This document shows, one piece after another, positions 1 through 64,000 of a DNA stretch of 64,000 nucleotides (its first letter is position 1; each line of letters opens with the position of its first letter). Location: NCBI RefSeq assembly GCF_030705305.1, contig NZ_JAUZEE010000003.1, positions 496,001 to 560,000 of the forward strand, given 5' to 3'. The position numbers and the translations under genes are program-made. The notes beneath the pieces are model-generated. The model searched no databases, was not told the origin of the DNA, and saw only the letters and a list, made by a program, of their open reading frames with translations. The stretch comes from Leptothrix discophora (GTDB lineage: Bacteria; Pseudomonadota; Gammaproteobacteria; Burkholderiales; Burkholderiaceae_C).

Positions 1-1
1 C

Positions 2-1147
2 GAATACGCCCGCAGCCGCAACCACCTCGACGGCGCCGTGACCGGCCTGTCGCCCTACCTGACCCATGGCCTCGTCAGCCTGGCGGAGGTGCTGCGCGGC
101 GCCGCCGCCCGCCACCCGATGAAGGTCGGCGACAAGTTCGTCTTCGAGCTGGGCTGGCGGGCCTATTTCCGCCACGTCTGGGCCCACCGGGGCGACGCCA
201 TCCTGCGCTCGCTGCACGACGGCCCGCTGCCGGACGCCGCCTACCGCACCGGGTTGCCGGCCGACCTGCGCGAGGGCCGCACCGGCATCCCGGCGATCGA
301 CCAGGCGGTGCACACGCTCTATGCCAGCGGCACGCTGCACAACCATGCCCGCATGTGGCTGGCGAGTTACGCGGTCCACGTGCGCAAGACGCACTGGCGG
401 GTCGCCGCCGACTGGCTCTACGGCCACCTGCTGGACGGTGACCTGGCCAGCAACCACCTGAGCTGGCAATGGGTCGCCGGCACCGGCAGCCAGAAGCCCT
501 ACCTGTTCAACGCCGAGAACGTCGAGCGCCACGCGCCGCGCGACTGGCACAGCCCCGGCAGCGTGATCGACGCCGGCTACGACGCCCTGGAGGCGCTGGC
601 GAAGTCGCCGGGGCCGGTCGATCCGCCCGAGGCCGATCGCCCTGGCGTGATCGAGCCGGCGCTGTTCGATGCCCCGCCGGCCGGCCATGCCGTCAAGGCC
701 CCGGCCGCCGCCGACGTGCGCGGCAAGGAGGTCTGGCTGGTCCACCCGTGGAGCCTGGGCGAACTGCCCGACGACCTGCCGCCGCAGACCCTGGTGGTGG
801 GCCTCTGGCTGGCCGACTTCCACCGCGCCCGGCCCTGGAACGCACGTCGCTGGGACTTCGTCGCCACCCGCCTGGCCGCGCTGACGCCGCTGCGCTGGCA
901 CGGCGACGCCGAGGCGGTCGGCAAGGCCCTGGCCGGCGCGAAGCGGGTGCGCAGCATCGCCGAGCCGCACCTCGAACCCTGGCTGTCACGCTGGGCGCAG
1001 TGCCGCCCGGCGCCGGCGCTGTTCCCGGAAGTCCCGACCCGCTGCGACTCCTTCTCGCAGTGGTGGAGCCGCACCACCGCCGGCCTGGGCAGCGTCGCGA
1101 CGCTGCTGGCGCATGCGGACCGGGCGGACGAGGACGGGCGGTACTGA
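2..1147 (+). CDS. Photolyase/cryptochrome-related FAD-binding protein, 5' end outside window
   Basis: The reading frame is open from base 2, so the start codon lies upstream of the window; 381 codons are visible. Residues 1-200 match the helical FAD-binding domain of the photolyase/cryptochrome family: a T-G-L-S-P-Y-L-T-H-G motif, then W-R-A-Y-F-R, H-N-H-A-R-M-W and the L-A-S-N-H-L-S-W-Q-W-V-A-G-T motif that contacts FAD. The family repairs UV-induced pyrimidine dimers or senses blue light. Residues about 210-380 form a further domain with W-N-A-R-R-W-D-F and E-P-H-L-E-P-W patterns reminiscent of the photolyase alpha/beta antenna domain, which is normally N-terminal; this order is discussed as a finding. 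The last 36 codons are duplicated at 3059-3170. Repair activity cannot be inferred from this fragment alone. Confidence 0.8.
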   Translation, partial: EYARSRNHLDGAVTGLSPYLTHGLVSLAEVLRGAAARHPMKVGDKFVFELGWRAYFRHVWAHRGDAILRSLHDGPLPDAAYRTGLPADLREGRTGIPAIDQAVHTLYASGTLHNHARMWLASYAVHVRKTHWRVAADWLYGHLLDGDLASNHLSWQWVAGTGSQKPYLFNAENVERHAPRDWHSPGSVIDAGYDALEALAKSPGPVDPPEADRPGVIEPALFDAPPAGHAVKAPAAADVRGKEVWLVHPWSLGELPDDLPPQTLVVGLWLADFHRARPWNARRWDFVATRLAALTPLRWHGDAEAVGKALAGAKRVRSIAEPHLEPWLSRWAQCRPAPALFPEVPTRCDSFSQWWSRTTAGLGSVATLLAHADRADEDGRY

Positions 1148-1148
1148 A
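1037..1148. repeat. 112-bp direct repeat, copy 1 (3' end of photolyase-related gene)
   Basis: This segment, which encodes the last 36 codons and stop of the upstream gene, recurs at 3059-3170 with two mismatches in 112 bases. Both mismatches fall at third codon positions of glycine codons (GGC/GGT and GGG/GGA), so the encoded peptide is unchanged. The two copies bracket the Sel1-repeat gene. Confidence 0.95.
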
Positions 1149-1184
1149 TGAGCGGTGCGGGTTCCGTCCTGTTTGCCGACTCGA

Positions 1185-2903
1185 TCATTTGCGCGAGCTG
1201 GCAAGGTATTCCTTCGCGCCGTCATGCCCGTGGTTGGCGGCCTTGCGCATCCATGCCAATCCCTCCGCCTGATCCTTATCCACGCCACTGCCCGTGAGCA
1301 GGGCAAGTCCCAGGTGGTATTGACCCTCAGGATAATTCTGTGCGGCCGCCGCCTTGTACCAACCGATCGCAGATTCCGCTGAGCGATTCACACCAATCCC
1401 GTTCGCATAGAAGTTTCCCAGCACGTCTTGAGCGACAGAGAGCCCGGCATCTGCCGCCCTCTTCACCCAACTGAATGCTGCCGTATGGTCTCGACCCGTG
1501 CCGACGCCGTTCAAGGACATCAGGCCCACTTGTAACTGCGCGACCGGAGCGCCCGCGTTGGCGGCTTCTAGAGTCAGCCGATATGCAGCACCCGGATTCT
1601 TCTCGACCCCGACGCCATCGTGGTACATCGCACCGAGTTGCAGTTTCGCGAGGGAATGTCCGGCACGAGCGGCCCGCTCGAAATGCCTCGCAGCCTGCGT
1701 CCGATCCTTGGCCACACCAAACCCGTTGAAGTGCATGGTGCCCAGCAGGTAGTCTGCCGACGGCAAGCCAGCTTCCGCCGCCCTTGAAGCTTGAGCCAAT
1801 GCCTCCCCCAGGTTCTGCGGCGCAAGGTCTCCAGCAAGATAAATCTGCGCCAGTCGCACGCGTGAACGCGCAAGTCCCCGATCCGCAGCCAATCGATACC
1901 AACTCACGGCGACCGCAGGATTTTTGGACAAGGCCAATCCGAATTCATAGGCTACCCCGATGTTGAACATCGCGTAAGGGTGACCTTGCTGGGCAGCCTT
2001 GTTGGCCCAGGCGAGGCCTTCCAACGGCCTCGCAGGCATTCCCCAGCCCTTGATGAGCATCCGCGCCAGTTGGACTTGTGCCTCCGCATCGCCGGCTGCC
2101 GCGGAACGCCTGAGTGCGGCCGGCAAGTCCTTTTTCCGTTCGAACAACGCACGGACCTTTTCGGCGTCTTCCGCATCGGTCTGGTAAGTCTCGCCGTCCG
2201 GATTCAGGATGCCTGCCAATTCTGTATCCAGCGATGGCCCGGGCTTGTAGGTGGTGGCGAGCGACTTCTTGTCGTCCCGAAGTACCGACAAGGTCACCTC
2301 AAGATCACGGATGGTCTCATCGCTCGATGTCGACCGGCCGGCCGACTCAGTCAACTCATTAAGTTTTTCCTGCGCCTTGGCATGTCCCAGCGCGGCAGCC
2401 TGCTTCAGGGAAGAAACCGCCAAGGCACGGTCGCTGGCTACTCCTCGCCCAGACAGTAAAGCAAGTCCCCAGCCATATTGAGCAGAGCGATTGCCTTGTG
2501 CCGCAGCCGCCTTGAAATACTCGACCGCGGCAGCCTCATTCCTCGCGACACCTCGCCCATCGAACAGCATCCAGCCAAGCTCTGTCTGGGCACTAGCATT
2601 GCCTTGCTTCGCAGATTTCTCGAACCAATGGGAGGACTGGGCCGCATCACCGGCCACACCTTCCCCGTTCTTAAACATCCAGCCCAGTTGCTCTTGAGCC
2701 TTGGCATCGCCCTGATCTGCCAAGACCCTGAATGACTTCAAGGCCCCAGCGAAGTCCTTGTTTCGATACGCCCCCCATGCTTCGCCCATGGATTGGGCAC
2801 CCGCGATCGAAGCACCGAACATCACGCAGGCCATGAACAACCATGGCAAGGCTGCCATGAGCCGGGAGATTGCCCAGGACTTCACCTTGGAACGAACGCT
2901 CAT
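1185..2903 (-). CDS. Secreted Sel1-like (TPR-type) repeat protein
   Basis: The product has a hydrophobic signal peptide at about residues 15-36 ending in an A-G-A-Q-S cleavage-like site, so it should be exported to the periplasm. The rest is roughly eleven Sel1-type alpha-helical repeats of about 36 residues, with the recurring L-G-x-x-Y/M-x-x-G-x-G-V pattern. Three repeats come first, then a linker of about 70 residues near 190-265, then about eight more. Sel1 repeats bind other proteins; no catalytic motif is visible. The ATG at 2903 was chosen because a GGGAG Shine-Dalgarno lies 10 bases upstream; the ATG at 2909 is also possible. The gene is visibly richer in A and T than both neighbours and lies inside a unit bordered by a 112-bp direct repeat, which suggests separate acquisition. 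The partner protein is unknown. Confidence 0.85.
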   Translation of the reverse strand: MSVRSKVKSWAISRLMAALPWLFMACVMFGASIAGAQSMGEAWGAYRNKDFAGALKSFRVLADQGDAKAQEQLGWMFKNGEGVAGDAAQSSHWFEKSAKQGNASAQTELGWMLFDGRGVARNEAAAVEYFKAAAAQGNRSAQYGWGLALLSGRGVASDRALAVSSLKQAAALGHAKAQEKLNELTESAGRSTSSDETIRDLEVTLSVLRDDKKSLATTYKPGPSLDTELAGILNPDGETYQTDAEDAEKVRALFERKKDLPAALRRSAAAGDAEAQVQLARMLIKGWGMPARPLEGLAWANKAAQQGHPYAMFNIGVAYEFGLALSKNPAVAVSWYRLAADRGLARSRVRLAQIYLAGDLAPQNLGEALAQASRAAEAGLPSADYLLGTMHFNGFGVAKDRTQAARHFERAARAGHSLAKLQLGAMYHDGVGVEKNPGAAYRLTLEAANAGAPVAQLQVGLMSLNGVGTGRDHTAAFSWVKRAADAGLSVAQDVLGNFYANGIGVNRSAESAIGWYKAAAAQNYPEGQYHLGLALLTGSGVDKDQAEGLAWMRKAANHGHDGAKEYLASSRK

Positions 2904-3035
2904 GATCATGACTCTCCCGCTTGAACGACGTGGCAATGGTTGTCCTATCCACCTCGAATGATGCTGCGCCTTGCCCGTAGACGCGTCCCGCGGCTAGCAC
3001 GCGACAATTTCAATGTATGGGAACGCACAAGCGCA

Positions 3036-3059
3036 TGCACCCCCACATGTGCGGGTGCA
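3036..3059. repeat. 24-bp near-perfect palindrome at the repeat junction
   Basis: The arms TGCACCC and GGGTGCA flank a CACATGTG centre; only one symmetric base pair is mismatched. The palindrome ends on the first base of the second 112-bp repeat and lies in the upstream region of the Sel1-repeat gene. It could be a recombination or operator site, or a cruciform; the sequence alone does not say which. Confidence 0.6.
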
Positions 3060-3170
3060 CCCGCTGCGACTCCTTCTCGCAGTGGTGGAGCCGCACCACC
3101 GCCGGTCTGGGCAGCGTCGCGACGCTGCTGGCGCATGCGGACCGGGCGGACGAGGACGGACGGTACTGAA
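3059..3170. repeat. 112-bp direct repeat, copy 2 (displaced 3' end of photolyase-related gene)
   Basis: This is a copy of 1037-1148, including the former stop codon at 3167-3169, but with no upstream reading frame attached. It directly precedes the 3' end of the convergent DUF4406 gene. The offset between copies is 2022 bp. Before the unit appeared, the photolyase-related gene probably ended here. Confidence 0.95.
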
Positions 3171-3187
3171 CCCCGCTGCCCGGTCGC

Positions 3188-3574
3188 TCAGGCCGCCAGG
3201 CGCGGCAACTCGTCCACATCGAAGTAGACCGGCAGTCCCAGCGCCCGCGCCGTCGCCACGTCCTGGTCCGCGCCGGTCGAGGCACCGGGCAGGCGCAGCA
3301 CCGCGTCGCAGCGTTGCAGCAGGCGCTGCGCGACCGGGTACTGGTAGGCCTTGAACACCGCATCGCCGTGGCTGCGACCGCCGGCGGCGTGGATGATGGG
3401 CAGCGCCAGCCATTCGCCGATCAGCGCGAGGTGGCCGCGCTCCCAGACCGGCAGCGCCAGGGCCTCCAGCCGCGCGAGGTTGGCGGCGATGCGCGCCGGA
3501 TCGCCGTCGGTGCCCGACAGGTAGGGGCCGGCGATCAGGACCAGCAGCGGACGGTTCGGGACGGGGTCGTTCAT
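3188..3574 (-). CDS. DUF4406 / nucleoside deoxyribosyltransferase-like protein
   Basis: A 128-residue protein that starts L-L-V-L-I-A-G-P-Y-L-S-G-T, the I-A-G-P-Y motif typical of DUF4406 and related nucleoside 2-deoxyribosyltransferase-like folds. It also has the later D-A-V-L-R-L-P-G-x-S-x-G-A-D-x-D-V-A-x-A pattern, followed by G-L-P-V-Y-F-D. These motifs suggest binding of a nucleotide or sugar-phosphate ligand, but the reaction is not established for this family. The ATG at 3574 was chosen because upstream codons show no conserved sequence. It is divergent from the DeoR-type gene at 3744 and shares its 169-bp control region, so it may belong to the same regulon. Confidence 0.75.
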   Translation of the reverse strand: MNDPVPNRPLLVLIAGPYLSGTDGDPARIAANLARLEALALPVWERGHLALIGEWLALPIIHAAGGRSHGDAVFKAYQYPVAQRLLQRCDAVLRLPGASTGADQDVATARALGLPVYFDVDELPRLAA

Positions 3575-3629
3575 GGGGCAAGGCTCCGGGGTTGGACGGG
3601 TGGACAGACCGGGCGCACGCACACGACTA

Positions 3630-3690
3630 TTCGTGCGGCTTCGTATCATTTCGTGCGATTCCGTGCAGCGTCGTGCAATGTCGCCCAACC
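3630..3690. promoter_or_regulatory. 10-bp-phased TCGTGC repeat array (candidate DeoR operator)
   Basis: Starting at 3631, six consecutive 10-bp units begin TCGTGC, TCGTAT, TCGTGC, CCGTGC, TCGTGC and TCGCCC. The exact 10-bp spacing places each TCG on nearly the same helix face. Several DeoR-family regulators are known to bind tandem TTCG-containing direct repeats, so autoregulation by the adjacent DeoR-type protein is a reasonable inference. Confidence 0.6.
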
Positions 3691-3743
3691 CTGCACCACC
3701 GTCAACCCATGCCGGAGCCGGCCGGCCTTGCCATCGACACACC

Positions 3744-4502
3744 ATGCTGACCACGCAACGCAAGAAGCTCATCCTGGAACGCCTGGCCCGCGACGGTCAG
3801 GTCGTGGCCAAGGCGCTGGCCGCCGAACTCGGCACCTCCGAGGACACGATCCGGCGCGACCTGCGCGAGCTGGCCCAGGCCGGCCAGCTGCAGCGGGTGC
3901 ATGGCGGCGCGCTGCCGGCCTCGGCCGCCGTCGGCGACCTGCGGGTGCGCGAGTCGCTGTCGACCGACGACAAGGTCGCGCTGGGCCGCCACGGCGCCGG
4001 GCTGATCCTGCCGGGCCAGTGCGTGATCCTGGACGGTGGCACCACCGCGCTGCAGGTGGCCCGCCATCTGCCGCCGGGCCTGCGCGCGACGCTGGTGACG
4101 CACAGCCCGACGGTGGCGGTGGCGGCCGCCGCCCACCCGGGCGTCGAGATCCTGATGCTGGGCGGGCGGCTGTTCCGCCATTCGATGGTGGCGGTCGGCG
4201 CGATGCTGGCCGACGCCGCCTCGAAGATCCGCGCCGACCTCTACCTGATGGGCGTCACCGGCGTCCACCCCGACGCCGGCCTGAGCACCGGCGACGCCGA
4301 GGAAGCGGCCGTCAAGCGCCTGCTGCATGGCCGGGCGGCCGAGACGGTCGTGCTGGCCTCCCGCGAGAAGCTGATGGCGGCCTCGCCCTACGTCGTCACC
4401 GGCCTGGCCGAGGTGTCGCGGGTGGTGGTGCCGGCCGCCACGCCGGATCGAACGCTCCAGGCGTTGCGGGACGGTGGCGCGACGGTGGAGCGGCTGGACT
4501 GA
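3744..4502 (+). CDS. DeoR-family transcriptional regulator
   Basis: A 252-residue protein with the DeoR layout. An N-terminal winged helix-turn-helix occupies residues 1-57 and ends in the characteristic R-V-H-G-G-A. It is followed by a sugar-phosphate-isomerase-like sensor domain with D-G-G-T-T at about 97-101 and S-R-E-K-L near residue 205. Members usually repress sugar or nucleoside catabolic genes and are released by a phosphorylated sugar. The ATG at 3744 gives the canonical M-L-T-T-Q-R-K-K-L-I-L-E start; ATG 3678 would add 22 uncharacteristic residues and lies inside the operator-like array. The only adjacent candidate target is the divergent DUF4406 gene. The effector cannot be read from sequence. 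Confidence 0.92.
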   Translation: MLTTQRKKLILERLARDGQVVAKALAAELGTSEDTIRRDLRELAQAGQLQRVHGGALPASAAVGDLRVRESLSTDDKVALGRHGAGLILPGQCVILDGGTTALQVARHLPPGLRATLVTHSPTVAVAAAAHPGVEILMLGGRLFRHSMVAVGAMLADAASKIRADLYLMGVTGVHPDAGLSTGDAEEAAVKRLLHGRAAETVVLASREKLMAASPYVVTGLAEVSRVVVPAATPDRTLQALRDGGATVERLD

Positions 4503-4510
4503 CGCGGCAC

Positions 4511-4592
4511 GGCCGGGGTCATCCGTTGGGCCCGGCCATTCCGGCCGGTGTCATCCGTTCGGCCCGGCCATTCCGGCCGGGGTGGGCGGCCC
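4511..4592. repeat. 32-bp tandem repeat with GC-rich stem-loops
   Basis: Two complete 32-bp units (4511-4542 and 4543-4574) differ at two positions and are followed by a partial third. Each junction can form a hairpin, for example CCCGGCC/GGCCGGG around ATTCC at 4563-4581. The array covers the gap between two convergent genes and encodes the last residues of the diguanylate cyclase (P-A-G-M-A-G-P-N-G). It may act as a bidirectional terminator without a T-tract. Confidence 0.8.
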
Positions 4593-5687
4593 ATGCGCCC
4601 AGACCTGCATGGCGTCGAACAGCGTGACGCGGTTGCGGCCCATCGCCTTGGCCTGGTACATCGCGCGGTCGGCGCGTTGCTGGATCTCGAGGATGGACTC
4701 GTCGGCCTCGCGCCCGATCGACACGCCGATGCTGGCGGTGACGCGCAGCGCGCGGCCGGCGATGGGCGTCGGCATGGCCTCGACGGCGGCGCGCAGCTTC
4801 TCGGCCAGCACCAGCGCCTGGCCCGCGTCGGTGTGCGGCAGCAGCACCGAGAACTCCTCGCCGCCGATCCGGCCGACGAGGTCGCTGCGCCGCACCGTCG
4901 CGGTGATGCGTTCGGCCACCGCCCTCAGGACCGCATCGCCGGCGGCATGGCCGAGGGTGTCGTTGACGGCCTTGAAATGGTCCAGGTCGACGAACAGCAG
5001 CGAACACGGCTGGCCGACCCGGCGCGAGGCCAGGATCAGCCGGTCGCCCTGCTCGTAGTAGGCCCGCGCGTTCAGGGCGCCGGTCAGGGTGTCGTGCTGG
5101 CTCAACTGGCGCAGCCGTTCGATGGCCTCGCGCATGCGCTGGAAATAGGCGATCGAGCGGTCCACGTAGACGTGGAAGAAGAAGCCCAGGAATACCAGCA
5201 CGACGATACCCGTGACGAGCGCGTGCCGAGAATAGGGTTGGGCCAGCCGAGGATTCACCAGCGCGAAACCGAGCACCAGGCTGCTGGTCACCAGCAGGCC
5301 GGCTCGACAACCCAGCAAGATATAGGCGCTGGGTATCGCGGTATAGAACCAGAGCACCCGCAGCTCGTTCCAGGGCACCTGCAGCAGGGCCGACAGAAAC
5401 AGCGCCAGGGTGGCGGCGTAGTGGCACAGCGTGACCGCCAGACGGCGCTGGCAAGCCCCGCGCAGCAACAGCAGCAGCCCGATCGTGACCGGCAGGTAGG
5501 CCAGCAGCGCGGCCAGGTGGCCGGCCGGCAACGGATGCGCATCGAGCAGCGCCGCGCCGACGAACAGCATCGCGAACACGATGCTGCCCAGCATCAGCAC
5601 GATCAGGAAACGGTACTGGAAGGCTGAATACTCTTCGCTTTCGCCGAAGTGGACATCGCCGAAGAGGAATCGCTCCACGGTTGACAA
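4551..5687 (-). CDS. Membrane diguanylate cyclase (GGEEF)
   Basis: About the first 190 of 378 residues contain six or so hydrophobic segments. They are followed by a GGDEF domain with D-x-L-T-G-A-L-N, F-V-D-L-D-H-F-K-A-V-N-D and an intact R-I-G-G-E-E-F signature, so it should make cyclic di-GMP from two GTP. No known sensory domain is recognised in the membrane part. The start is taken as the TTG at 5687 because AGGGAG lies 6 bases before it; there is no ATG in the N-terminal region. The C-terminal tail lies in a 32-bp tandem repeat and is probably variable in length. It is monocistronic and convergent with the DeoR gene. Confidence 0.88.
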   Translation of the reverse strand: MSTVERFLFGDVHFGESEEYSAFQYRFLIVLMLGSIVFAMLFVGAALLDAHPLPAGHLAALLAYLPVTIGLLLLLRGACQRRLAVTLCHYAATLALFLSALLQVPWNELRVLWFYTAIPSAYILLGCRAGLLVTSSLVLGFALVNPRLAQPYSRHALVTGIVVLVFLGFFFHVYVDRSIAYFQRMREAIERLRQLSQHDTLTGALNARAYYEQGDRLILASRRVGQPCSLLFVDLDHFKAVNDTLGHAAGDAVLRAVAERITATVRRSDLVGRIGGEEFSVLLPHTDAGQALVLAEKLRAAVEAMPTPIAGRALRVTASIGVSIGREADESILEIQQRADRAMYQAKAMGRNRVTLFDAMQVWAHGPPTPAGMAGPNG

Positions 5688-5908
5688 GACTGGCTCCCTG
5701 ACCCGCGCGGCCGCACCACGCAAAAATCAGGAGCTTGCCTCAGGAAAATCAGAAAATCCTGATACTCGAGTGAATCGGTGCGAAATTGAATTTCACCGGC
5801 CCGAAGATGAAAAACCTTCAGCTGGAGATTGATTTTTAATAATCTTGAACGCAACCGTTTGCATTTTCAGCGGCGACCCGTTGTAAGCCCGATGAAACCT
5901 TCCCGGCG
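5688..5908. promoter_or_regulatory. AT-rich upstream region of the diguanylate cyclase gene
   Basis: This is one of the least GC-rich stretches of the window. It contains an inverted repeat ATCAGGA (5726-5732) / TCCTGAT (5757-5763), 40-75 bases before the TTG start, and a second short symmetric element near 5850-5862. A promoter reading toward the diguanylate cyclase is likely here, but no convincing -35/-10 pair was found. Confidence 0.4.
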
Positions 5909-8644
5909 TCAACCCGCTGAAATCGGTCGGGCGGTCACGCCGAGGTCACGCCAATCCTGTGGATGGCAGGTGAACAGCAGCACCTGGTGGCGCTGGGCGG
6001 CGTCGTAGATGACCCGCTTCATCTGCGCCAGCCGGAGGGCATCGCTGTGCACCAGCGCGTCGTCGAGGATCAGCAGCGTCGGCCGGCCGGCCTCGCGCAG
6101 CAGGTCGGCGTAGGCGAAGCGGGCGATCAGGCCGAGCTGCTCGCGCGCGCCGAAGCTCAACGCGTCGATCGCGCCGGTCTCGGGCCGGCCGCGCGCGTCC
6201 GGGCGGGTCAGCGCACCGGGCGCCAGGCGGGCGTCGACGCTCATCGTGGCCTGCGGAAACAGCAGGCCGAGGTGGTGCTGCAGATGACGCGTCAGCGGGC
6301 CTTGCAGCCGCGACAGCGTGGCGGCGCGGCGTTCGAGCAGCTCGCGGCACAGCAGGTCCAGCGCGTCGGCGCGGCGCTGCAGCTCGTCGCGCCGGTCGCG
6401 GGTGCGGGTTCGCTCGCCGTCGACCCGCTCGCGCTCCTCGTCCAGCCCCTGCGCACCGGCCTGGGCCAGCTGCGTCTCCAGCACCAGGATGTCCTCGTGG
6501 CGCTGCTGGTGGGCGCGGCGCTGCTGGGCCACGCTGGCCGTCAGCCGCTGCACGTCCTGCTCGACGATGGCCGGATGGGCCTGCGCCAGCGCCTGCCCGG
6601 TCTGCTCGATGCGCAAGGCCAGCGCGGCCAGCTCGGCACCGGCCGCCAGCAGCTGCTCGGCCGCCTGCCGGGCCTGTTCCTGGCGGGCCGGATCGGCCCG
6701 CAGCGCGGCCAGCGCATCGCGTTCATGGCGGGCCTGGACCTCGGCGGTGGTCGCCGCCGCGAGCTGCTGGCCGGCCGTGCCGGCCGCCTGCTGGGCCACC
6801 TGGACGGCGGCATCGGCCTGCTGCTGGCGGGCTTCGGCACGGGCCAGCCCGGCCTTGGGGTCCTGCGCGGCGTCGGGTGTGGCGTCGGGTGCGGCGTCGG
6901 GCACGGCCTCGGGTGCGTTCAGGCCCTCGGCCATTGCCGCCTCCAGCTGGCGCAGCCGCACCTCGTCCTCGGCCTGCGCGCGCCGCAGCGCCTCCAGGCC
7001 CTGCGGCGCGTGCAGCGCCAGGGCCTGCTCGGCCAGCCCGATCTGGCGCTTCAGCTCGGCCTGCAGGGCCAGCCGCTGTTCGGCCGCCGCGAGGTCGGCC
7101 ACGCTGGCGGCCTGGCAGGCCAGCGGCCAGCGCGCCTCGGCATCGGCCAGCTGGCGCGCCAGCACATCGAGGTCCTGCCCACCGGGATGGATGGTCAGGC
7201 GGCCGACGCCGGGGATGTCCAGCGTCGCCGGCCGGACCAGCACCTCGCGGCCTGCACCGCTCAGCGTGCGCGCCTGCCCGGTCTCGTCGTGCAGGGTCAG
7301 CGTGACGCCGGGCAGCAGGTCCAGCGACAGGCCGGTGGCGATCGCGTCGCGGCGGGTGCGCAGCTCGCGCAGACGGGCATCGAGCGCGCGCAGCTGCTGC
7401 AGCGACTCGGGCGTGATCGCGGCCTCGGCCGCCTGCACACGCAGCGCCGCCAGCGCCGCCGCGGCCGCCTCGGCCTGGGTCAGCGCCGCGCGCTGGCGGG
7501 CCAGCGCCTCGCCCAGCTGGCGATGCTGCAGGCGACGCTCGGCGAGGCTGGCCGCCGCGCGCCAGCGGGCGCAGTCGGCGGCGGCCTGGCGGGCCTGGGC
7601 CTGGGCGGCGTCGAGCCGGTCACGGGCCTGCGCGGCGGCGGACGTGGCGGCCTGCAACGCGGCCTGGGCGCGGGCCCATTCGGCGTCGCGCCGGGCCAGG
7701 TCCTCGGCCTGCTGCTGGCCGGCCTGGACCTGGCGCTGCAGCAGGCCGACCTGGGCCTGCAGCTGGGCATGGCGCTGCTGGTCCTGCACCAGCTGGCGCT
7801 GGCTGTCCTGCAGGGCGACCTGCCGCTCGCGCGCCAGCGCCAGCTCGCGTTCGAGCGCCTGCCAGGGCTGGTCGCGCGCGTCGGCCGCATGGGCGCGGCG
7901 CAGCGCGTCGAGCCGGTCGACCTGCTGGCGGTAGGTCCCGATGAGCGCATCGAGCGCCTCGCACTGGGCGGCCAGCTCGTCGACCCGGGCCTGCGCCTCG
8001 GCCAACGCACCGCGCGCCTTGCCGGTGCCGGTCAGCAGCTCGCCACGACGGGCCTGCAGCCGTTCCAGCAAGGCATCGCCGACGCTGGCGGCCAGGCTGC
8101 CGGACGGGTCGGTGGCGCGGGCCGGGTCGACGTCCTGCCGCCCGTGCAGCGCACCTTGCAGGTGGTTGCGCGCATGGCCGGCCGCTTCGTCGATGTGCTG
8201 GCCGGCGCCCTGTTCGATCCACAGCAGGCCGGGGATGCCCCAGTGCTCGCTCTTGCTCGCGCCCCGGGCCGGGAAGCCGTAGCCCAGCCGTTCGGCCAGC
8301 AGGTCCTCGGCCTCGCTGCCTTCCAGGCTGCGGCCGCCGAGCTGCAGCCGGCAGCGCTTCTTGGCCAGGAAGCGCTTGAACAGCTGGCCCTCCTCGCCGT
8401 CGAGCCGGAAGTCGATCTCGATCTGCGGGGCCGCGCCCGGGTCGTCCCAGGGCCGCAGGTCGTCGACGGCGGTGGTGCCGTGGCGCTCGAAGAAGGCCGC
8501 GCGGATGGCGCGCACCAGCGTGCTCTTGCCGGCCTCGTTGTCGCCGCAGAACAGGTTCAGGCCGGGCTGGATGGCGGTCAGCTCGAAGGGCCGGCGGAAC
8601 TTGCGCACCTGCTCGACGGCCAGGCGGGTGATCTGCAGGCTCAT
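5909..8644 (-). CDS. SbcC/YhaN-like SMC-type ATPase
   Basis: A 911-residue protein with an N-terminal ATPase half carrying Walker A (C-G-D-N-E-A-G-K-S-T, residues 33-42). Long alanine/glutamine-rich coiled coils follow, interrupted by a small globular insert near 450-520. The C-terminal half has an ABC signature-like S-F-G-A-R-E-Q-L-G-L and Walker B (P-T-L-L-I-L-D-D-A-L). This is the Rad50/SbcC architecture of DNA-end processing, but there is no Cys-x-x-Cys zinc hook between the coils, so a YhaN-like assignment fits better than SbcC. The ATG at 8644 overlaps the stop of the phosphoesterase gene by 4 bases (ATGA), so the two are translationally coupled and probably form one nuclease complex. 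A 12-bp tandem repeat lies in the second coiled coil. Confidence 0.88.
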   Translation of the reverse strand: MSLQITRLAVEQVRKFRRPFELTAIQPGLNLFCGDNEAGKSTLVRAIRAAFFERHGTTAVDDLRPWDDPGAAPQIEIDFRLDGEEGQLFKRFLAKKRCRLQLGGRSLEGSEAEDLLAERLGYGFPARGASKSEHWGIPGLLWIEQGAGQHIDEAAGHARNHLQGALHGRQDVDPARATDPSGSLAASVGDALLERLQARRGELLTGTGKARGALAEAQARVDELAAQCEALDALIGTYRQQVDRLDALRRAHAADARDQPWQALERELALARERQVALQDSQRQLVQDQQRHAQLQAQVGLLQRQVQAGQQQAEDLARRDAEWARAQAALQAATSAAAQARDRLDAAQAQARQAAADCARWRAAASLAERRLQHRQLGEALARQRAALTQAEAAAAALAALRVQAAEAAITPESLQQLRALDARLRELRTRRDAIATGLSLDLLPGVTLTLHDETGQARTLSGAGREVLVRPATLDIPGVGRLTIHPGGQDLDVLARQLADAEARWPLACQAASVADLAAAEQRLALQAELKRQIGLAEQALALHAPQGLEALRRAQAEDEVRLRQLEAAMAEGLNAPEAVPDAAPDATPDAAQDPKAGLARAEARQQQADAAVQVAQQAAGTAGQQLAAATTAEVQARHERDALAALRADPARQEQARQAAEQLLAAGAELAALALRIEQTGQALAQAHPAIVEQDVQRLTASVAQQRRAHQQRHEDILVLETQLAQAGAQGLDEERERVDGERTRTRDRRDELQRRADALDLLCRELLERRAATLSRLQGPLTRHLQHHLGLLFPQATMSVDARLAPGALTRPDARGRPETGAIDALSFGAREQLGLIARFAYADLLREAGRPTLLILDDALVHSDALRLAQMKRVIYDAAQRHQVLLFTCHPQDWRDLGVTARPISAG
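6869..6916. repeat. Four tandem 12-bp units inside the YhaN-like gene
   Basis: Four consecutive 12-base units of the pattern GGCGTCGGGTGC encode a repeating Pro-Asp-Ala-(Ala/Thr) stretch between coiled-coil helices. In-frame units mean copy-number change would alter the linker length without breaking the frame. Confidence 0.85.
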
Positions 8645-9768
8645 GCGCCGGCTCCCAGGTCCTGCAGCTCGGTGCTCAGCAGCGCCAGCGCGTCGGCGGC
8701 GGTGCGGGCCTGCTCGGGGCTGTCGCCGTGCGACTGGCGCTCGCGCAGCGCGGCGATCAGCTCGCCGAGGTAGCCGTCGGCCTTCAGCGCGGCGATGTCG
8801 GCATCGGTCGGCTCCAGCCGCAGCCCGGCCAGGTCGACGCCCAGGTGACGGCAGCGCGCCTCGCCGCGGGCGACGGCCTCGCGCAGCCGGGCATGCGCGG
8901 CCAGGTCGACGATGCCCTCGACCCGCAGCGCGATGACCTCGTCGGCGCCCAGCGCGTCGAGCTGCGCCAGCAGGGCGTCGAGGTCGCTGGGCACCGCCAG
9001 CCGGACGTCGAGCGTGCGCCAGCGGTAGCGGCCCACCGCATGGCGGCTGACCTGCGGCAGCGCGCCCGGCGCGGCGATGTCGACCACCAGCGCATGGCCG
9101 GCGTCGTTGTCCTTGTGCCGATCGGGCTCGGGGGTGCCGGCATACCAGGTCCGCTCGTCGATGCGCTTGCAGCCATGCCAGTCGCCCAGCGCGAGGTAGT
9201 CCAGCCGGGCCCGCACCGCGCGGTCTGGCGCGATCGGGTTGGCCGAGTCGATCTCCTCGGCCAGCAGGCCCTGCACGCTGCCGTGGGCCAGGCCGATGCG
9301 CAGCAGGCCGGCGGGGGTCTCGGCGCTGTCGAACCAGGCGCTCAGGTCGGTGTGGGTGTGGCGCTGGGTCAGCGGCGCGGGCAGCAGGGCCAGGCCGATG
9401 TCGGGCAGCAGCAGCGGCTCGGGCGCCAGCGCCAGGTGGACATGGGCCGGCACGGCGCCCAGGCGCTGCGCGCGGGTCCAGACGCTCTCGGCCAGCGCCG
9501 CGTCGTGGTTGCCGGGGATCAGCACCCACGGCCCGGACCAGCCGGCCATCGCGTTGAAGAGCCGCCGCACGGTGCGCTCGGAGACGGTCTGGGCATCGAA
9601 GACGTCACCGGCGACCAGCACCGCGTCGACGGCCTCGCGGGCGGCCAGCGCGGCCAGGCGTTCGACGCAGGCGATGCGGGCTTCGGCCAGCGGCATCGCG
9701 TTCTCGGGCGGCAGGCTGGCGTAGAGACGGCCGATCTGCCAGTCGGCGGTGTGCAGGAAACGGGGCAT
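8641..9768 (-). CDS. SbcD/YhaO-like DNA repair metallophosphoesterase
   Basis: A 375-residue calcineurin-type phosphoesterase. The metal-binding motifs appear in order: H-T-A-D-W-Q-I-G at residues 6-13, A-G-D-V-F-D at 54-58, P-G-N-H-D at 85-89, A-H-G-S and L-G-D-W-H-G. The first motif has Gln where Mre11/SbcD usually have His, a variant that also occurs in YhaO-like proteins. With its coupled ATPase partner it probably cuts DNA ends or hairpins. The ATG at 9768 was chosen because the conserved P-R-F-L-H-T-A-D follows directly. The gene is first in a two-gene operon, divergent from the cytochrome genes across a 146-bp gap that includes a run of CGGCA repeats. Confidence 0.9.
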   Translation of the reverse strand: MPRFLHTADWQIGRLYASLPPENAMPLAEARIACVERLAALAAREAVDAVLVAGDVFDAQTVSERTVRRLFNAMAGWSGPWVLIPGNHDAALAESVWTRAQRLGAVPAHVHLALAPEPLLLPDIGLALLPAPLTQRHTHTDLSAWFDSAETPAGLLRIGLAHGSVQGLLAEEIDSANPIAPDRAVRARLDYLALGDWHGCKRIDERTWYAGTPEPDRHKDNDAGHALVVDIAAPGALPQVSRHAVGRYRWRTLDVRLAVPSDLDALLAQLDALGADEVIALRVEGIVDLAAHARLREAVARGEARCRHLGVDLAGLRLEPTDADIAALKADGYLGELIAALRERQSHGDSPEQARTAADALALLSTELQDLGAGA

Positions 9769-9914
9769 GTCGGGTTCCGGATGGGGCGGCACGGCGGCAC
9801 GGCGGCAGCGGCCGACGAATATATCCGGCCCCTGCGGCACGGCCGGCCCGGCCCCATGCCCACGGCCCCAGGCGCACGGCCCGTCATGGGGCTGCATGGA
9901 AAATCGTCCGCCTG

Positions 9915-10667
9915 ATGCCACCTCACACGCCGCACCTCCCCAACACGAAGCCGCTGCGCGCCTGCCTGGCCGCCGGGCTGCTGTCCGCCACGGCGGTCGT
10001 GCCTGCCGCACAGGCGATGCCCCGGGTTCCCGACAGCACCGCACAGCGCGCGCTGGCCTGCACCGGCTGCCACGGGCCCCAAGGCAAGTCCTCGCCCGAA
10101 GGCTATGTGCCGCGCATCGCCGGCAAACCGGCCGGCTACCTGGCCGCGCAGCTGCGCGCCTTCCGCGACGGCCGTCGTCGCCATGACGGCATGGCGCGCC
10201 TGCTGGAGAACCTCGACGATGCCTTCCTGCGCGAGCTGGCCGGCCATTTCGCCGCTCTGGACGTGCCCTATGCCGCGCCGGTCCCGACGGCCGGGCTGAC
10301 GCTGACGGCGGACGACACGCGCCGCGCCGAGCAGCTGGTGCGCGAGGGCGACCCCGGCCGCCGCCTGCCGGCCTGCGCGGGCTGCCACGGCGCGGCGCTG
10401 ACCGGCATCGCGCCGCAGGTGCCTGGCCTGCTGGGCCTGCCCGGCGGCTACCTGTCGGCCCAGCTGGGCAGCTGGCGGGTCGGCACGCGGCGCGCGGATG
10501 CGCCCGACTGCATGGCCGAGATCGCCCGGCGGCTCGCCCCCGGCGACATCACCGCGCTGTCGCGCTGGCTGGAGCGCCAGCCCGTGCCGCAGCCCGCCTC
10601 GCCCCTGCCGGCCGGCAGTGCCCGCCGCACACCCTGGCCGATGGCCTGCGGGGAGTCGATCCGATGA
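9915..10667 (+). CDS. Dihaem cytochrome c, c4-like
   Basis: A 250-residue protein with an export signal ending about residue 34 (A-A-Q-A) and two covalent haem sites, C-T-G-C-H at 49-53 and C-A-G-C-H at 154-158. Each is followed by the methionine-containing half typical of class I cytochromes c. Two similar domains in tandem is the cytochrome c4 arrangement, so it should carry electrons in the periplasm. The 3' end overlaps the next cytochrome gene by 4 bases (ATGA), so they are co-translated. No dehydrogenase or oxidase gene lies beside them, so the electron donor is unknown. Confidence 0.88.
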   Translation: MPPHTPHLPNTKPLRACLAAGLLSATAVVPAAQAMPRVPDSTAQRALACTGCHGPQGKSSPEGYVPRIAGKPAGYLAAQLRAFRDGRRRHDGMARLLENLDDAFLRELAGHFAALDVPYAAPVPTAGLTLTADDTRRAEQLVREGDPGRRLPACAGCHGAALTGIAPQVPGLLGLPGGYLSAQLGSWRVGTRRADAPDCMAEIARRLAPGDITALSRWLERQPVPQPASPLPAGSARRTPWPMACGESIR

Positions 10668-11968
10668 GCCGGCCCTTCCAGAGATCCGCGACGGGCTGGC
10701 GGATCGGGCTGGCCGTGATGGCCGTGCTGACCGTGCTCCTGCTGCTGCTGGCCGGGTATGCCGGCCTGCTGGGCGGCGGCAAACCTGCGCCGCCGGGCAA
10801 CCCGACAACCCGGGACGCCACCCAGGCCGCGCCATCCGATGCGGCCCAGATCGCCCGTGGCGCCTACCTCGCCCAGGTCGGCAACTGCGCCGGCTGCCAC
10901 ACCGCGCGTGGCGGTGCGCCGCTGGCCGGAGGGCGCGCGCTGAACACGCCCTACGGCACCGTCCATGCCGGCAACCTGACGCCCGACCCGGACACCGGCC
11001 TGGGCCGCTGGAGCGCCGACGACTTCTGGCAGGCGCTGCACCACGGCCGCTCGCGCGACGGCCGGCGCCTGCTGCCGGTCTTCCCCTACCCGTCCTACAC
11101 GCAGGTCAGCCGGGCCGACAGCGACGCGCTGCACGCCTGGCTGCGCAGCCTCGCCCCCGTGCGCCAGGCCAATCGCCCGCACGCGCTGCGTTTTCCCTAC
11201 GACACGGACATCGCCATCGCGCTTTGGCAGGTGCTGTTCTTCCGCAGCGGCGATGCGGCCCAGGCGGCGATGCGTGCCACCAGCGACGACCCGCTGCAGC
11301 GCGGCGCCTACCTGGTCGAAGGCCTCGGACACTGCGCCGAATGCCACGCGCCGCGCAACCTGCTGGGCGCTGCGGCCGACCTCGCGCGCGGCGGCGACAT
11401 GCCCGGCGAGCCCTGGCATGCGCCGTCGCTGCACCCGGTCGACGGCCAGCCGCAGGCCAGCGTCGAAGATCTCGTGGCCCTGCTGCGCAGCGGCCAGAAC
11501 CGGCTGGGCACGGCATCCGGCCCGATGGCCGGCGTGGTCCACCGCAGCACGCAGCATTGGACCGAGGCCGACCTGAAGGCCGCCGCCGTCTACCTCGCCC
11601 AACGGCCGCGCCTGTCGGCGGCCCAAGCCGCCGTGGCCGACGCGCCGGCCGACAGCCTGGCGCTGGGCCGCCAGCTCTACGACGACCGCTGCGCCGACTG
11701 CCACGGCAGCGACGGCGCCGGCCTGCCGGGCGTCTACCCGCCGCTGGCCGGCAACCCGACGGTGCTGCAACCGGTCGCCCGCAACCTGGTGCAGGTGCTG
11801 CGACACGGCGGTTTCGCGCCCGTCACCGCCGCCAACCCGCGCCCCTACGGCATGCCGCCGCAGGACCTGGACGACCGCGAGGTCGCCGCGCTGGTCAACC
11901 TGATGCGCCAGTCCTGGGGCAACCGCGCCGCGCCGGTCAGCGAGGTCGACGTGCTGCGCTTCAAGTGA
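10664..11968 (+). CDS. Membrane-anchored trihaem cytochrome c (dehydrogenase cytochrome-subunit type)
   Basis: A 434-residue protein with one N-terminal membrane helix at residues 13-38 and three C-x-x-C-H haem sites: C-A-G-C-H (75-79), C-A-E-C-H (224-228) and C-A-D-C-H (343-347). Phrases such as Y-L-A-Q-V-G-N-C-A-G-C-H-T and the N-L-T-P-D-P-D-T-G-L-G block are typical of the cytochrome subunits of bacterial alcohol, gluconate and aldehyde dehydrogenases. Those subunits pass electrons to the quinone pool or oxidase at the periplasmic face. Here it is coupled by a 4-base overlap to a c4-like cytochrome and no catalytic dehydrogenase subunit is adjacent. It is convergent with etfA, with only 7 bases between stops. 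Confidence 0.88.
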   Translation: MSRPFQRSATGWRIGLAVMAVLTVLLLLLAGYAGLLGGGKPAPPGNPTTRDATQAAPSDAAQIARGAYLAQVGNCAGCHTARGGAPLAGGRALNTPYGTVHAGNLTPDPDTGLGRWSADDFWQALHHGRSRDGRRLLPVFPYPSYTQVSRADSDALHAWLRSLAPVRQANRPHALRFPYDTDIAIALWQVLFFRSGDAAQAAMRATSDDPLQRGAYLVEGLGHCAECHAPRNLLGAAADLARGGDMPGEPWHAPSLHPVDGQPQASVEDLVALLRSGQNRLGTASGPMAGVVHRSTQHWTEADLKAAAVYLAQRPRLSAAQAAVADAPADSLALGRQLYDDRCADCHGSDGAGLPGVYPPLAGNPTVLQPVARNLVQVLRHGGFAPVTAANPRPYGMPPQDLDDREVAALVNLMRQSWGNRAAPVSEVDVLRFK

Positions 11969-11975
11969 CGCCCGG

Positions 11976-12905
11976 TCAGACCGAGCCGGTCAGCGCCGGC
12001 ACCGCCGCGAACAGGTCCGCTTCAAGGCCGTAGTCGGCCACCGAGAAGATCGGCGCCTCCGGATCCTTGTTGATCGCGACGATCACCTTGGAATCCTTCA
12101 TGCCCGCCAGGTGCTGGATCGCGCCCGAGATGCCGGCCGCGATGTAGAGCTGCGGCGCGACGATCTTGCCGGTCTGGCCGACCTGCCAGTCGTTGGGCGC
12201 ATAGCCCGCATCGACGGCGGCACGGCTGGCACCGAGCGCGGCGCCGAGCTTGTCCGCCAGCGGCGTCAGCACCTCGTTGAACTGGTCGCTGCTGCCCAGC
12301 GCGCGGCCACCGCTGACGATGATCTTGGCGGCGGTGAGCTCGGGGCGATCGTTCTTCGCGATCTCGCTGCCGAGGTAGCTGCTGCTGGTCGAGTCGGCCG
12401 CTGCGGCGACGGTCTCGATGGCGGCGCTGCCACCGGTCGATGCAGCGGCGTCGAAGGCGGTGCCACGCACCGTGATCACCTTCACCGCATCGGCGCTCTG
12501 CACCGTCGCGATCGCGTTGCCGGCGTAGATCGGGCGCTCGAAGGTGTCGGCGCTGACCACCGCCGTGATGTCGCTGATCTGCGCCACATCCAGCAGCGCG
12601 GCCACGCGCGGCGCGGTGTTCTTGCCGCCCGCCGTCGCGGGGAACAGGAGGTGGCTGTAGCCACCGGCCAGCGCGACCACCTGCGGCGCGAGCGACTCGG
12701 CCAGGCCATGCGCGAGGCTCGCGCCGTCGGCATGGATCACCTCGCTGACGCCGGCGACCTGGCTCGCCTGTTGAGCCACCCCGGCGGCGTTGTGCCCGGC
12801 GACCAGGATGTGGACCTCACCCAGCTTCGACGCGGCCGTGACGAGGTTCAGCGTCGCGGGCTTGAGGGTGTGGTTGTCGTGTTCGGCAATGACGAGAACG
12901 GTCAT
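11976..12905 (-). CDS. etfA: Electron transfer flavoprotein alpha subunit
   Basis: A 309-residue protein with an N-terminal nucleotide-fold domain and a C-terminal FAD domain. The FAD domain has [33 protein letters not shown] and [10 protein letters not shown], which hold FAD in this family. With EtfB it takes electrons from acyl-CoA dehydrogenases and passes them to ETF:quinone oxidoreductase. It is last in the acyl-CoA dehydrogenase-etfB-etfA operon. Unlike most operon partners here it is 137 bases from etfB, and the gap holds a hairpin-rich element that may change the etfA:etfB ratio. Confidence 0.97.
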
Positions 12906-13003
12906 ATCGATTCTCCGAAAGTCAGTTGATTTCGAGCGAGCCGCACGCACCGGGATTTATCCAGCACAGGCCGTGGAGCCGGCTCCGCCGGGCCACCGGG
13001 CTG

Positions 13004-13031
13004 GCCCCCTTGAGGGGGCGCGCGCAGCGCG
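13004..13031. repeat. Hairpin-rich intergenic element between etfB and etfA
   Basis: A perfect stem-loop GCCCCC-TTGA-GGGGGC (13004-13019) is followed directly by a second GC-only inverted sequence and a GTAGGGGGTGGG tail. From memory, similar CCCCCTTGAGGGGG elements are dispersed between Burkholderiales genes; this was not checked. It could attenuate or stabilise the mRNA between etfB and etfA. Confidence 0.65.
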
Positions 13032-13042
13032 TAGGGGGTGGG

Positions 13043-13792
13043 TCAAATGACCTTCGCTTCGTTCTTCAGCTTGTCGACGAGGGCCGCGACATCGGCGACC
13101 TTGATGCCCGCCTTGCGACCGGCCGGCTCGGCGACCTTCAAGGTCTTCAGGCGCGGCGTGACATCAACGCCCAGATCGGCCGGCGTCACCTTGTCCAGCG
13201 GCTTCTTCTTGGCCTTCATGATGTTGGGCAGCGTCACGTAACGCGGCTCGTTCAGGCGCAGGTCGGTCGTGATGACCGCCGGCAGCGACAGGCTCAGCGT
13301 CTCCAGGCCGCCGTCGATCTCGCGCGTCACGACGGCCTTGCCGTCGGCGATCTCGACCTTCGAGGCGAAGGTGGCTTGCGGCAGGTTCGCCAGCGCCGCG
13401 AGCATCTGGCCGGTCTGGTTGCAGTCGTCGTCGATGGCCTGCTTGCCAAGGATCACGAGGCCGGGCTGTTCCTTGTCGACCAGCGCCTTGAGCAGCTTGG
13501 CCACGGCCAGCGGCTGCAGTTCGGCATCGGTCTCGACGTGGATGGCGCGGTCCGCGCCGATCGCCATGGCCGTGCGCAGCGTTTCCTGGCACTGGGTGAC
13601 ACCGCAGGAGACGGCGATGACCTCGGTCACGACGCCCTTCTCCTTGAGCCGGACAGCCTCCTCGATCGCGATCTCGTCGAAGGGGTTCATGCTCATCTTG
13701 ACGTTGGCGATGTCCACGCCCGTGCCGTCGCTCTTGACGCGCACCTTGACGTTGTAGTCGACGACTCGCTTCACAGCGACGAGTGCTTTCAT
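13043..13792 (-). CDS. etfB: Electron transfer flavoprotein beta subunit
   Basis: A 249-residue protein that starts [14 protein letters not shown], with [12 protein letters not shown] near residue 36. The AMP-binding and recognition-loop region follows, with [13 protein letters not shown] near 118, and the [12 protein letters not shown] segment used for partner recognition lies near 187. It is the partner of EtfA in carrying electrons from acyl-CoA oxidation. The ATG overlaps the stop of a 66-codon ORF (ATGA), which would couple their translation if that ORF is real. Confidence 0.97.
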
Positions 13793-13989
13793 GGTTTTCC
13801 TTGCGTGTGACGTGATGGGCCGGCCAGGTCGCGCAGCACCGCCAGGCGATGCGCGGCGTGGGCCTCGTTCCGTTCGATCATGTCCATCGGGTCGAGCCGG
13901 AGGGCGAGGGTGATGTCGGTGATATGGGTGATGCCGGGATGCGGGGATGCCGGGATGCCGGATGACACGGTCGCATCGTCGGCGGTCAT
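13789..13989 (-). CDS. Possible small protein (66 aa) between acyl-CoA dehydrogenase and etfB
   Basis: An ATG-started ORF that begins 4 bases after the acyl-CoA dehydrogenase stop and ends with a 4-base overlap on the etfB start. The first third is encoded by 8-bp tandem repeats ([10 protein letters not shown]). The rest is charged ([16 protein letters not shown]) and resembles no domain I know. The tight junctions at both ends argue for translation; the repeat composition argues for chance. It could serve only to carry ribosomes to etfB. Confidence 0.3.
13936..13959. repeat. Three tandem 8-bp units (GGGATGCC-type)
   Basis: Three perfectly spaced 8-bp units, GGGATGCG, GGGATGCC and GGGATGCC, are flanked by degenerate copies on both sides. 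Eight is not a multiple of three, so a change in copy number would shift the frame of the small ORF on the minus strand. Confidence 0.8.
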
Positions 13990-13993
13990 GGTC

Positions 13994-15154
13994 TCAGGCC
14001 TCGCGCATCAGGTGCTTGCCGATGATGAGCTGCTGGATCTGCGTCGTGCCCTCGTAGAGCCGCAGCAGGCGCACATCGCGGTAGAAGCGTTCCACCGGGT
14101 AGTCGTTGATGTAGCCCGCGCCACCGTGGATCTGCACGCCGCGATCGGCGACGCGGCCGACCATCTCGGTGCAGAACAGCTTGCAGCAGGACGCCTGCAT
14201 GGCGACGTCCGGATCGGCCCGTCCTGCCGCGCGCTCGTCGTAGCGCTGGGCCGTCTCGCGCACCATCGCCCAGCCGGCCAGCAGCTCGGCCTGGCTGTCG
14301 GCCAGCATGGCCTGGATGAGCTGGAAATCGCCGATGCGCTGGCCGAACTGGCGCCGGTCGCGGGCATAGGCCACGCTCTCCTGCAGGATGCGCTGCGCCA
14401 TGCCGCAGGCCAGCGCCGACACATGCAGGCGGCCGCGGTCGAGCACCTTCATCGCCGTCTTGAAGCCCCGGCCCGGCACGCCGCCGATGATGTTCGCGGC
14501 CGGCACGCGCACGCCGTCGAGGTGGACGTCGCAGGTCTTGGTGCCACGCTGGCCCATCTTCCGGTCGGGTGGGCCCAGGCTCAGGCCGGGGCTGTCGGCG
14601 CTCGCGATGAAGGCGGTGATGCCCCCGGCACCCGGGCCGTCGGTGCGGGCCATCAGCGTGAAGGCGCCGGCCCGCGGCGCGTTGGTGATGTAGCGCTTGC
14701 TGCCGTGCAGGACGTAGTGGTCGCCGTCGCGTTCGGCGCGGGTCTTCAGCGAGGCCGCGTCCGAACCCGCATCCGGCTCGGTCAGCGCGAAGGACACGAT
14801 CAGCTCGCCGCTGGCGATGCGCGGCAGCCACTGGGCCTTCTGCTCGGGCGTGCCGTCCATCAGGATGCCCTGCGAGCCGATGCCGATGTTGGTGCCGAAG
14901 ACCGAACGGAAGGCCAGCGCGGTCTGGCCCAGCTCGTGAGCCACCTCGCATTCCTGCGCCATCGACAGGCCGATGCCGCCGTAGGCCTCGGGGATGGAGA
15001 TGCCGAACAGGCCCAGCGCCTTCATGTCGGCCACGATGTCGGCGGGCACCTCGTCGTGTTCCTCGACGTGGTCTTCGGCCGGGACCAGACGTTCGCGCAC
15101 GAAGCGCCGGACGGCGTCCTTGAGCAGCAGGAAGGTTTCCGGATCGAGGGACAT
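13994..15154 (-). CDS. Acyl-CoA dehydrogenase
   Basis: A 386-residue flavoprotein of the usual family length. It has the F-A-L-T-E-P-x-A-G-S-D motif that binds FAD and acyl-CoA near residue 125, K-R-Y-I-T-N-A near 150, the mid-domain D-R-G-R-L-H-V-S-A-L-A, and the C-terminal L-Y-E-G-T-T-Q-I-Q-Q segment carrying the likely catalytic Glu. It oxidises an acyl-CoA to the 2-enoyl-CoA and hands electrons to the ETF encoded downstream. Chain-length preference cannot be read from sequence. The ATG at 15154 is the first start with a conserved N-terminus. It is first in the operon and divergent from a LysR regulator that probably controls it. Confidence 0.93.
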   Translation of the reverse strand: MSLDPETFLLLKDAVRRFVRERLVPAEDHVEEHDEVPADIVADMKALGLFGISIPEAYGGIGLSMAQECEVAHELGQTALAFRSVFGTNIGIGSQGILMDGTPEQKAQWLPRIASGELIVSFALTEPDAGSDAASLKTRAERDGDHYVLHGSKRYITNAPRAGAFTLMARTDGPGAGGITAFIASADSPGLSLGPPDRKMGQRGTKTCDVHLDGVRVPAANIIGGVPGRGFKTAMKVLDRGRLHVSALACGMAQRILQESVAYARDRRQFGQRIGDFQLIQAMLADSQAELLAGWAMVRETAQRYDERAAGRADPDVAMQASCCKLFCTEMVGRVADRGVQIHGGAGYINDYPVERFYRDVRLLRLYEGTTQIQQLIIGKHLMREA

Positions 15155-15178
15155 GCGGGACTCCACGTGACAGGGCAG

Positions 15179-15234
15179 ATTGTTGAATCCGCAGTGCGGT
15201 TTGACAATCACAAAGCCAGTGAACACACTGTCAA
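15179..15234. promoter_or_regulatory. Divergent control region with two nested inverted repeats
   Basis: A 30-base imperfect palindrome at 15179-15208 has outer arms ATTGT/ACAAT around a perfect CCGCA-G-TGCGG core. A second pair, TTGACA (15201-15206) and TGTCAA (15229-15234), overlaps it. Both lie between the LysR gene and the acyl-CoA dehydrogenase operon, where LysR-type activators usually bind. TTGACA-like sequences here could also be -35 boxes, but no good -10 was found. Confidence 0.55.
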
Positions 15235-15258
15235 GGAATTTCGACGAATCGAGCCGAC

Positions 15259-16194
15259 ATGGACCTCAACGCGCTGGTGCTCTTCGTGGACATCGTGGAC
15301 GCGGGCAACCTCAGCCTGGCCGCCCGCAACCTCAAGATGAGCCGGGCCAACGTCAGCTACCACCTGACCCAGCTGGAGAAGTCGGTCGGCCAGCAGCTGA
15401 TGCGGCGCACCACCCGGCGGGTCGAGCCGACCGAGGTCGGCCAGCGGCTCTACGAGCACGGCCGCGTCATCCGCAACGAATGGCAGGCCGCGCGCGAGAC
15501 GGTGGCGATGTTCGGCAAGGCCCTGCACGGCTCGGTACGCCTGAGCGTGCCGACCGGCTTCGGCCACCTGGTGATGTCGCCCTGGCTGATCGACTTCAAG
15601 CGCCGCTACCCGGACATCGCGCTGGAGCTGCTGTTCGACAACCAGGTCGACGACCTGCTGCGCGACGAGGTCGACCTGGCGGTGCGCGTGATGTCCGAGC
15701 CGCCGCAGAACCTGATCGCGATCGAGCTGGGCCGGGTCCGCTACGTGCTCTGCGCCTCGCTGGCCCATCTGGCCGCCCAGGCCCTGCCCGCATCGCCGGC
15801 CGACCTGGCGCGCGTGCCGCTGATCACCTCGGCGGTGTCCGGACGCGACCTGAAGGTGACGGCCTACCGCGTCAGCGCGGAAGACCCGAGCCTCCCGGCC
15901 GAGCCGCCGCTGGAGATCAAGCCGCATCCGACGCTGGCGTCCGAGAATTTCCAGTTCCTGCGCGAGGCCATCCTGGCCGGCCTGGGCGTGGGCCTGGTGC
16001 CGGACTACGTGGTGGCGCAGGACGTGTCCGAAGGCCGGCTCGTGACCGCCCTGGACGATTGGCGGCTGAGCGTGTTCGGCTCGCGCCTGCACCTGCTGCG
16101 CATGCCCGGCCGCTACCAGACGCTGGCCACGCGCACCTTGATCGACTTCATCGTCGACCGGGCCCACCGCTGGGCTGGCCGGTCCAGCGACTGA
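15259..16194 (+). CDS. LysR-family transcriptional regulator
   Basis: A 311-residue protein with an N-terminal winged helix-turn-helix at residues 1-60 (L-S-L-A-A-R-N-L-K-M-S-R-A-N-V-S-Y-H-L). A LysR-type substrate-binding domain follows from about 90 to 300 (G-S-V-R-L-S-V-P-T-G-F-G, F-L-R-E-A-I-L-A-G-L-G-V-G-L-V-P). It is divergent from the acyl-CoA dehydrogenase operon across 104 bp that contain nested inverted repeats, so it most likely controls that operon and itself. The ligand is unknown; an acyl-CoA pathway intermediate would fit. Confidence 0.95.
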   Translation: MDLNALVLFVDIVDAGNLSLAARNLKMSRANVSYHLTQLEKSVGQQLMRRTTRRVEPTEVGQRLYEHGRVIRNEWQAARETVAMFGKALHGSVRLSVPTGFGHLVMSPWLIDFKRRYPDIALELLFDNQVDDLLRDEVDLAVRVMSEPPQNLIAIELGRVRYVLCASLAHLAAQALPASPADLARVPLITSAVSGRDLKVTAYRVSAEDPSLPAEPPLEIKPHPTLASENFQFLREAILAGLGVGLVPDYVVAQDVSEGRLVTALDDWRLSVFGSRLHLLRMPGRYQTLATRTLIDFIVDRAHRWAGRSSD

Positions 16195-16262
16195 ACCGGT
16201 TCGCACGTCGAGCCATGGCGAGCGCGCCCCCTTAAACTGGACCATCACTGTTGTTGCGAGAC

Positions 16263-19193
16263 ATGCCGTCTACCTCCGACCCCGCAGAGCAGCGCCGCCT
16301 GGCGCAGTTGCAGGCCCTGAAGGTCCTGGACAGCGAACCCGAACCCCTGTTCGACACCCTCGCCCAGCTGGCCTCCGAGGTCTGCGGCACACCGATCGCC
16401 CTGGTCAGCCTGATCGACACCGACCGCCAGTGGTTCAAGGCCAACGTCGGCCTGCCCGGCGTCGGCCAGACCCCGCGCGACGTCGCCTTCTGCGACCACG
16501 CGATCCGTCAGGACGGGCTGTTCGAGGTCGGCGACGCGACGCGTGACCGGCGCTTCGAGGCCAACCCGCTGGTCACCGGGCAGCCCGGCGTCCGCTTCTA
16601 TGCCGGCGCACCGCTGGTGCTGCCCTCGGGCGACCGCATCGGCACGCTCTGCGTGATCGACCGGCAGCCGCGCCAGCTCGCACCGCAACAGGCCGCCATG
16701 CTCACCCAGCTGGCGCAGGCCGTGGTCCAGGCCCTGGAGTTGCGGCAAAGCCTGGTGTTGCGCACCCTGGCCGTGCGGCATGCGGACGATCTGGCCGTGG
16801 CGGAGAGCGAGGCTCGCCTGCGCGCCATCCTGGACACGCAGAGCGAACTGGTCTCGCAGGCCACGCCGGACGGCAGGCTGCTGTACGTCAACCCGGCCTA
16901 CGCGGCGTACTTCAGCCGCTCGGTCGAGGAGATCACCGGCACCAACCTGTACGAGCACGTCGATCCCGCCGTGCGCGGCCTGGTGCGCGAGCGCATCGCG
17001 CAGGTGCTGAGCCAGGGCAAGCCGGTGACCAGCGAGAACCGCATGTCGCTGCCCGATGGCTCCGAATGCTGGATCGCCTGGACCAACACCCGGCAGTTCG
17101 ACCTGGAAGGACGGCCCCTGCTGCATTCGACCGGTCGCGACGTCACCGCCCGCGTGCTGGCCGAGCGCAAGCTGAGGACCAGCCAGGCCTTCCTGGCGCG
17201 CACCGGCGAGGTCGCCGGCGTCGGCGGCTGGGCGCTGGATCTGCGCACCAGCGAGATCACCTGGTCGGACGAGACCTACCGGATCCACGAACTGTCGCCC
17301 GGCTTCAAGCCGACGCTGGAGGCCGCGATCAGCTTCTACACGCCCGCCTCGCGCGTGCGGATCGAGCAGGCGGTCGCCGAGGGCATGGCCCATGGCACGC
17401 CCTGGGACCTCGAACTGCAGGTGGTCACGGCCAAGGGCCGCACGATCTGGGCCCGCGCAGTCGGCGCGGTCGAGTTCGAGGACGGCCAGGCGGTGCGGCT
17501 GATCGGGGCCTTCCAGGACATCACCGAGCAACGTCGCCTGCGCGAGCAGCTCGCCACCAGCGAACAGTTCCTGCGCCAGCTCACCGACGGCGTGCCGGTG
17601 CGGCTGGCCTATCTGGACCGCGAGCGGCGCTACCGCTTCGTCAACGAGGCCTGGTGCCAGGGCACTGGTCTGTCCCGCGAGGAGGTCATCGGCAAGACCC
17701 GCGCCCGCGTCCTGCCGGGGCAGGACCGCGAGGAACTGCGCCACCACGCCGCGCTGGCACTGTCCGGGCAATCGGTGCAGTTCGAGACCGACGACACCGT
17801 GGCCGGCCAGGTCCGCCGCTTCGAGCACCGGCTGAAGCCGGACGTCGATGAACACGGGCAGGTGCGCGGCTTCTTCGTCTCGGCCACCGACATCACCGAG
17901 CGCAGCGCGGCCGAGAAGGCCCACCGCGAGATCGCGGCGATCTTCGAGCACACCACCGACTACGTCGTGCAGTTCGACCTGGCCGGCCAGATCCTCTACC
18001 TCAACCCGGCCATGCGCGAGGTTGGCGGATGGTCCGCCGATGCGGCCTCAGGCAGCCAGACCTTCGAGCAGTTGCTGAGTGACGAGGCCCGCGACCTTTT
18101 CCGATCGACCATCCTGCCGGCGCTACTGCAGGACGATGTCTGGCTGGGCTCGACCACGATCCGGCTGGACGGTCGGCGCGAGTTGCCGGTCAGCCTCATG
18201 GTGATCGCGCACCGCAGCGTCGACACGCGCCACGGCCGGTCGGTCGAGCGGTATTCGGCGCTTATGCGCGACGAGACGGCGTCGATGGCGGCGCAGGCCG
18301 AGATCCGCCGCCAGAGCGCGATCCTGAAGTCGGTCGCGGATGCGATCCCCTCGACCGTGGCGGTGATGGGCCAGGACGGCCAGTACCGTTTCGTCAACCG
18401 CGCCTTCGAGCGCGCCGTCGGGCGCGACACGGCGGGCATCCTCGGCCACGGCGCGCGGGAGATCCTCGGCGAAGAGGAGTTCGAGCGCCGCCGGCCCTGG
18501 ATCGAGATGGCGCTGCAGGGCGTGCCCGTCACCTTCGAGCTGGAACAGGTCGGCGAGCACGGCAAGACCTACACCCAGGTCGAATACCTGCCACTGCTGC
18601 GGCCATCCGGCGAGGTCGACAGCTTCGTCGTCGTGACCCAGGACATCACCCAGCGCAAGCGCGAGGAACTGCGCCTGCTGACGCTCACGCAGACCGATGC
18701 GCTGACCGGCCTGCTCAACCGCACCGGCTTCCGGATGCGGCTGGAGAACATGCTCGACGAGCATGTCGGTGAATCGATCGGTCTGCTCTACGTGGACCTC
18801 GACCGCTTCAAGCCGGTCAACGACACCCACGGCCATGCCGCCGGCGATGCGGTGCTCAAGGACGTGGCCCGTCGCCTGACGCGCCTGATGCGCCCCACCG
18901 ACGCGGTCGCCCGGCTCGGCGGTGACGAGTTCGCGGTGCTGCTGCATGGCGTCACGCAGGTGGCGCAGGCCGAGCGCGTGGCCGCCAAGATCGTCGAGGC
19001 GCTGAAGGAGCCGTTCGACCTCGGCCCCGATCGCATCGCCCACATCGGTGCCAGCGTCGGCGGCGCCTTCGGCCACGCCGTCATCGGCGACTGGCCGGCC
19101 CTGCTGGAGAAGGCCGACCAGATGCTCTACCAGGCCAAGGCCGAAGGGCGGGGAAGATACCTGGTGGCGGTCTTGGCGGGCCCAGGCGCCTGA
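16263..19193 (+). CDS. GAF / multi-PAS / GGDEF diguanylate cyclase
   Basis: A 976-residue soluble protein with no membrane segment. A GAF domain occupies about 20-165 (D-T-D-R-Q-W-F-K-A-N-V-G-L, C-D-H-A-I). It is followed by about five PAS/PAC units between 185 and 800, with typical ends such as R-D-V-T-A-R, Q-D-I-T-E-Q-R-R, T-D-I-T-E-R and Q-D-I-T-Q-R-K-R. The C-terminal GGDEF domain has V-D-L-D-R-F-K-P-V-N-D and an intact R-L-G-G-D-E-F. It should synthesise cyclic di-GMP in response to signals sensed by GAF or PAS. No EAL domain follows. The ATG at 16263 was preferred to a TTG at 16251. Downstream, 146 bp without a gene precede the tRNA-Pro terminator. Confidence 0.92.
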   Translation: MPSTSDPAEQRRLAQLQALKVLDSEPEPLFDTLAQLASEVCGTPIALVSLIDTDRQWFKANVGLPGVGQTPRDVAFCDHAIRQDGLFEVGDATRDRRFEANPLVTGQPGVRFYAGAPLVLPSGDRIGTLCVIDRQPRQLAPQQAAMLTQLAQAVVQALELRQSLVLRTLAVRHADDLAVAESEARLRAILDTQSELVSQATPDGRLLYVNPAYAAYFSRSVEEITGTNLYEHVDPAVRGLVRERIAQVLSQGKPVTSENRMSLPDGSECWIAWTNTRQFDLEGRPLLHSTGRDVTARVLAERKLRTSQAFLARTGEVAGVGGWALDLRTSEITWSDETYRIHELSPGFKPTLEAAISFYTPASRVRIEQAVAEGMAHGTPWDLELQVVTAKGRTIWARAVGAVEFEDGQAVRLIGAFQDITEQRRLREQLATSEQFLRQLTDGVPVRLAYLDRERRYRFVNEAWCQGTGLSREEVIGKTRARVLPGQDREELRHHAALALSGQSVQFETDDTVAGQVRRFEHRLKPDVDEHGQVRGFFVSATDITERSAAEKAHREIAAIFEHTTDYVVQFDLAGQILYLNPAMREVGGWSADAASGSQTFEQLLSDEARDLFRSTILPALLQDDVWLGSTTIRLDGRRELPVSLMVIAHRSVDTRHGRSVERYSALMRDETASMAAQAEIRRQSAILKSVADAIPSTVAVMGQDGQYRFVNRAFERAVGRDTAGILGHGAREILGEEEFERRRPWIEMALQGVPVTFELEQVGEHGKTYTQVEYLPLLRPSGEVDSFVVVTQDITQRKREELRLLTLTQTDALTGLLNRTGFRMRLENMLDEHVGESIGLLYVDLDRFKPVNDTHGHAAGDAVLKDVARRLTRLMRPTDAVARLGGDEFAVLLHGVTQVAQAERVAAKIVEALKEPFDLGPDRIAHIGASVGGAFGHAVIGDWPALLEKADQMLYQAKAEGRGRYLVAVLAGPGA

Positions 19194-19339
19194 GCGCCTG
19201 CACGGACCGGTCGGGTTCAGCCGCGCGGCGCGGCCTCGAGTGCCCGGATGTGTATCCGCCGTTCCACCAGACAAGAACCGGACAAGAGAGACGCACACGC
19301 ACACGACTACGCAGAAGCCAGTAAGCAAGCAGGAAAAAG

Positions 19340-19371
19340 CAAAAAGCCCGGTGTCTTGTGGACACCGGGCT
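19340..19371 (-). terminator. Rho-independent terminator of tRNA-Pro
   Basis: On the minus strand an 11-bp perfect stem (AGCCCGGTGTC/GACACCGGGCT, 5-base loop) is followed by TTTTTGCTTTTT. It lies 12 bases after the tRNA CCA end. Confidence 0.92.
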
Positions 19372-19382
19372 CGTGCTTTCTT

Positions 19383-19459
19383 TGGTCGGGGTGGCGGGAT
19401 TCGAACTCGCGACCCCTTGCACCCCATGCAAGTGCGCTACCAGGCTGCGCTACACCCCG
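19383..19459 (-). tRNA. tRNA-Pro(GGG)
   Basis: The minus strand folds as a full cloverleaf. The acceptor pairs CGGGGTG with CACCCCG, the anticodon stem is CTTGC/GCAAG around the loop A-T-G-G-G-G-T with anticodon GGG, and the T loop is GTTCGAATC. CCA is encoded (19383-19385). It reads CCC codons, which should be common in this GC-rich genome. Confidence 0.95.
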
Positions 19460-19471
19460 ACTGAGCCAAAA

Positions 19472-19501
19472 AGTATATGCCAGGAGAAATCAGTCTGTCC
19501 A
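19472..19501 (-). promoter_or_regulatory. Sigma-70 promoter of tRNA-Pro
   Basis: On the minus strand TGGACA (19501-19496) and TATACT (19477-19472) are separated by 18 bases. The -10 box lies 12 bases from the mature tRNA 5' end, so transcription should start about 5 bases before the tRNA. This makes the tRNA independent of the upstream merR gene. Confidence 0.75.
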
Positions 19502-19544
19502 GACATTTGAGAGAGATTCAGCCCACCAGCCCGCCAACCCGACC

Positions 19545-20066
19545 TCAGTCGTCGAGGTCCAGCAGGCTGCGGATCGACAGCAGCTCGTCTCGCAGCGACA
19601 GGCGCGGTGCGTCGGGCAGGACGACCGTCGTGGCCGCTTCGGCCGGCGGCATCGCCAGGGCGGCGCTGGCGTACTGCGGGGCGCGCGGCAAGGTCGACAA
19701 CGGGATCGGCATGCCGCTGACCGACGCGTGAAGGTCGAGGTCGTCGTGGGAAGGATCGTCGGCCGGGCCGGAAGCGCCCATCGGCAGCGACGCGCCGGGC
19801 GCGGCCACGGCGCCGAGTTCGATCAGGCGGTTGCGGGCGCCGCTGATGGTGAAGCCCTGCTCGTAGAGCAGGTCGCGGATCCGGCGGATCAGCAGCACCT
19901 CGTGGTGCTGGTAGTAGCGCCGGTTGCCGCGTCGCTTCATCGGACGCAACTGGGTGAACTCCTGTTCCCAGTAGCGCAGCACATAAGGCTTGACGCCGCA
20001 AAGCTCGCTCACTTCACCGATGGTGAAGTAGCGTTTGGGCGGGATGTCCGGGAGCGAATTTTCCAT
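19545..20066 (-). CDS. MerR-family transcriptional regulator
   Basis: A 173-residue protein. Residues 12-80 form a MerR winged helix (Y-F-T-I-G-E-V-S-E-L-C-G-V, L-R-Y-W-E, R-R-Y-Y), followed by a low-complexity proline/alanine-rich tail and a short leucine-rich end. No cysteine metal-binding cluster is seen, so a metal sensor is unlikely. This gene regularly follows ihfA in Burkholderiales; its ligand and targets are not known. It starts 34 bases after ihfA and is the last protein gene of the translation block. Confidence 0.9.
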   Translation of the reverse strand: MENSLPDIPPKRYFTIGEVSELCGVKPYVLRYWEQEFTQLRPMKRRGNRRYYQHHEVLLIRRIRDLLYEQGFTISGARNRLIELGAVAAPGASLPMGASGPADDPSHDDLDLHASVSGMPIPLSTLPRAPQYASAALAMPPAEAATTVVLPDAPRLSLRDELLSIRSLLDLDD

Positions 20067-20100
20067 TGAAATCAATGGGATTCAGGAGTCTCGCAACACT

Positions 20101-20466
20101 TTACTCGAACTCTCCGGGCGGCGGTGCCTCGCCTTGCACGATGGCCTTGAGTTTGTGGCTGGCGTGAAACGTGACGACCTTGCGGGCGCGGATCGGGATG
20201 GCCTCGCCGGTGCGCGGGTTGCGACCCGGCCGCGGCGCCTTGCGGCGGACCTGGAAGTTCCCGAAGCCCGAGAGCTTCACGTCCTCGCCGCTGACCAGCG
20301 CGTCGTGGATGAACTTGAAGTAGGCCTCGACCATGTCCTTGGACTCGCGCTTGTTCAGGCCCAGGCGCTCGAACAGCAGGTCAGCCAGTTCGGCCTTGGT
20401 CAGCGTCGGCGTCTCGAGCGAGATCACGCGGTCCATCGGCAGCGCCTGTTCTGGGGTGTCGGCCAT
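20101..20466 (-). CDS. ihfA: Integration host factor alpha subunit
   Basis: A 121-residue HU/IHF-family DNA-bending protein. The core begins [12 protein letters not shown] and contains [14 protein letters not shown] and the DNA-intercalating arm [12 protein letters not shown]. It pairs with IhfB to bend DNA at promoters (including sigma-54 promoters), origins and recombination sites. It is about 20 residues longer at the N-terminus than the enterobacterial protein. Position after pheT is the standard gene order. Confidence 0.97.
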
Positions 20467-20501
20467 CTTGGTGTGCGTTCTTGGGGGTCGAAGGAACCGG
20501 C

Positions 20502-22955
20502 TCAGGCGCCGCGCAGTCGCGCGCCGAGACGCTGGCCGACCGCCTCGACGACGGCCTGGATGGCCGCGTCGCTGCGGGCGTCGGTCAGCGGCGCGGCATC
20601 GTCCAGCAGCTCGATGCGCACCGCCAGGCTGCGCTCGCCGGCCGCGAAACCGGCCACGCCGGCGGCCGGGCGGTAGACGTCGAACAGCTGCGCACCACGC
20701 ACCAGGCCGTCGGTCGGAGCCGCCAGGATGGTGTCGACCAGCGCATCGTGGCCGACGCTCTCGCCAACGATCAAGGCCAGGTCGCGCGTCACGGCCTGTT
20801 GCCGGGCGACCGGCTGGTAAGCCGGCACGGGACGGCGCAGCAGCGCCGCCGCGTCCAGCTCGAACAGCACCGGCGCGCTGGGCAGTTCATAGGCCTGGCG
20901 CCAGCGCGGGTGCAGCTCGCCGACATGGCCGATCTCCGCGCCGTCGAGCACCACGCGGGCGCAGCGGCCCGGGTGCATCGCCGGATGTTCGGCCGCCTCG
21001 AATCGCGGCTGCAGCGGCGCAAGCAGCGCCTCGACATCGCCCTTGACGTCGTAGAAGTCGACCGCACGCTCCTTGGCGCCCCATTGCAGCGCGTCGACCG
21101 GACCCCAGGCGAGGCCGGCCACGCGCAGCGGCTGGTCGACGCCGGCGACGTCCTGCTCGCTGCCCTGCACCGACGCATCACGGCGGAAGACGCGGCCGAA
21201 CTCGAACACGCGCACCCGCGAAGCGCGCCGCGACAGGTTGTGGCGCAGCACCTGCACCAGGCTGCCGAGCAGGCTGGAGCGCATCACCGACAGCGGCGCG
21301 GCGATCGGGTTGAGCAGGCGGATCGGGTCGGCGTTGCCCGCCAGCTCGTGTTCCCAGCGGGCTTCCACGAAGCTGAAGTTGATCGTCTCCTGGTAGCCCT
21401 GCGCCGCCACGGCACGGCGCACCGCGTGCGGGCTGCGGCGGTCCTCGGTGCGCACGCGGGCGGTCACCGGCGCGTTCGGCGGCGTCAGCGGAAGCTGGTC
21501 GAAGCCGATCACGCGGATGACCTCCTCGATCAGGTCTTCCTCGATCTGCAGGTCAAAGCGCCAGCTCGGCGGCGTCACGGTCAGCACGCCGGGCGAGGAC
21601 TCGGTGCAGCCCAGGCCGAGCCGCTCGAACACCTGCACGCACTGCGCCTGGCTGACCGGCATGCCGATGACCTTGGCGGCACGGTCCACGCGCAGCGCCA
21701 CCGGGCGACGCTCGGGCAGGCGGGTGATCTGGTCGTCGATCGGGCCGATGCGGGTGTCGGCCGTGCCGCAGATCTGCACGATCAGCGCGGTGATGCGCTC
21801 GATGTGCTCGACCGTCAGCGCCGGGTCCACGCCCCGCTCGAAGCGGTGGCCGGCATCGGTCGAGAAGTTGTAGCGGCGCGAGCGGCCGGCGACCGCCTCG
21901 GGCCACCAGAAGGCGGCCTCGACGTAGACGTTGCGGGTCGCGTCGCCAACGGCGGTGGCGTCGCCACCCATGATGCCGGCCAGCGACTCGACGGTCTGCG
22001 CACCGCCGTGGTCATCGGCGATGACGCCGACCTGCCCGTCGAGCTCGACGGTGTTGCCGTTGAGCAGCTTGAGCGTCTCGCCCGCGCGGCCCCAGCGCAC
22101 CACCAGGCCGCCCTGGATCTTGTCGCGGTCGAAGATGTGGCTGGGCCGGCCGAACTCGAACATGACGTAGTTCGAGATGTCGACCAGCGCGCTGACCGAG
22201 CGCTGGCCGCAGCGCGCGAGTCGTTCGACCATCCAGGCCGGCGTCTTCGCCTGCGGATCGATGCCGCGGATCACCCGGCCGGAGAAGCGGCCGCACAGGT
22301 CGTCGGCCTCGATGCGCACCGGCAGGCGGTCATCGGCCGTGACCGGCACCGGCGCGAACGCCGGTTGGGCCAGCGCAGTGCCGGTCAGGGCGGCGACCTC
22401 GCGGGCGACGCCGTAGACGCTCAGGCCGTGGCCGAGGTTGGGCGTGAGCTTGAGCGTGAACAGCGTGTCGTCGAGGTTCAGGACCTGGCGGATGTCCGCG
22501 CCGACCGGCGTGTCGGCCGGCAGTTCGAGCAGGCCGCCGTGGTCGTCGGACAGCTTGAGTTCGCGGGCCGAGCACAGCATGCCCTGGCTCTCGACGCCGC
22601 GCAGCTTGCCGAGCTTGATCACGAAGGGCTTGCCGTCCTCTCCGGGCGGCAGTTCGGCACCGACCAGCGCCAGCGGGACGCGGATGCCGACGCGTGCATT
22701 GGGCGCGCCGCAGACGATCTGCAGCGGGCCGTCCTTGCTGTGCGGGCCCGCGTCGACGGTGCACACGCGCAGCCGGTCGGCGTTGGGATGCTGCTCGGCG
22801 GTCACGATCTCGGCCACGACGATGCGGCTGAACGGCGGGGCGGCGCGCTGCTGCTCCTCGACCTCCATGCCGGACATGGTCAGCAGGCGGGCCAGGCCGT
22901 CGCTGTCGAGGGCGGGGTTGCAGAACTCGCGCAACCAGGATTCTGGGAATTGCAT
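20502..22955 (-). CDS. pheT: Phenylalanyl-tRNA synthetase beta subunit
   Basis: An 817-residue protein, slightly longer than the enterobacterial one (about 795). It shows the family order: an N-terminal [11 protein letters not shown], a tRNA-binding/OB domain near 40-150, B3/B4 editing region, B5 domain, a degenerate synthetase core and a C-terminal anticodon-binding ferredoxin-like domain ending R-S-D-A-A-I-Q-A. It forms the alpha2-beta2 enzyme with PheS, and its editing site removes Tyr-tRNA-Phe. It lies 54 bases after pheS. Confidence 0.98.
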
Positions 22956-23009
22956 GGCTTCAGGAGGCGTCGGTGATCGGGTCGGCGGGCGTGCGGGGGC
23001 TCACGGGCA

Positions 23010-24053
23010 TCACTGGAACTGGGCCAGGAAGCGCATGTCGCCTTCGAAGAACAGGCGCAGGTCGTTGACGCCGTAGCGCAGCATGGTCAGGCGGTCCGGG
23101 CCCATGCCAAAGGCGAAGCCGATGTAGCGCTCCGGGTCGAGGCCGAAGTTGCGCACCACGTTCGGATGGACCTGGCCGGAACCGGCGACCTCGAGCCAGC
23201 GGCCCTTGAGCGGACCGCTCGAGAAGGCGATGTCGACCTCGGCGGACGGCTCGGTGAAGGGGAAGAAGGACGGCCGGAAGCGCAGTTCGAGGTCGTCGGT
23301 CTCGAAGAAGGTGCGGAAGAAGTCGGTGAAGACCGACTTGAGGTCCTTGAACGAGACGTTCTCGCCGATCCACAGGCCTTCGCACTGGTGGAACATGGGC
23401 GAGTGGGTCGCGTCGCTGTCGACCCGGTAGGTACGGCCCGGCGCGATCACGCGGATCTCGGGCATCGGGTCGGCACCGGCGTGGCGGGCGGCATGCTGGC
23501 GCGAGTAGCGCACCTGCATCGGCGAGGTGTGCGGGCGCAGGCACAGGGGGCGGCCGGCCTCGTCGTTCATGTCGACGTAGAAGGTGTCCTGCATCGAACG
23601 GGCCGGATGGTTCTCCGGGTTGTTCAGCGCGGTGAAGCTGTGCCAGTCGGTCTCGATCTCCGGACCGTCGGCGACGTCGAAACCCATCGACGCGAAGATC
23701 TGCTCGATGCGCTCCATCGTGCGCGAGACCGGGTGCAGGCCGCCACTGCCGCGCTGGCGGCCGGGCAGGCTGACGTCGAGCGACTCGGCCTTGAGCTGGG
23801 CCTGCATCTCGGCCTCGGCGAGCGCCTGGCGGCGCGCGGTCAGCGCGGCCTCGATGCGCTGCTTGGTCTCGTTGATGGCGGCGCCGCGGGTCTTCTTCTC
23901 GTCGGGCGACAGCGCGGCCATGCCCTTGAGCAGTTCGGTCACGCGACCGGTCTTGCCGAGGAAGCGCGCCTTGGCGTCCTCGAGTTGGGCCGGCGTGCCG
24001 GCAGCGGCGAAATCCGCCTCGGCGGCCTGGACCAGGGTATCGAGATCGTTCAT
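23010..24053 (-). CDS. pheS: Phenylalanyl-tRNA synthetase alpha subunit
   Basis: A 347-residue class-II synthetase catalytic subunit. It has an N-terminal coiled coil (to about 95), then motif 2 with F-H-Q-C-E-G-L-W-I and motif 3 with [14 protein letters not shown]. The ATG at 24053 was chosen because residues before M-N-D-L-D-T-L lie in the leader that holds an intrinsic terminator (24101-24129). That position suggests transcriptional attenuation, although no Phe-rich leader peptide was found. Confidence 0.98.
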
Positions 24054-24100
24054 CACGGACAGGTCAGCTGGATGGGTCCGCCACCGGTCGGCGACGGACA

Positions 24101-24129
24101 CAAAAAAGGCCGAACACGGGGTCGGCCTT
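24101..24129 (-). terminator. Intrinsic terminator/attenuator between rplT and pheS
   Basis: On the minus strand the stem AAGGCCGA/TCGGCCTT with an 8-base loop is followed by TTTTTTG. It lies 48 bases before the pheS ATG, so it either ends the rplT message or acts as a conditional attenuator of pheST. Confidence 0.85.
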
Positions 24130-24179
24130 GGGGTGCGAGGCGCATGGCACCGGCCGGGGCCGGCACCACGCTGTCGGGC

Positions 24180-24536
24180 TCAGGCGAGCTGGGCCTTCAC
24201 CTTGTCGACGATGCTGCCGAAGGCGGCCGGATCGTTGATCGCCATGTCCGACAGGACCTTGCGGTCGATCGCGATCTGCGCCTTCTTCAGACCGGCCATG
24301 AAACGGCTGTAGGTCAGGCCGAGCGAACGGCTGGCGGCGTTGATGCGGGCGATCCAGAGGCGGCGGAACTCGCGCTTCTTGGCGCGGCGGTCACGGTAGG
24401 CGTACTGGCCCGCCTTCATCACCGCCTGCTTGGCGATGCGATAGACGTTCTTGCGACGACCGCGATAGCCCTTGGCCAGGGCGAGGACTTTCTTGTGACG
24501 AGCGCGGGCGGTAACACCACGTTTGACGCGAGGCAT
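24180..24536 (-). CDS. rplT: 50S ribosomal protein L20
   Basis: A 118-residue basic protein of standard length ([28 protein letters not shown]). It binds 23S rRNA early in large-subunit assembly, and in enterobacteria represses its own operon. AAGGAG lies 8 bases before the ATG. It follows rpmI by 27 bases. Confidence 0.99.
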
Positions 24537-24563
24537 GTGTTGACTCCTTCAGTGCGTGGTGGA

Positions 24564-24767
24564 TTACAGACCGGCGAACGGCAGCATCTGCGCGATGTGA
24601 CCCATGTTGGTCTCATGCACGTTGACGGCTCCGCGCAGGTGGCGCTTGTTCTTGGTGGTCTTCTTGGTCAGGATGTGGCGCTTGAACGCCTGACCGCGCT
24701 TGACGGTGCCACCCGGACGAACGCGAAAACGCTTCTTCGCGCTGCTCTTGGTCTTCATCTTGGGCAT
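24564..24767 (-). CDS. rpmI: 50S ribosomal protein L35
   Basis: A 67-residue basic protein that starts [14 protein letters not shown] and ends in the family. The ATG at 24767 has AGAAGGAG 7 bases upstream; longer forms would read through the 118-bp infC-rpmI spacer. Order infC-rpmI-rplT is conserved. Confidence 0.98.
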
Positions 24768-24799
24768 GACTGCTCCTTCTGAGTTGTTCCCGTGAGGCG

Positions 24800-24818
24800 C
24801 CGCGAAAGAGCTTCGCGG
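24800..24818 (-). promoter_or_regulatory. Stem-loop in the rpmI leader
   Basis: A perfect 7-bp stem CCGCGAA/TTCGCGG with a 5-base loop lies 33 bases before the rpmI start. L20 represses rpmI-rplT by binding structured RNA in this leader in some bacteria, so this is a candidate part of such a site; the L20-binding signature itself was not identified. Confidence 0.4.
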
Positions 24819-24885
24819 TCTTGGTGGCCTACGGGCACCGGGACGCTGCAGCGACCAAACCGCAGCGACCTCATCCTTCAATCGT

Positions 24886-25434
24886 TCACTTCTTCTTCTT
24901 GGGCGCCAGGACCATGATCATCTGGCGGCCTTCGAGCTTGGGCATGTTCTCGACCAGGCTCACATCGGTCAGCTCGTCGCGGATCCGCTCGAGCAGGCGC
25001 ATGCCGATGTCCTGGTGCGTGATTTCCCGACCGCGGAAGCGCAGGGTGACCTTGCCCTTGTCGCCTTCTTCGAGGAAGCGGCGCAGGTTGCGCATCTTGA
25101 TCTGGTAGTCGCCTTCGTCCGTGCCCGGACGGAACTTGACTTCCTTGATGTCGATGACGTGCTGCTTGGCCTTGGCCTCGGCCGCCTTCTTCTGCTCCTG
25201 GTACTTGAACTTGCCGTAGTCCATCAGACGACAGACCGGCGGGTTCGCCGTGGCAGCAATCTCGACCAGATCAACATCGGCCTCAGCCGACAGTCGCAAG
25301 GCTTCCTGGATGCTGACGATGCCCAGGGGCTCGTTCTCGGGTCCGTTCAGACGGACCTCCAGGGCAGTGATCTCGCGGTTCAGCCGATGCTTGCGCTCGA
25401 CGTTGGGCATCCGGCGGTCAAGAAAAGTAGCGAT
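24886..25434 (-). CDS. infC: Translation initiation factor IF-3, with ATC start codon
   Basis: The product has the N-domain ([21 protein letters not shown]) and C-domain ([19 protein letters not shown]) of IF-3, which binds the 30S subunit and rejects non-AUG starts. The start is taken as ATC at 25434-25432: AAGGA lies 8 bases upstream, and it adds I/M-A-T-F-L-D-R-R before the ATG at 25410, which has no Shine-Dalgarno. Use of a near-cognate AUN codon fits the known autoregulation of infC by IF-3. Length is 182 residues. It follows thrS by 74 bases. Confidence 0.95.
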
Positions 25435-25508
25435 GGTTCGTTTCCTTCGGGGCTTGCGCCCAAATTGATGAATGCGCCGTCAACCAAGCCGATGGCCCGA
25501 CCCGGTTG

Positions 25509-27428
25509 TCACTGCTCCGGGTTGAGTTCGGCCGAGATCTTCTGGGAGAAGGCCGCCAGGGCCATCACACCGAGGTCCTGGTTGCCTCTGGCGCGCACTG
25601 CAACGGTGCCTGCGTCCCGCTCCTTGTCTCCGACAACGATCAGGTACGGCACCTTTTGCAAGGAATGCTCGCGGATTTTATACGTGATCTTTTCGTTGCG
25701 CAGGTCCAACGTGACCCTAAGCCCTTGTTTCTGCAGCGTTTGGGCCACTTCCCGTGCGTAGTCGGCCTGTCCGTCGGTGATGTTCATGACGCTGACCTGA
25801 ACCGGCGACAGCCACGTCGGCAGCGCGCCGGCGTGTTGCTCGATCAGGATGCCGATGAAGCGCTCGAGGCTGCCGACGATCGCGCGGTGCAGGACGATCG
25901 GCCGATGGCGGGCGCCGTCCTCGCCGACGTACTCGGCGTCGAGGCGCTCCGGCAGGTTCGGATCGACCTGGATGGTGCCGCACTGCCAGGGCCGGCCCAG
26001 CGCGTCCTTGAGCGTGTACTCGATCTTCGGACCGTAGAAGGCGCCCTCGCCCGGCAGGTATTCGAAGTCGCAGCCGGACGCCTTCAGGCCCGCGGCCAGC
26101 GCGTTCTCGGCGCGGTCCCAGCTCTCCTCCGTGCCGATGCGCTTCTCGGGCCGGGTCGACAGCTTGTAGATGATGTCGTTGAAGCCGAAGTGGCGGTAGA
26201 CCTTCTGCAGCAGCGTCGTGAAGGCGATCACCTCGGCCTGGATCTGGTCCTCGGTGCAGAAGATGTGGCCGTCGTCCTGCGTGAAGGCGCGCACCCGCAT
26301 GATGCCGTGCAGGCCGCCGGTCGGCTCGTTGCGGTGGCACTGGCCGAACTCGCCGAAGCGCAGCGGCAGGTCGCGGTAGCTCTTGATGCCCTGCTTGAAG
26401 ATCAGGATATGGCCGGGGCAGTTCATCGGCTTGAGCGCGTAGTCGCGCTTCTCCGACTCGGTCACGAACATGTTCTCGCGGTACTTGTCCCAGTGGCCGG
26501 TCTTCTCCCACAGGCCCTGGTCAAGGATCTGCGGGCCCTTGACTTCCTGGTAGCCGTTGTCGCGGTAGACCCGGCGCATGTACTGCTCGACCTCCTGCCA
26601 CAGCGTCCAGCCCTTGGGGTGCCAGAACACGGTGCCGGGCGAGTGCTCGTCGATGTGGAACAGGTCGAGCTCGCGGCCGAGCTTGCGGTGGTCGCGCTTC
26701 TCGGCCTCCTCCAGCATCGTCAGGTACTTCTGCAGGTCGTCCTTGCTCGCCCAGGCGGTGCCGTAGACGCGCTGCAGCATCTCGTTGCGATGGTCGCCGC
26801 GCCAGTAGGCGCCAGCCACCTTCATCAGCTTGAAGAACTTCAGCTTGCCGGTGCTGGGCACGTGCGGGCCGCGGCACAGGTCGGTGAAGGCGCCCTCGCT
26901 GTACAGGGACACGTCCTCGCCGGCCGGGATGCTGGCGATGATCTCGGCCTTGTAGGCCTCGCCGATGGACTTGAAGTAGGCGACCGCCTCGTCGCGCGGC
27001 AGCACGCGGCGCGTGACCGGCTCGTCCTTGTTGGCCAGCTCGGTCATCTTCTTCTCGATGACGGCCAGGTCCTCGGTCGTGAAGGGACGCTTGTACGAGA
27101 AGTCGTAATAGAAGCCGTGCTCGATGGTCGGGCCGATCGTGATCTGGGCGTCCGGGAACAGCTCCTTGACGGCATAGGCCAGCAGGTGGGCGGTCGAGTG
27201 GCGGATCATGTCCAGGCCGTCGGCATCCTTGGGCGTGACGATCGCCAGTGCCGTGTCGGACTCGATGCGGTGGCTCAGGTCGACCAGCCGGGCGGACTCG
27301 CCGCTGCCGACGCGGCCGCCGAGCGCGGCCTTGGCCAGGCCGGCGCCGATCGAGGCAGCCACCTCGGCCACCGTCACCGGGGCGTCGAATTCGCGGCGCG
27401 AGCCGTCGGGCAATTGAATCGAGACCAT
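25509..27428 (-). CDS. thrS: Threonyl-tRNA synthetase
   Basis: A 639-residue protein with TGS domain (1-61), editing domain with the H-S-x-A-H-L motif near 78, class-II catalytic core with M-N-C-P-G-H at about 333 and F-R-x-x-[12 protein letters not shown] near 360, and the anticodon-binding domain at the C-terminus. It attaches Thr to tRNA-Thr and edits Ser. GGAG lies shortly before the ATG. Its leader contains an intrinsic terminator and a 15-codon ORF, which suggests attenuation. Confidence 0.98.
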
Positions 27429-27450
27429 CTGCGGAACTCCGTGGAAGACA

Positions 27451-27478
27451 TGAAAAAAGCGCGGGGTCGCCGCGCTTT
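27451..27478 (-). terminator. Attenuator-like terminator in the thrS leader
   Basis: On the minus strand the stem AAGCGCGG/CCGCGCTT with a 5-base loop is followed by TTTTTT. It ends 23 bases before the thrS ATG, leaving only room for the ribosome-binding site, so it must be regulated or leaky. Confidence 0.85.
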
Positions 27479-27514
27479 CTCGAGGGGGAGAGGGGATATG
27501 CGGACGACCGGCGA

Positions 27515-27562
27515 TCAGGCCCGGCTGGGGGCGGCGTTCGACGTTCGCGGTGTCATAACCAT
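27515..27562 (-). CDS. Possible thrS leader peptide (15 aa)
   Basis: The 15-codon ORF encodes [15 protein letters not shown] and has GGGGAAAGG 4 bases before the ATG, a strong Shine-Dalgarno. It ends 36 bases before the terminator stem. It contains two Thr codons, one of them ACA, rare in this GC-rich DNA. The Thr content is modest, so a role as a threonine-sensing attenuator peptide is an inference only. Confidence 0.4.
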
Positions 27563-27616
27563 GGTGCCTTTCCCCGTTCCTTGTCGTGTCCGAAAAGTTG
27601 AGATTCTAAGCAGAAA

Positions 27617-27675
27617 GCCCAGGGGTTCACCCTGGGCCTGCGGCGACCGGCCGCCCGCGAGGGCGGCCTTCGGTC
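27617..27675 (-). terminator. Tandem hairpins downstream of aceA
   Basis: Two perfect stem-loops follow the aceA stop: GGCCGCCC/GGGCGGCC at 27649-27668, then GCCCAGGG/CCCTGGGC at 27617-27637 followed by TTTCTG. The second resembles an intrinsic terminator with a short T-tract. Confidence 0.7.
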
Positions 27676-27681
27676 ACGCGA

Positions 27682-28998
27682 TCAGTGGAACTGCTCTTCC
27701 TCGGTCGAGCCGGTCAGCGCCTTGACGCTGGACGAGCCGCCCTGGATCACCGTGGTGACGTCGTCGAAATAGCCCGCGCCGACTTCCTGCTGGTGCGACA
27801 CGAAGGTGTAGCCCTTCTCGCGGGCGGCGAATTCCTGTTCCTGGACCTGCTCGACGTAGTGCTTCATGCCTTCGCCGCGGGCATAGGCGTGGGCGAACTG
27901 GAAGGTGTTGTACCAGTTGATGTGGATGCCCGCGAGGGTGATGAACTGGTACTTGTAGCCCAGCGCCGAGAGGTCTTCCTGGAAGGCGGCGATCTGCTTG
28001 TCGTCCAGGTTCTTCTTCCAGTTGAAGGACGGCGAGCAGTTGTAGCTCAGCAGCTTGCCCGGGCAGGCGGCATGCACGGCCTGCGCGAACTCGCGGGCGA
28101 AGCCGATGTCGGGCACGCCGGTCTCGCACCAGACCAGGTCGGCGTAGGGCGCGTAGGCGACGCCGCGGCTGATGGCCTGCTCCAGGCCGTTCTTGACGCG
28201 GTAGAAGCCTTCCTGGGTGCGCTCACCGGTCAGGAAGGGCTGGTCGTTGGCGTCGTGGTTGCTGGTGATCAGGTTGGCGGCTTCCGCGTCGGTGCGGGCC
28301 AGCACGATGGTGGGCACGCCCATGACGTCGGCGGCAAAGCGCGCGGCGATCAGCTTCTCGACCGCTTCCTGCGTCGGCACGAGCACCTTGCCACCCATGT
28401 GACCGCACTTCTTGACCGCGGCGAGCTGGTCCTCGAAGTGCACGCCGGCGGCGCCGGAGGCAATCATGTTCTTCATCAGCTCGAAGGCGTTGAGCACGCC
28501 GCCGAAGCCGGCTTCCGCGTCCGCCACGATCGGCAGGAAGTAGTCGATGAACGCCTCGCTGCCCGGCTCGATGCCACGCGACCACTGGATCTCGTCGGCA
28601 CGCTTGAAGGTGTTGTTGATGCGGCGGACCATCGTCGGCACCGAGTCGTACGCGTACAGCGACTGATCGGGGTACATGGTCTCGGAGGTGTTGCCGTCGG
28701 CGGCGACCTGCCAGCCCGACAGGTAGACCGCTTCCAGGCCGGCCTTGGCCTGCTGCATCGCCTGGCCAGCGGTGATCGCGCCGAAGGCATTCACGTAGCC
28801 CTTCTTGGCGCCACCGTTGACGAGGTCCCACAGCTTCTCGGCGCCACGCTTGGCCAGCGTGTACTCGGGCTGGAGGCTGCCACGCAGGCGCACCACGTCG
28901 GCGGCGCTGTAGCCGCGCTTGACGGTCTTCCAACGGGGGTTCTGCTCCCAGTCGGTGATCAGCGCGTCAATCTGTTGCTGGCGGGTCGGTTGGCTCAT
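27682..28998 (-). CDS. aceA: Isocitrate lyase
   Basis: A 438-residue enzyme of normal length with the catalytic [13 protein letters not shown] motif near residue 205, and W-S-R-G-I-E-P-G and N-C-S-P-S-F-N-W near 160 and 330. It splits isocitrate into glyoxylate and succinate, the first step of the glyoxylate shunt used for growth on acetate and fatty acids. The ATG at 28998 gives the conserved [10 protein letters not shown] start. Malate synthase is not in the window. The 335-bp upstream region has operator-like symmetric sites. Confidence 0.97.
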
Positions 28999-29082
28999 CG
29001 GATGCTCCGGTTCAGGTGACAGGAAAAGGGGTGACTCGATGGCTCTCAGCTTAGCGACGTCGTCCCCGATCCGGCAACACTT

Positions 29083-29100
29083 ATGTCTTATATAAGATAT
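29083..29100. promoter_or_regulatory. 18-bp palindrome upstream of aceA
   Basis: A perfect TCTTATATAAGA core (29086-29097) is extended by two further symmetric base pairs with one mismatched pair between. It lies 85-102 bases before the aceA ATG. Such an AT-only palindrome is exceptional in this GC-rich sequence and looks like a regulator site; the regulator is unknown. Confidence 0.6.
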
Positions 29101-29137
29101 AAAACGCAATTCAATGAAATCAACAGCTTAGCAAAGA

Positions 29138-29217
29138 TTTTTTATGATGCGGAACGGGTTTTCTCAGAGCGGAAGATTTTGCGGCGGCGCAGCATGGCCG
29201 TTTTTCACGATGCGGAA
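29138..29217. promoter_or_regulatory. Paired TTCCGCATCRTRAAAAA sites, 63 bp apart
   Basis: On the minus strand, 17-base sites at 29154-29138 and 29217-29201 differ at two positions. Their spacing of 63 bp is six helical turns, as expected for a regulator binding both on one face. The region between aceA and the ureohydrolase gene (29000-29334) contains no gene. IclR-type regulators bind partly similar sequences, which is only a suggestion. Confidence 0.55.
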
Positions 29218-29334
29218 CAGCAATTCATCACGGTGAAATCCGGCCCCAGGACGCCGGCCCGAGCGCTGTGCGATCCTGCCGCCGCCTCGTTCCGGCCCGC
29301 CGCCGTCCCCGCCTTCTGACCTTGCCCGTCCGCC

Positions 29335-30333
29335 ATGACCGCCTTCGCCTACCTCAGCAACGACACCTTCCTGAAGGCGCCCGGCGCCGCTCCTGCCGGG
29401 GCGGCCGACAGCGCCCCCGGGTCGCCCTACGGCGTCGCCGGCATCACCTGGGACGGCGCGGTCACGAACCGCCCCGGCGCGCGCTTCGGGCCGCGCGCGA
29501 TCCGGCAGGCCAGCCACATGCTGTGCGACGGCATCCATCCGCTGTTCGACAACAGCCCGCTGGGCGAGCCGGGCCGCAGCCGGCCGGCCCTCGTCGACCA
29601 CGGCGACCTGGCGCTGCCCAACACCTCGCTGCAGGCCATGCGCGACGCGCTGGAGCTGCAGGCCGCGCTGCTGATCCGCCAGCGCCACATGGCCTGGCTG
29701 GGCGGCGACCACTCGGTCACGCTGTCGCTGCTGCGGGCCTACCGGGCCTGGCTGGGCCGCCCGCTCGGCCTGCTGCATTTCGACGCCCACTGCGACACCT
29801 GGACCGACCACTTCGGCGAGCCCAGCGGCCACGGCACCTGGGTCTACGAGGCGATCCGCGAGGGCCTGGTCGACCCGGCCGCGACGGTGCAGGTCGGCAT
29901 CCGCTCGGCGGGCTCGCGCGAGGCCCGCGACTACGTGCGCAGCTGCGGTGGCGAGATCTTCACCGCCCGCGAGCTGCGCGGCCTGGACGGCGCCGGCCTG
30001 TCGCCGGTGCTGGCCGCCATCCGCCAGCGCTGGCATGAGCGCGGCCTGCCGCCGCTCTACCTGAGCCTGGACATCGACTGCCTGGACCCCGCCTTCGCGC
30101 CCGGCACCGGCACGCCCGAGCCCGGCGGCCTGACCAGCAACCAGGTGCTGACGCTGCTGGAGGCCCTGGCCGACCAGAACTGGGTCGGCATGGACTGCGT
30201 CGAGGTCGCCCCTGCCTACGACCATGCCGAGCTGACCAGCCTGGCCGCCGCGACCTTCGTCTGGACCTACCTGTGCGGGCGCATGCACCACGACACGGTG
30301 GTGCCGGGCGCTGCGGGATCCACGCCGGGTTGA
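29335..30333 (+). CDS. speB: Agmatinase-type ureohydrolase
   Basis: A 332-residue arginase-family protein with all manganese ligands visible: G-G-D-H-S (His126), F-D-A-H-C-D (Asp150, His152, Asp154) and S-L-D-I-D-C-L-D-P (Asp246, Asp248), followed by G-T-G-T-P-E-P-G-G. The family hydrolyses guanidino compounds to amine and urea. Agmatine to putrescine is the best guess because putrescine catabolic and transport genes follow, but guanidinobutyrate or another guanidine is possible. It starts 336 bases from aceA on the opposite strand and is followed 66 bases later by a hemerythrin gene. Confidence 0.85.
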   Translation: MTAFAYLSNDTFLKAPGAAPAGAADSAPGSPYGVAGITWDGAVTNRPGARFGPRAIRQASHMLCDGIHPLFDNSPLGEPGRSRPALVDHGDLALPNTSLQAMRDALELQAALLIRQRHMAWLGGDHSVTLSLLRAYRAWLGRPLGLLHFDAHCDTWTDHFGEPSGHGTWVYEAIREGLVDPAATVQVGIRSAGSREARDYVRSCGGEIFTARELRGLDGAGLSPVLAAIRQRWHERGLPPLYLSLDIDCLDPAFAPGTGTPEPGGLTSNQVLTLLEALADQNWVGMDCVEVAPAYDHAELTSLAAATFVWTYLCGRMHHDTVVPGAAGSTPG

Positions 30334-30399
30334 TGCGGCGCAAGCCGGCCCGCGGCCGGGCCCGAACAATGGCTGCATCAACGCACCGAGGATGCCGCC

Positions 30400-30930
30400 A
30401 TGACCCGCCCGACCCTGCAGACGATCCGAGGCCGCGTGGTCGATGCCGTGCCGCTGAGCCCGCTGGAGGTGCTCGACGACGAGCACCGCCAGATGGTCGT
30501 GATGCTGGCCCGGCTGGACCGCCTGGTCGACCCGGCGCTGGGCCTGCCCGAACCCGAGATCCGCGCGCTGGCGCACGAGGTCCACACCTTCTTCAGCGAG
30601 CACGCCCGCCAGCACCACGCGCTGGAGGAACTGCACGTCTTCCCCGGCCTGCTCAACAGTGCCGACGAGCGCCTGCGCAGCCAGATCGAGCGCTTGGTGC
30701 AGGACCACGGCTGGCTGGAGCAGAACTGGCTGGAGCTGGCGCCGAACGTGTCGGCCATCGCCGAGGGCATGGTCGGCGCCGACATGGACCTGCTGCGCGA
30801 GGCGGTCACGCTGTTCAACGCGCTCTACCACGACCACATCCGGGTCGAGGAGACGCTGGCCTACCCCGAGGCACGCCGGCGCGAGGCCGAGCTGGCCGCC
30901 GCCGCGGCGGCACGCCTGCAGGCCGGCTGA
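30400..30930 (+). CDS. Hemerythrin-domain protein
   Basis: A 176-residue all-helical protein with the HHE pattern: D-D-E-H (His29), V-H-T-F-F-S-E-H-A-R-Q-H-H-A-L-E-E (61-77), Q-D-H-G (His103) and Y-H-D-H-I-R-V-E-E (143-151). These residues would hold a non-haem di-iron centre that binds oxygen, nitric oxide or iron. It follows the ureohydrolase closely and is convergent with the Lrp-type gene, 12 bases between stops. A link to polyamine metabolism is not evident from sequence. Confidence 0.88.
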   Translation: MTRPTLQTIRGRVVDAVPLSPLEVLDDEHRQMVVMLARLDRLVDPALGLPEPEIRALAHEVHTFFSEHARQHHALEELHVFPGLLNSADERLRSQIERLVQDHGWLEQNWLELAPNVSAIAEGMVGADMDLLREAVTLFNALYHDHIRVEETLAYPEARRREAELAAAAAARLQAG

Positions 30931-30942
30931 GGCGGTCCGACC

Positions 30943-31422
30943 TCAGACCTCCAGAGCGGTCGTCTTCTTGACCGTGCGCAGCACCAGCATCGAGTTGGAC
31001 CGCACCACGCCAGGCAGCTGCGCCAGCACCTCGGCGTGGATGCGCTCGAGGTCCGCCGCGTCCTGGTAGGTGTAGCGGATCAGGTAGTCGTTGCTGCCGG
31101 CGACGTAGTAGCAGTCGAGGATGGCCGGCTCCTGCCGCACCGCCTCCTCGAAGCGCTTGAGCGTCTCCATCGAGGTGCGCTCGACGTTGACGATCGTGAA
31201 CGAGGTGCCCGACTGGCCCACCGCGCGCGGGTCGAGCAGCGCCACCACCTGCGCGATCACGCCGCTGTCCTCCAGCCGCCGGACCCGCCGCAGGCAGGCC
31301 GACGGCGACAGGTGGACCCGCTCGGCCAGCTCCACATTGGTCAGCCGGGCGTCGCGCTGCAATTGACGAAGAATGGCGCGATCGGTGGGGTCGAGTTGCA
31401 CGCTGGAGCTCATCAGCGGCAT
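30943..31422 (-). CDS. Lrp/AsnC-family transcriptional regulator
   Basis: A 159-residue protein with an N-terminal helix-turn-helix (L-D-P-T-D-R-A-I-L-R-Q-L-Q, L-S-P-S-A-C-L-R-R-V-R-R-L) and an amino-acid-binding RAM domain with C-Y-Y-V-A-G-S-N-D-Y-L. Such proteins regulate amino acid and amine metabolism as octamers. It is divergent from the aminotransferase gene at 31584, with overlapping inverted repeats between, so local control is likely. ATG 31422 and 31413 are both possible starts. Confidence 0.93.
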   Translation of the reverse strand: MPLMSSSVQLDPTDRAILRQLQRDARLTNVELAERVHLSPSACLRRVRRLEDSGVIAQVVALLDPRAVGQSGTSFTIVNVERTSMETLKRFEEAVRQEPAILDCYYVAGSNDYLIRYTYQDAADLERIHAEVLAQLPGVVRSNSMLVLRTVKKTTALEV

Positions 31423-31444
31423 CTTATTGCGTCAACGCAGCCTC

Positions 31445-31461
31445 GAACGCACGTTCGTGCG
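31445..31461. promoter_or_regulatory. Overlapping inverted repeats between Lrp gene and aminotransferase
   Basis: GAACG-CA-CGTTC (31445-31456) overlaps CGCACG-TT-CGTGCG (31448-31461). The site is 23 bases before the regulator start and 122 bases before the aminotransferase, consistent with an autoregulatory operator of the Lrp-type protein. Confidence 0.45.
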
Positions 31462-31583
31462 CTCGGCGCGGGACACCCCGGTCGCACAACGCAACCCGCT
31501 TGCGGCGGCTCTTGCCTAGACTGGCCCAAGCCGCACCAGGCCGGTCCGCAAGGGGTGGACCGGGCCGGCGCACGGAGCCACCG

Positions 31584-32912
31584 ATGACCCAGCACCCGCA
31601 CACCGACGTCCCGGCGATGGACGCCTACTGGATGCCCTTCACCGCCAACCGGCAGTTCAAGAAGAACCCCCGGCTGCTGGCGCGCGCCGAAGGCATGCAC
31701 TACTGGACGGCGGACGGCCGTCAGATCCTCGACGGCGTGGCCGGCCTGTGGTGCGTCAACGCCGGCCACGGCCGGCCGCGCATCGTCCGGGCGATCCAGG
31801 AACAGGCCGCCGAGATGGACTACGCGCCGCCCTTCCAGATGGGCCACCCGAAGGCCTTCGAGCTGGCCGAGCGGGTCGCGGCGCTGGCCCCGGCCGGGCT
31901 GAACCGGGTCTTCTTCACCAACTCCGGCTCCGAGGCGGTCGAGACCGCGCTGAAGATCGCGCTGGCCTACCACCGCTCGCGCGGCGAAGCCTCGCGGACC
32001 CGGCTGATCGGCCGCGAGCGCGGCTACCACGGCGTCAACTTCGGCGGCATCTCGGTCGGCGGCATGGTCGCCAACCGCAAGATGTTCGGCAGCCTGCTGT
32101 CCGGCGTCGACCACATCCGCCACACCCACGACCCGGCCCGCAACGCCTACAGCCGCGGCCAGCCGCCGCACGGCGTCGAGCTGGCCGACGACATCGAGCG
32201 CCTGGTCGCGCTGCATGACGCGTCGACCATCGCGGCGGTGATCGTCGAGCCGGTCGCCGGCTCCACCGGCGTGCTGATCCCGCCGATCGGCTACCTTCAG
32301 CGCCTGCGCGAGCTGTGCGACAAGCACGGCATCCTGCTGATCTTCGACGAGGTCATCACCGGCTTCGGCCGCACCGGCTCGCCCTTCGCGGCCCAGACCT
32401 TCGGCGTCACGCCGGACCTGATGACGCTGGCCAAGGGCATCACCAACGGCTGCGTGCCGATGGGCGCGGTGCTCGCCAGCCAGAAGATCCACGACACCTT
32501 CATGGGTGGCCCGGAACACCTGATCGAGCTGTTCCACGGCTACACCTATTCGGCCCACCCGCTGGCCTGCGCGGCCGGCCTGGCAACCCTGGACACCTAT
32601 GCCGAGGAAGGCCTGCTGTCGCGCGCCGCCACGCTGCAGGAGACCTTCGCCGACGCGCTGCACACGCTGCGCGAGGCGCCCCACGTGATCGACATCCGCA
32701 ACATCGGCCTGGTCGGCGGCATCGAGCTGGCGCCGCGTCCGGGCGAGCCCGGCAAGCGCGCCTTCGAGGTCTTCCTGGACTGCTACGAACGCGGCCTGCT
32801 GATCCGCACCACCGGCGACACGATCGCGCTGTCGCCGCCGCTGATCATCGAGCCGGCGCACATCGGCCAGATCGTCGAGACGCTCGGCGCGGCGCTGCGT
32901 CGGGTGGCCTGA
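31584..32912 (+). CDS. Class-III aminotransferase, omega-amino acid:pyruvate type
   Basis: A 442-residue PLP enzyme. It has W-M-P-F-T-A-N-R at residue 16, typical of beta-alanine/omega-amino acid:pyruvate aminotransferases, N-S-G-S-E-A-V-E-T near 113, G-Y-H-G near 147, I-F-D-E-V-I-T-G-F-G-R (Asp255) and T-L-A-K-G-I-T-N-G (Lys284, the PLP Schiff-base lysine). It probably transfers amino groups from beta-alanine, putrescine-derived omega-amino acids or the diamine itself to pyruvate. GGAG precedes the ATG by 8 bases. It starts the + strand polyamine run, divergent from the Lrp gene, and precedes the PuuB-like oxidase by 61 bases. Confidence 0.92.
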   Translation: MTQHPHTDVPAMDAYWMPFTANRQFKKNPRLLARAEGMHYWTADGRQILDGVAGLWCVNAGHGRPRIVRAIQEQAAEMDYAPPFQMGHPKAFELAERVAALAPAGLNRVFFTNSGSEAVETALKIALAYHRSRGEASRTRLIGRERGYHGVNFGGISVGGMVANRKMFGSLLSGVDHIRHTHDPARNAYSRGQPPHGVELADDIERLVALHDASTIAAVIVEPVAGSTGVLIPPIGYLQRLRELCDKHGILLIFDEVITGFGRTGSPFAAQTFGVTPDLMTLAKGITNGCVPMGAVLASQKIHDTFMGGPEHLIELFHGYTYSAHPLACAAGLATLDTYAEEGLLSRAATLQETFADALHTLREAPHVIDIRNIGLVGGIELAPRPGEPGKRAFEVFLDCYERGLLIRTTGDTIALSPPLIIEPAHIGQIVETLGAALRRVA

Positions 32913-32973
32913 GGCCGGGGCCGCGAGACGGCGCGCACGGGGCTTGCAAACGGAGCCTGCAAACAGGATCCGC

Positions 32974-34290
32974 ATGGGCCGACTCCTCAGCATCGACCGC
33001 CACCTCGCCCGCGACTCGTACTACGCGGCCACCGCCGTGCGCGACCACCATTGGCCGGCGCTGGACGGCGAACTGCGCTGCGACGTGGCGGTGGTCGGCG
33101 GCGGGCTGGCCGGCCTGTCGGCCGCACTCGAACTGGCCGAACGCGGCCACCAGGTCGCGTTGCTGGAAGCCCGCCAGGTCGGCTGGGGCGCCTCGGGCCG
33201 CAACGGCGGCCAGGCCATCCACGGGCTGGCCTGCGACCAGGGCGTGATCGAGCGCCAGCTGGGCCTCGACGCGGCCCGCCAGGTCTGGGCGCTGTCGCTC
33301 GAAGCGGTCGCGCGCATCCGCGAGACGAGCCGCCGCCACGCCATCGATTGCGACTGGCGCGACGGCTACCTGGGCGTGGCCACCAGCGCGCGCAAGGCCG
33401 ACGCGCTGAAGGCCTGGGCCGAGCGCATGGCCGATGCCTACGGACATCGCTTCGACTGGCTGGGCCCGGACCGGCTCGGCGACTTCATCCGCAGCCCGCG
33501 CTTCCACAGTGGCCTGCACGATCCGGCATCCGGCCATCTGCATCCCCTGAAGTACGCGCTGGGCATCGCCCGTGCCGCCGCACTGGCGGGCGTGCGCATC
33601 TTCGAGCACACGCCGGTGACGCGACTCGAACGCGGCAGCCCGGCGACGCTGCACAGCGCGCACGGCCGCGTCGTCGCCGACCAGGTGCTGCTGGCCGGCA
33701 ACGTCTACCAGCAGGGCCTGGCGCCCGAACTGGAGCCGCGGATCATGCCGGTGGGCACCTACATCGTCTGCACCGCGCCGCTGCCGCAGGCGCAGCTCGA
33801 CGCGCTGCTGCCGCGCGGCACGGCGGTCTGCGACAGCAACTTCGTGCTTGACTACTTCCGGCCGACCGCCGACCGCCGCATCCTCTACGGCGGCCGGGTC
33901 AGCTACAGCATGGTCACGCCGCCGCGGCTGGCCGAGGCCATGCATGCGCGCATGGTGCGCACCTTTCCGGCGCTCGCACCGGTGCGCATCGCCCATGCAT
34001 GGGGCGGCTTCGTCGACATCACGATGAACCGCGCGCCCGACTTCGGCCGGCTCGCGCCGGTGGCCGGCCAGGCCGGCGCCAACGTCTACTACCTGCAAGG
34101 CTTCTCGGGCCACGGCCTCGCGCTGACCGGCCTGGCCGGCCAGATGGTGGCGCAGGCGATCAGCGGCGACGCCTCGCGCTTCGACCTGTTCGCGCGCCTG
34201 AAGCACCGACCCTTCCCGGGCGGCGCGCTGCTGCGCATGCCCTCGCTGGTGCTGGCGATGGCGTGGTACCGGCTGATGGACCTGCTGTGA
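32974..34290 (+). CDS. puuB: PuuB-like FAD-dependent amine oxidoreductase
   Basis: A 438-residue protein with an N-terminal dinucleotide-binding V-V-G-G-G-L-A-G-L-S-A-A motif (40-51), G-A-S-G-R-N-G-G-Q (about 73) and the C-terminal Y-L-Q-G-F-S-G-H-G-L-A-L-T-G FAD-contact motif of the DAO family. This matches gamma-glutamylputrescine oxidase, which oxidises gamma-glutamylputrescine to the aldehyde with release of ammonia and peroxide. The ATG at 32974 has AGGA 6 bases upstream. Its neighbours (PuuD-, PuuA- and PuuC-like) support the pathway assignment. A related oxidase for another amine cannot be excluded. Confidence 0.87.
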   Translation: MGRLLSIDRHLARDSYYAATAVRDHHWPALDGELRCDVAVVGGGLAGLSAALELAERGHQVALLEARQVGWGASGRNGGQAIHGLACDQGVIERQLGLDAARQVWALSLEAVARIRETSRRHAIDCDWRDGYLGVATSARKADALKAWAERMADAYGHRFDWLGPDRLGDFIRSPRFHSGLHDPASGHLHPLKYALGIARAAALAGVRIFEHTPVTRLERGSPATLHSAHGRVVADQVLLAGNVYQQGLAPELEPRIMPVGTYIVCTAPLPQAQLDALLPRGTAVCDSNFVLDYFRPTADRRILYGGRVSYSMVTPPRLAEAMHARMVRTFPALAPVRIAHAWGGFVDITMNRAPDFGRLAPVAGQAGANVYYLQGFSGHGLALTGLAGQMVAQAISGDASRFDLFARLKHRPFPGGALLRMPSLVLAMAWYRLMDLL

Positions 34291-34374
34291 TCGGCACGAC
34301 GCGCGCGCCGATCGCACCCATCGATCGCCGCAAGGCGCCTCGGGACAAGCCCGCAGGCTGGCCCGCAAGGCCTC

Positions 34375-34390
34375 TGGCACACTCGATGCA
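34375..34390 (+). promoter_or_regulatory. Sigma-54-like promoter upstream of puuD
   Basis: TGGCAC-N5-ATGCA matches the -24/-12 consensus (TGGCAC-N5-TTGCA) at all but one base, with the required 10 bases between the GG and GC. It lies 79 bases before the puuD-like ATG. The rest of the 178-bp gap after puuB (34291-34468) shows no gene. Confidence 0.5.
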
Positions 34391-34468
34391 ACGGTCTGCA
34401 CGAGCCGTCCGATCCATCGTCAGCAAGCCCATTGCCATCGGCTCAACAAGCCGGTCGCAGCAAGCCCA

Positions 34469-35281
34469 ATGAGCCCCATTCCAGCGCCTCGCGCGCAACC
34501 TGCATCCCGCCAGCCCATCGTGCTGGTCCCGGCCTGCAACCGCATGATCGGTGCGCATCCCTTCCATGTCGCCGGGCAGAAGTACGTCGATGCGGTCAGG
34601 CTGGCCGGCGCCCTGCCGCTGGTCGTGCCCAGCGCCACGCCGGACCAGCTCGATGCGCTGCTCGACCTGGCCGACGGCGTGCTGCTGACCGGCTCGCCGT
34701 CCAACGTCCACCCCAGCCACTTCGGCGAGGCGGTGCACGACACCCGCCTGCCCCTGGACCCGCTGCGCGACGACTGGACCCTGCCGCTGATCCCCAAGGT
34801 GCTGGCGCGCGGCATGCCGTTGTTCGCCATCTGCCGTGGCTTCCAGGAGGTCAACGTGGCCCTGGGTGGCAGCCTGCACCAGGCCGTGCAGGAGGTTCCC
34901 GGGCAGCATGACCACCGCGCGCCGCCGGACGCGCCGGTCGACGTGCAGTACGGCCCGTCGCACCGCGTGCGCGTGACCGCAGGCGGGCTGCTCGAACGCC
35001 TGCTCGCCGATGTCGCCGTGGGGGGCGACATCACCGTCAACAGCGTGCACGGTCAGGGCGTCAAGCGCCTGGCCGATGGCCTGCGCGTCGAGGCCCGCGC
35101 ACCGGACGGCCTGGTCGAAGCCTTCACCCGCGACGCGGGCGCGGGCACGGGCTTCCTGCTCGGCGTGCAGTGGCACCCCGAATGGCAGGCCGCCGACAAC
35201 CCCGTCTCGATCCCCTTGCTGCAGGCCTTCGGTGCAGCCTGCCAGGACTACCGCGACCTGCATCGCCCACCGAACCGTTGA
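34469..35281 (+). CDS. puuD: Gamma-glutamyl-GABA hydrolase (PuuD-like, class I amidotransferase)
   Basis: A 270-residue peptidase-C26/GATase1 protein. The catalytic Cys122 lies in F-A-I-C-R-G-F-Q-E-V-N and the His236/Glu238 pair in Q-W-H-P-E-W. An early P-A-C-N-R-M and H-P-F-H-V-A-G-Q-K-Y match PuuD. It hydrolyses gamma-glutamyl-GABA to glutamate and GABA, the last step of the gamma-glutamylated putrescine pathway. A sigma-54-like promoter lies upstream and the PuuA-like gene starts 91 bases downstream. Confidence 0.9.
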   Translation: MSPIPAPRAQPASRQPIVLVPACNRMIGAHPFHVAGQKYVDAVRLAGALPLVVPSATPDQLDALLDLADGVLLTGSPSNVHPSHFGEAVHDTRLPLDPLRDDWTLPLIPKVLARGMPLFAICRGFQEVNVALGGSLHQAVQEVPGQHDHRAPPDAPVDVQYGPSHRVRVTAGGLLERLLADVAVGGDITVNSVHGQGVKRLADGLRVEARAPDGLVEAFTRDAGAGTGFLLGVQWHPEWQAADNPVSIPLLQAFGAACQDYRDLHRPPNR

Positions 35282-35372
35282 CCTGTCCGCCTGGACGGGT
35301 GTCGGCGTCGCAGCCTCGGCGCATCGGCCTTCGCGGGCCGTGCAGCAAATGCGACGCGCAACGGGAAACTTC

Positions 35373-36740
35373 ATGGTCACGAGAGACAACTTCACCTTCA
35401 GCGAACTCGAGAACTGGCTCAACGAGCGTCGCGTCACCGAGATCGAATGCCTGGTGCCGGACCTCACCGGCGTGGCGCGCGGCAAGATCCTGCCGCGCGA
35501 GAAATTCACCGAGGACCGCGGCATGCGGCTGCCCGAGGCGGTCGTCGCGATGGGCGTCACCGGCGAGTTCCCCGAGGAGGGGCCGTACTACGACGTCATC
35601 AACCCCACCGACCGCGACATGCACCTGCGGCCCGATCCGCGCACCGTGCGCATCGTGCCGTGGGCGACCGACCCGACCGCGCAGGTCATCCACGACTGCT
35701 ACGACAAGGAAGGCCGCATCGTGCCCTTCGCGCCACGCTCGGTGCTGCGGCGGGTCTGCGAGCTGTTCGATGCCGAGGGCTGGAACCCGGTGGTCGCGCC
35801 GGAGCTGGAGTTCTACCTGGTCGCGCGCAACACCGATCCGGACATCCCGCTCAAGCCGCCCAAGGGCCGCAGCGGCCGGGCCGAGACCTCGCGCCAGGCC
35901 TACTCGATCGACGCGGTCAACGAGTTCGATCCGCTGTTCGAGGACGTCTACTCCTACTGCGAGCAGATGGAGCTCAATGTCGACACGCTGATCCACGAGG
36001 TCGGCGCCGGCCAGATGGAGATCAACTTCTTCCACGACCACCCACTCGGGCTTGCGGACGAGGTGTTCTTCTTCAAGCGCACCGTGCGCGAGGCCGCGAT
36101 GCGGCACGACATGTTCGCGACCTTCATGGCCAAGCCGATCGCCGGCGAGCCGGGCAGCGCGATGCACGTGCACCAGTCCATCGTCGACCGCGCCACCGGC
36201 CGCAACCTCTTCAGCAACGAGGACGGCAGCCCGAGCCGCGAGTTCTACTGGTACATCGGCGGCCTGCAGAAGTACATCCCGTCGGCGATGGCGCTGTTCG
36301 CGCCCTACGTCAACAGCTACCGCCGGCTGTCGCGCTTCACGGCCGCGCCGATCAACATCCAGTGGGGCACCGACAACCGCACCGTGGGCATCCGCTCGCC
36401 GGTGGCCGGCCCGGCGGCACGGCGGATCGAGAACCGCGTCATCGGCGCGGATGCCAACCCCTACGTCGCGCTGGCCGCCACGCTGGCCTGCGGCTACCTG
36501 GGCATCAAGAACCGCATCGAGCCGACGCCCGAATGCAAGGGCGACGCCTACCTGGGCGACTTCCAGCTGCCGCGCAGCCTGGGCGAGGCGCTGGAACTGC
36601 TGCGCCACGAGAAGGACCTGGCCGACGTGCTGGGCGCCGAGTTCGTCACCGTCTACACCGAGGTCAAGGAGATCGAGTTCGCCGAGTTCATGAAGGTCAT
36701 CTCGCCGTGGGAGCGCGAGCACCTGCTGCTCCACGTCTGA
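35373..36740 (+). CDS. puuA: Gamma-glutamylputrescine synthetase-like glutamine synthetase
   Basis: A 455-residue glutamine-synthetase-family ligase. It has D-L-T-G-V-A-R-G-K-I-L-P near residue 29, E-L-E-F-Y-L near 143, H-E-V-G-A-G-Q-M-E-I-N near 209, G-S-A-M-H-V-H-Q-S near 261, and N-R-T-V-G-I-R-S-P and A-D-A-N-P-Y near 335-367. These hold the metals, ATP and glutamate in the family. The lack of the adenylylation-loop tyrosine region and the company of puuB, puuC and puuD favour ligation of glutamate to putrescine over ammonia. The ATG at 35373 has GGGA 8 bases upstream; ATG 35349 is an alternative. It is followed 34 bases later by the SpuC-like aminotransferase. Confidence 0.9.
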   Translation: MVTRDNFTFSELENWLNERRVTEIECLVPDLTGVARGKILPREKFTEDRGMRLPEAVVAMGVTGEFPEEGPYYDVINPTDRDMHLRPDPRTVRIVPWATDPTAQVIHDCYDKEGRIVPFAPRSVLRRVCELFDAEGWNPVVAPELEFYLVARNTDPDIPLKPPKGRSGRAETSRQAYSIDAVNEFDPLFEDVYSYCEQMELNVDTLIHEVGAGQMEINFFHDHPLGLADEVFFFKRTVREAAMRHDMFATFMAKPIAGEPGSAMHVHQSIVDRATGRNLFSNEDGSPSREFYWYIGGLQKYIPSAMALFAPYVNSYRRLSRFTAAPINIQWGTDNRTVGIRSPVAGPAARRIENRVIGADANPYVALAATLACGYLGIKNRIEPTPECKGDAYLGDFQLPRSLGEALELLRHEKDLADVLGAEFVTVYTEVKEIEFAEFMKVISPWEREHLLLHV

Positions 36741-36774
36741 GCCTGACCGCATCGCACGAACCCGGAGAACCCCG

Positions 36775-38205
36775 ATGAACACGAGCAACACGAACGACAC
36801 GAGCGCGGCGGCAGCCATCCGGCGCAGCACCGCCGAATGGCAGGCCGCCGACGCGGCGCACTTCCTGCATCCCTTCACCGACTTCCAGGCGCTGGCCCGC
36901 AAGGGCTCGCGCGTCATCACGAAGGCCGACAACCTCTACCTGTGGGACAGCGAGGGCCACAAGCTGTTCGACGCCATGAGCGGCCTGTGGTGCGTCAACG
37001 TCGGCTACGGCCAGCAGGCCCTGGTCGACGCGGCGGCCCGGCAGATGAAGGAACTGCCCTTCTACAACGCCTTCTTCCAGACCACCACGCCGCCGGCGGT
37101 CGAGCTGGCCGAGCTGCTGGCCGAGGTGGCGCCGCCGGGCTTCCAGCATGTCTTCTTCTCGGGCTCCGGCTCGGAGGGCAACGACACCGTCGTGCGCATG
37201 GTGCGGCGCTACTGGGAGCTGCAGGGCCAGCCCGGCCGCGACGTCATCATCAGCCGCTGGAACGCCTATCACGGCTCGACCATGGCCGGCGCCTCGCTGG
37301 GCGGCATGAAGTACATGCACGCGCAGGGCGGCCTGCCGATCCCCGGCATCACGCACATCGACCAGCCCTACTGGATCGAGCATGGCCGGGGCATGGACCG
37401 GGCCGAGTTCGGCAAGCTCGCGGCGAGCTGGCTGGAACAGAAGATCCTGGCGGTCGGACCGGATCGCGTCGCCGCCTTCATCGGCGAGCCCATCCAGGGC
37501 GCCGGTGGCGTGATCGTGCCGCCCGAGACCTACTGGCCCGAGATCCAGCGCATCTGCGACCGCTACGGCATCCTGCTGGTCAGCGACGAGGTCATCTGCG
37601 GCTTCGGCCGCACCGGCAACTGGTTCGGCTGCGAGACGGTCGGCAGCCGGCCGGACCTGATCACCTTCGCCAAGGGCGTCACCAGCGGCTATGTGCCGCT
37701 CGGCGGCGTGCTGGTCGGCTCGCGCGTGGCCAAGGCCCTGATCGAGCAAGGCGGCGAGTTCGAGCACGGCTACACCTACTCGGGCCATCCGGTGGCCTGC
37801 GCGGTGGCGCTGGCCAACATCCGGCTGATCCGGGAACTGCGCCTGGTCGAGCATGTGCGCGACGACGTCGGGCCCTACCTGGCCTCGAAGTTCGAGGCCC
37901 TGCGCGAGCACCCGCTGATCGGCGACACCCAGACCTGCGGCCTGATGGGCGCGATGCTGCTGGCGCGCGCCAGGACCAGCGCGGCCGGCGGCCCCGAGCT
38001 GTTCGATCCGGCGCTCGAGGTCGGCATGCTCTGCCGCGGCCACTGCTTTGCGAACGGGCTGGTGATGCGCGCGGTCGGCGACCGCATGATCATCGCGCCG
38101 CCGCTGGTGATCACGCGGGCCCAGGTCGACGAACTGATGGGCCTGATCCACCGTTGCCTGGACCTGACCCTGGCCGACCTGCGGGGTCGCGGCCTGATGT
38201 CCTGA
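36775..38205 (+). CDS. spuC: Putrescine:pyruvate aminotransferase-like (SpuC-type)
   Basis: A 476-residue class-III PLP aminotransferase with H-P-F-T-D near residue 32, F-F-S-G-S-G-S-E-G-N-D-T near 127, N-A-Y-H-G-S-T near 163, V-S-D-E-V-I-C-G-F-G-R-T-G (Asp271) and T-F-A-K-G-V-T-S-G-Y (Lys300 for PLP). The G-S-E-G-N-D and Y-N-A-F-F-Q-T-T signatures are those of SpuC, which transaminates putrescine with pyruvate to 4-aminobutanal. This gives a second putrescine route beside the gamma-glutamyl one. GGAG lies 8 bases before the ATG. The stop codon lies inside an 8-bp tandem repeat (38193-38232). Confidence 0.9.
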   Translation: MNTSNTNDTSAAAAIRRSTAEWQAADAAHFLHPFTDFQALARKGSRVITKADNLYLWDSEGHKLFDAMSGLWCVNVGYGQQALVDAAARQMKELPFYNAFFQTTTPPAVELAELLAEVAPPGFQHVFFSGSGSEGNDTVVRMVRRYWELQGQPGRDVIISRWNAYHGSTMAGASLGGMKYMHAQGGLPIPGITHIDQPYWIEHGRGMDRAEFGKLAASWLEQKILAVGPDRVAAFIGEPIQGAGGVIVPPETYWPEIQRICDRYGILLVSDEVICGFGRTGNWFGCETVGSRPDLITFAKGVTSGYVPLGGVLVGSRVAKALIEQGGEFEHGYTYSGHPVACAVALANIRLIRELRLVEHVRDDVGPYLASKFEALREHPLIGDTQTCGLMGAMLLARARTSAAGGPELFDPALEVGMLCRGHCFANGLVMRAVGDRMIIAPPLVITRAQVDELMGLIHRCLDLTLADLRGRGLMS

Positions 38206-38232
38206 TGTCCTGGTGACCTGTTGACCTGATAC
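38193..38232. repeat. Five 8-bp tandem units across the spuC stop codon
   Basis: Units CCTGATGT, CCTGATGT, CCTGGTGA, CCTGTTGA and CCTGATAC lie head to tail. The TGA of the spuC-like gene (38203-38205) lies in the second unit. Slippage would alter the last codons only slightly, because each unit carries TGA in one frame. Confidence 0.8.
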
Positions 38233-38281
38233 CCCCTTGAGCTGAACGTGTCCCGGGTGCGCGCCCCGCGCCTCACCCGGC

Positions 38282-38298
38282 TGGTGCCGAACTTGCAT
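38282..38298 (+). promoter_or_regulatory. Sigma-54-like promoter upstream of first potF
   Basis: TGGTGC-N5-TTGCAT has a perfect -12 element and the exact 10-base GG-to-GC spacing, but two mismatches in the -24 element. It lies 87 bases before the ATG of the binding-protein gene in an otherwise gene-free 179-bp gap. Confidence 0.45.
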
Positions 38299-38384
38299 CC
38301 CGTGTGACGTGCCGCAGCCGGCCAGGGCCGCAGCGGCACCCATCGTTGCCTGTCGTCGATCCACAAGAACCAGGAGCCGCTCCC

Positions 38385-39515
38385 ATGAACTTGCCACGCC
38401 ACGTCCCTACACGGACCCGCCGCTGGGCGCTCGCCGCGCTGACGGCCTGCACCCTCGGCCCGGCCATCGTCCAGGCCCAGGAAGAGGAGAAGGTCCTCAA
38501 CATCTACAACTGGTCGGACTACATCGCCGAGGACACGATCCGGAACTTCGAGAAGGAGACCGGCATCCGTGTGCGCTACGACAACTTCGACAACAACGAG
38601 ATCCTTCACGCCAAGCTGGTGGCCGGCAAGACGGGCTACGACATCGTCGTGCCGTCCTCGAACTGGGCCAAGCTGCAGATCGACGCAGGCCTGATCCGCA
38701 AGCTCGACAAGGCGCAGCTCCCCAACCTGAAGAACCTCGACCCGGCGGTGCAGGCCCAGCTCGCGACCATGGACCCGGGCAACGAGCACATGGTCAACTG
38801 GCTCTGGGGCTACACCACCGTCGGCATCAACGTCGACAAGGTCAAGGCCGCGCTGGGTGGCCTGCCCATGCCCGAGAACGCCTGGGACCTGGTCTTCAAG
38901 CCCGAGTACATCAGCAAGCTCAAGAGCTGCGGCGTGTCCTTCCTCGACTCGGCCACCGAGGTCGTGCCGGCGGCCCTGCACTACCTGGGCAAGCCGTCCT
39001 TCAGCAAGACGCCGGGCGACTACGCGCAGGCTGCCACGCTGCTCAAGAGCGTGCGCCCCTACGTGACGCTGTTCAGCTCGTCGGGCTACATCAACGACAT
39101 GGCCGCCGGCGGCATCTGCGTCGCGCTGGGCTGGTCGGGCGACATCAACATCGCGCGCCAGCGCGCCATCGACGGCAAGACCGGCCAGAACCTGCAGGCC
39201 CTGATCCCGTCGACCGGCGGGCTGCTGTTCTTTGACTCGATGATCATTCCCAACGACGCGACCCATCCCGGCAACGCGCACAAGTTCATCAACTACGTGC
39301 TGCGCCCCGAGGTGCATGCGGCGATCACCAACAAGGTCTTCTACGCCAACCCGAACAAGGAATCGATCAGGTTCGTCAAGCCCGAGGTCGCGACCAACCC
39401 GACCGTCTTCCTGGCCCCTGCCGACATGGCGAAGATGAAGCCGCCCGGTGCGCTGAACAACGACCTGCGCCGCCTGATGACCCGCACCTACACCGGCTTC
39501 AAGACCGGACTCTGA
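38385..39515 (+). CDS. potF: Polyamine ABC transporter substrate-binding protein (PotF-like), orphan copy
   Basis: A 376-residue periplasmic protein with a signal peptide ending about residue 32 (I-V-Q-A-Q). It has the PotD/PotF signature L-N-I-Y-N-W-S-D-Y-I-A-E-D-T, then F-D-N-N-E near 66, Y-D-I-V-V-P-S-S near 85, W-L-W-G-Y-T-T-V-G-I-N near 140 and W-S-G-D-I near 247. These positions line the putrescine site in the family. It is closely similar to the protein at 42629 but has no permease next to it; a DUF3138 outer-membrane protein gene follows 15 bases later. It may share PotGHI with the second copy and differ in ligand. A sigma-54-like promoter lies upstream. Confidence 0.92.
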   Translation: MNLPRHVPTRTRRWALAALTACTLGPAIVQAQEEEKVLNIYNWSDYIAEDTIRNFEKETGIRVRYDNFDNNEILHAKLVAGKTGYDIVVPSSNWAKLQIDAGLIRKLDKAQLPNLKNLDPAVQAQLATMDPGNEHMVNWLWGYTTVGINVDKVKAALGGLPMPENAWDLVFKPEYISKLKSCGVSFLDSATEVVPAALHYLGKPSFSKTPGDYAQAATLLKSVRPYVTLFSSSGYINDMAAGGICVALGWSGDINIARQRAIDGKTGQNLQALIPSTGGLLFFDSMIIPNDATHPGNAHKFINYVLRPEVHAAITNKVFYANPNKESIRFVKPEVATNPTVFLAPADMAKMKPPGALNNDLRRLMTRTYTGFKTGL

Positions 39516-39530
39516 CCACGGGAGACCGAG

Positions 39531-40967
39531 ATGACCCGACAAGCACGACACACCCTCGCCCCCGCTGCGCTGACCGCCCTGGCCGGGGCCGCGCTGCTGG
39601 CCCTGTCGCTGCCCGCCAGCGCCCAGTCCAACGACGAGCTGCTGCGCGAGCTGCGCGCGCTCAAGGACCGCGTCAACCAGCTCGAACAGCAGCTGCAGGC
39701 TGGCAAGCCCGCCGCCGCCGCACCGGGCCAGTGGGGCATGACGCCCGAGCAGACCCAGGAGCTCAATCGCGTCACCACCAAGGCAGAGGCCCTGGAGGAC
39801 AGCCGCGACGCGATGGGCTTCAAGGGCCTGAAGATCTCCGGCTACATGGACCCGGCCTTCGTCGCCAGCCGCCGCCAGAACACGGCCGGCTTCCAGTTCC
39901 TCAACGGCGTCGGCGACGACGGCTACGCCTACGACAACTCCACCTTCGGCAGCGTCGCGCTGGACCTCCTCAAGGAGACCGACAGCGGCACGAAGTACCA
40001 CCTGACGCTGGTCCCCAACCGCGGCACCGAGTCGATCATGAACGGCGCGAACCGCATCGTCCAGGAAGCCTCGGTGCAGGTGCCACTGGGCGATCCGGCC
40101 ACGCTGCTGATCGCCGGCCATGTGCCGGACTGGTCGGGCTATGAGTACACCCAGCCGACGCTGAACAAGCTGATCACGCACAACCTGCTGTTCGACCTGA
40201 CGCTGCCGACCGCCTACACCGGCGTGGGCACCCAGGTCACCAGCGGCAAGTGGATCACCAAGGCCATGCTGGCCAACATGAACACCTCCAAGCGTTCGGC
40301 CGGCAACAAGATGCCGGTGATCGCCTACCGCGCCGACTACGCGGCGACCGAGTACTTCGGCTTCGGCTTCGCGGGCGTGCATGGCAAGGCGGCGAACTTC
40401 AGCGAGAACGTGACCACCAGCGACGGCTTCCAGCTCAACCCGACGACCGGCCTGTCCGAGCCCAACAGCGTGGTCGTGTCGCAGCCCGACTCGCGCGTCG
40501 ACCTGTTCGAGATCGACGCCTACTTCACCCGCGGCGACTGGAACTTCAACGGCCAGTTCTCGGTCGGCCGCCAGGCCGCCGCCTCGGTGACGGCCGCAGC
40601 GGACGGCAGCCTGCGCGCGGCGCAGTGGTGGGGCCTGTCGGGTCTGGCGTCCTACAAGTTCACGCAGCGCATCGAAGGCATCGTCCGGGCCGACTACATC
40701 AACAACAAGAAGAACGGCGGCGGCCTGCTGGGCTACGCGACCAACGACGGCCGCAACGGCATCGGCAACGACGGCGTCGACACCGAGACCGGCGCCAACC
40801 GCTACGCGCTGACGGTCGGCCTGAACTACGCGATCGATCCGACCGTCGTGTTCAAGACCGAGCTGCGCCACGACGCGGCCAGCCGGGCCGTGTTCGAGGA
40901 CGTCCGGACCGGCACGCTGGTGAAGAACAACCAGCTCTTCGCGACCTCGCTGGTCGTGAGCTTCTGA
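39531..40967 (+). CDS. DUF3138 porin-like outer-membrane protein
   Basis: A 478-residue protein with a signal peptide to about residue 32 (L-P-A-S-A-Q-S). A short coiled coil (33-60, L-L-R-E-L-R-A-L-K-D-R-V-N-Q-L-E-Q) is followed by a long region of alternating polar/hydrophobic strands and a C-terminal phenylalanine (L-V-V-S-F), the usual mark of an outer-membrane beta-barrel. The DUF3138 assignment rests on remembered family features. It lies between a PotF-like gene and the PuuC-like gene, only 2 bases before the latter, so a role as an outer-membrane channel for polyamines is a reasonable but untested idea. Confidence 0.78.
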   Translation: MTRQARHTLAPAALTALAGAALLALSLPASAQSNDELLRELRALKDRVNQLEQQLQAGKPAAAAPGQWGMTPEQTQELNRVTTKAEALEDSRDAMGFKGLKISGYMDPAFVASRRQNTAGFQFLNGVGDDGYAYDNSTFGSVALDLLKETDSGTKYHLTLVPNRGTESIMNGANRIVQEASVQVPLGDPATLLIAGHVPDWSGYEYTQPTLNKLITHNLLFDLTLPTAYTGVGTQVTSGKWITKAMLANMNTSKRSAGNKMPVIAYRADYAATEYFGFGFAGVHGKAANFSENVTTSDGFQLNPTTGLSEPNSVVVSQPDSRVDLFEIDAYFTRGDWNFNGQFSVGRQAAASVTAAADGSLRAAQWWGLSGLASYKFTQRIEGIVRADYINNKKNGGGLLGYATNDGRNGIGNDGVDTETGANRYALTVGLNYAIDPTVVFKTELRHDAASRAVFEDVRTGTLVKNNQLFATSLVVSF

Positions 40968-40969
40968 GC

Positions 40970-42481
40970 ATGAGCAGCGCCACCCCCCACAGCGCCAAGC
41001 CGGACTGGCATGCCCGCGCCCGCGCGCTCACGATCGACGGGCGGGCCTGGATCGACGGCCAGCGGGTCGATGCCGCCTCGGGCGCGACCTTCGACAAGCA
41101 CTCGCCGGTCGACGGTCGCCGGCTCGCGGCGGTGGCGCGTGGCGAGGCGGAGGACGTCGACCGCGCGGTCCGCTCCGCGCGGTCCGCGTTCGAGGACGGC
41201 CGCTGGTCGCGCAAGGCCCCGGCGGCGCGCAAGCGCATCCTGCTGCGCTGGTCCGAGCTCATCACCGCCGCACGCGACGAGCTGGCGCTGCTCGAGACGC
41301 TCGACATGGGCAAGCCGATCCAGTACGCGCTGGGCGTGGACGTGGCCGCCACCGCCCGCACCATCGCCTGGTACGGCGAGGCGATCGACAAGGTCTACGA
41401 CGAGATCGCGCCGACCGGCTCGAACGCGCTGGCCCTGATCACCCGCGAGGCGATGGGCGTGATCGGCTGCATCGTGCCCTGGAACTACCCGATGATCATG
41501 GCCGCCTGGAAGCTCGGGCCGGCCCTGGCCACCGGCAACTCGGTGGTCATGAAGCCCAGCGAACGCTCGCCGCTGACCGCGCTGAAGCTGGCCGAGCTGG
41601 CGGTGCAGGCCGGCATCCCGCCGGGCGTCTTCAACGTCGTGCCGGGCTATGGCCACGAGGCCGGCGAGGCGCTGGCGCTGCACATGGACGTCGACGCGAT
41701 CGGCTTCACCGGCTCGACCCGCACCGGCCGGCGCATGCTGGACTACGCCTCGCGCTCCAACCTCAAGCGGGTCTGGAACGAGCTGGGCGGCAAGTCGGCC
41801 TTCCTCGTCTTCCCCGACCACCAGGACCCGGCGCTGGCCGCGCGCACCGTTGCCGGCGCGATGTACTTCAACCAGGGCGAGTCCTGCAACGCGCCCTCGC
41901 GGGTGCTGGTGCACGCGTCCATCGCCGACGACTTCGTCGCCGTGCTGCGCGAGGAAGCGCCGAAGTACCGTCCGGGCGACCCGCTCGATGCCTCGACCGT
42001 GATGGGCGCGCTGGTCGACGAGGCCCAGCTGCGCACCGTGATGGGCTACATCGAGTCCGGCCGGGCCGAAGGCGCGCGCTGCATCGTCGGCGGCGAGCAG
42101 GCCCGCACCGGCAGCGGCGGCCCCTACGTCGAGCCGACGCTGTTCGACGGCGTCACGCCACAGATGAAGATCGCCCGCGAGGAGATCTTCGGCCCGGTGC
42201 TGTCGGTGCTGCGTTTCCAGGACGAGGCCGAGGCGGTCGCGCTGGCCAACGGCACCGACTACGGCCTGCAGGCCAGCGTTTGGAGCCACGACATCAACCG
42301 GGCGCACCGCGTGGCACGTGCCTTGCGAGCCGGCACCGTGCACGTCAACCAGTACGACGAGGACGACATCACGGTGCCCTTCGGCGGCTACCGGCAGAGC
42401 GGCAACGGCCGTGACAAGTCGCTGCATGCGCTGGAGAAATACACCGAGCTGAAGACCACCTGGCTGCGCATCGACCGCTGA
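40970..42481 (+). CDS. puuC: Gamma-glutamyl-aminobutyraldehyde dehydrogenase (PuuC-like)
   Basis: A 503-residue NAD(P)-dependent aldehyde dehydrogenase with P-W-N-Y-P near residue 170, G-F-T-G-S-T near 245, catalytic Glu271 in E-L-G-G-K-S, catalytic Cys306 in N-Q-G-E-S-C-N-A-P-S, and E-E-I-F-G-P-V near 400. In context it oxidises gamma-glutamyl-aminobutyraldehyde, and perhaps also 4-aminobutanal from SpuC, to the acid. Earlier in-frame codons belong to another gene, so the ATG at 40970 is the only sensible start. It has no clear Shine-Dalgarno and lies 2 bases after the DUF3138 stop, suggesting translational coupling. Confidence 0.92.
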   Translation: MSSATPHSAKPDWHARARALTIDGRAWIDGQRVDAASGATFDKHSPVDGRRLAAVARGEAEDVDRAVRSARSAFEDGRWSRKAPAARKRILLRWSELITAARDELALLETLDMGKPIQYALGVDVAATARTIAWYGEAIDKVYDEIAPTGSNALALITREAMGVIGCIVPWNYPMIMAAWKLGPALATGNSVVMKPSERSPLTALKLAELAVQAGIPPGVFNVVPGYGHEAGEALALHMDVDAIGFTGSTRTGRRMLDYASRSNLKRVWNELGGKSAFLVFPDHQDPALAARTVAGAMYFNQGESCNAPSRVLVHASIADDFVAVLREEAPKYRPGDPLDASTVMGALVDEAQLRTVMGYIESGRAEGARCIVGGEQARTGSGGPYVEPTLFDGVTPQMKIAREEIFGPVLSVLRFQDEAEAVALANGTDYGLQASVWSHDINRAHRVARALRAGTVHVNQYDEDDITVPFGGYRQSGNGRDKSLHALEKYTELKTTWLRIDR

Positions 42482-42628
42482 GCGCCACCCCGTCGGAGAC
42501 GTGAAAACCTTGCACCATAATCCGCGCCGCAACGCGCGCCGGTCACACCGCTCCGTGGGGTGGAACCGGCCGACGACGCAGCGCCTGGAAGACCTGACCC
42601 TTTACCCCTCACCCGTGCAGGAGCCCTG

Positions 42629-43756
42629 ATGAACACGAAGACCACTCGCCCCACGTCGTTGCTCAAGACCCTCGTGGCCACCCTCGCGGTCGCCGCTTCC
42701 TTCGGCGCCCAGGCGCAGGAAGAGAAGGTCCTGAACATCTACAACTGGGCCGACTACATCGCCGAAGACACGATCAAGAACTTCGAGAAGGAAACCGGCA
42801 TCAAGGTCCGCTACGACAACTTCGACAGCAACGAGGCGCTGCACGCCAAGCTGGTCGCGGGCAAGTCGGGCTATGACATCGTGGTGCCCGGTTCGCACTT
42901 CGCCAAGCAGCAGATCGAGGCCGGCCTGCTGATGAAGCTCGACAAGAGCAAGCTGACGAACTACAAGAATCTCGACCCCGCCATCCAGGCCCAGCTGGCC
43001 AAGATGGACCCGGGCAACGAGCACATCGTCGACTGGCTGTGGGGCTACACCACCGTGGGCATCAACGCCGAGCGCGTGAAGAAGGCGCTGGGCGACATGC
43101 CGATGCCCGAGAACGCCTGGGACCTGGTCTTCAATCCCGACTACGCCAAGAAGCTCAAGGGCTGCGGCGTGTCCTTCCTCGACACCGCCTCCGAGATCCT
43201 CCCGCTGGCGCTGAAGTACGTCGGCAAGGAGCCGCACAGCAAGAACGCGGACGACTACAAGGCCGCCGCCGAGATGCTCAAGGCCGTGCGCCCCTACGTG
43301 ACGCGCTTTGCCGGTTCGGGCTCCGACTACATCGACCAGATGGCCACCGGCAAGCTGTGCGCCGTGGTGGGCTGGTCGGGCGACATCCTGATCGCCAAGG
43401 ACAAGTCGGCCAAGGCCAAGAAGCCGCAGAAGCTGGAGGTGCTGCTGCCCAAGACCGGCGGCCTGCTGTTCTTCGACACGATGGCCATCCCCAAGGACGC
43501 CAAGCATCCGGACAACGCGCACAAGTTCATCGACTACATCCTGCGCGCCGAGGTGCATGCGTCGCTGACGAACTCGGTCTTCTACGCGAACCCGAACAAG
43601 GCCTCGCTGAAGTTCGTCGAGCCGGCGATCGCCAACGATCCGGCGGTGTTCCCGAGCGAAGCGGCCATGGCCACGATGATCCCGCCCGGCGCGCCGGACA
43701 ACGCGACGCGCAAGCTGATCACCCGCACCTTCACCAACTTCAAGGCCGGTCGCTGA
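42629..43756 (+). CDS. potF: Putrescine ABC transporter substrate-binding protein (PotF-like)
   Basis: A 375-residue exported protein with a signal peptide to about residue 30 (F-G-A-Q-A-Q). It has the same ligand-site motifs as the copy at 38385: N-I-Y-N-W-A-D-Y, Y-D-I-V-V-P-G-S, W-L-W-G-Y-T-T-V-G-I-N and W-S-G-D-I. It differs by an inserted serine-aspartate stretch near 230 (G-S-G-S-D-Y-I-D). It is the first gene of a complete potFGHI operon. The 147-bp upstream region has a CATAAT -10-like box near 42520 but no convincing -35. Confidence 0.94.
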   Translation: MNTKTTRPTSLLKTLVATLAVAASFGAQAQEEKVLNIYNWADYIAEDTIKNFEKETGIKVRYDNFDSNEALHAKLVAGKSGYDIVVPGSHFAKQQIEAGLLMKLDKSKLTNYKNLDPAIQAQLAKMDPGNEHIVDWLWGYTTVGINAERVKKALGDMPMPENAWDLVFNPDYAKKLKGCGVSFLDTASEILPLALKYVGKEPHSKNADDYKAAAEMLKAVRPYVTRFAGSGSDYIDQMATGKLCAVVGWSGDILIAKDKSAKAKKPQKLEVLLPKTGGLLFFDTMAIPKDAKHPDNAHKFIDYILRAEVHASLTNSVFYANPNKASLKFVEPAIANDPAVFPSEAAMATMIPPGAPDNATRKLITRTFTNFKAGR

Positions 43757-43821
43757 ACCGAGCCTGGACGGGCCGGCGCGCCGCCTCGCGCGACCGGCCC
43801 CCATCGACTTGAGGGAGCCTC

Positions 43822-44925
43822 ATGAGCACTGCCCCGGGGGACGACAGCGCCTTCCTGCGGATCGAATCCGTGGTGAAGGATTTCGGTGAGTTCCGTGCCG
43901 TCGACCAGGTCAGCCTGGACGTCGCGCGCGGCGAGATCTTCGCCCTGCTCGGCTCGTCGGGCTGCGGCAAGAGCACGCTGCTGCGCATGCTCGCGGGCTT
44001 CGAGACGCCGACCTCCGGTCGCATCGTGCTCAAGGGCCAGGACCTGGCCGGCCTGCCGCCCTACCGGCGGCCGGTCAACATGATGTTCCAGTCCTATGCG
44101 CTGTTCCCGCACCTGACGGTGTGGGACAACATCGCCTTCGGCCTGCGCCGCGACGGCCTGCCCAAGGCCGAGATCGAGCAGCGCGTCGACGAGATGCTGC
44201 GGCTGACCCAGCTCGGCAAGTTCGGCAAGCGCAAGCCGCACCAGCTCTCGGGCGGCCAGCAGCAGCGCGTCGCGCTGGCGCGCAGCCTGGCCAAGAAGCC
44301 GCAGCTGCTGCTGCTCGACGAGCCGCTGGGCGCGCTCGACAAGAAGCTGCGCGAGCAGACCCAGGTCGAGCTGGTCAACATCATCCGCAGCGTCGGCGTG
44401 ACCTGCGTGATGGTCACGCACGACCAGGAAGAGGCGATGACCATGGCCTCGCGCCTGGCGGTCATGAGCGAGGGCCGCTTCCTGCAGGTCGGCGGTCCGG
44501 CCGACATCTACGAGACGCCGACCACCCGCTTCGTTGCCGACTTCATCGGCAACGTCAACCTGATGGACGGCACCATCACGCTGGACGAGCCCGACCGGGC
44601 CGAGATCGGCTGCCCGGACGTGGTCCACCACATCGGCCACGGCATCACCGGCTACCTCGGCATGCCCGTGACGGTGGCCGTGCGTCCCGAGAAGATCCAC
44701 CTGACCCGCGAGCCGCTGGACCAGTCCTTCAACCAGGTGCGCGGCAGCGTGCATGCGGTGTCCTACTTCGGCAGTCACACCCTCTACCACCTGCAGCTCG
44801 CCAGCGGCGCGACGCTGAAGGTCAATGTCGAGAACGAGGAACGCCTGCACAGCGGCAACCCGGTGATGGGCGACGTGGTCTGGGCCAACTGGTCGCCGAC
44901 CTCCCAGGTCGTGCTGACCCAATGA
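43822..44925 (+). CDS. potG: Polyamine ABC transporter ATP-binding protein
   Basis: A 367-residue ATPase with Walker A G-S-S-G-C-G-K-S-T (about 48-56), Q-loop Q-S-Y-A-L-F-P-H, signature L-S-G-G-Q-Q-Q-R-V, Walker B L-L-L-L-D-E-P-L-G-A-L-D and the H-loop V-T-H-D-Q-E-E-A. A C-terminal TOBE domain starts about residue 290. It powers polyamine uptake with PotH and PotI. It starts 65 bases after the binding-protein gene and 13 bases before potH. Confidence 0.96.
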   Translation: MSTAPGDDSAFLRIESVVKDFGEFRAVDQVSLDVARGEIFALLGSSGCGKSTLLRMLAGFETPTSGRIVLKGQDLAGLPPYRRPVNMMFQSYALFPHLTVWDNIAFGLRRDGLPKAEIEQRVDEMLRLTQLGKFGKRKPHQLSGGQQQRVALARSLAKKPQLLLLDEPLGALDKKLREQTQVELVNIIRSVGVTCVMVTHDQEEAMTMASRLAVMSEGRFLQVGGPADIYETPTTRFVADFIGNVNLMDGTITLDEPDRAEIGCPDVVHHIGHGITGYLGMPVTVAVRPEKIHLTREPLDQSFNQVRGSVHAVSYFGSHTLYHLQLASGATLKVNVENEERLHSGNPVMGDVVWANWSPTSQVVLTQ

Positions 44926-44938
44926 GCGGGATCGCCTG

Positions 44939-45889
44939 ATGCCCGCCGCCCGCCCTCCCCTGCCGCAGCGCCTGCTGGCCCTGCTGCGTTCGCTCGGCGG
45001 ACGTGGCAGCGTGCTCGGCGTTCCCTACCTGTGGCTGCTGGTCTTCTTCCTGCTGCCCTTCCTGATCGTGCTGCGAATCAGCCTGGCGCAGATGGACGGC
45101 GCGCTGGTCAGCGACCTGTTCCACTGGACCGACACCGAGTTGACGCTGACGGTCCGCCTGGGCAACTACCAGCTGCTCTTCACCGACGACCTGTACTGGT
45201 CGACCTACGGCCTGTCGCTGCTCTATGCGGGCGTGACGACCGCCGTGTGCCTGCTGATCGGCTACCCCTTCGCCTACTTCATGGCGCGCTCGTCGGCATC
45301 GCTGCAACCCTTGCTGCTGATGGGCGTGATGCTGCCCTTCTGGACCAGCTTCCTGCTGCGCGTCTATGCCTGGAAGGCCCTGCTCGATGCCGACACCGGC
45401 TGGGTCGGCACGGCGCTCAAGGCCCTGCATGTGGACCAGCTGCTGTTCGCCATCGGCGCGATCCCGGCCGAAGGGCAGTTCATGTACAGCCCCTTCTCGC
45501 TGGTGATCGGCATGGTCTACACCTACCTGCCCTTCATGGTGCTGCCGCTGTTCGGCACGCTGTCCAAGCTCGACATCCGCCTGCTGGAAGCCGCCCAGGA
45601 CCTGGGCGCGACGCCCTGGCAGACCTTCTGGCGCGTGACGGTGCCGCTGTCGCGCGGTGGCATCGTCGCCGGCGCGATGCTGGTCTTCATCCCCTGCGTG
45701 GGCGAGTACGTCATTCCCGAGCTGCTGGGCGGACCGGAGACGCTGATGATCGGCCGCGTGCTGTGGGACGAGTTCTTCAGCAACAACGACTGGCCGATGG
45801 CCTCCAGCGTCGCGGTGATCATGATCATGCTGATCCTGGTGCCGCTGGCGATCTTCAACCGGGCCCAAACCGAGGCTGAGAAGCGATGA
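44939..45889 (+). CDS. potH: Polyamine ABC transporter permease PotH
   Basis: A 316-residue inner-membrane protein with six hydrophobic segments. The cytoplasmic EAA loop (E-A-A-Q-D-L-G-A-T-P-W-Q-T-F-W-R-V-T-V-P-L) near residue 218 contacts the ATPase. It forms the channel with PotI. The stop overlaps the potI start by 4 bases. Confidence 0.96.
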   Translation: MPAARPPLPQRLLALLRSLGGRGSVLGVPYLWLLVFFLLPFLIVLRISLAQMDGALVSDLFHWTDTELTLTVRLGNYQLLFTDDLYWSTYGLSLLYAGVTTAVCLLIGYPFAYFMARSSASLQPLLLMGVMLPFWTSFLLRVYAWKALLDADTGWVGTALKALHVDQLLFAIGAIPAEGQFMYSPFSLVIGMVYTYLPFMVLPLFGTLSKLDIRLLEAAQDLGATPWQTFWRVTVPLSRGGIVAGAMLVFIPCVGEYVIPELLGGPETLMIGRVLWDEFFSNNDWPMASSVAVIMIMLILVPLAIFNRAQTEAEKR

Positions 45890-46725
45890 TCACGACGCCC
45901 ACCGCCCGCTGGGTCAGCCGGCTCTGGCTGTTCGCCGGCTTTACCTTCCTCTACCTGCCGATCGTCTCGCTGGTGGTCTTCAGCTTCACCGAGTCGCCGG
46001 TGCCCAACGTCTGGGGTGGCTTCTCGCTGCGCTGGTACGAGAAGCTGGTCGGCGACGAGGACATCCGCGCCGCGCTGTGGCTGAGCCTGCAGGTGGCCGC
46101 CGGATCGGCCACCGGCTCGGTCGTGCTGGGCACGCTGGCGGCCTTCTCGCTGGTGCGCTTCGGCCAGTTCCGCGGCCGCACGCTGTTCGCCGGCATGGTC
46201 AACGCGCCGCTGGTGATGCCCGAGGTCATCGTCGGCCTGTCGCTGCTGCTGATGCTGGTGTCGGTGCAGCGCGTCTTCGGCTTCCCCGAACGCGGCCTGA
46301 TGACGATCTGGCTGGGCCACCTGCTGGTCGGCATGGCCTACGCCACGGTGGTGATCTCGGCCCGCCTGCGCGACCTGAACCCGCAGTTCGAGGAAGCCGC
46401 GCAGGACCTCGGCGCGCGCCCGGCGCAGGTCTTCTTCCTGGTCACGCTGCCGATGATTGCCCAGAGCATGCTGGCCGCCTGGCTGCTGACGTTCACGCTG
46501 TCGCTGGACGACGTGGTGATGTCGGCCTTCCTGTCCGGCCCCGGCTCGACCACGCTGCCGTTGGTGATCTTCTCGCGCGCCCGGCTGGGCCTGGACCCGA
46601 CGGTCAACGCGCTGGCCACCGTCGTGATCGCGGTCGTCGCGGTCTTCGTGGTCGTCTCCAGCTACATGATCGCGGCCCGCGAACGGCGGCTCTACAAGGA
46701 ACAGCAGGCCGCGCTGAAGAGTTGA
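45886..46725 (+). CDS. potI: Polyamine ABC transporter permease PotI
   Basis: A 279-residue inner-membrane permease with six hydrophobic segments and the EAA loop E-E-A-A-Q-D-L-G-A-R-P-A-Q-V-F-F near residue 168, and F-T-L-S-L-D-D-V-V-M-S near 202, typical of PotC/PotI. The ATG overlaps the potH stop. A glutamine-synthetase-family gene starts 17 bases downstream. Confidence 0.96.
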   Translation: MITTPTARWVSRLWLFAGFTFLYLPIVSLVVFSFTESPVPNVWGGFSLRWYEKLVGDEDIRAALWLSLQVAAGSATGSVVLGTLAAFSLVRFGQFRGRTLFAGMVNAPLVMPEVIVGLSLLLMLVSVQRVFGFPERGLMTIWLGHLLVGMAYATVVISARLRDLNPQFEEAAQDLGARPAQVFFLVTLPMIAQSMLAAWLLTFTLSLDDVVMSAFLSGPGSTTLPLVIFSRARLGLDPTVNALATVVIAVVAVFVVVSSYMIAARERRLYKEQQAALKS

Positions 46726-46742
46726 CCGGGCCAGGCCTCGCC

Positions 46743-48095
46743 ATGCACGACGCCCGGGTCCTCGAACTGAAGCGCCTGGGCGTGCACACGCTGCTGGTGC
46801 AGTTCACCGACGTGCACGGCGTGGCCAAGGGCAAGCTGGTGCCGCTGGACCAGCTGGCCAGCGTGCTCGCCCACGGCGCGGGATTCGCCGGCCCGTCGAT
46901 CGCCGGCACCGGCCTGCCGCGCACCGGTCCACGCGCCGAGTACATGGCCCGCGGTGACCTGGCCACGCTGCAGCCGCTGCCCTGGTGGCTGGGCGTGGCG
47001 CGCATCGTCGGCGATGGCCATGTGGCCGGCGAGCCCTTCGACGCCTGCCCGCGCCAGGTGCTGCGCCGTCAGGTGGCTCGCCTGGCCGCGGAAGGCTGGC
47101 AGTTGCAGCTCGGCATCGAACCCGAGTTCTTCCTGCTGCGCCGCGAGGCCGATGGGAGCTGGCGGCCGGCCGATGCGCTGGACCGCCTGGACAAGCCCAG
47201 CTACGACCTGCAGAGCCTGCCGCGCCAGGCCGCGCTGCTGCAGGCCCTGCGCGCCGCGCTGGAGGCCGACGGCGCCGAGGTCCAGCAGATCGACCACGAG
47301 GACGCGCACGGCCAGTACGAGCTGAACTTCCGCCACGACCAGGTGCTGGCCAGCTGTGACCGCCTGATGCTGTTCAAGCTGGCCGCGCAGCGCCTGGCCG
47401 AGCAGCACGGCTGCGTCTGTTCCTTCATGCCCAAGCCCTGGGCCAACCAGCCCGGCAGCGGCCTGCACTTCCACGTCTCGCTGTGGGACGGCGACCGGCC
47501 GGCCTTCGACGACCTCGATGAACACGGGCATCTCGTCGACCGGGCCGGACGCGCTGGCGAGCTGCCGCTGGCGCGCCACTTCATCGCCGGCGTGCTGGCG
47601 CACAGCGCGGCGCTGTGCGCGATGGCCGCGCCGACGGTCAATTCCTACAAGCGGCTGGTGGTCGGCGAGAGCCTGTCGGGCACCAGCTGGGCGCCGGCCT
47701 ATGTCGCGCACGGCGCCAACAACCGCACGGCGCTGGTCCGCACGCTGCCCGGCCGCTTCGAGTGGCGCCTGCCGGACGCAAGCGCCAACCCCTACCTCGC
47801 GGCGGCTGGCCTGATCGCCGCCGGGCTCGACGGCATCGCGCGCCGGCTCGAACCCGGCCCGGCGATCGACGACGACCTGTTCGCGCTCGACCTCGCGACG
47901 ATCCACGCGCGCGGCATCGCCGTGCTGCCGCAGAGCCTGGCCGAGGCCGCCGATGCGCTGGCCGTCGACGCCGTGCTGGCCGAGGCCCTGGGCAGCACGC
48001 TGCACACGCAGTTGCTGGCCCTGCAACGCGATGAGTGGCTGCAGTACGCCCGCCATGTCAGCGCCTGGGAGCTGGCGCGTTATGCCGCACGCTGA
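46743..48095 (+). CDS. GlnT-type (type III) glutamine synthetase-family ligase
   Basis: A 450-residue ligase with V-Q-F-T-D-V-H-G-V-A-K-G-K at residue 19, I-E-P-E-F-F-L near 124, H-E-D-A-H-G-Q-Y-E-L-N near 181, P-G-S-G-L-H-F-H-V-S near 239 and N-S-Y-K-R-L-V near 300. The S-W-A-P-A-Y-V-A-H-G-A-N-N-R and E-H-G-H-L-V-D segments resemble the group around GlnT and gamma-glutamylmethylamide synthetase rather than PuuA. It is last-but-one in the potFGHI run, so it probably glutamylates an imported amine, perhaps not putrescine. It starts 17 bases after potI and overlaps the next gene by 14 bases. Confidence 0.83.
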   Translation: MHDARVLELKRLGVHTLLVQFTDVHGVAKGKLVPLDQLASVLAHGAGFAGPSIAGTGLPRTGPRAEYMARGDLATLQPLPWWLGVARIVGDGHVAGEPFDACPRQVLRRQVARLAAEGWQLQLGIEPEFFLLRREADGSWRPADALDRLDKPSYDLQSLPRQAALLQALRAALEADGAEVQQIDHEDAHGQYELNFRHDQVLASCDRLMLFKLAAQRLAEQHGCVCSFMPKPWANQPGSGLHFHVSLWDGDRPAFDDLDEHGHLVDRAGRAGELPLARHFIAGVLAHSAALCAMAAPTVNSYKRLVVGESLSGTSWAPAYVAHGANNRTALVRTLPGRFEWRLPDASANPYLAAAGLIAAGLDGIARRLEPGPAIDDDLFALDLATIHARGIAVLPQSLAEAADALAVDAVLAEALGSTLHTQLLALQRDEWLQYARHVSAWELARYAAR

Positions 48096-48996
48096 TCGCC
48101 ACGCCACGCCCTGGCTGTCCTACCTCTGCCTGGCCGCCAGCATGGCGCTGGTGGGCAGCTACGTCGGTCTGTCCAAGAGCCTGGTCACGGTCTTTCCGAT
48201 CTTCCTGCTGGCCGGCCTGCGCTTCGCGATCGCCGCGGTGGCGATGGCCGGCTGGGTGCGCAAGCCGGCCGACGAGCCACCGCTCGGCCCACGGCAGTGG
48301 CGGCTGCTGTTCCTGGAAAGCCTGCTGGGCAACTTCCTGTTCTCGATCTGCATGCTCTACGGCGTGGCCATGAGCACGGCGCTGGCGGCCGGCGTGATCA
48401 TGGCCGCGCTGCCGGCCGCGGTCGCCCTGCTGTCGCGCGTCGTGCTGCGCGAGCGGCTGGATGCCCGCGTGCTGGCCGGCATCGTCTGCGCGGTGGGGGG
48501 CATCGCGGTCGTGGCCTTCATGAAGGCCGGACCGGCATCGTCGGCCAGCGCGGCGGGTGACCCGACCTGGGGACACCTGCTGCTGATCGGCGCGGTGTTC
48601 TGCGAGGCCAGCTACGTGATCATCGGCAAGCAGCTGACCGGCCATGTCGGCGCGCGCCGCATCAGCGCGATCGTCAACCTGTGGGGCCTGCTGCTGGTCA
48701 GTCCGCTGGCGCTCTGGCAGGCCCTCAGCTTCGACTTCGGCTCGGTCGGCGCGGCCACCTGGGGCCTGCTGGGCTTCTATTCGCTGGCGGCCAGCACGAT
48801 CACGGTCTGGCTCTGGATGACCGGCCTGAAGCGCGTCAGCGCGGCCCGTGCCGGCGTCTTCACCGTGATGCTGCCGCTGGCCGCCGCCGCCGTTGGCGTC
48901 GGCCTGCTCGGCGAACGCATCAGCAGCCCGCAGGTCGCCGCCTACGCGCTGGCGCTGACCGGCCTGCTGCTGGCAACCTGGCCGGCCCGGCGCTGA
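48082..48996 (+). CDS. EamA-family (drug/metabolite) transporter
   Basis: A 304-residue protein with about ten hydrophobic segments in two repeated halves, the EamA fold (M-A-L-V-G-S-Y-V-G-L-S-K-S early; G-V-F-T-V-M-L-P-L-A-A-A-A late). It starts with ATG 48082, 14 bases inside the GlnT-like gene and preceded by GGGAG, so the two are coupled. Members export amino acids or metabolites; export of an amine-degradation product fits the place but is an inference. It is convergent with the diguanylate cyclase at 49006. Confidence 0.9.
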   Translation: MPHADRHATPWLSYLCLAASMALVGSYVGLSKSLVTVFPIFLLAGLRFAIAAVAMAGWVRKPADEPPLGPRQWRLLFLESLLGNFLFSICMLYGVAMSTALAAGVIMAALPAAVALLSRVVLRERLDARVLAGIVCAVGGIAVVAFMKAGPASSASAAGDPTWGHLLLIGAVFCEASYVIIGKQLTGHVGARRISAIVNLWGLLLVSPLALWQALSFDFGSVGAATWGLLGFYSLAASTITVWLWMTGLKRVSAARAGVFTVMLPLAAAAVGVGLLGERISSPQVAAYALALTGLLLATWPARR

Positions 48997-49005
48997 ACGC
49001 GCCGC

Positions 49006-50988
49006 TCAGATCGACCGGTCGAACAAGGACTCGTTGACCGCGTTGTCGCGCAGCCGGTGGCCGGCCTTCTGGGCATACATGGCCTGGTCGGCGTCCTTGA
49101 GGACCTGGTCGGCATCATGGTCCTGCGGACCGAAGACGCGCCAGCCCAGGCTGGCGGGGATGCCGGCGGACAGCTCGCCCAGTGCCAGCGGCTGCGACAG
49201 TGCGTGGTCGAGCTTGACCACCAGCTGCTGCACGTCGTGCAAGGCGGTTTCCGGATCGGCGCCCAGGTCGGGGCAGATCACGACGAACTCGTCGCCGCCG
49301 AGCCGGCCGACGGTGTCGCTGTTGCGCACCGCGCCTGCCAGGCGCTGGGCGGTCTCGACCAGCACGCGGTCGCCCGCCTCATGGCCGAGCGTGTCGTTGA
49401 GTTCCTTGAAGCGGTCCAGGTCGATGAAGATCAGCGCCCCGTGGCGGCGCTCGCGGCGCGCCCGGGTCAGGGCCTGGCCGAGCCGGTCCATCAGCAGGCG
49501 GCGATTGGGCAGGCGCGTGAGCGCGTCGAGGAAGGCCAGGCTGCGGATCTCCTCCTCCATCGCCTTCTGGCGCGTCACGTCGCGGCCGATGCTGGAGGCG
49601 CCGACCACGCGGCCCTGCTCGTCGTACAGCGGCGCCACCGAGATCGACATGTCCACGCGCCGGCCATCGCGGTGCAGGCGCACGGTGTCGAAGGGTTCGA
49701 TGACCTCGCCGCGCAACACGCGGGCCATGATCTCGGCCTCCTCGTGCTGGCGTTCGGGCGGCAGCACGCGGCCGATGGACTCGCCCAGCATCTCGTCCTC
49801 GTGCCAGCCCAGCGCGGCCTCGGCACCGGCGTTCCAGCTGGTGACGTGGCTGTCGAGCGACTTGCTGATGATGGCGTCGCGCGAATAGCGCACGATGGCC
49901 TCGAAGCGCTGCTCGGCCACGCCGATGCGGCGCAGCGAGGCGCGGTAGAGCATCCACACCAGCACGCCGACCGTGAGCACCGCGACGCCGGCCAGCAGGC
50001 CGACCATCGTCAGCTGCCGGCGCCAGTCGGCGGTGAAGTCGTCCACCGCCATCCCGACCAGCACCACCAGCGGCAGGCCCTGCACGCGACGCCAGGCGTT
50101 GACGCGCTCGATGCCGTCGATCGCGGTGCTGGCCGTGTAGATGCCCTCCACCGCAGGCTTGGCCAACTCGTCGCGCAGCTGGCGCGAGACCTCGGTGCCC
50201 CCCAGCACCTTGTCCTCGTCGGCCGGCCAGGGCTTGCGGTAGACCAGCGCCATGCGCTGGGTGCGCAGCGAGGCGGCACCGCTCTCGCCGAGTTCGAGGC
50301 CCTCGAACAGCCGATCCAGCCGGTGCACCGTCAGGTCGGCCGCCACCGCGCCCATGAAGCGGCCATTCGCGTCGACCACCGGCCGCATGACGGTCAACAC
50401 CCACTCGCCGGTCGGCGCATCGCGGCGCGGGCCCTCGACCAGCATGCGCGCCGGCTTGAGCTGCGCCAGCCGGGCCAGCGCGCCGCCCTGGTTCAGCGCC
50501 GCGTCGCGCTCGCCGCCGGCGATCCAGCGGCCGTCGGCATCGGCGATGCGCAGGTCACGCAGGCCACTGGACTGCTCGACCTGGCGCTGCATCGGCAGCG
50601 ACAGGGCCGCCTCGCCGACCGGGCGGCGGGACTCGCGCGCCGCCACCACGGTCAGGCTCGCATCGGCCTGCTCGAACAGGCTGCGCAGGTTGGCATCGAG
50701 CAGCCGGGCGATGTTCTGGGTCGCCAGCGCGGCCCGCTCGCGCTGGCGGTCGTGTTCGAGCACCAGCGCCAGCGCGGCCAGGCCCAGCACCAGCACGACC
50801 ACCAGCGCGACGGCCAGCAGGTAGGGCCAGCGCGGGGTGGCGGAGCGGCGCGTCGGACGACCCGGCCAGTTGCGCCGGTGCGCGCCGCCGAAACGGGTGG
50901 TGGTGGTCCCGCCGAGGCTGCCGGATGGCAGGGTAGAAGGCAGGGTCGACGGCGCATCGATCCGGCGGCGCGCGCGACTCCAGGCCAT
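49006..50988 (-). CDS. Membrane-bound sensor diguanylate cyclase (periplasmic sensor-PAS-GGDEF)
   Basis: A 660-residue protein. A membrane helix at about 55-77 and another near 318-345 enclose a periplasmic sensor region of dCache type (R-P-V-V-D-A-N-G-R-F-M-G-A-V-A-A-D-L). A PAS domain follows (about 365-480, ending R-D-V-T-R-Q-K), then a GGDEF domain with I-D-L-D-R-F-K-E-L-N-D and R-L-G-G-D-E-F, so it should be active. The first 50 residues are low-complexity and may overextend the gene. It starts 3 bases after the stop of the degenerate GGDEF gene at 50992, so they are co-translated. Confidence 0.9.
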   Translation of the reverse strand: MAWSRARRRIDAPSTLPSTLPSGSLGGTTTTRFGGAHRRNWPGRPTRRSATPRWPYLLAVALVVVLVLGLAALALVLEHDRQRERAALATQNIARLLDANLRSLFEQADASLTVVAARESRRPVGEAALSLPMQRQVEQSSGLRDLRIADADGRWIAGGERDAALNQGGALARLAQLKPARMLVEGPRRDAPTGEWVLTVMRPVVDANGRFMGAVAADLTVHRLDRLFEGLELGESGAASLRTQRMALVYRKPWPADEDKVLGGTEVSRQLRDELAKPAVEGIYTASTAIDGIERVNAWRRVQGLPLVVLVGMAVDDFTADWRRQLTMVGLLAGVAVLTVGVLVWMLYRASLRRIGVAEQRFEAIVRYSRDAIISKSLDSHVTSWNAGAEAALGWHEDEMLGESIGRVLPPERQHEEAEIMARVLRGEVIEPFDTVRLHRDGRRVDMSISVAPLYDEQGRVVGASSIGRDVTRQKAMEEEIRSLAFLDALTRLPNRRLLMDRLGQALTRARRERRHGALIFIDLDRFKELNDTLGHEAGDRVLVETAQRLAGAVRNSDTVGRLGGDEFVVICPDLGADPETALHDVQQLVVKLDHALSQPLALGELSAGIPASLGWRVFGPQDHDADQVLKDADQAMYAQKAGHRLRDNAVNESLFDRSI

Positions 50989-50991
50989 GGC

Positions 50992-52275
50992 TCAGCCCTG
51001 AACCGCGTTGGGCGGCGCCATCGCGACGCCGCCACGGCCCTGCGCACGGATCGGCGCCAGCGCATGCTCGGCCGCGCTGAAAAGCCGGTCGCACTGCTGC
51101 GGGACCGGCACCAGCGCCCGACCGGGCTGGGACGACACCGCCAGGCTCGCGCCGGTCGACACGACGCCGTCGGGCATCGTCAGGCGCAGCCGCTGGATCG
51201 ACAGCTGCAGCCGCTCGGCCAGCACGCGGGCCTCTTCCTGGGTGGTCTGCGGCAGCAGGATGGCAAAGGACTCGCCGGCCATGCGGCCCACCTCGTCGGT
51301 GGCGCGCAAGCCCTCGATCAGCAGCCGCGAGACCGCCAGCAGCAGCCGTTCGCCGGTTGCCGCGCCCCAGCGCTCGGTCACGTGGCGCTGCCCATCGAGC
51401 TCGACCAGCACCAGGCAGGTCTCGCCGCCGTGGCGCTGCGCACGCATCAGCTCACGCTGCATCAGCCGCAGCATCTCGGCCCGGTTCCAGACCTGGGTGA
51501 GCGGGTCGCGCACGGCCTGCGACTGCATCTCGGCGGCCTGCTCCTGCAACTGCAGGCGGCAGCTCTGCAGTTCGGCCACCAGGGTCTCCTTGAGCACGTG
51601 CTTGCGCCAGATCATCAGGCTGACCATGAAGCCCAGCCCGCAGGCGATCAGGCCGTCGATCCGGTTGGCCGCCAGGTGGCCGCTGTCACCCTGGGTCAGG
51701 CCGAGCGCCCAGGCATAGACCGCAAAGGCCAGCCCGTACATCACGGCCGCACGCGGCGGGCGCAGCAGGAACAGCGCGCCGACCAGCACGCAGCCGATCA
51801 GGAAGGACGTGATGCTCGCGCCGATCCACTGGTCGATGCTGGCCATGACGATGGTGAACAGCAGCGCGCTGCCCAGGCCCCAGATCTCCAGCACCTCCTG
51901 GAAGCCCCGGCGCAGCCGGGGCTGGCGGCGGGTCCAGCCGATCAGCAGGCCCACCAGCACGAGGTTGGCGGCCATCGCCAGGTGCACCAGCACGACCGCC
52001 TCGCGCCAGCGCGCACTGGCCAGCGCCAGTTCGGTGGCCGCATTGGCCGACACGGCTGCGGCGACCACCTGGCCGGGCACGCCCAGGCCGAAATGCCGCA
52101 TCAGGCCGCTGCCGGTGGCCGGTGCGGCGACGGCATGGTCGTTCCATGAACTGGCCACGTGCAGCAGGCTCAGCGGGACCAGCAAGGCGGTCAGCCACGC
52201 CAGACGACGCAGGTTCTCCAGGAGCGCCTGGACCGCAATGCGCTCATTGCGAGCCCACACACTGCGCCACTTCAT
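50992..52275 (-). CDS. Membrane protein with degenerate GGDEF domain
   Basis: A 427-residue protein. The first half holds about six hydrophobic segments (30-230). The second half is GGDEF-like with D-P-L-T-Q-V-W-N-R and L-V-E-L-D-G-Q-R-H-V-T-E-R-W-G. The active-site signature reads M-A-G-E-S-F instead of G-G-D/E-E-F, and the usual D-x-D-x-F-K is altered, so catalysis is doubtful. It may bind GTP or its neighbour instead. ATG 52275 was chosen; upstream frame is non-coding in style. It is immediately before the intact cyclase at 50988. Confidence 0.85.
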   Translation of the reverse strand: MKWRSVWARNERIAVQALLENLRRLAWLTALLVPLSLLHVASSWNDHAVAAPATGSGLMRHFGLGVPGQVVAAAVSANAATELALASARWREAVVLVHLAMAANLVLVGLLIGWTRRQPRLRRGFQEVLEIWGLGSALLFTIVMASIDQWIGASITSFLIGCVLVGALFLLRPPRAAVMYGLAFAVYAWALGLTQGDSGHLAANRIDGLIACGLGFMVSLMIWRKHVLKETLVAELQSCRLQLQEQAAEMQSQAVRDPLTQVWNRAEMLRLMQRELMRAQRHGGETCLVLVELDGQRHVTERWGAATGERLLLAVSRLLIEGLRATDEVGRMAGESFAILLPQTTQEEARVLAERLQLSIQRLRLTMPDGVVSTGASLAVSSQPGRALVPVPQQCDRLFSAAEHALAPIRAQGRGGVAMAPPNAVQG

Positions 52276-52348
52276 GCCCGCTCCAGACACCGCTGCTCCC
52301 ACCCGTTGATCCGGTCCACCGTCTGCCGCCGGGCCCGGGCCCCGCAGG

Positions 52349-53434
<1,086 letters not shown>

Positions 53435-53509
53435 CGACGGACGGGGCGCGGCGCGAGGAAGAAGCAGGCCTCGATTGTCGTCCCGGGCCTCGCGCGCCGT
53501 GCCCGGGCA

Positions 53510-55099
53510 TCACAGGTCGATGCTGAGGTAGCGCGCCGAGGTCAGCAGGAAGGCCGCCGCGCCGGCGTGGACCTGCACGGCCTGGCGGATCTCGGCCGGG
53601 GCGAGGTGACGACGGCCCTCGCGCAGCAGCAGCACGTCGAGGCGCTGGACGACGTTGGCCACGGCCGCACGCTCCAGGTCGTCGACCAGCACGATCAGCG
53701 CCTCGCCGGCGATCGGCACGACCGCGTCGTGGCCACGCAGGCCGCGCGCCAGCGCCTGCATCAGCGCCGGCAGACGGGGTGATGGCAGCGAGCTGTCGAG
53801 GCCGTCGCCGTGCGGCCGCCGAAGCGGCGCATCGACGTTGTCGGACGGCTGGGCACCGGCCGGGGTGAGGCTGCCGATCGGGCCGATCGTCATCATCTGG
53901 ATCTCCGGGCCGGACGCCGGATCGTCGGGCGCCTGCGCCGCCGACAGGGGCGCCAGCGTGCTGTGGCTGCCCTCGGGCCGGTTCACGGGCAGGTCGATGT
54001 GCAGCCACAGCACCGGTCGACGCGACCGCGCGCCGCGACCGTAGCCAGCCCGCGCGAGATGCCATTCGAGCGCCATCACGTTGCGGAAGGTGGCCGCGCC
54101 GGAGCGGGCGTCGCGCTCGGTCCGCCGCCTGGCGTGGCGCGCACGCGGCTCGTTCCAGACCATGCCGAGCATCCCGACGACCATCAGCCGGAAGGTTGTC
54201 GCCAGCAGCACGACATAGCCGTCCGGGCCGTTGAAGGGCGAGGCCCCGACCAGCAGGCCGTCCACGTGCAGCAGCAAGGAGAGCGACAGCAGGACCGACA
54301 GCGCCGCACCGAACATCCCGCCCAGCCAGCCGCCCAGGAAGGTGTAGAGCGGCAAGGCATACATCGCGCCCATCGACTGGCCCAGCGCGAGGCCCAGGAC
54401 CAGCGCGCCCGCGACGATGCCCAGCAGCAGCCGCCCACCCGGCCGCGGCGCCGGGACTCGCCCGAGCAGCGGCACGGCCAGCAGCACCGACAGCGTGCTG
54501 GCCAGCACGTGGCTGTAGAACAGCAGCCGCAGGTGCTCGAGATCCTGCATCGCGTCGTGCGCATCGCTCAGGGCCTGCATGACGAGGTGCAGCCCGACGA
54601 TCGCCAGGCCGGCAACGAGCGCCAGAGGCAGCAGACTCATCACCACCAGCCGGGCGGTGGCCGAGAGCCGCCGCAGCGGGGGCGGCCGCCGGTCGCGGGC
54701 CAGTTCGGCCAGGATGCGCTGCACCTGCCGCGACGTGAAGCAGGCCTGCCAGGCCACCAGCGCGCCACTGCCCAACCCGTCCAGCAAGCGCTGCGCGAGG
54801 TCCAGACCGAAGGGCTGGCTGATCCGCTGCGCGACGAGTTCGCAAGCGGCCAGCACGATGGCCAGCAGCAGGACGCAGCGCCCGCGCGAGGCATGCGCTG
54901 CCTGCATCGCCACGACCACCGCCGGGCCGACGGCGAGCGCCACCGGCGGCATGTCGCCGGGCGATGCACGCAGCTGTCCGGCACCGATCGCCAGCACCGG
55001 CAGCAACAGCCAGGCCAGCGCCTGCATCGGGAGGGCCGCACGGCCCGGATCGCCGCCAGGGCTTGCGCCTTCGACCTGACCTGAATCGCGTGCCTTCAT
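53510..55099 (-). CDS. Polytopic membrane protein with highly degenerate GGDEF-like C-terminus
   Basis: A 529-residue protein with roughly eight hydrophobic segments up to residue 330, then a cytoplasmic region. Within it L-W-L-H-I-D-L-P-V-N and D-A-V-V-P-I-A-G-E-A-L-I-V-L-V-D align in order with the I-D-x-D-x-F-K and R-x-G-G-D-E-F-x-V-L blocks of GGDEF domains, but the catalytic residues are lost. This alignment is by eye and tentative. The ATG at 55099 overlaps the stop of the NMT1-GGDEF gene by 4 bases (ATGA), so the pair is co-translated. It may be a regulatory partner of that cyclase. Confidence 0.75.
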   Translation of the reverse strand: MKARDSGQVEGASPGGDPGRAALPMQALAWLLLPVLAIGAGQLRASPGDMPPVALAVGPAVVVAMQAAHASRGRCVLLLAIVLAACELVAQRISQPFGLDLAQRLLDGLGSGALVAWQACFTSRQVQRILAELARDRRPPPLRRLSATARLVVMSLLPLALVAGLAIVGLHLVMQALSDAHDAMQDLEHLRLLFYSHVLASTLSVLLAVPLLGRVPAPRPGGRLLLGIVAGALVLGLALGQSMGAMYALPLYTFLGGWLGGMFGAALSVLLSLSLLLHVDGLLVGASPFNGPDGYVVLLATTFRLMVVGMLGMVWNEPRARHARRRTERDARSGAATFRNVMALEWHLARAGYGRGARSRRPVLWLHIDLPVNRPEGSHSTLAPLSAAQAPDDPASGPEIQMMTIGPIGSLTPAGAQPSDNVDAPLRRPHGDGLDSSLPSPRLPALMQALARGLRGHDAVVPIAGEALIVLVDDLERAAVANVVQRLDVLLLREGRRHLAPAEIRQAVQVHAGAAAFLLTSARYLSIDL

Positions 55100-57267
55100 G
55101 ATGGATCGGCCTCGGCGGGCGCCGGGCGGTCCGGCTCGCCGGGCAAGGTGACCTGGGCCGGCAGGCTGGGCCCGGTCGCCACCGACGCGAGGACGACGCG
55201 GTTGCGCCCCTCGTGCTTGGCCTGGTAGACGGCCGCATCGGCGCGCTTGAAGAGCCGGTCGGCATCGTCGCCGGGCAGCGTCGCCGCCACGCCGATCGAC
55301 ACGGTGATGTGCGCGAAGCCACCGTCGGTCGGAATCTCCAGTGCGGCGATGAGCTGGCGCAGCTGCTCTGCCCGTTCGGCCGCGAAGCCCAGGTCAGAGC
55401 CGGGCAGCACGACCACGAACTCCTCGCCGCCGTAGCGGCAGACCACGTCCTCGCTGCGGTGGCGGTCCTGCAGCACGCGGGCGATCTGGCGCAGCACCTC
55501 GTCGCCGCCGGCATGTCCGTAGTGGTCGTTGATGCGCTTGAAATGGTCGGCGTCGACCACCATCAGCGCGAGCGGACGGCTCTCCCGCTGGGACCGGTGC
55601 AGTTCGCGGCGCAGCGTCGCATCGAGGTAGCGGCGGTTGAACAGGCCGGTCAGCGGGTCGCGCACGCTGGCATCGCGCAGCTTGGCCTGCAGCTGCTCGA
55701 CCTCCTCGATGATCCGGCCGCGCTGGGCCGACAGCAGCGACAGCTCGATCTCCGCGCGCTTGCGCAACGTGATGTCGACGGCTGCGGCGAAGGCGCAGGG
55801 CTTGCCCTCGTACTCGACCGCCCGCATCGTCAGCAACGACCAGTGCGCGGCCTCGGCACCCACGCCAGGACGCTCCAGCTCGACGTCGCGCAGGATGCGG
55901 CTGCTCTGCAAGCGCTGCATCAGTTCGCCGCCCGGACGCAGCGACGGCAGGCTGTCGTGGATGCGCAGTTCGGCCGAGTCGCCGGCCAGTCCGAGCGCGC
56001 CGATGGCCCGTTCGTTCGCATAGGCGACATGGCCGTCACGGATGCCGAACATCAGCACCGGGAAGGGCGCGACGTCCATCAGGAACTGGAAGCGCAGGTC
56101 GTCGTCGCCCTGCTGCTGCTGGGCCGCCTTCAGCTGGTCGGCCTCGGCCCGGCTGCGCGCGGCGATGCGCCAGAGCCCCCAGACCGTCAGCCAGAGCGCG
56201 GCGACGACGCCGGTGAGCGCGACCCGCATCGGGTCGGGCATCAGCGCCACCGGCTCGCGGTCGACCCGCCAGAGCAGGCCGTCGAGCCGCGCCAGGTCGG
56301 CCTCGCTGGCGAGGCCCAGGCGGACCTGCTCGTCGGCGACGCGCCGCCAGTGCAGCTGGCTCATGTGGCCCAGCTCGATGTCGTCCCGGTGGCTGAGGCT
56401 TTCCAGCTCGCGGCCTTCGGCCATCAGCTGCTCGACGCCCAGGTGCGGCGCATGCAGGCGATGGATCAGCCGGGCCGTGCCCTCGATGTCGTCGAAGGCG
56501 GCGCGCCAGCCCTTGAGCGTCGCACGCCGGAAGCGCTCGACCCGCTGCGGATCCTGCGCGGCCAGCGCACCGGAGGTGAACAGGATCTCGCTGTAGAAGC
56601 CCGGCAGGCGCCGGTCCAGCTCGATCAGCGCATGGGGCACACCGCGTCGTCGCAGTTCCTGGACCTCGGTGCTGCGGTAGCCCGACATCAGCTCGATCTC
56701 GCCGGCCTCGAACTGCTCGATCGGATCGGGTGGCATGGCCTGCGGCACCCGCGCCAGGTCGATCCCCGCCGCCGCCAGCGGCAAGGCCAGCTCGACCTGG
56801 TCGTCGACCTTGCCCCGCCACATCACCCGGGCACGCGCCAACTCGGCCAGCCGTTCGTGTGTCAGGGCCGGCGCGCCGGCGCGCTCGTCGGTCGGCGGGC
56901 GTGCGGCGATCCAGACCAGCGGCGTTTCCTGCAGCACCGCGGCCAGCGCCACCACGTCCGCGCCCTTCATGCGCCGGACCGCCAGCCCGGCATTGCCGAC
57001 GCCGAACTCGGAGCGGCCGAGCGTGACCGCATCGACCGGCGCCGCCGCACCGTGGCCGCCCGGCCGCAGTTCGACGTCGAAGCCTTCCTCGCGGTAGTAG
57101 CCCCTGGCCAGCGCGACGTAGTAGCCGGCGAACTGGAACTGGTGCGTCCAGCTCAGCTGCACCGACACCGCCTGCATCGCCGCGGTCGGCAGGCAAGCCA
57201 TCGCGAGGCAGGCCAGCAGCCCTCGCGCCCATGCGGCCGTTGACGGCCTGCGTGATCCTCGATCCAT
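55096..57267 (-). CDS. NMT1/THI5-type periplasmic sensor-PAS-GGDEF diguanylate cyclase
   Basis: A 723-residue protein with a signal sequence (14-34). A substrate-binding-protein domain of NMT1/THI5 type follows (about 35-290, V-S-V-Q-L-S-W-T-H-Q-F-Q-F-A-G-Y-Y-V-A, G-Y-Y-R-E-E-G-F-D-V-E-L), then a membrane helix near 345-370, a PAS domain and a GGDEF domain with V-D-A-D-H-F-K-R-I-N-D and R-Y-G-G-E-E-F. It should make cyclic di-GMP in response to a small periplasmic ligand, possibly a pyrimidine, sulfonate or flavin precursor like those bound by free NMT1 proteins. ATG 57267 has AAGGA 9 bases upstream, better than ATG 57276. Confidence 0.9.
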   Translation of the reverse strand: MDRGSRRPSTAAWARGLLACLAMACLPTAAMQAVSVQLSWTHQFQFAGYYVALARGYYREEGFDVELRPGGHGAAAPVDAVTLGRSEFGVGNAGLAVRRMKGADVVALAAVLQETPLVWIAARPPTDERAGAPALTHERLAELARARVMWRGKVDDQVELALPLAAAGIDLARVPQAMPPDPIEQFEAGEIELMSGYRSTEVQELRRRGVPHALIELDRRLPGFYSEILFTSGALAAQDPQRVERFRRATLKGWRAAFDDIEGTARLIHRLHAPHLGVEQLMAEGRELESLSHRDDIELGHMSQLHWRRVADEQVRLGLASEADLARLDGLLWRVDREPVALMPDPMRVALTGVVAALWLTVWGLWRIAARSRAEADQLKAAQQQQGDDDLRFQFLMDVAPFPVLMFGIRDGHVAYANERAIGALGLAGDSAELRIHDSLPSLRPGGELMQRLQSSRILRDVELERPGVGAEAAHWSLLTMRAVEYEGKPCAFAAAVDITLRKRAEIELSLLSAQRGRIIEEVEQLQAKLRDASVRDPLTGLFNRRYLDATLRRELHRSQRESRPLALMVVDADHFKRINDHYGHAGGDEVLRQIARVLQDRHRSEDVVCRYGGEEFVVVLPGSDLGFAAERAEQLRQLIAALEIPTDGGFAHITVSIGVAATLPGDDADRLFKRADAAVYQAKHEGRNRVVLASVATGPSLPAQVTLPGEPDRPAPAEADPS

Positions 57268-57346
57268 CCCTGTCATTCCTTTTTTGTTCCCTGCCCGGGC
57301 TTCAGGCCTCGGCCCTCGGCGCCCGAACCACGCCGATGTCACGCGT

Positions 57347-57967
57347 CTAAAGCTCCATCCCGTTGCGCAGCGCATGCCGGATCAGGTCGGCGTTGTTGTC
57401 CACGCCCATCTTGCGCATCAGGTTCATCTTGTGGGTGCTGACCGTCTTGGCGCTCAGGAACAGACGGTCGGCGATGTCGCCCAGCCGCAGCCCGGCCACG
57501 ATCAGCGCGAGCACCTCCTGCTCGCGCCGCGTCAGCCTGACCTCGCCGTCGCCCGGGCCGTCCAGCACCATGCGCTGGGCCAGCGCCGACTCGACGAACC
57601 GCTCGCCGGCCGCGAGCTTGCGGATCGCGCCCATCAGCGTCTGGATGTCGCAGCCCTTGCTGAGGAAGCCGCGCGCGCCCAGCTCCAGCGCGCGCTGCAC
57701 GATCGACGGCGAGGCGTGCATCGTCAGCACCAGGATGGGCAGTCCGGGCCAGCCCTGGCGGATCCGGTCGAGCAGCACCGGGCCGCTCTCGCCGGGCATG
57801 TTGAGGTCCAGCAGCAGCACGTCGGGCAGGCCGCGGCGCAGCAGGTCAAGCAGGCCGTCGGCGCTGCCGGCCTGGCCGGTCACGACCATGTCCGGCTGGC
57901 CGGCGAAGAGTTCGACCAGCCCGGCCCGAAGGATCGCGTGGTCGTCGGCCAGCACGAGGCGGATCAT
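57347..57967 (-). CDS. NarL/FixJ-family response regulator
   Basis: A 206-residue regulator: receiver domain 1-120 with acidic D8-D9, phosphoacceptor Asp54 in L-L-L-D-L-N-M-P and Lys104; then a LuxR-type helix-turn-helix at 143-200 (L-T-R-R-E-Q-E-V-L, A-K-T-V-S-T-H-K). It is phosphorylated by the histidine kinase whose gene overlaps its start by 4 bases. Target genes are unknown; the downstream GGDEF genes 79 bases away are the obvious candidates. Confidence 0.96.
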   Translation of the reverse strand: MIRLVLADDHAILRAGLVELFAGQPDMVVTGQAGSADGLLDLLRRGLPDVLLLDLNMPGESGPVLLDRIRQGWPGLPILVLTMHASPSIVQRALELGARGFLSKGCDIQTLMGAIRKLAAGERFVESALAQRMVLDGPGDGEVRLTRREQEVLALIVAGLRLGDIADRLFLSAKTVSTHKMNLMRKMGVDNNADLIRHALRNGMEL

Positions 57968-59727
57968 GACGACGCTCCCGGCAGGCGCTCGGCCGGGGCG
58001 GCCCGCACCGGCCACGCCATCTCCAGCCGCACCCGGCAGCCGCGCCCGGGCTGGCTCGACACCTGCAGCCGGGCGCCCAGCCGCAAGGCCCGCTCCTGCA
58101 TCCCGAACAGGCCGAAATGGCCATGGCGACGGCGCTGCGCCGGGTCGAAGCCGATGCCGTCGTCGACCACCTCGATGCACAGGCCGGCCGCATCGGCCGC
58201 CAGGCTCAGGCCGACCTGGTGGGCCGCCGCGTGGCGGGTGACGTTGCCGAGCGATTCCTGGACGATGCGGAACAGGTCCTGCGTGGCGTCCTCGTCGAGC
58301 CCGCCGCAGCGCCCGTCCGGGTCGTCGACCACGACCTCGCAGGGCAGCTCGGCGCGCAGCCGGAACTCGTCGGCCAGCCAGCCGATCGCGCTGACCAGGC
58401 CCAGCGCCAGCGCCGGTGGCCGCATCAGCGTGCTGAAGTCGCGCACCATGCACAGGGCCTCGTCGACCAGCGCACCGACCGCCTCCACGCGCTCGGCCAG
58501 CCGCTGCGGCTCGCTGGCCGCGCCGGCCTGGCCCAGCATCTGGGCGCGCAACTTGATCGTGCTGAGCACCTGGCCCAGGCCGTCGTGCAGGTCGGCGGCC
58601 ATGCGCTTGCGCAGCTGGTCCAGCCGCTGCTCGCTCTGGGCCGACAGCTCGCGCAGCTGCGCGCTCAGGTCGGCCAGCTCCTGCGCCGCGAGCTGCGACT
58701 CGGTCACGTCCTGGACCGTGCCATGCACCCGGATGACCTGGCCGTTGCGGTCGGTCTCGGGCTCGACCCGGATGGCATGCCACTGCGCCTGGCGCGTGCC
58801 GGCCCGGCAGGGACAGCGCACCACGATCTGGCCGGCCCGGCCGTCCAGCACGCCATCGCGCAGCGCGATCAGCTGCGGCCGGTCGCGCGGGTCGAGCGCG
58901 GTGAGCATGTCGACCATCGTCAGCCGGCCGTCCAGCGGACGGCCGCCCAGCATGCGCAAGAGCTGCGGCGAGCACTGGAAGTCGCCGCTGCGCACGTCGT
59001 GCTCGAAGCTGCCGATGCGTGCCAGCACCTGCGCGGCCTGGAGCTTGGACTCCGAGCGGCCGAGCGCCTGCAGGGCCTGCTCGCGTGCCGACACCGTCGC
59101 CAGCCATTCGGAGACGTCGCGCACCAGCATCAGCCGGGCCTCGCGGCCCTGCCGGCGCAGGGGCCGCGAACGCAGGTGGACGTAGAAGGGCGAACCGTCG
59201 GCCCGGCGGTGCTGCCACAGGCCGCCGCTGGCCGGCATGCCGCGCCCGAGCCGATCGAGGTAGGCATCCATGCGGGCATGTTCCGGGCCGGTGTGCAGGT
59301 CGGCCAGTCCCAGGCCGCGCCAGTCCTCGCCGCGCCAGCCGTACTGCTCGCAGGCGGCCGGGTTGGCGTCGAGGATCCGGCGGGTCTCGACGTCGACCAC
59401 CAGCAGCGCCTGCGGATGGGCGAGGAACAGCAGGTCCTCGGCCTCGCGGTCGTCGACCGGCTCGGTGACGGCACCGTGCTCATGCTGGCGCCGCTGCTGG
59501 CAGCGCGCGAGCGCGGCGCGCAGGCTGGTGATCTCCAGGCCCTGGGCATGCAGCGTGGCGCGCGAGGCATGCAGCAGTTCCTCCAGCAACGGCGAGCTGC
59601 TGTCGTCGGCCCGGCGGCGGATGCTGCGCGTGTGGCTGCGGACGCCGCGGAGGTGGTCGATCTGGCGACCGATGCGGTCGATCAGGGGCAGGCAGGCCAG
59701 TTCGTCGTGGTCGGGATAGTCGGACAT
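57964..59727 (-). CDS. Sensor histidine kinase (PAS-PAS-HisKA_3-HATPase)
   Basis: A 587-residue protein without clear membrane segments. A coiled N-terminus is followed by two PAS-like domains (about 95-210 and 225-345), a HisKA_3 dimerisation region with A-A-D-L-H-D-G-L-G-Q (His381) and an HATPase domain with R-I-V-Q-E-S-L-G-N-V-T-R-H-A, V-V-D-D-G-I-G-F-D and F-G-L-F-G-M-Q-E-R-A. It phosphorylates the coupled NarL-type regulator (4-base overlap). The start at 59727 (M-S-D-Y-P-D) lacks a good Shine-Dalgarno; ATG 59838 would add 37 residues. Confidence 0.93.
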   Translation of the reverse strand: MSDYPDHDELACLPLIDRIGRQIDHLRGVRSHTRSIRRRADDSSSPLLEELLHASRATLHAQGLEITSLRAALARCQQRRQHEHGAVTEPVDDREAEDLLFLAHPQALLVVDVETRRILDANPAACEQYGWRGEDWRGLGLADLHTGPEHARMDAYLDRLGRGMPASGGLWQHRRADGSPFYVHLRSRPLRRQGREARLMLVRDVSEWLATVSAREQALQALGRSESKLQAAQVLARIGSFEHDVRSGDFQCSPQLLRMLGGRPLDGRLTMVDMLTALDPRDRPQLIALRDGVLDGRAGQIVVRCPCRAGTRQAQWHAIRVEPETDRNGQVIRVHGTVQDVTESQLAAQELADLSAQLRELSAQSEQRLDQLRKRMAADLHDGLGQVLSTIKLRAQMLGQAGAASEPQRLAERVEAVGALVDEALCMVRDFSTLMRPPALALGLVSAIGWLADEFRLRAELPCEVVVDDPDGRCGGLDEDATQDLFRIVQESLGNVTRHAAAHQVGLSLAADAAGLCIEVVDDGIGFDPAQRRRHGHFGLFGMQERALRLGARLQVSSQPGRGCRVRLEMAWPVRAAPAERLPGASS

Positions 59728-60158
59728 CGCAAAGGGAGCGTCGGCACGCCGGAAACGATTCCGGTCGGCCGTGGCGGTCCGCTCGCGGGCGTCCCTGCCG
59801 GTGCTTGATCCAGGACATGAATACGTGGTGGTGAGCATTGGTTCACACCCCGTACCTGGGATCAATCAGGGAAGCCTGACCCGTTTCAGCCGTGCCCGAT
59901 GGACGCGCCCGAGGGGTCGCCAGACACGGCGCCGGAAGCGGCTGTGGCGCGGGACGCGCGCACGGCCGGGCGGGACCGGCCACCGCCGGGAAACCATCGG
60001 CTGGGTCTATCGAGATCAACAGGATGCCTTCGGACCAGACGGACGCCCCTGCGGCGCCCTCCCCGGTCTTTTCGGCAGGCCGGACCAGGGATTCAGACCC
60101 CGGCGGGTATCAGATCGGCATCCTGTCGTCGGGCCCGGCCGCCCGACGGGTCGCCGGT
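59728..60158. other. 431-bp gap between kinase and selD, no supported gene
   Basis: It lies upstream of the kinase operon and downstream of selD, so it should hold the kinase promoter and the selD terminator. Apart from the hairpin at 60127-60148, no tRNA, repeat or convincing -35/-10 was found. A + strand ORF starting at 60024 (AACAGG before the ATG) runs antisense into selD and is not supported. Confidence 0.6.
60127..60148 (-). terminator. GC-rich hairpin downstream of selD
   Basis: A perfect 8-bp stem CGTCGGGC/GCCCGACG with a 6-base loop starts 11 bases after the selD stop. It has no T-tract, so it may protect the 3' end or act with Rho rather than as an intrinsic terminator. Confidence 0.45.
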
Positions 60159-61235
60159 TCAGCCGATCGTCAGGCCGACCGGGCGGTCGGTGCCGGCCAA
60201 GAGGACCTCGCCGATGCGGGCGGCGGCCTCGAAGCCGTGGCGGCGGAAGGTCGCCAGCACGGCGTCCAGCGCGGCGGGCGCGCAGGCCACCAGCAGGCCA
60301 CCGCTGGTCTGCGGATCGGTCAGCAGCGCGCGGTCGAGCGGGTCGAAGTCGGACGGCAGCACCACCCCGGTGCCGTAGCCGGCCCAGTTCCGGCCGGACG
60401 CGCCGGTCACGCAGCCTTGCCCAGCCAGTTCGCGCACGCCGTCCAGCAGCGGCACGGCTGCCCAGTCGATGCGGACCTGGCAGCGCGAGCCGCGCGCCAG
60501 TTCCAGCGCATGGCCAGCCAGGCCGAAGCCGGTGACGTCGGTCAGCGCATGCACGCCGTCGATCGCGGCCAGGTCCGGGCCCGGCGTGTTCAGCCGCGTG
60601 GTGGTGTCGAGCATGCGGGCATAGCCGGCGGCATCGAGCAGGTTCTTCTTCAGCGCGGCCGACTGCACGCCCACGCCCAGCGGCTTGCCCAGCACCAGCA
60701 CGTCGCCGGGTTGCGCATCGGCATTGCGCTTGATGCGGTCCGGATGGACCAGGCCCAGCGCGACCAGGCCGTAGATGGCCTCGACGGAATCGATGGTGTG
60801 GCCGCCCGCGATCGGGATGCCGGCCGCGCGGCAGGCGCTCGCGCCGCCCTCGAGGATCCGGCCGATGGTCGCCGTGCTCAGCACGTTGATCGGCATGCCC
60901 ACCAGGGCCAGCGCGAAGATCGGCCGACCGCCCATGGCGTAGACGTCGCTGATCGCGTTGGTCGCGGCGATGCGACCGAAGTCATGCGGGTCGTCGACGA
61001 TGGGCATGAAGAAGTCGGTCGTCGCGACCAGCGCCTGCTCGTCGTTGAGGCGGTAGACGGCCGCATCGTCGGAGGTCTCGATGCCCACCAGCAGTTCCGG
61101 CGGCAAGGGCATCGCGGCGGTGCCGCGCAGGATCTCGGACAGCACGCCCGGGGCGATCTTGCAGCCGCAGCCGCCGCCGTGCGAGAGCGAGGTCAGGCGG
61201 GGTTCGACGGGACGGGTGTCGTTCGGGGTGGCCAT
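60159..61235 (-). CDS. selD: Selenide, water dikinase
   Basis: A 358-residue AIR-synthase-fold enzyme. The reactive site reads H-G-G-G-C-G-C-K (Cys23, Lys26), with cysteine instead of selenocysteine. Later motifs are E-T-S-D-D-A-A-V-Y, A-T-T-D-F-F-M-P, N-A-I-S-D-V-Y-A-M-G-G, A-G-G-H-T-I-D, L-T-D-V-T-G-F-G-L-A-G-H and T-D-P-Q-T-S-G-G-L-L. It makes selenophosphate from selenide and ATP for selenocysteine and selenouridine. No selA, selB or selU gene is in the window. It starts 28 bases after the EamA transporter stop and is probably in its operon. Confidence 0.96.
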   Translation of the reverse strand: MATPNDTRPVEPRLTSLSHGGGCGCKIAPGVLSEILRGTAAMPLPPELLVGIETSDDAAVYRLNDEQALVATTDFFMPIVDDPHDFGRIAATNAISDVYAMGGRPIFALALVGMPINVLSTATIGRILEGGASACRAAGIPIAGGHTIDSVEAIYGLVALGLVHPDRIKRNADAQPGDVLVLGKPLGVGVQSAALKKNLLDAAGYARMLDTTTRLNTPGPDLAAIDGVHALTDVTGFGLAGHALELARGSRCQVRIDWAAVPLLDGVRELAGQGCVTGASGRNWAGYGTGVVLPSDFDPLDRALLTDPQTSGGLLVACAPAALDAVLATFRRHGFEAAARIGEVLLAGTDRPVGLTIG

Positions 61236-61263
61236 GGCATGCTCCGCAGGGCGAGGAAGGGAA

Positions 61264-62202
61264 TCAGGCCTGCAGCGGCGCGGCAGGCTGCGTCGGCTCG
61301 GCAGGCTCATCGCGTGAGCCCCACAGCGCCAGCGCCTCGTTGCCGGCCAGCGCCAGCAGCACCAGCGAGCCGCCGCCGATCACGGCCGGCGTGGGCGACT
61401 CGTCCGAGCCCAGCCAGGTCCAGGCCACGCCGAAGAGGATCTCCAGCAGGCCCAGGAGCGAGGCCTCCGGCGCCTTGAGCACCGCACCGACCGCGACGGC
61501 CAGCACGCAGGGAATGGCCAGCTGCACGACGCCCAGCATCGTCAGCAGGCCGATGTCATGGGCGCTGGCCTGCAGCGGCCAGGCCAGCGGCAGCATCAGC
61601 AGCGCCGACAGGGTCGTGCCCATCAGCACGGCCGGCGTCATGTCGCGGCGATCGTCGGGATGGGCGCGCGCGTTGTGCTGGGCCAGCGTCCACATGGTCG
61701 CGCCACCGATCGGCACGGTCAGCGCCACCAGGGTGCCGTAGAGGTCGGCGAGGCTGCCGCCACCGACCTGCGAGCCGTACATCCAGGCGATGCCGATGCC
61801 GGCCAGCAGCACCGCGATCCAGGTCCGCAGCGGCAGGTGCTGGTGCATCACGAAGCGCGAGATCAGCGCGGTGAAGACCGGCGCCAGCGCCATCGTGATC
61901 AGCACGTTGGCGACCGTGGTCATCGTCAGCGCCAGCATGAAGGCGGTGAACAGCACGCACCAGCACAGCGCCGAGAAGACCATCGTGCGGCCCCCGTCGC
62001 GGACGCTGCGCCACAGGGCCGACGGTCCGCGCCAGGCCGCCAGCAGCAGCGCCAGCGCGACGCCGTTGGCGGCGCTGCGCCAGAACGTCACCTCGAAGGA
62101 GCGGGCCGCATCGAGGTGGCGCGAGACCACGCCGGCGATGCTCCACAGCAGCGTCACCACCAGCATGGTGGCGACGGCGCGTCGATGGGTCAGCGCGATC
62201 AT
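61264..62202 (-). CDS. EamA-family (DMT) transporter
   Basis: A 312-residue inner-membrane protein with ten hydrophobic segments in two EamA halves (L-L-W-S-I-A-G-V-V-S-R near residue 18; A-P-V-F-T-A-L near 110; L-L-G-L-L-E-I-L-F-G-V near 255). Substrate is unknown. It lies between typA (22 bases upstream) and selD (28 bases downstream), which suggests co-transcription; a link to selenium is not shown by sequence. Confidence 0.92.
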   Translation of the reverse strand: MIALTHRRAVATMLVVTLLWSIAGVVSRHLDAARSFEVTFWRSAANGVALALLLAAWRGPSALWRSVRDGGRTMVFSALCWCVLFTAFMLALTMTTVANVLITMALAPVFTALISRFVMHQHLPLRTWIAVLLAGIGIAWMYGSQVGGGSLADLYGTLVALTVPIGGATMWTLAQHNARAHPDDRRDMTPAVLMGTTLSALLMLPLAWPLQASAHDIGLLTMLGVVQLAIPCVLAVAVGAVLKAPEASLLGLLEILFGVAWTWLGSDESPTPAVIGGGSLVLLALAGNEALALWGSRDEPAEPTQPAAPLQA

Positions 62203-62224
62203 GCCGGCGCGTCGGGCCGTCCGC

Positions 62225-64000
62225 TCAGGCGATGGCCGATTCGCGCGAGGCGCGCTTGCGCTCGTGCTCGGACAAGTGACGCTTGCGCAGGCGCACGCTC
62301 TTGGGCGTGATCTCGACCAGCTCGTCGTCCTCGATGAACTCGACGCCGTACTCCAGCGTCAGCTCGATCGGCGGCGTGATCTTGATCGCGTCTTCCTTGC
62401 CGCTGACGCGGAAGTTGGTCAGCTGCTTGGTGCGCGTGGCGTTGACGACGAGGTCGTTGTCGCGGCTGTGGATGCCCACGATCATGCCCTCGTAGACCGG
62501 ATCGTTCGGCTTGACGAACATGCGGCCACGGTCGTCGAGCTTGCCCAGCGCGTAGGTGAAGATCTCGCCCGCGTCCATGCTGATCAGAACGCCATTCTTG
62601 CGACCGGCGATCTCGCCCTTGTGCGGCTCGTAGCCGTCGAAGATGTTGGCGATCAGGCCCGAGCCACGGGTCAGGTTCATGAACTCGTTGGCGAAACCGA
62701 TCAGGCCACGCGCCGGGATGCGGTACTCCAGACGCACGCGGCCACGGCCGTCCGGCTCCATGTTGACCAGCTCGCCCTTGCGCTCGCCCAGGGCCTGCAT
62801 CACGCCGCCCTGGTGGGCTTCCTCGACGTCGGCCGTGACCAGCTCGATCGGCTCGTGGCGCACGCCGTCGATGTCGTGGAACACCACGCGCGGCTTGCTC
62901 ACCGCCAGCTCGTAGCCTTCGCGGCGCATGTTCTCGATCAGGATGGTCAGGTGGAGTTCACCCCGGCCCATGACCTCGAAGATGCCGTCCTCGCTGGTTT
63001 CCGACACGCGCAGCGCGACGTTGCTCTGGAGCTCCTTCTGCAGGCGGTCCCAGATCTGGCGGCTGGTGACGTACTTGCCTTCGCGACCGGCCAGCGGGCT
63101 GGTGTTGACGCAGAAGTTCATCGTCAGCGTCGGCTCGTCGACCTTGAGCATCGGCAGCGGGCTCGGGTTGGTCGGATCGGTCACGGTCACGCCGATGCCG
63201 ATCTCGTCGATGCCGTTGATCAGCACGATGTCGCCCGGGCCGGCTTCGGTGACCTGCACGCGGTCCAGGCCCTGGAAGGTCAGCACCTGGTTGACCCGGC
63301 CGTTGACGGTCTTGCCGCCGGGACCTTCCATCACGGCCACGTTCATGCCCGGCTTGATGGTGCCGGCGCTGACGCGGCCCACGCCGATGCGGCCGACGAA
63401 GGTGGAGTAGTCCAGCGCGGAGATCTGCAGCTGCAGCGGCGCGCTCGGGTCACCCTGGTGGGACGGCACGTGCTTGAGCACGGTGTTGAACAGGGCCGAC
63501 ATGTCGGGACCCCACTGCTCGCCGGGCGCACCCTCTTCCAGCGAGGTCCAGCCGTTGATGCCGGAGGCATAGACGACCGGGAAGTCGAGCTGCTCGTCGG
63601 TGGCGCCGAGCTTGTCGAACAGGTCGAAGGCGGCGTTGATGACGGCATCGGGCTTGGCGCCCGGCTTGTCGACCTTGTTGACCACGACGATGGGCTTGAG
63701 GCCCAGCGCCAGCGCCTTCTTGGTCACGAAGCGCGTCTGCGGCATCGGGCCTTCCTGGGCGTCGATCAGCAGCACCACGCCGTCGACCATCGACAGCGCG
63801 CGCTCGACCTCACCGCCGAAGTCGGCGTGTCCGGGCGTGTCGACGATGTTGATGTGCGTGCCTTCCCAGCTGACGGCGCAGTTCTTGGCCAGGATGGTGA
63901 TGCCGCGCTCGCGTTCGATGGCATTGCTGTCCATCACGGTGTCGACGACCTTCTCGTGTTCGGCGAAGGTGCCGCTCTGGCGCAGGAGCTGGTCGACCAT
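62225..64000 (-). CDS. typA: Ribosome-associated GTPase TypA/BipA, 5' end outside window
   Basis: 591 residues are visible and the frame is open at the window edge; about 20 N-terminal residues, including the G1 loop, are missing. Visible are the E-R-E-R-G-I-T-I switch, D-T-P-G-H-A-D-F (G3), N-K-V-D (G4), domain II, the EF-G-like domains III and V and the BipA C-terminal domain ending near K-S-V-R-L-R-K. It acts on the 50S ribosome in assembly and stress. It is the first gene of an apparent typA-EamA-selD operon. ATG at 64000 is an internal methionine, not the start. Confidence 0.97.

Follow-up and report, generated by a model that had tools for sequence, protein, structure and literature searches.

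The question raised by this locus is how the end of a photolyase-related gene came to be present twice, on either side of a single Sel1-repeat gene. The features concerned lie at the beginning of the window, the whole stretch of 64,000 nucleotides that was analysed. It is reasonably probable that the arrangement is the scar of one horizontal acquisition, which would have proceeded by homologous recombination on shared codons, with the other end joined illegitimately.

The duplicated gene end and the enclosed gene

The repeat was recomputed, and its coordinates, length, identity and silent differences agreed with the first-pass annotation. The two direct copies of 112 bp are identical at 110 of 112 positions (98 %), with a spacing of 2022 bp, and contain the last 36 codons, the stop codon and one further base of the photolyase-related gene (Table 1). 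Both encode TRCDSFSQWWSRTTAGLGSVATLLAHADRADEDGRY*, since the differences at 1084 (GGC to GGT) and 1138 (GGG to GGA) each preserve glycine. The repeat is no chance match (E = 4.9e-50 in a search of the own genome). When the genome was searched for more copies, as had been proposed, no other place matched the repeat over its full length, and the matches elsewhere covered short parts at most. Eight close direct-repeat pairs were found in a sample of 464 of the 4646 kb (10 % of the genome), and the other seven lie in one repetitive stretch. A lone pair outside this stretch fits a one-off event, and duplication of gene ends as a general habit of the genome was not seen in the 10 % sampled.

Table 1. 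Features at the photolyase-related locus, in window coordinates
Feature	Position	Strand	Remarks
Photolyase-related (FAD_binding_7) gene, 3' part	1..1147	+	Pfam PF03441, E 3.8e-24; open to stop; 5' part outside the window
Repeat copy 1	1037..1148	+	In frame with the photolyase-related gene; probably incoming replacement end
Sel1-repeat protein gene	1185..2903	-	572 codons, intact; Pfam Sel1, E 4.5e-69; GC3 0.66
24-bp palindrome, one mismatched pair	3036..3059	.	Abuts the start of copy 2
Repeat copy 2	3059..3170	+	Detached 3' end; probably resident
DUF4406-type gene	3188..3574	-	Name from the earlier note and one plasmid annotation; missing at the G007 locus
DeoR-family regulator	3744..4502	+	Pfam DeoRC, E 9.9e-33; missing at the G007 locus
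32-bp tandem repeat	4510..4573	.	Two copies, 94 %; overlaps the end of the GGDEF gene
GGDEF gene	4551-5678	-	Pfam, E 9.2e-44

The presence of a single lower-GC Sel1 gene between the copies was confirmed by Pfam and by composition. The Sel1 gene is convergent with the photolyase-related gene, with 37 nt between the two stop codons, and its product matches Sel1 (PF08238) in eight stretches with 226.9 bits against a Pfam cut-off of 30.7. The inter-repeat unit of 1910 bp has a GC content of 0.602; among 4621 tiles of this length from 464 kb, 73 have a value that is no higher, and all of these lie within two other islands. The Sel1 gene is compositionally foreign. Between the repeats, nothing but Sel1 passes its Pfam cut-off, and a further 16 reading frames of 60 aa or more have no Pfam match. 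The unit contains no match to a recombinase or transposase family, which bears out the earlier remark that it lacks both an integrase and a transposase. NCBIfam matches of the Sel1 protein were all far under their cut-offs, and a single PADLOC match (E 0.0098) was disregarded. The N-terminus resembles a signal peptide as judged by eye and, together with the repeat family, suggests that the protein is probably an exported solenoid scaffold.

The palindrome at the border of copy 2 had been overlooked in the first-pass annotation. Its predicted hairpin extends over the junction into copy 2, and a stable hairpin occurs at this border of the unit only. As a repeated element it was rejected, because it was found in one place in the own genome (up to 3 mismatches) and in no genome among the 398 others of the family (up to 2 mismatches). 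In 464 kb, 14 such palindromes were counted including this one, four of which overlap, and its value as a significant mark of the junction is suggestive only. Scans of positions 1-10000 and 1-6000 revealed no tRNA or structured RNA that could serve as an attachment site.

Comparison with relatives

At the corresponding locus of the nearest relative, G007, the Sel1 gene is absent and the photolyase stop codon is followed, 37 nt on, by the GGDEF gene. An empty site had been predicted in which the photolyase stop adjoins the end of the DUF4406-type gene. This exact junction was not found. The DUF4406-type gene, for which no Pfam or NCBIfam family was found at E 0.001, forms a divergent pair with the DeoR-family regulator, and the absence of this pair from the G007 locus had previously been overlooked. 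Since G007 is without both the Sel1 gene and the pair, the variable stretch amounts to about 3.4 kb, with the 32-bp tandem repeat at its right border.

The photolyase-related gene shares 88.5 % DNA identity with that of G007. Along the gene, the identity of 112-nt tiles lies between 0.786 and 0.946, with its minimum at the 3' end, where the last tile covers just 28 nt; no clear step in identity was seen. The right flank of copy 2 (3180-3205) resembles the sequence after the gene in G007 with a score of 31, which was reached by 0 of 500 shuffles and by 16 of 6628 background tiles, a set that may include the flank site itself. This resemblance is about 25 bp long and is one among three flanks tested. 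The right flank of copy 1 is weakly similar to G007, with 32 of 500 shuffles being equally good. Because its flank resembles that of G007, copy 2 is read as the resident and copy 1 with the Sel1 gene as the newcomer. On this evidence from sequence comparison, copy 2 is probably the original gene end and copy 1 probably arrived together with the Sel1 gene, which is in line with the earlier suggestion that one copy came in as a replacement 3' end. At both differing sites, G007 carries the base of copy 1, which, taken alone, would fit a resident copy 1 and a drifting copy 2. The more distant G009 has the base of copy 2 at the first site and that of copy 1 at the second, and G011, which aligns poorly, has neither copy's base at either site. 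For this reason, G007 alone was weighed for the polarity of the differences.

A donor locus, in which the photolyase-related gene end adjoins this Sel1 gene, was found neither in 12 genus genomes of other species nor in the genome-contig scan. Likewise, no close relative of the Sel1 gene was found in 60 genomes (the own genome, 12 others of the genus and more), in 399 family genomes or in 369 class genomes, sets which overlap and each include the own genome. Scans of genome contigs and viral contigs, in which only close relatives are detectable, gave no confirmed relative. Phage proteins matched with at most 35.7 % identity among the best 12 of 14 records. The 648 plasmid records all remained below 60 %, the top four having 35 % over 91-94 %. 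The best full-length matches found, at 35 % over 94 %, were on plasmids of 7.6-7.8 kb from Aeromonas caviae; a site-specific integrase is likewise encoded on one of these. No plasmid was found to carry the photolyase C-terminus. Partial matches had 29-48 % identity among the matches listed in the 60-genome search. Sel1 repeats resemble one another, and therefore these partial matches were not taken as descent. As the copies differ by only two bases, the donor is unlikely to have belonged to another species. Recombination with a related strain, one of the origins proposed earlier, was adopted as the best reading in view of the duplicated end, the foreign Sel1 gene and its absence from G007, although no donor locus was found.

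Proposed origin and alternative explanations

The acquisition may have taken the following course. In a related strain, the Sel1 gene would have been located directly downstream of the photolyase-related gene and convergent with it. A cell may then have taken up a fragment comprising the last ~112 bp of the photolyase-related gene and the Sel1 gene. The junction at 3058/3059 and the palindrome are directly seen in the sequence; they may mark an illegitimate joining of ends at a hairpin-forming spot, by which the fragment was probably recircularised. A single RecA-type crossover within the shared 112 bp would have inserted this circle and given the duplication that is observed, in the order of the photolyase-related gene, whose incoming 3' end (copy 1) is intact, the Sel1 gene and the resident 3' end (copy 2). 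Alternatively, a one-ended linear event, i.e. homology-facilitated illegitimate recombination, could give a similar product.

Another possible origin is a staggered break or re-replication in the recipient, by which the 112 bp were duplicated at insertion like a very long target-site duplication, with incoming DNA that held no photolyase sequence. It needs no donor with the same gene end and likewise places copy 2 in its native flank, and the G007 state of copy 1 at both sites, with both changes in copy 2, is expected of drift in a dead copy. However, the unit has no transposase-family match, and transposon target duplications are about 2-14 bp long. Two random changes would both be silent with a probability of 0.066, which rises to 0.117 if they are transitions and to 0.198 if they are GC-to-AT transitions; this hints weakly that the two copies were both coding until a short time ago. 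Random breakage also leaves unexplained why the repeat ends one base beyond the stop codon, an edge that the acquisition by recombination accounts for because the downstream genes of the two strains diverge. We therefore regard a long target duplication as unlikely. That the gene end was duplicated in tandem first and the Sel1 gene inserted later is highly unlikely, as it takes two events, the second of which would need to place the Sel1 gene precisely between the copies. Nevertheless, local duplications do occur here, as the 32-bp tandem duplication at 4510-4573 overlaps another gene end. An assembly artefact has hardly any probability. The assembly is a draft of 31 contigs, but the repeat is only 112 bp long, the estimated contamination is 0.12 %, and two differing sites argue against one stretch having been used twice.

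An integrase-type element offers a different explanation. In E. coli, prophage e14 replaces the 3' end of icd with one that it carries itself, displacing the original end; it encodes an integrase of its own and many other genes. The 112 bp would then be the attachment core of a decayed or trans-mobilised unit that carries only the Sel1 gene. As in e14, the gene 3' end is directly repeated at both borders, the gene is left intact and the resident end has seemingly been pushed downstream; the best full-length Sel1 matches are also located on plasmids, including the one with a site-specific integrase. In contrast to e14, the present unit has one cargo gene and contains no recombinase-family match. 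The genome-wide search, which covered PF00589 only, found 13 tyrosine-integrase matches, the nearest of them on the contig being at a distance of about 328 kb. The core and the boundary palindrome are unique, and no second photolyase-related gene end was found in the 12 other genus genomes. This origin is accordingly considered very unlikely. The idea of a passenger mobilised in trans found no support either, given the unique repeat and palindrome, the distance to the nearest PF00589 match and the lack of a close Sel1 copy in the collections searched. The unit also differs from transposons and insertion sequences, as it has no transposase family and is bordered by the 112-bp direct repeat. As is expected of an acquisition scar, a piece of a resident gene is repeated around foreign DNA, and this is a one-off as far as the search for full copies in the genome and the 464-kb sample show. 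The unit is most simply read as such a scar and not as a new kind of mobile element. It is most improbable that it represents an integrase-less type of cassette, in which single cargo genes, accompanied by a short copy of the end of a host gene and by a hairpin at the opposite border, would be integrated and excised at this gene end through homologous recombination or by a recombinase encoded elsewhere in the genome.

Relation to known systems

A similar arrangement has been described for E. coli in an assay using the end of lacZ, where foreign DNA came to lie between a direct duplication of a gene end with no dedicated recombinase (PMC3240628). There, DNA homologous at one end was introduced, and in 56 of 60 Lac-minus integrants part of this end was duplicated. 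The duplications measured 109-950 bp in 14 sequenced clones, compared to 112 bp here, and were ascribed to a truncated circular molecule and a single crossover; for the remaining 4 of 60, an illegitimate one-ended event appeared to be the origin (PMC3240628). That assay used a conjugated plasmid under laboratory selection (PMC3240628), whereas the present case is a natural locus with a presumed donor molecule. The unlike borders would be accounted for by homology-facilitated illegitimate recombination, in which a homologous end is paired with an illegitimate one (PMC3240628, PMC2884548). According to the former source, however, the recipient usually loses a stretch of similar size in this process (PMC3240628), whereas here a duplication with no visible loss is observed. 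For type VI secretion immunity arrays and Rhs loci, it has been proposed that DNA enters on a conserved upstream part and displaces the old 3' part as an orphan, as would be the case here, but what persists in these systems is a whole immunity gene or a variable 3' region (PMC5361080), compared to a dead end of 36 codons at this locus. The best reading is that the mechanism was an ordinary one.

The locus thus offers a clean natural case of a single-gene acquisition with a readable scar of entry, comprising unlike borders, a replaced end, a displaced resident end and a flank that gives a hint of which end is the resident. Scars of this kind illustrate a way in which single genes may enter a genome with no integrase involved. 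The acquisition would also be reversible, since the 112-bp repeats predict occasional precise loss through ordinary homologous recombination, by which an intact gene would be restored.

The duplicated gene end and its cargo

The first-pass annotation had described the end of the photolyase-related gene as present twice with silent differences only, and this is borne out. The two copies form a 112-bp direct repeat with 110 matching positions. In each lie the 36 codons before the stop of a gene with a photolyase FAD-binding domain (Pfam), the stop itself and one extra base. Both differences, GGC/GGT and GGG/GGA, leave glycine in place. That is no more than a hint at a coding role of each copy in the recent past, since two silent changes have a chance of 0.066, or of 0.117 if they are transitions and 0.198 if they are GC-to-AT transitions. 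The spacing DNA of 1910 bp holds a single gene, and the unit's 16 other reading frames, each 60 aa or longer, match no Pfam family, in agreement with the earlier remark that the unit contains no integrase or transposase.

Features of the locus, in window positions
Feature	Position	Strand	Description
Gene end, copy 1	1037-1148
Sel1-repeat gene	1185-2903	-	572 codons; eight Sel1 stretches (Pfam)
Palindrome	3036-3059		24 bp, one mismatched pair
Gene end, copy 2	3059-3170
DUF4406-type gene	3188-3574	-
DeoR gene	3744-4502	+	named by Pfam
GGDEF gene	4551-5678	-	named by Pfam
Tandem duplication	4510-4573		32 bp; takes in the GGDEF stop codon and the codons just before it

The lower GC noted for the Sel1 gene is likewise found, and its composition is foreign to the locus, with a GC3 of 0.66 compared with 0.95 for the photolyase-related, 0.92 for the DUF4406-type, 0.94 for the DeoR and 0.90 for the GGDEF gene. 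A GC as low as that of the unit was reached by only 73 of 4621 unit-sized tiles (464 kb), all within two other islands. The larger of these (358.9-368.1 kb) includes an internally repetitive stretch with a 270-bp period (G000:C25:364851-367288, source genome).

A search for other copies of the repeat, as had been proposed, found no third place matching beyond a short part in the genome of 4,646,228 bases. Direct repeats (at least 40 bp, at least 85% identity) were surveyed on the same contig in the window and 20 further stretches, which together make up 10% of the genome. Eight pairs lie 0.2-20 kb apart in these 464 kb: the one described here and seven others, all of them within a single internally repetitive stretch near 365 kb. 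The duplicated gene end with its Sel1 gene is real and unusual in the sampled part of the genome.

The locus in related genomes

Some match to window 700-1148 is present in all 13 genus genomes, including the source genome, although in G002 and G012 it is just a short and weak one. The second copy of the gene end occurs in the source genome alone. The locus was fetched and compared in nine of the 12 other genomes (all but G002, G006 and G012). The closest relative, G007, matches at 88.5% over 1150 bp, and its synteny with the window continues to 9768. Its locus has no Sel1, DUF4406-type or DeoR gene. The exact empty site expected by the first-pass annotation is not seen there, as the photolyase-related stop does not run into a DUF4406 end: 37 nt past it begins the end of the GGDEF gene (counterpart of the window from 4594 onward). 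None of the regions retrieved for the remaining eight genomes matches the GGDEF protein.

Compared with G007, the variable stretch spans 1149 to about 4590. A second unit of patchy distribution occupies this spot: the DUF4406-DeoR pair (3171-4593) is missing in G007 and lies elsewhere in G003, G004 and G008, which share a common neighbourhood around it. This neighbourhood is unlike that of the window, save for the pair itself and one weak 107-bp match. Since all three genes are missing in G007 and the pair lies elsewhere in these relatives, either at least two events took place behind the photolyase-related gene, or the pair was lost in G007. It looks as though the pair had entered the former end of the GGDEF gene, giving new C-termini to both genes.

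In another genus relative, G005, the photolyase-related gene is followed about 1 kb downstream by an array of 59 copies of a 28-bp repeat, GTGAACTGCCGGGTAGGCAGCTCAGAAA, with differing 32-bp spacers and a 60-bp period (L056, G005:C59:1-12000, 130-3840). It looks like a CRISPR array, with a repeat that we take to be I-F-like.

Origin of the duplication

The flanks suggest which copy is the newcomer. The right flank of copy 2 (3180-3205) aligns shortly past the gene stop in G007 with a score of 31. As high a score is found in 16 of 6628 background tiles (either strand), in 1 of 149 TCAGGCC-anchored tiles (both counts may include the site itself) and in none of 500 shuffles. The DUF4406-type gene ends within this flank, and its final residues read ELPRLAA, compared with DVPVKV or DVPLKV in three relatives; the flanks of the relatives' genes score only 15-18 against G007. 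The right flank of copy 1 scores 16 (equalled by 32 of 500 shuffles) and the DeoR-GGDEF intergenic bases 14 (484 of 500 as good). Because the right flank of copy 2 resembles that of G007 and the flank of copy 1 does so less, copy 2 seems to stand in its native flank, with copy 1 and the Sel1 gene incoming. Speaking against this, a resident copy 1 with a drifting copy 2 would fit the bases at the two differing sites, where G007 carries that of copy 1 both times; G009 is split, with one site per copy, and G011 has neither base (poor alignment). Flank and base evidence can be reconciled with an incoming copy 1 if the donor strain retained the older bases.

The product fits a homology-driven acquisition. 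The duplication, the foreign composition, the G007 locus lacking Sel1 and the likeness of the flanks are observed, and from them we infer a donor, a circle and a crossover. In an E. coli assay designed to detect one-ended integration (PMC3240628), 56 of 60 Lac-minus clones gave a PCR product for a partial duplication of the homologous lacZ end, between 109 and 950 bp long in 14 sequenced clones, and this was ascribed to a single crossover of a circular molecule shortened in its homologous part. The 112-bp repeat lies near the low end of this range. The other four clones were apparent one-ended events, three without junction homology; such events are described there as generally accompanied by deletion, mostly with 3-10 bp of microhomology. 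For Vibrio type VI arrays and Rhs loci, one-ended events have been put forward to explain displaced gene ends (PMC5361080). They have also been suggested to account for some of the short variable segments seen when species are compared; there, repeats, mostly below 30 bp, flank 10-18% of segments (PMC2884548). Since the window locus carries a duplication, whereas one-ended events generally bring deletion, the unit more probably entered by a single crossover than by a one-ended event. No new kind of element need be invoked for the locus, which deserves a record as a still legible scar of the acquisition of a single gene.

The palindrome has the junction at 3058/3059 at its edge. As single-stranded DNA, 3020-3080 has a predicted fold of -15 kcal/mol with a stem extending into copy 2, matched by none of 200 shuffles, and the predicted fold at the other border (1130-1200) is no better than its shuffles. 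Fourteen palindromes of this grade, four of them overlapping, occur in 464 kb. The palindrome may mark the site of a hairpin that favoured illegitimate joining. As a repeated element it was rejected after genome and family-genome searches.

Mobility and source of the Sel1 gene

No tRNA and no Rfam family were found at the borders of the unit. Tyrosine integrases (PF00589) have 13 matches in the genome, 12 above the cut-off, the nearest on the contig (168,680-169,123) being about 328 kb off. The idea of a passenger mobilised in trans is disfavoured by this distance, by the repeat having no further full copy in the genome and by the lack of a near Sel1 copy in the collections searched. No Sel1 relative near enough to be a second copy was detected in 60 genomes, 399 family genomes and 369 class genomes, in genome_contigs and viral_contigs, in 50,697 phage records or in 72,556 plasmids, where the top match is 35% over 94% of the protein. 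This match is in one piece with 216 bits (tblastn); the best chromosome match seen has 165 bits over residues 295-564, from another program and thus not strictly comparable. As a lead rather than a result, the gene may ultimately stem from a plasmid.

The 7.6-kb Aeromonas caviae plasmid NZ_CP102317.1 (L181) carries a Sel1 gene at 1118-2692, which matches that of the window at 35% over 94% of its length, near a CcdA/CcdB pair, and a site-specific integrase lies elsewhere on this plasmid.
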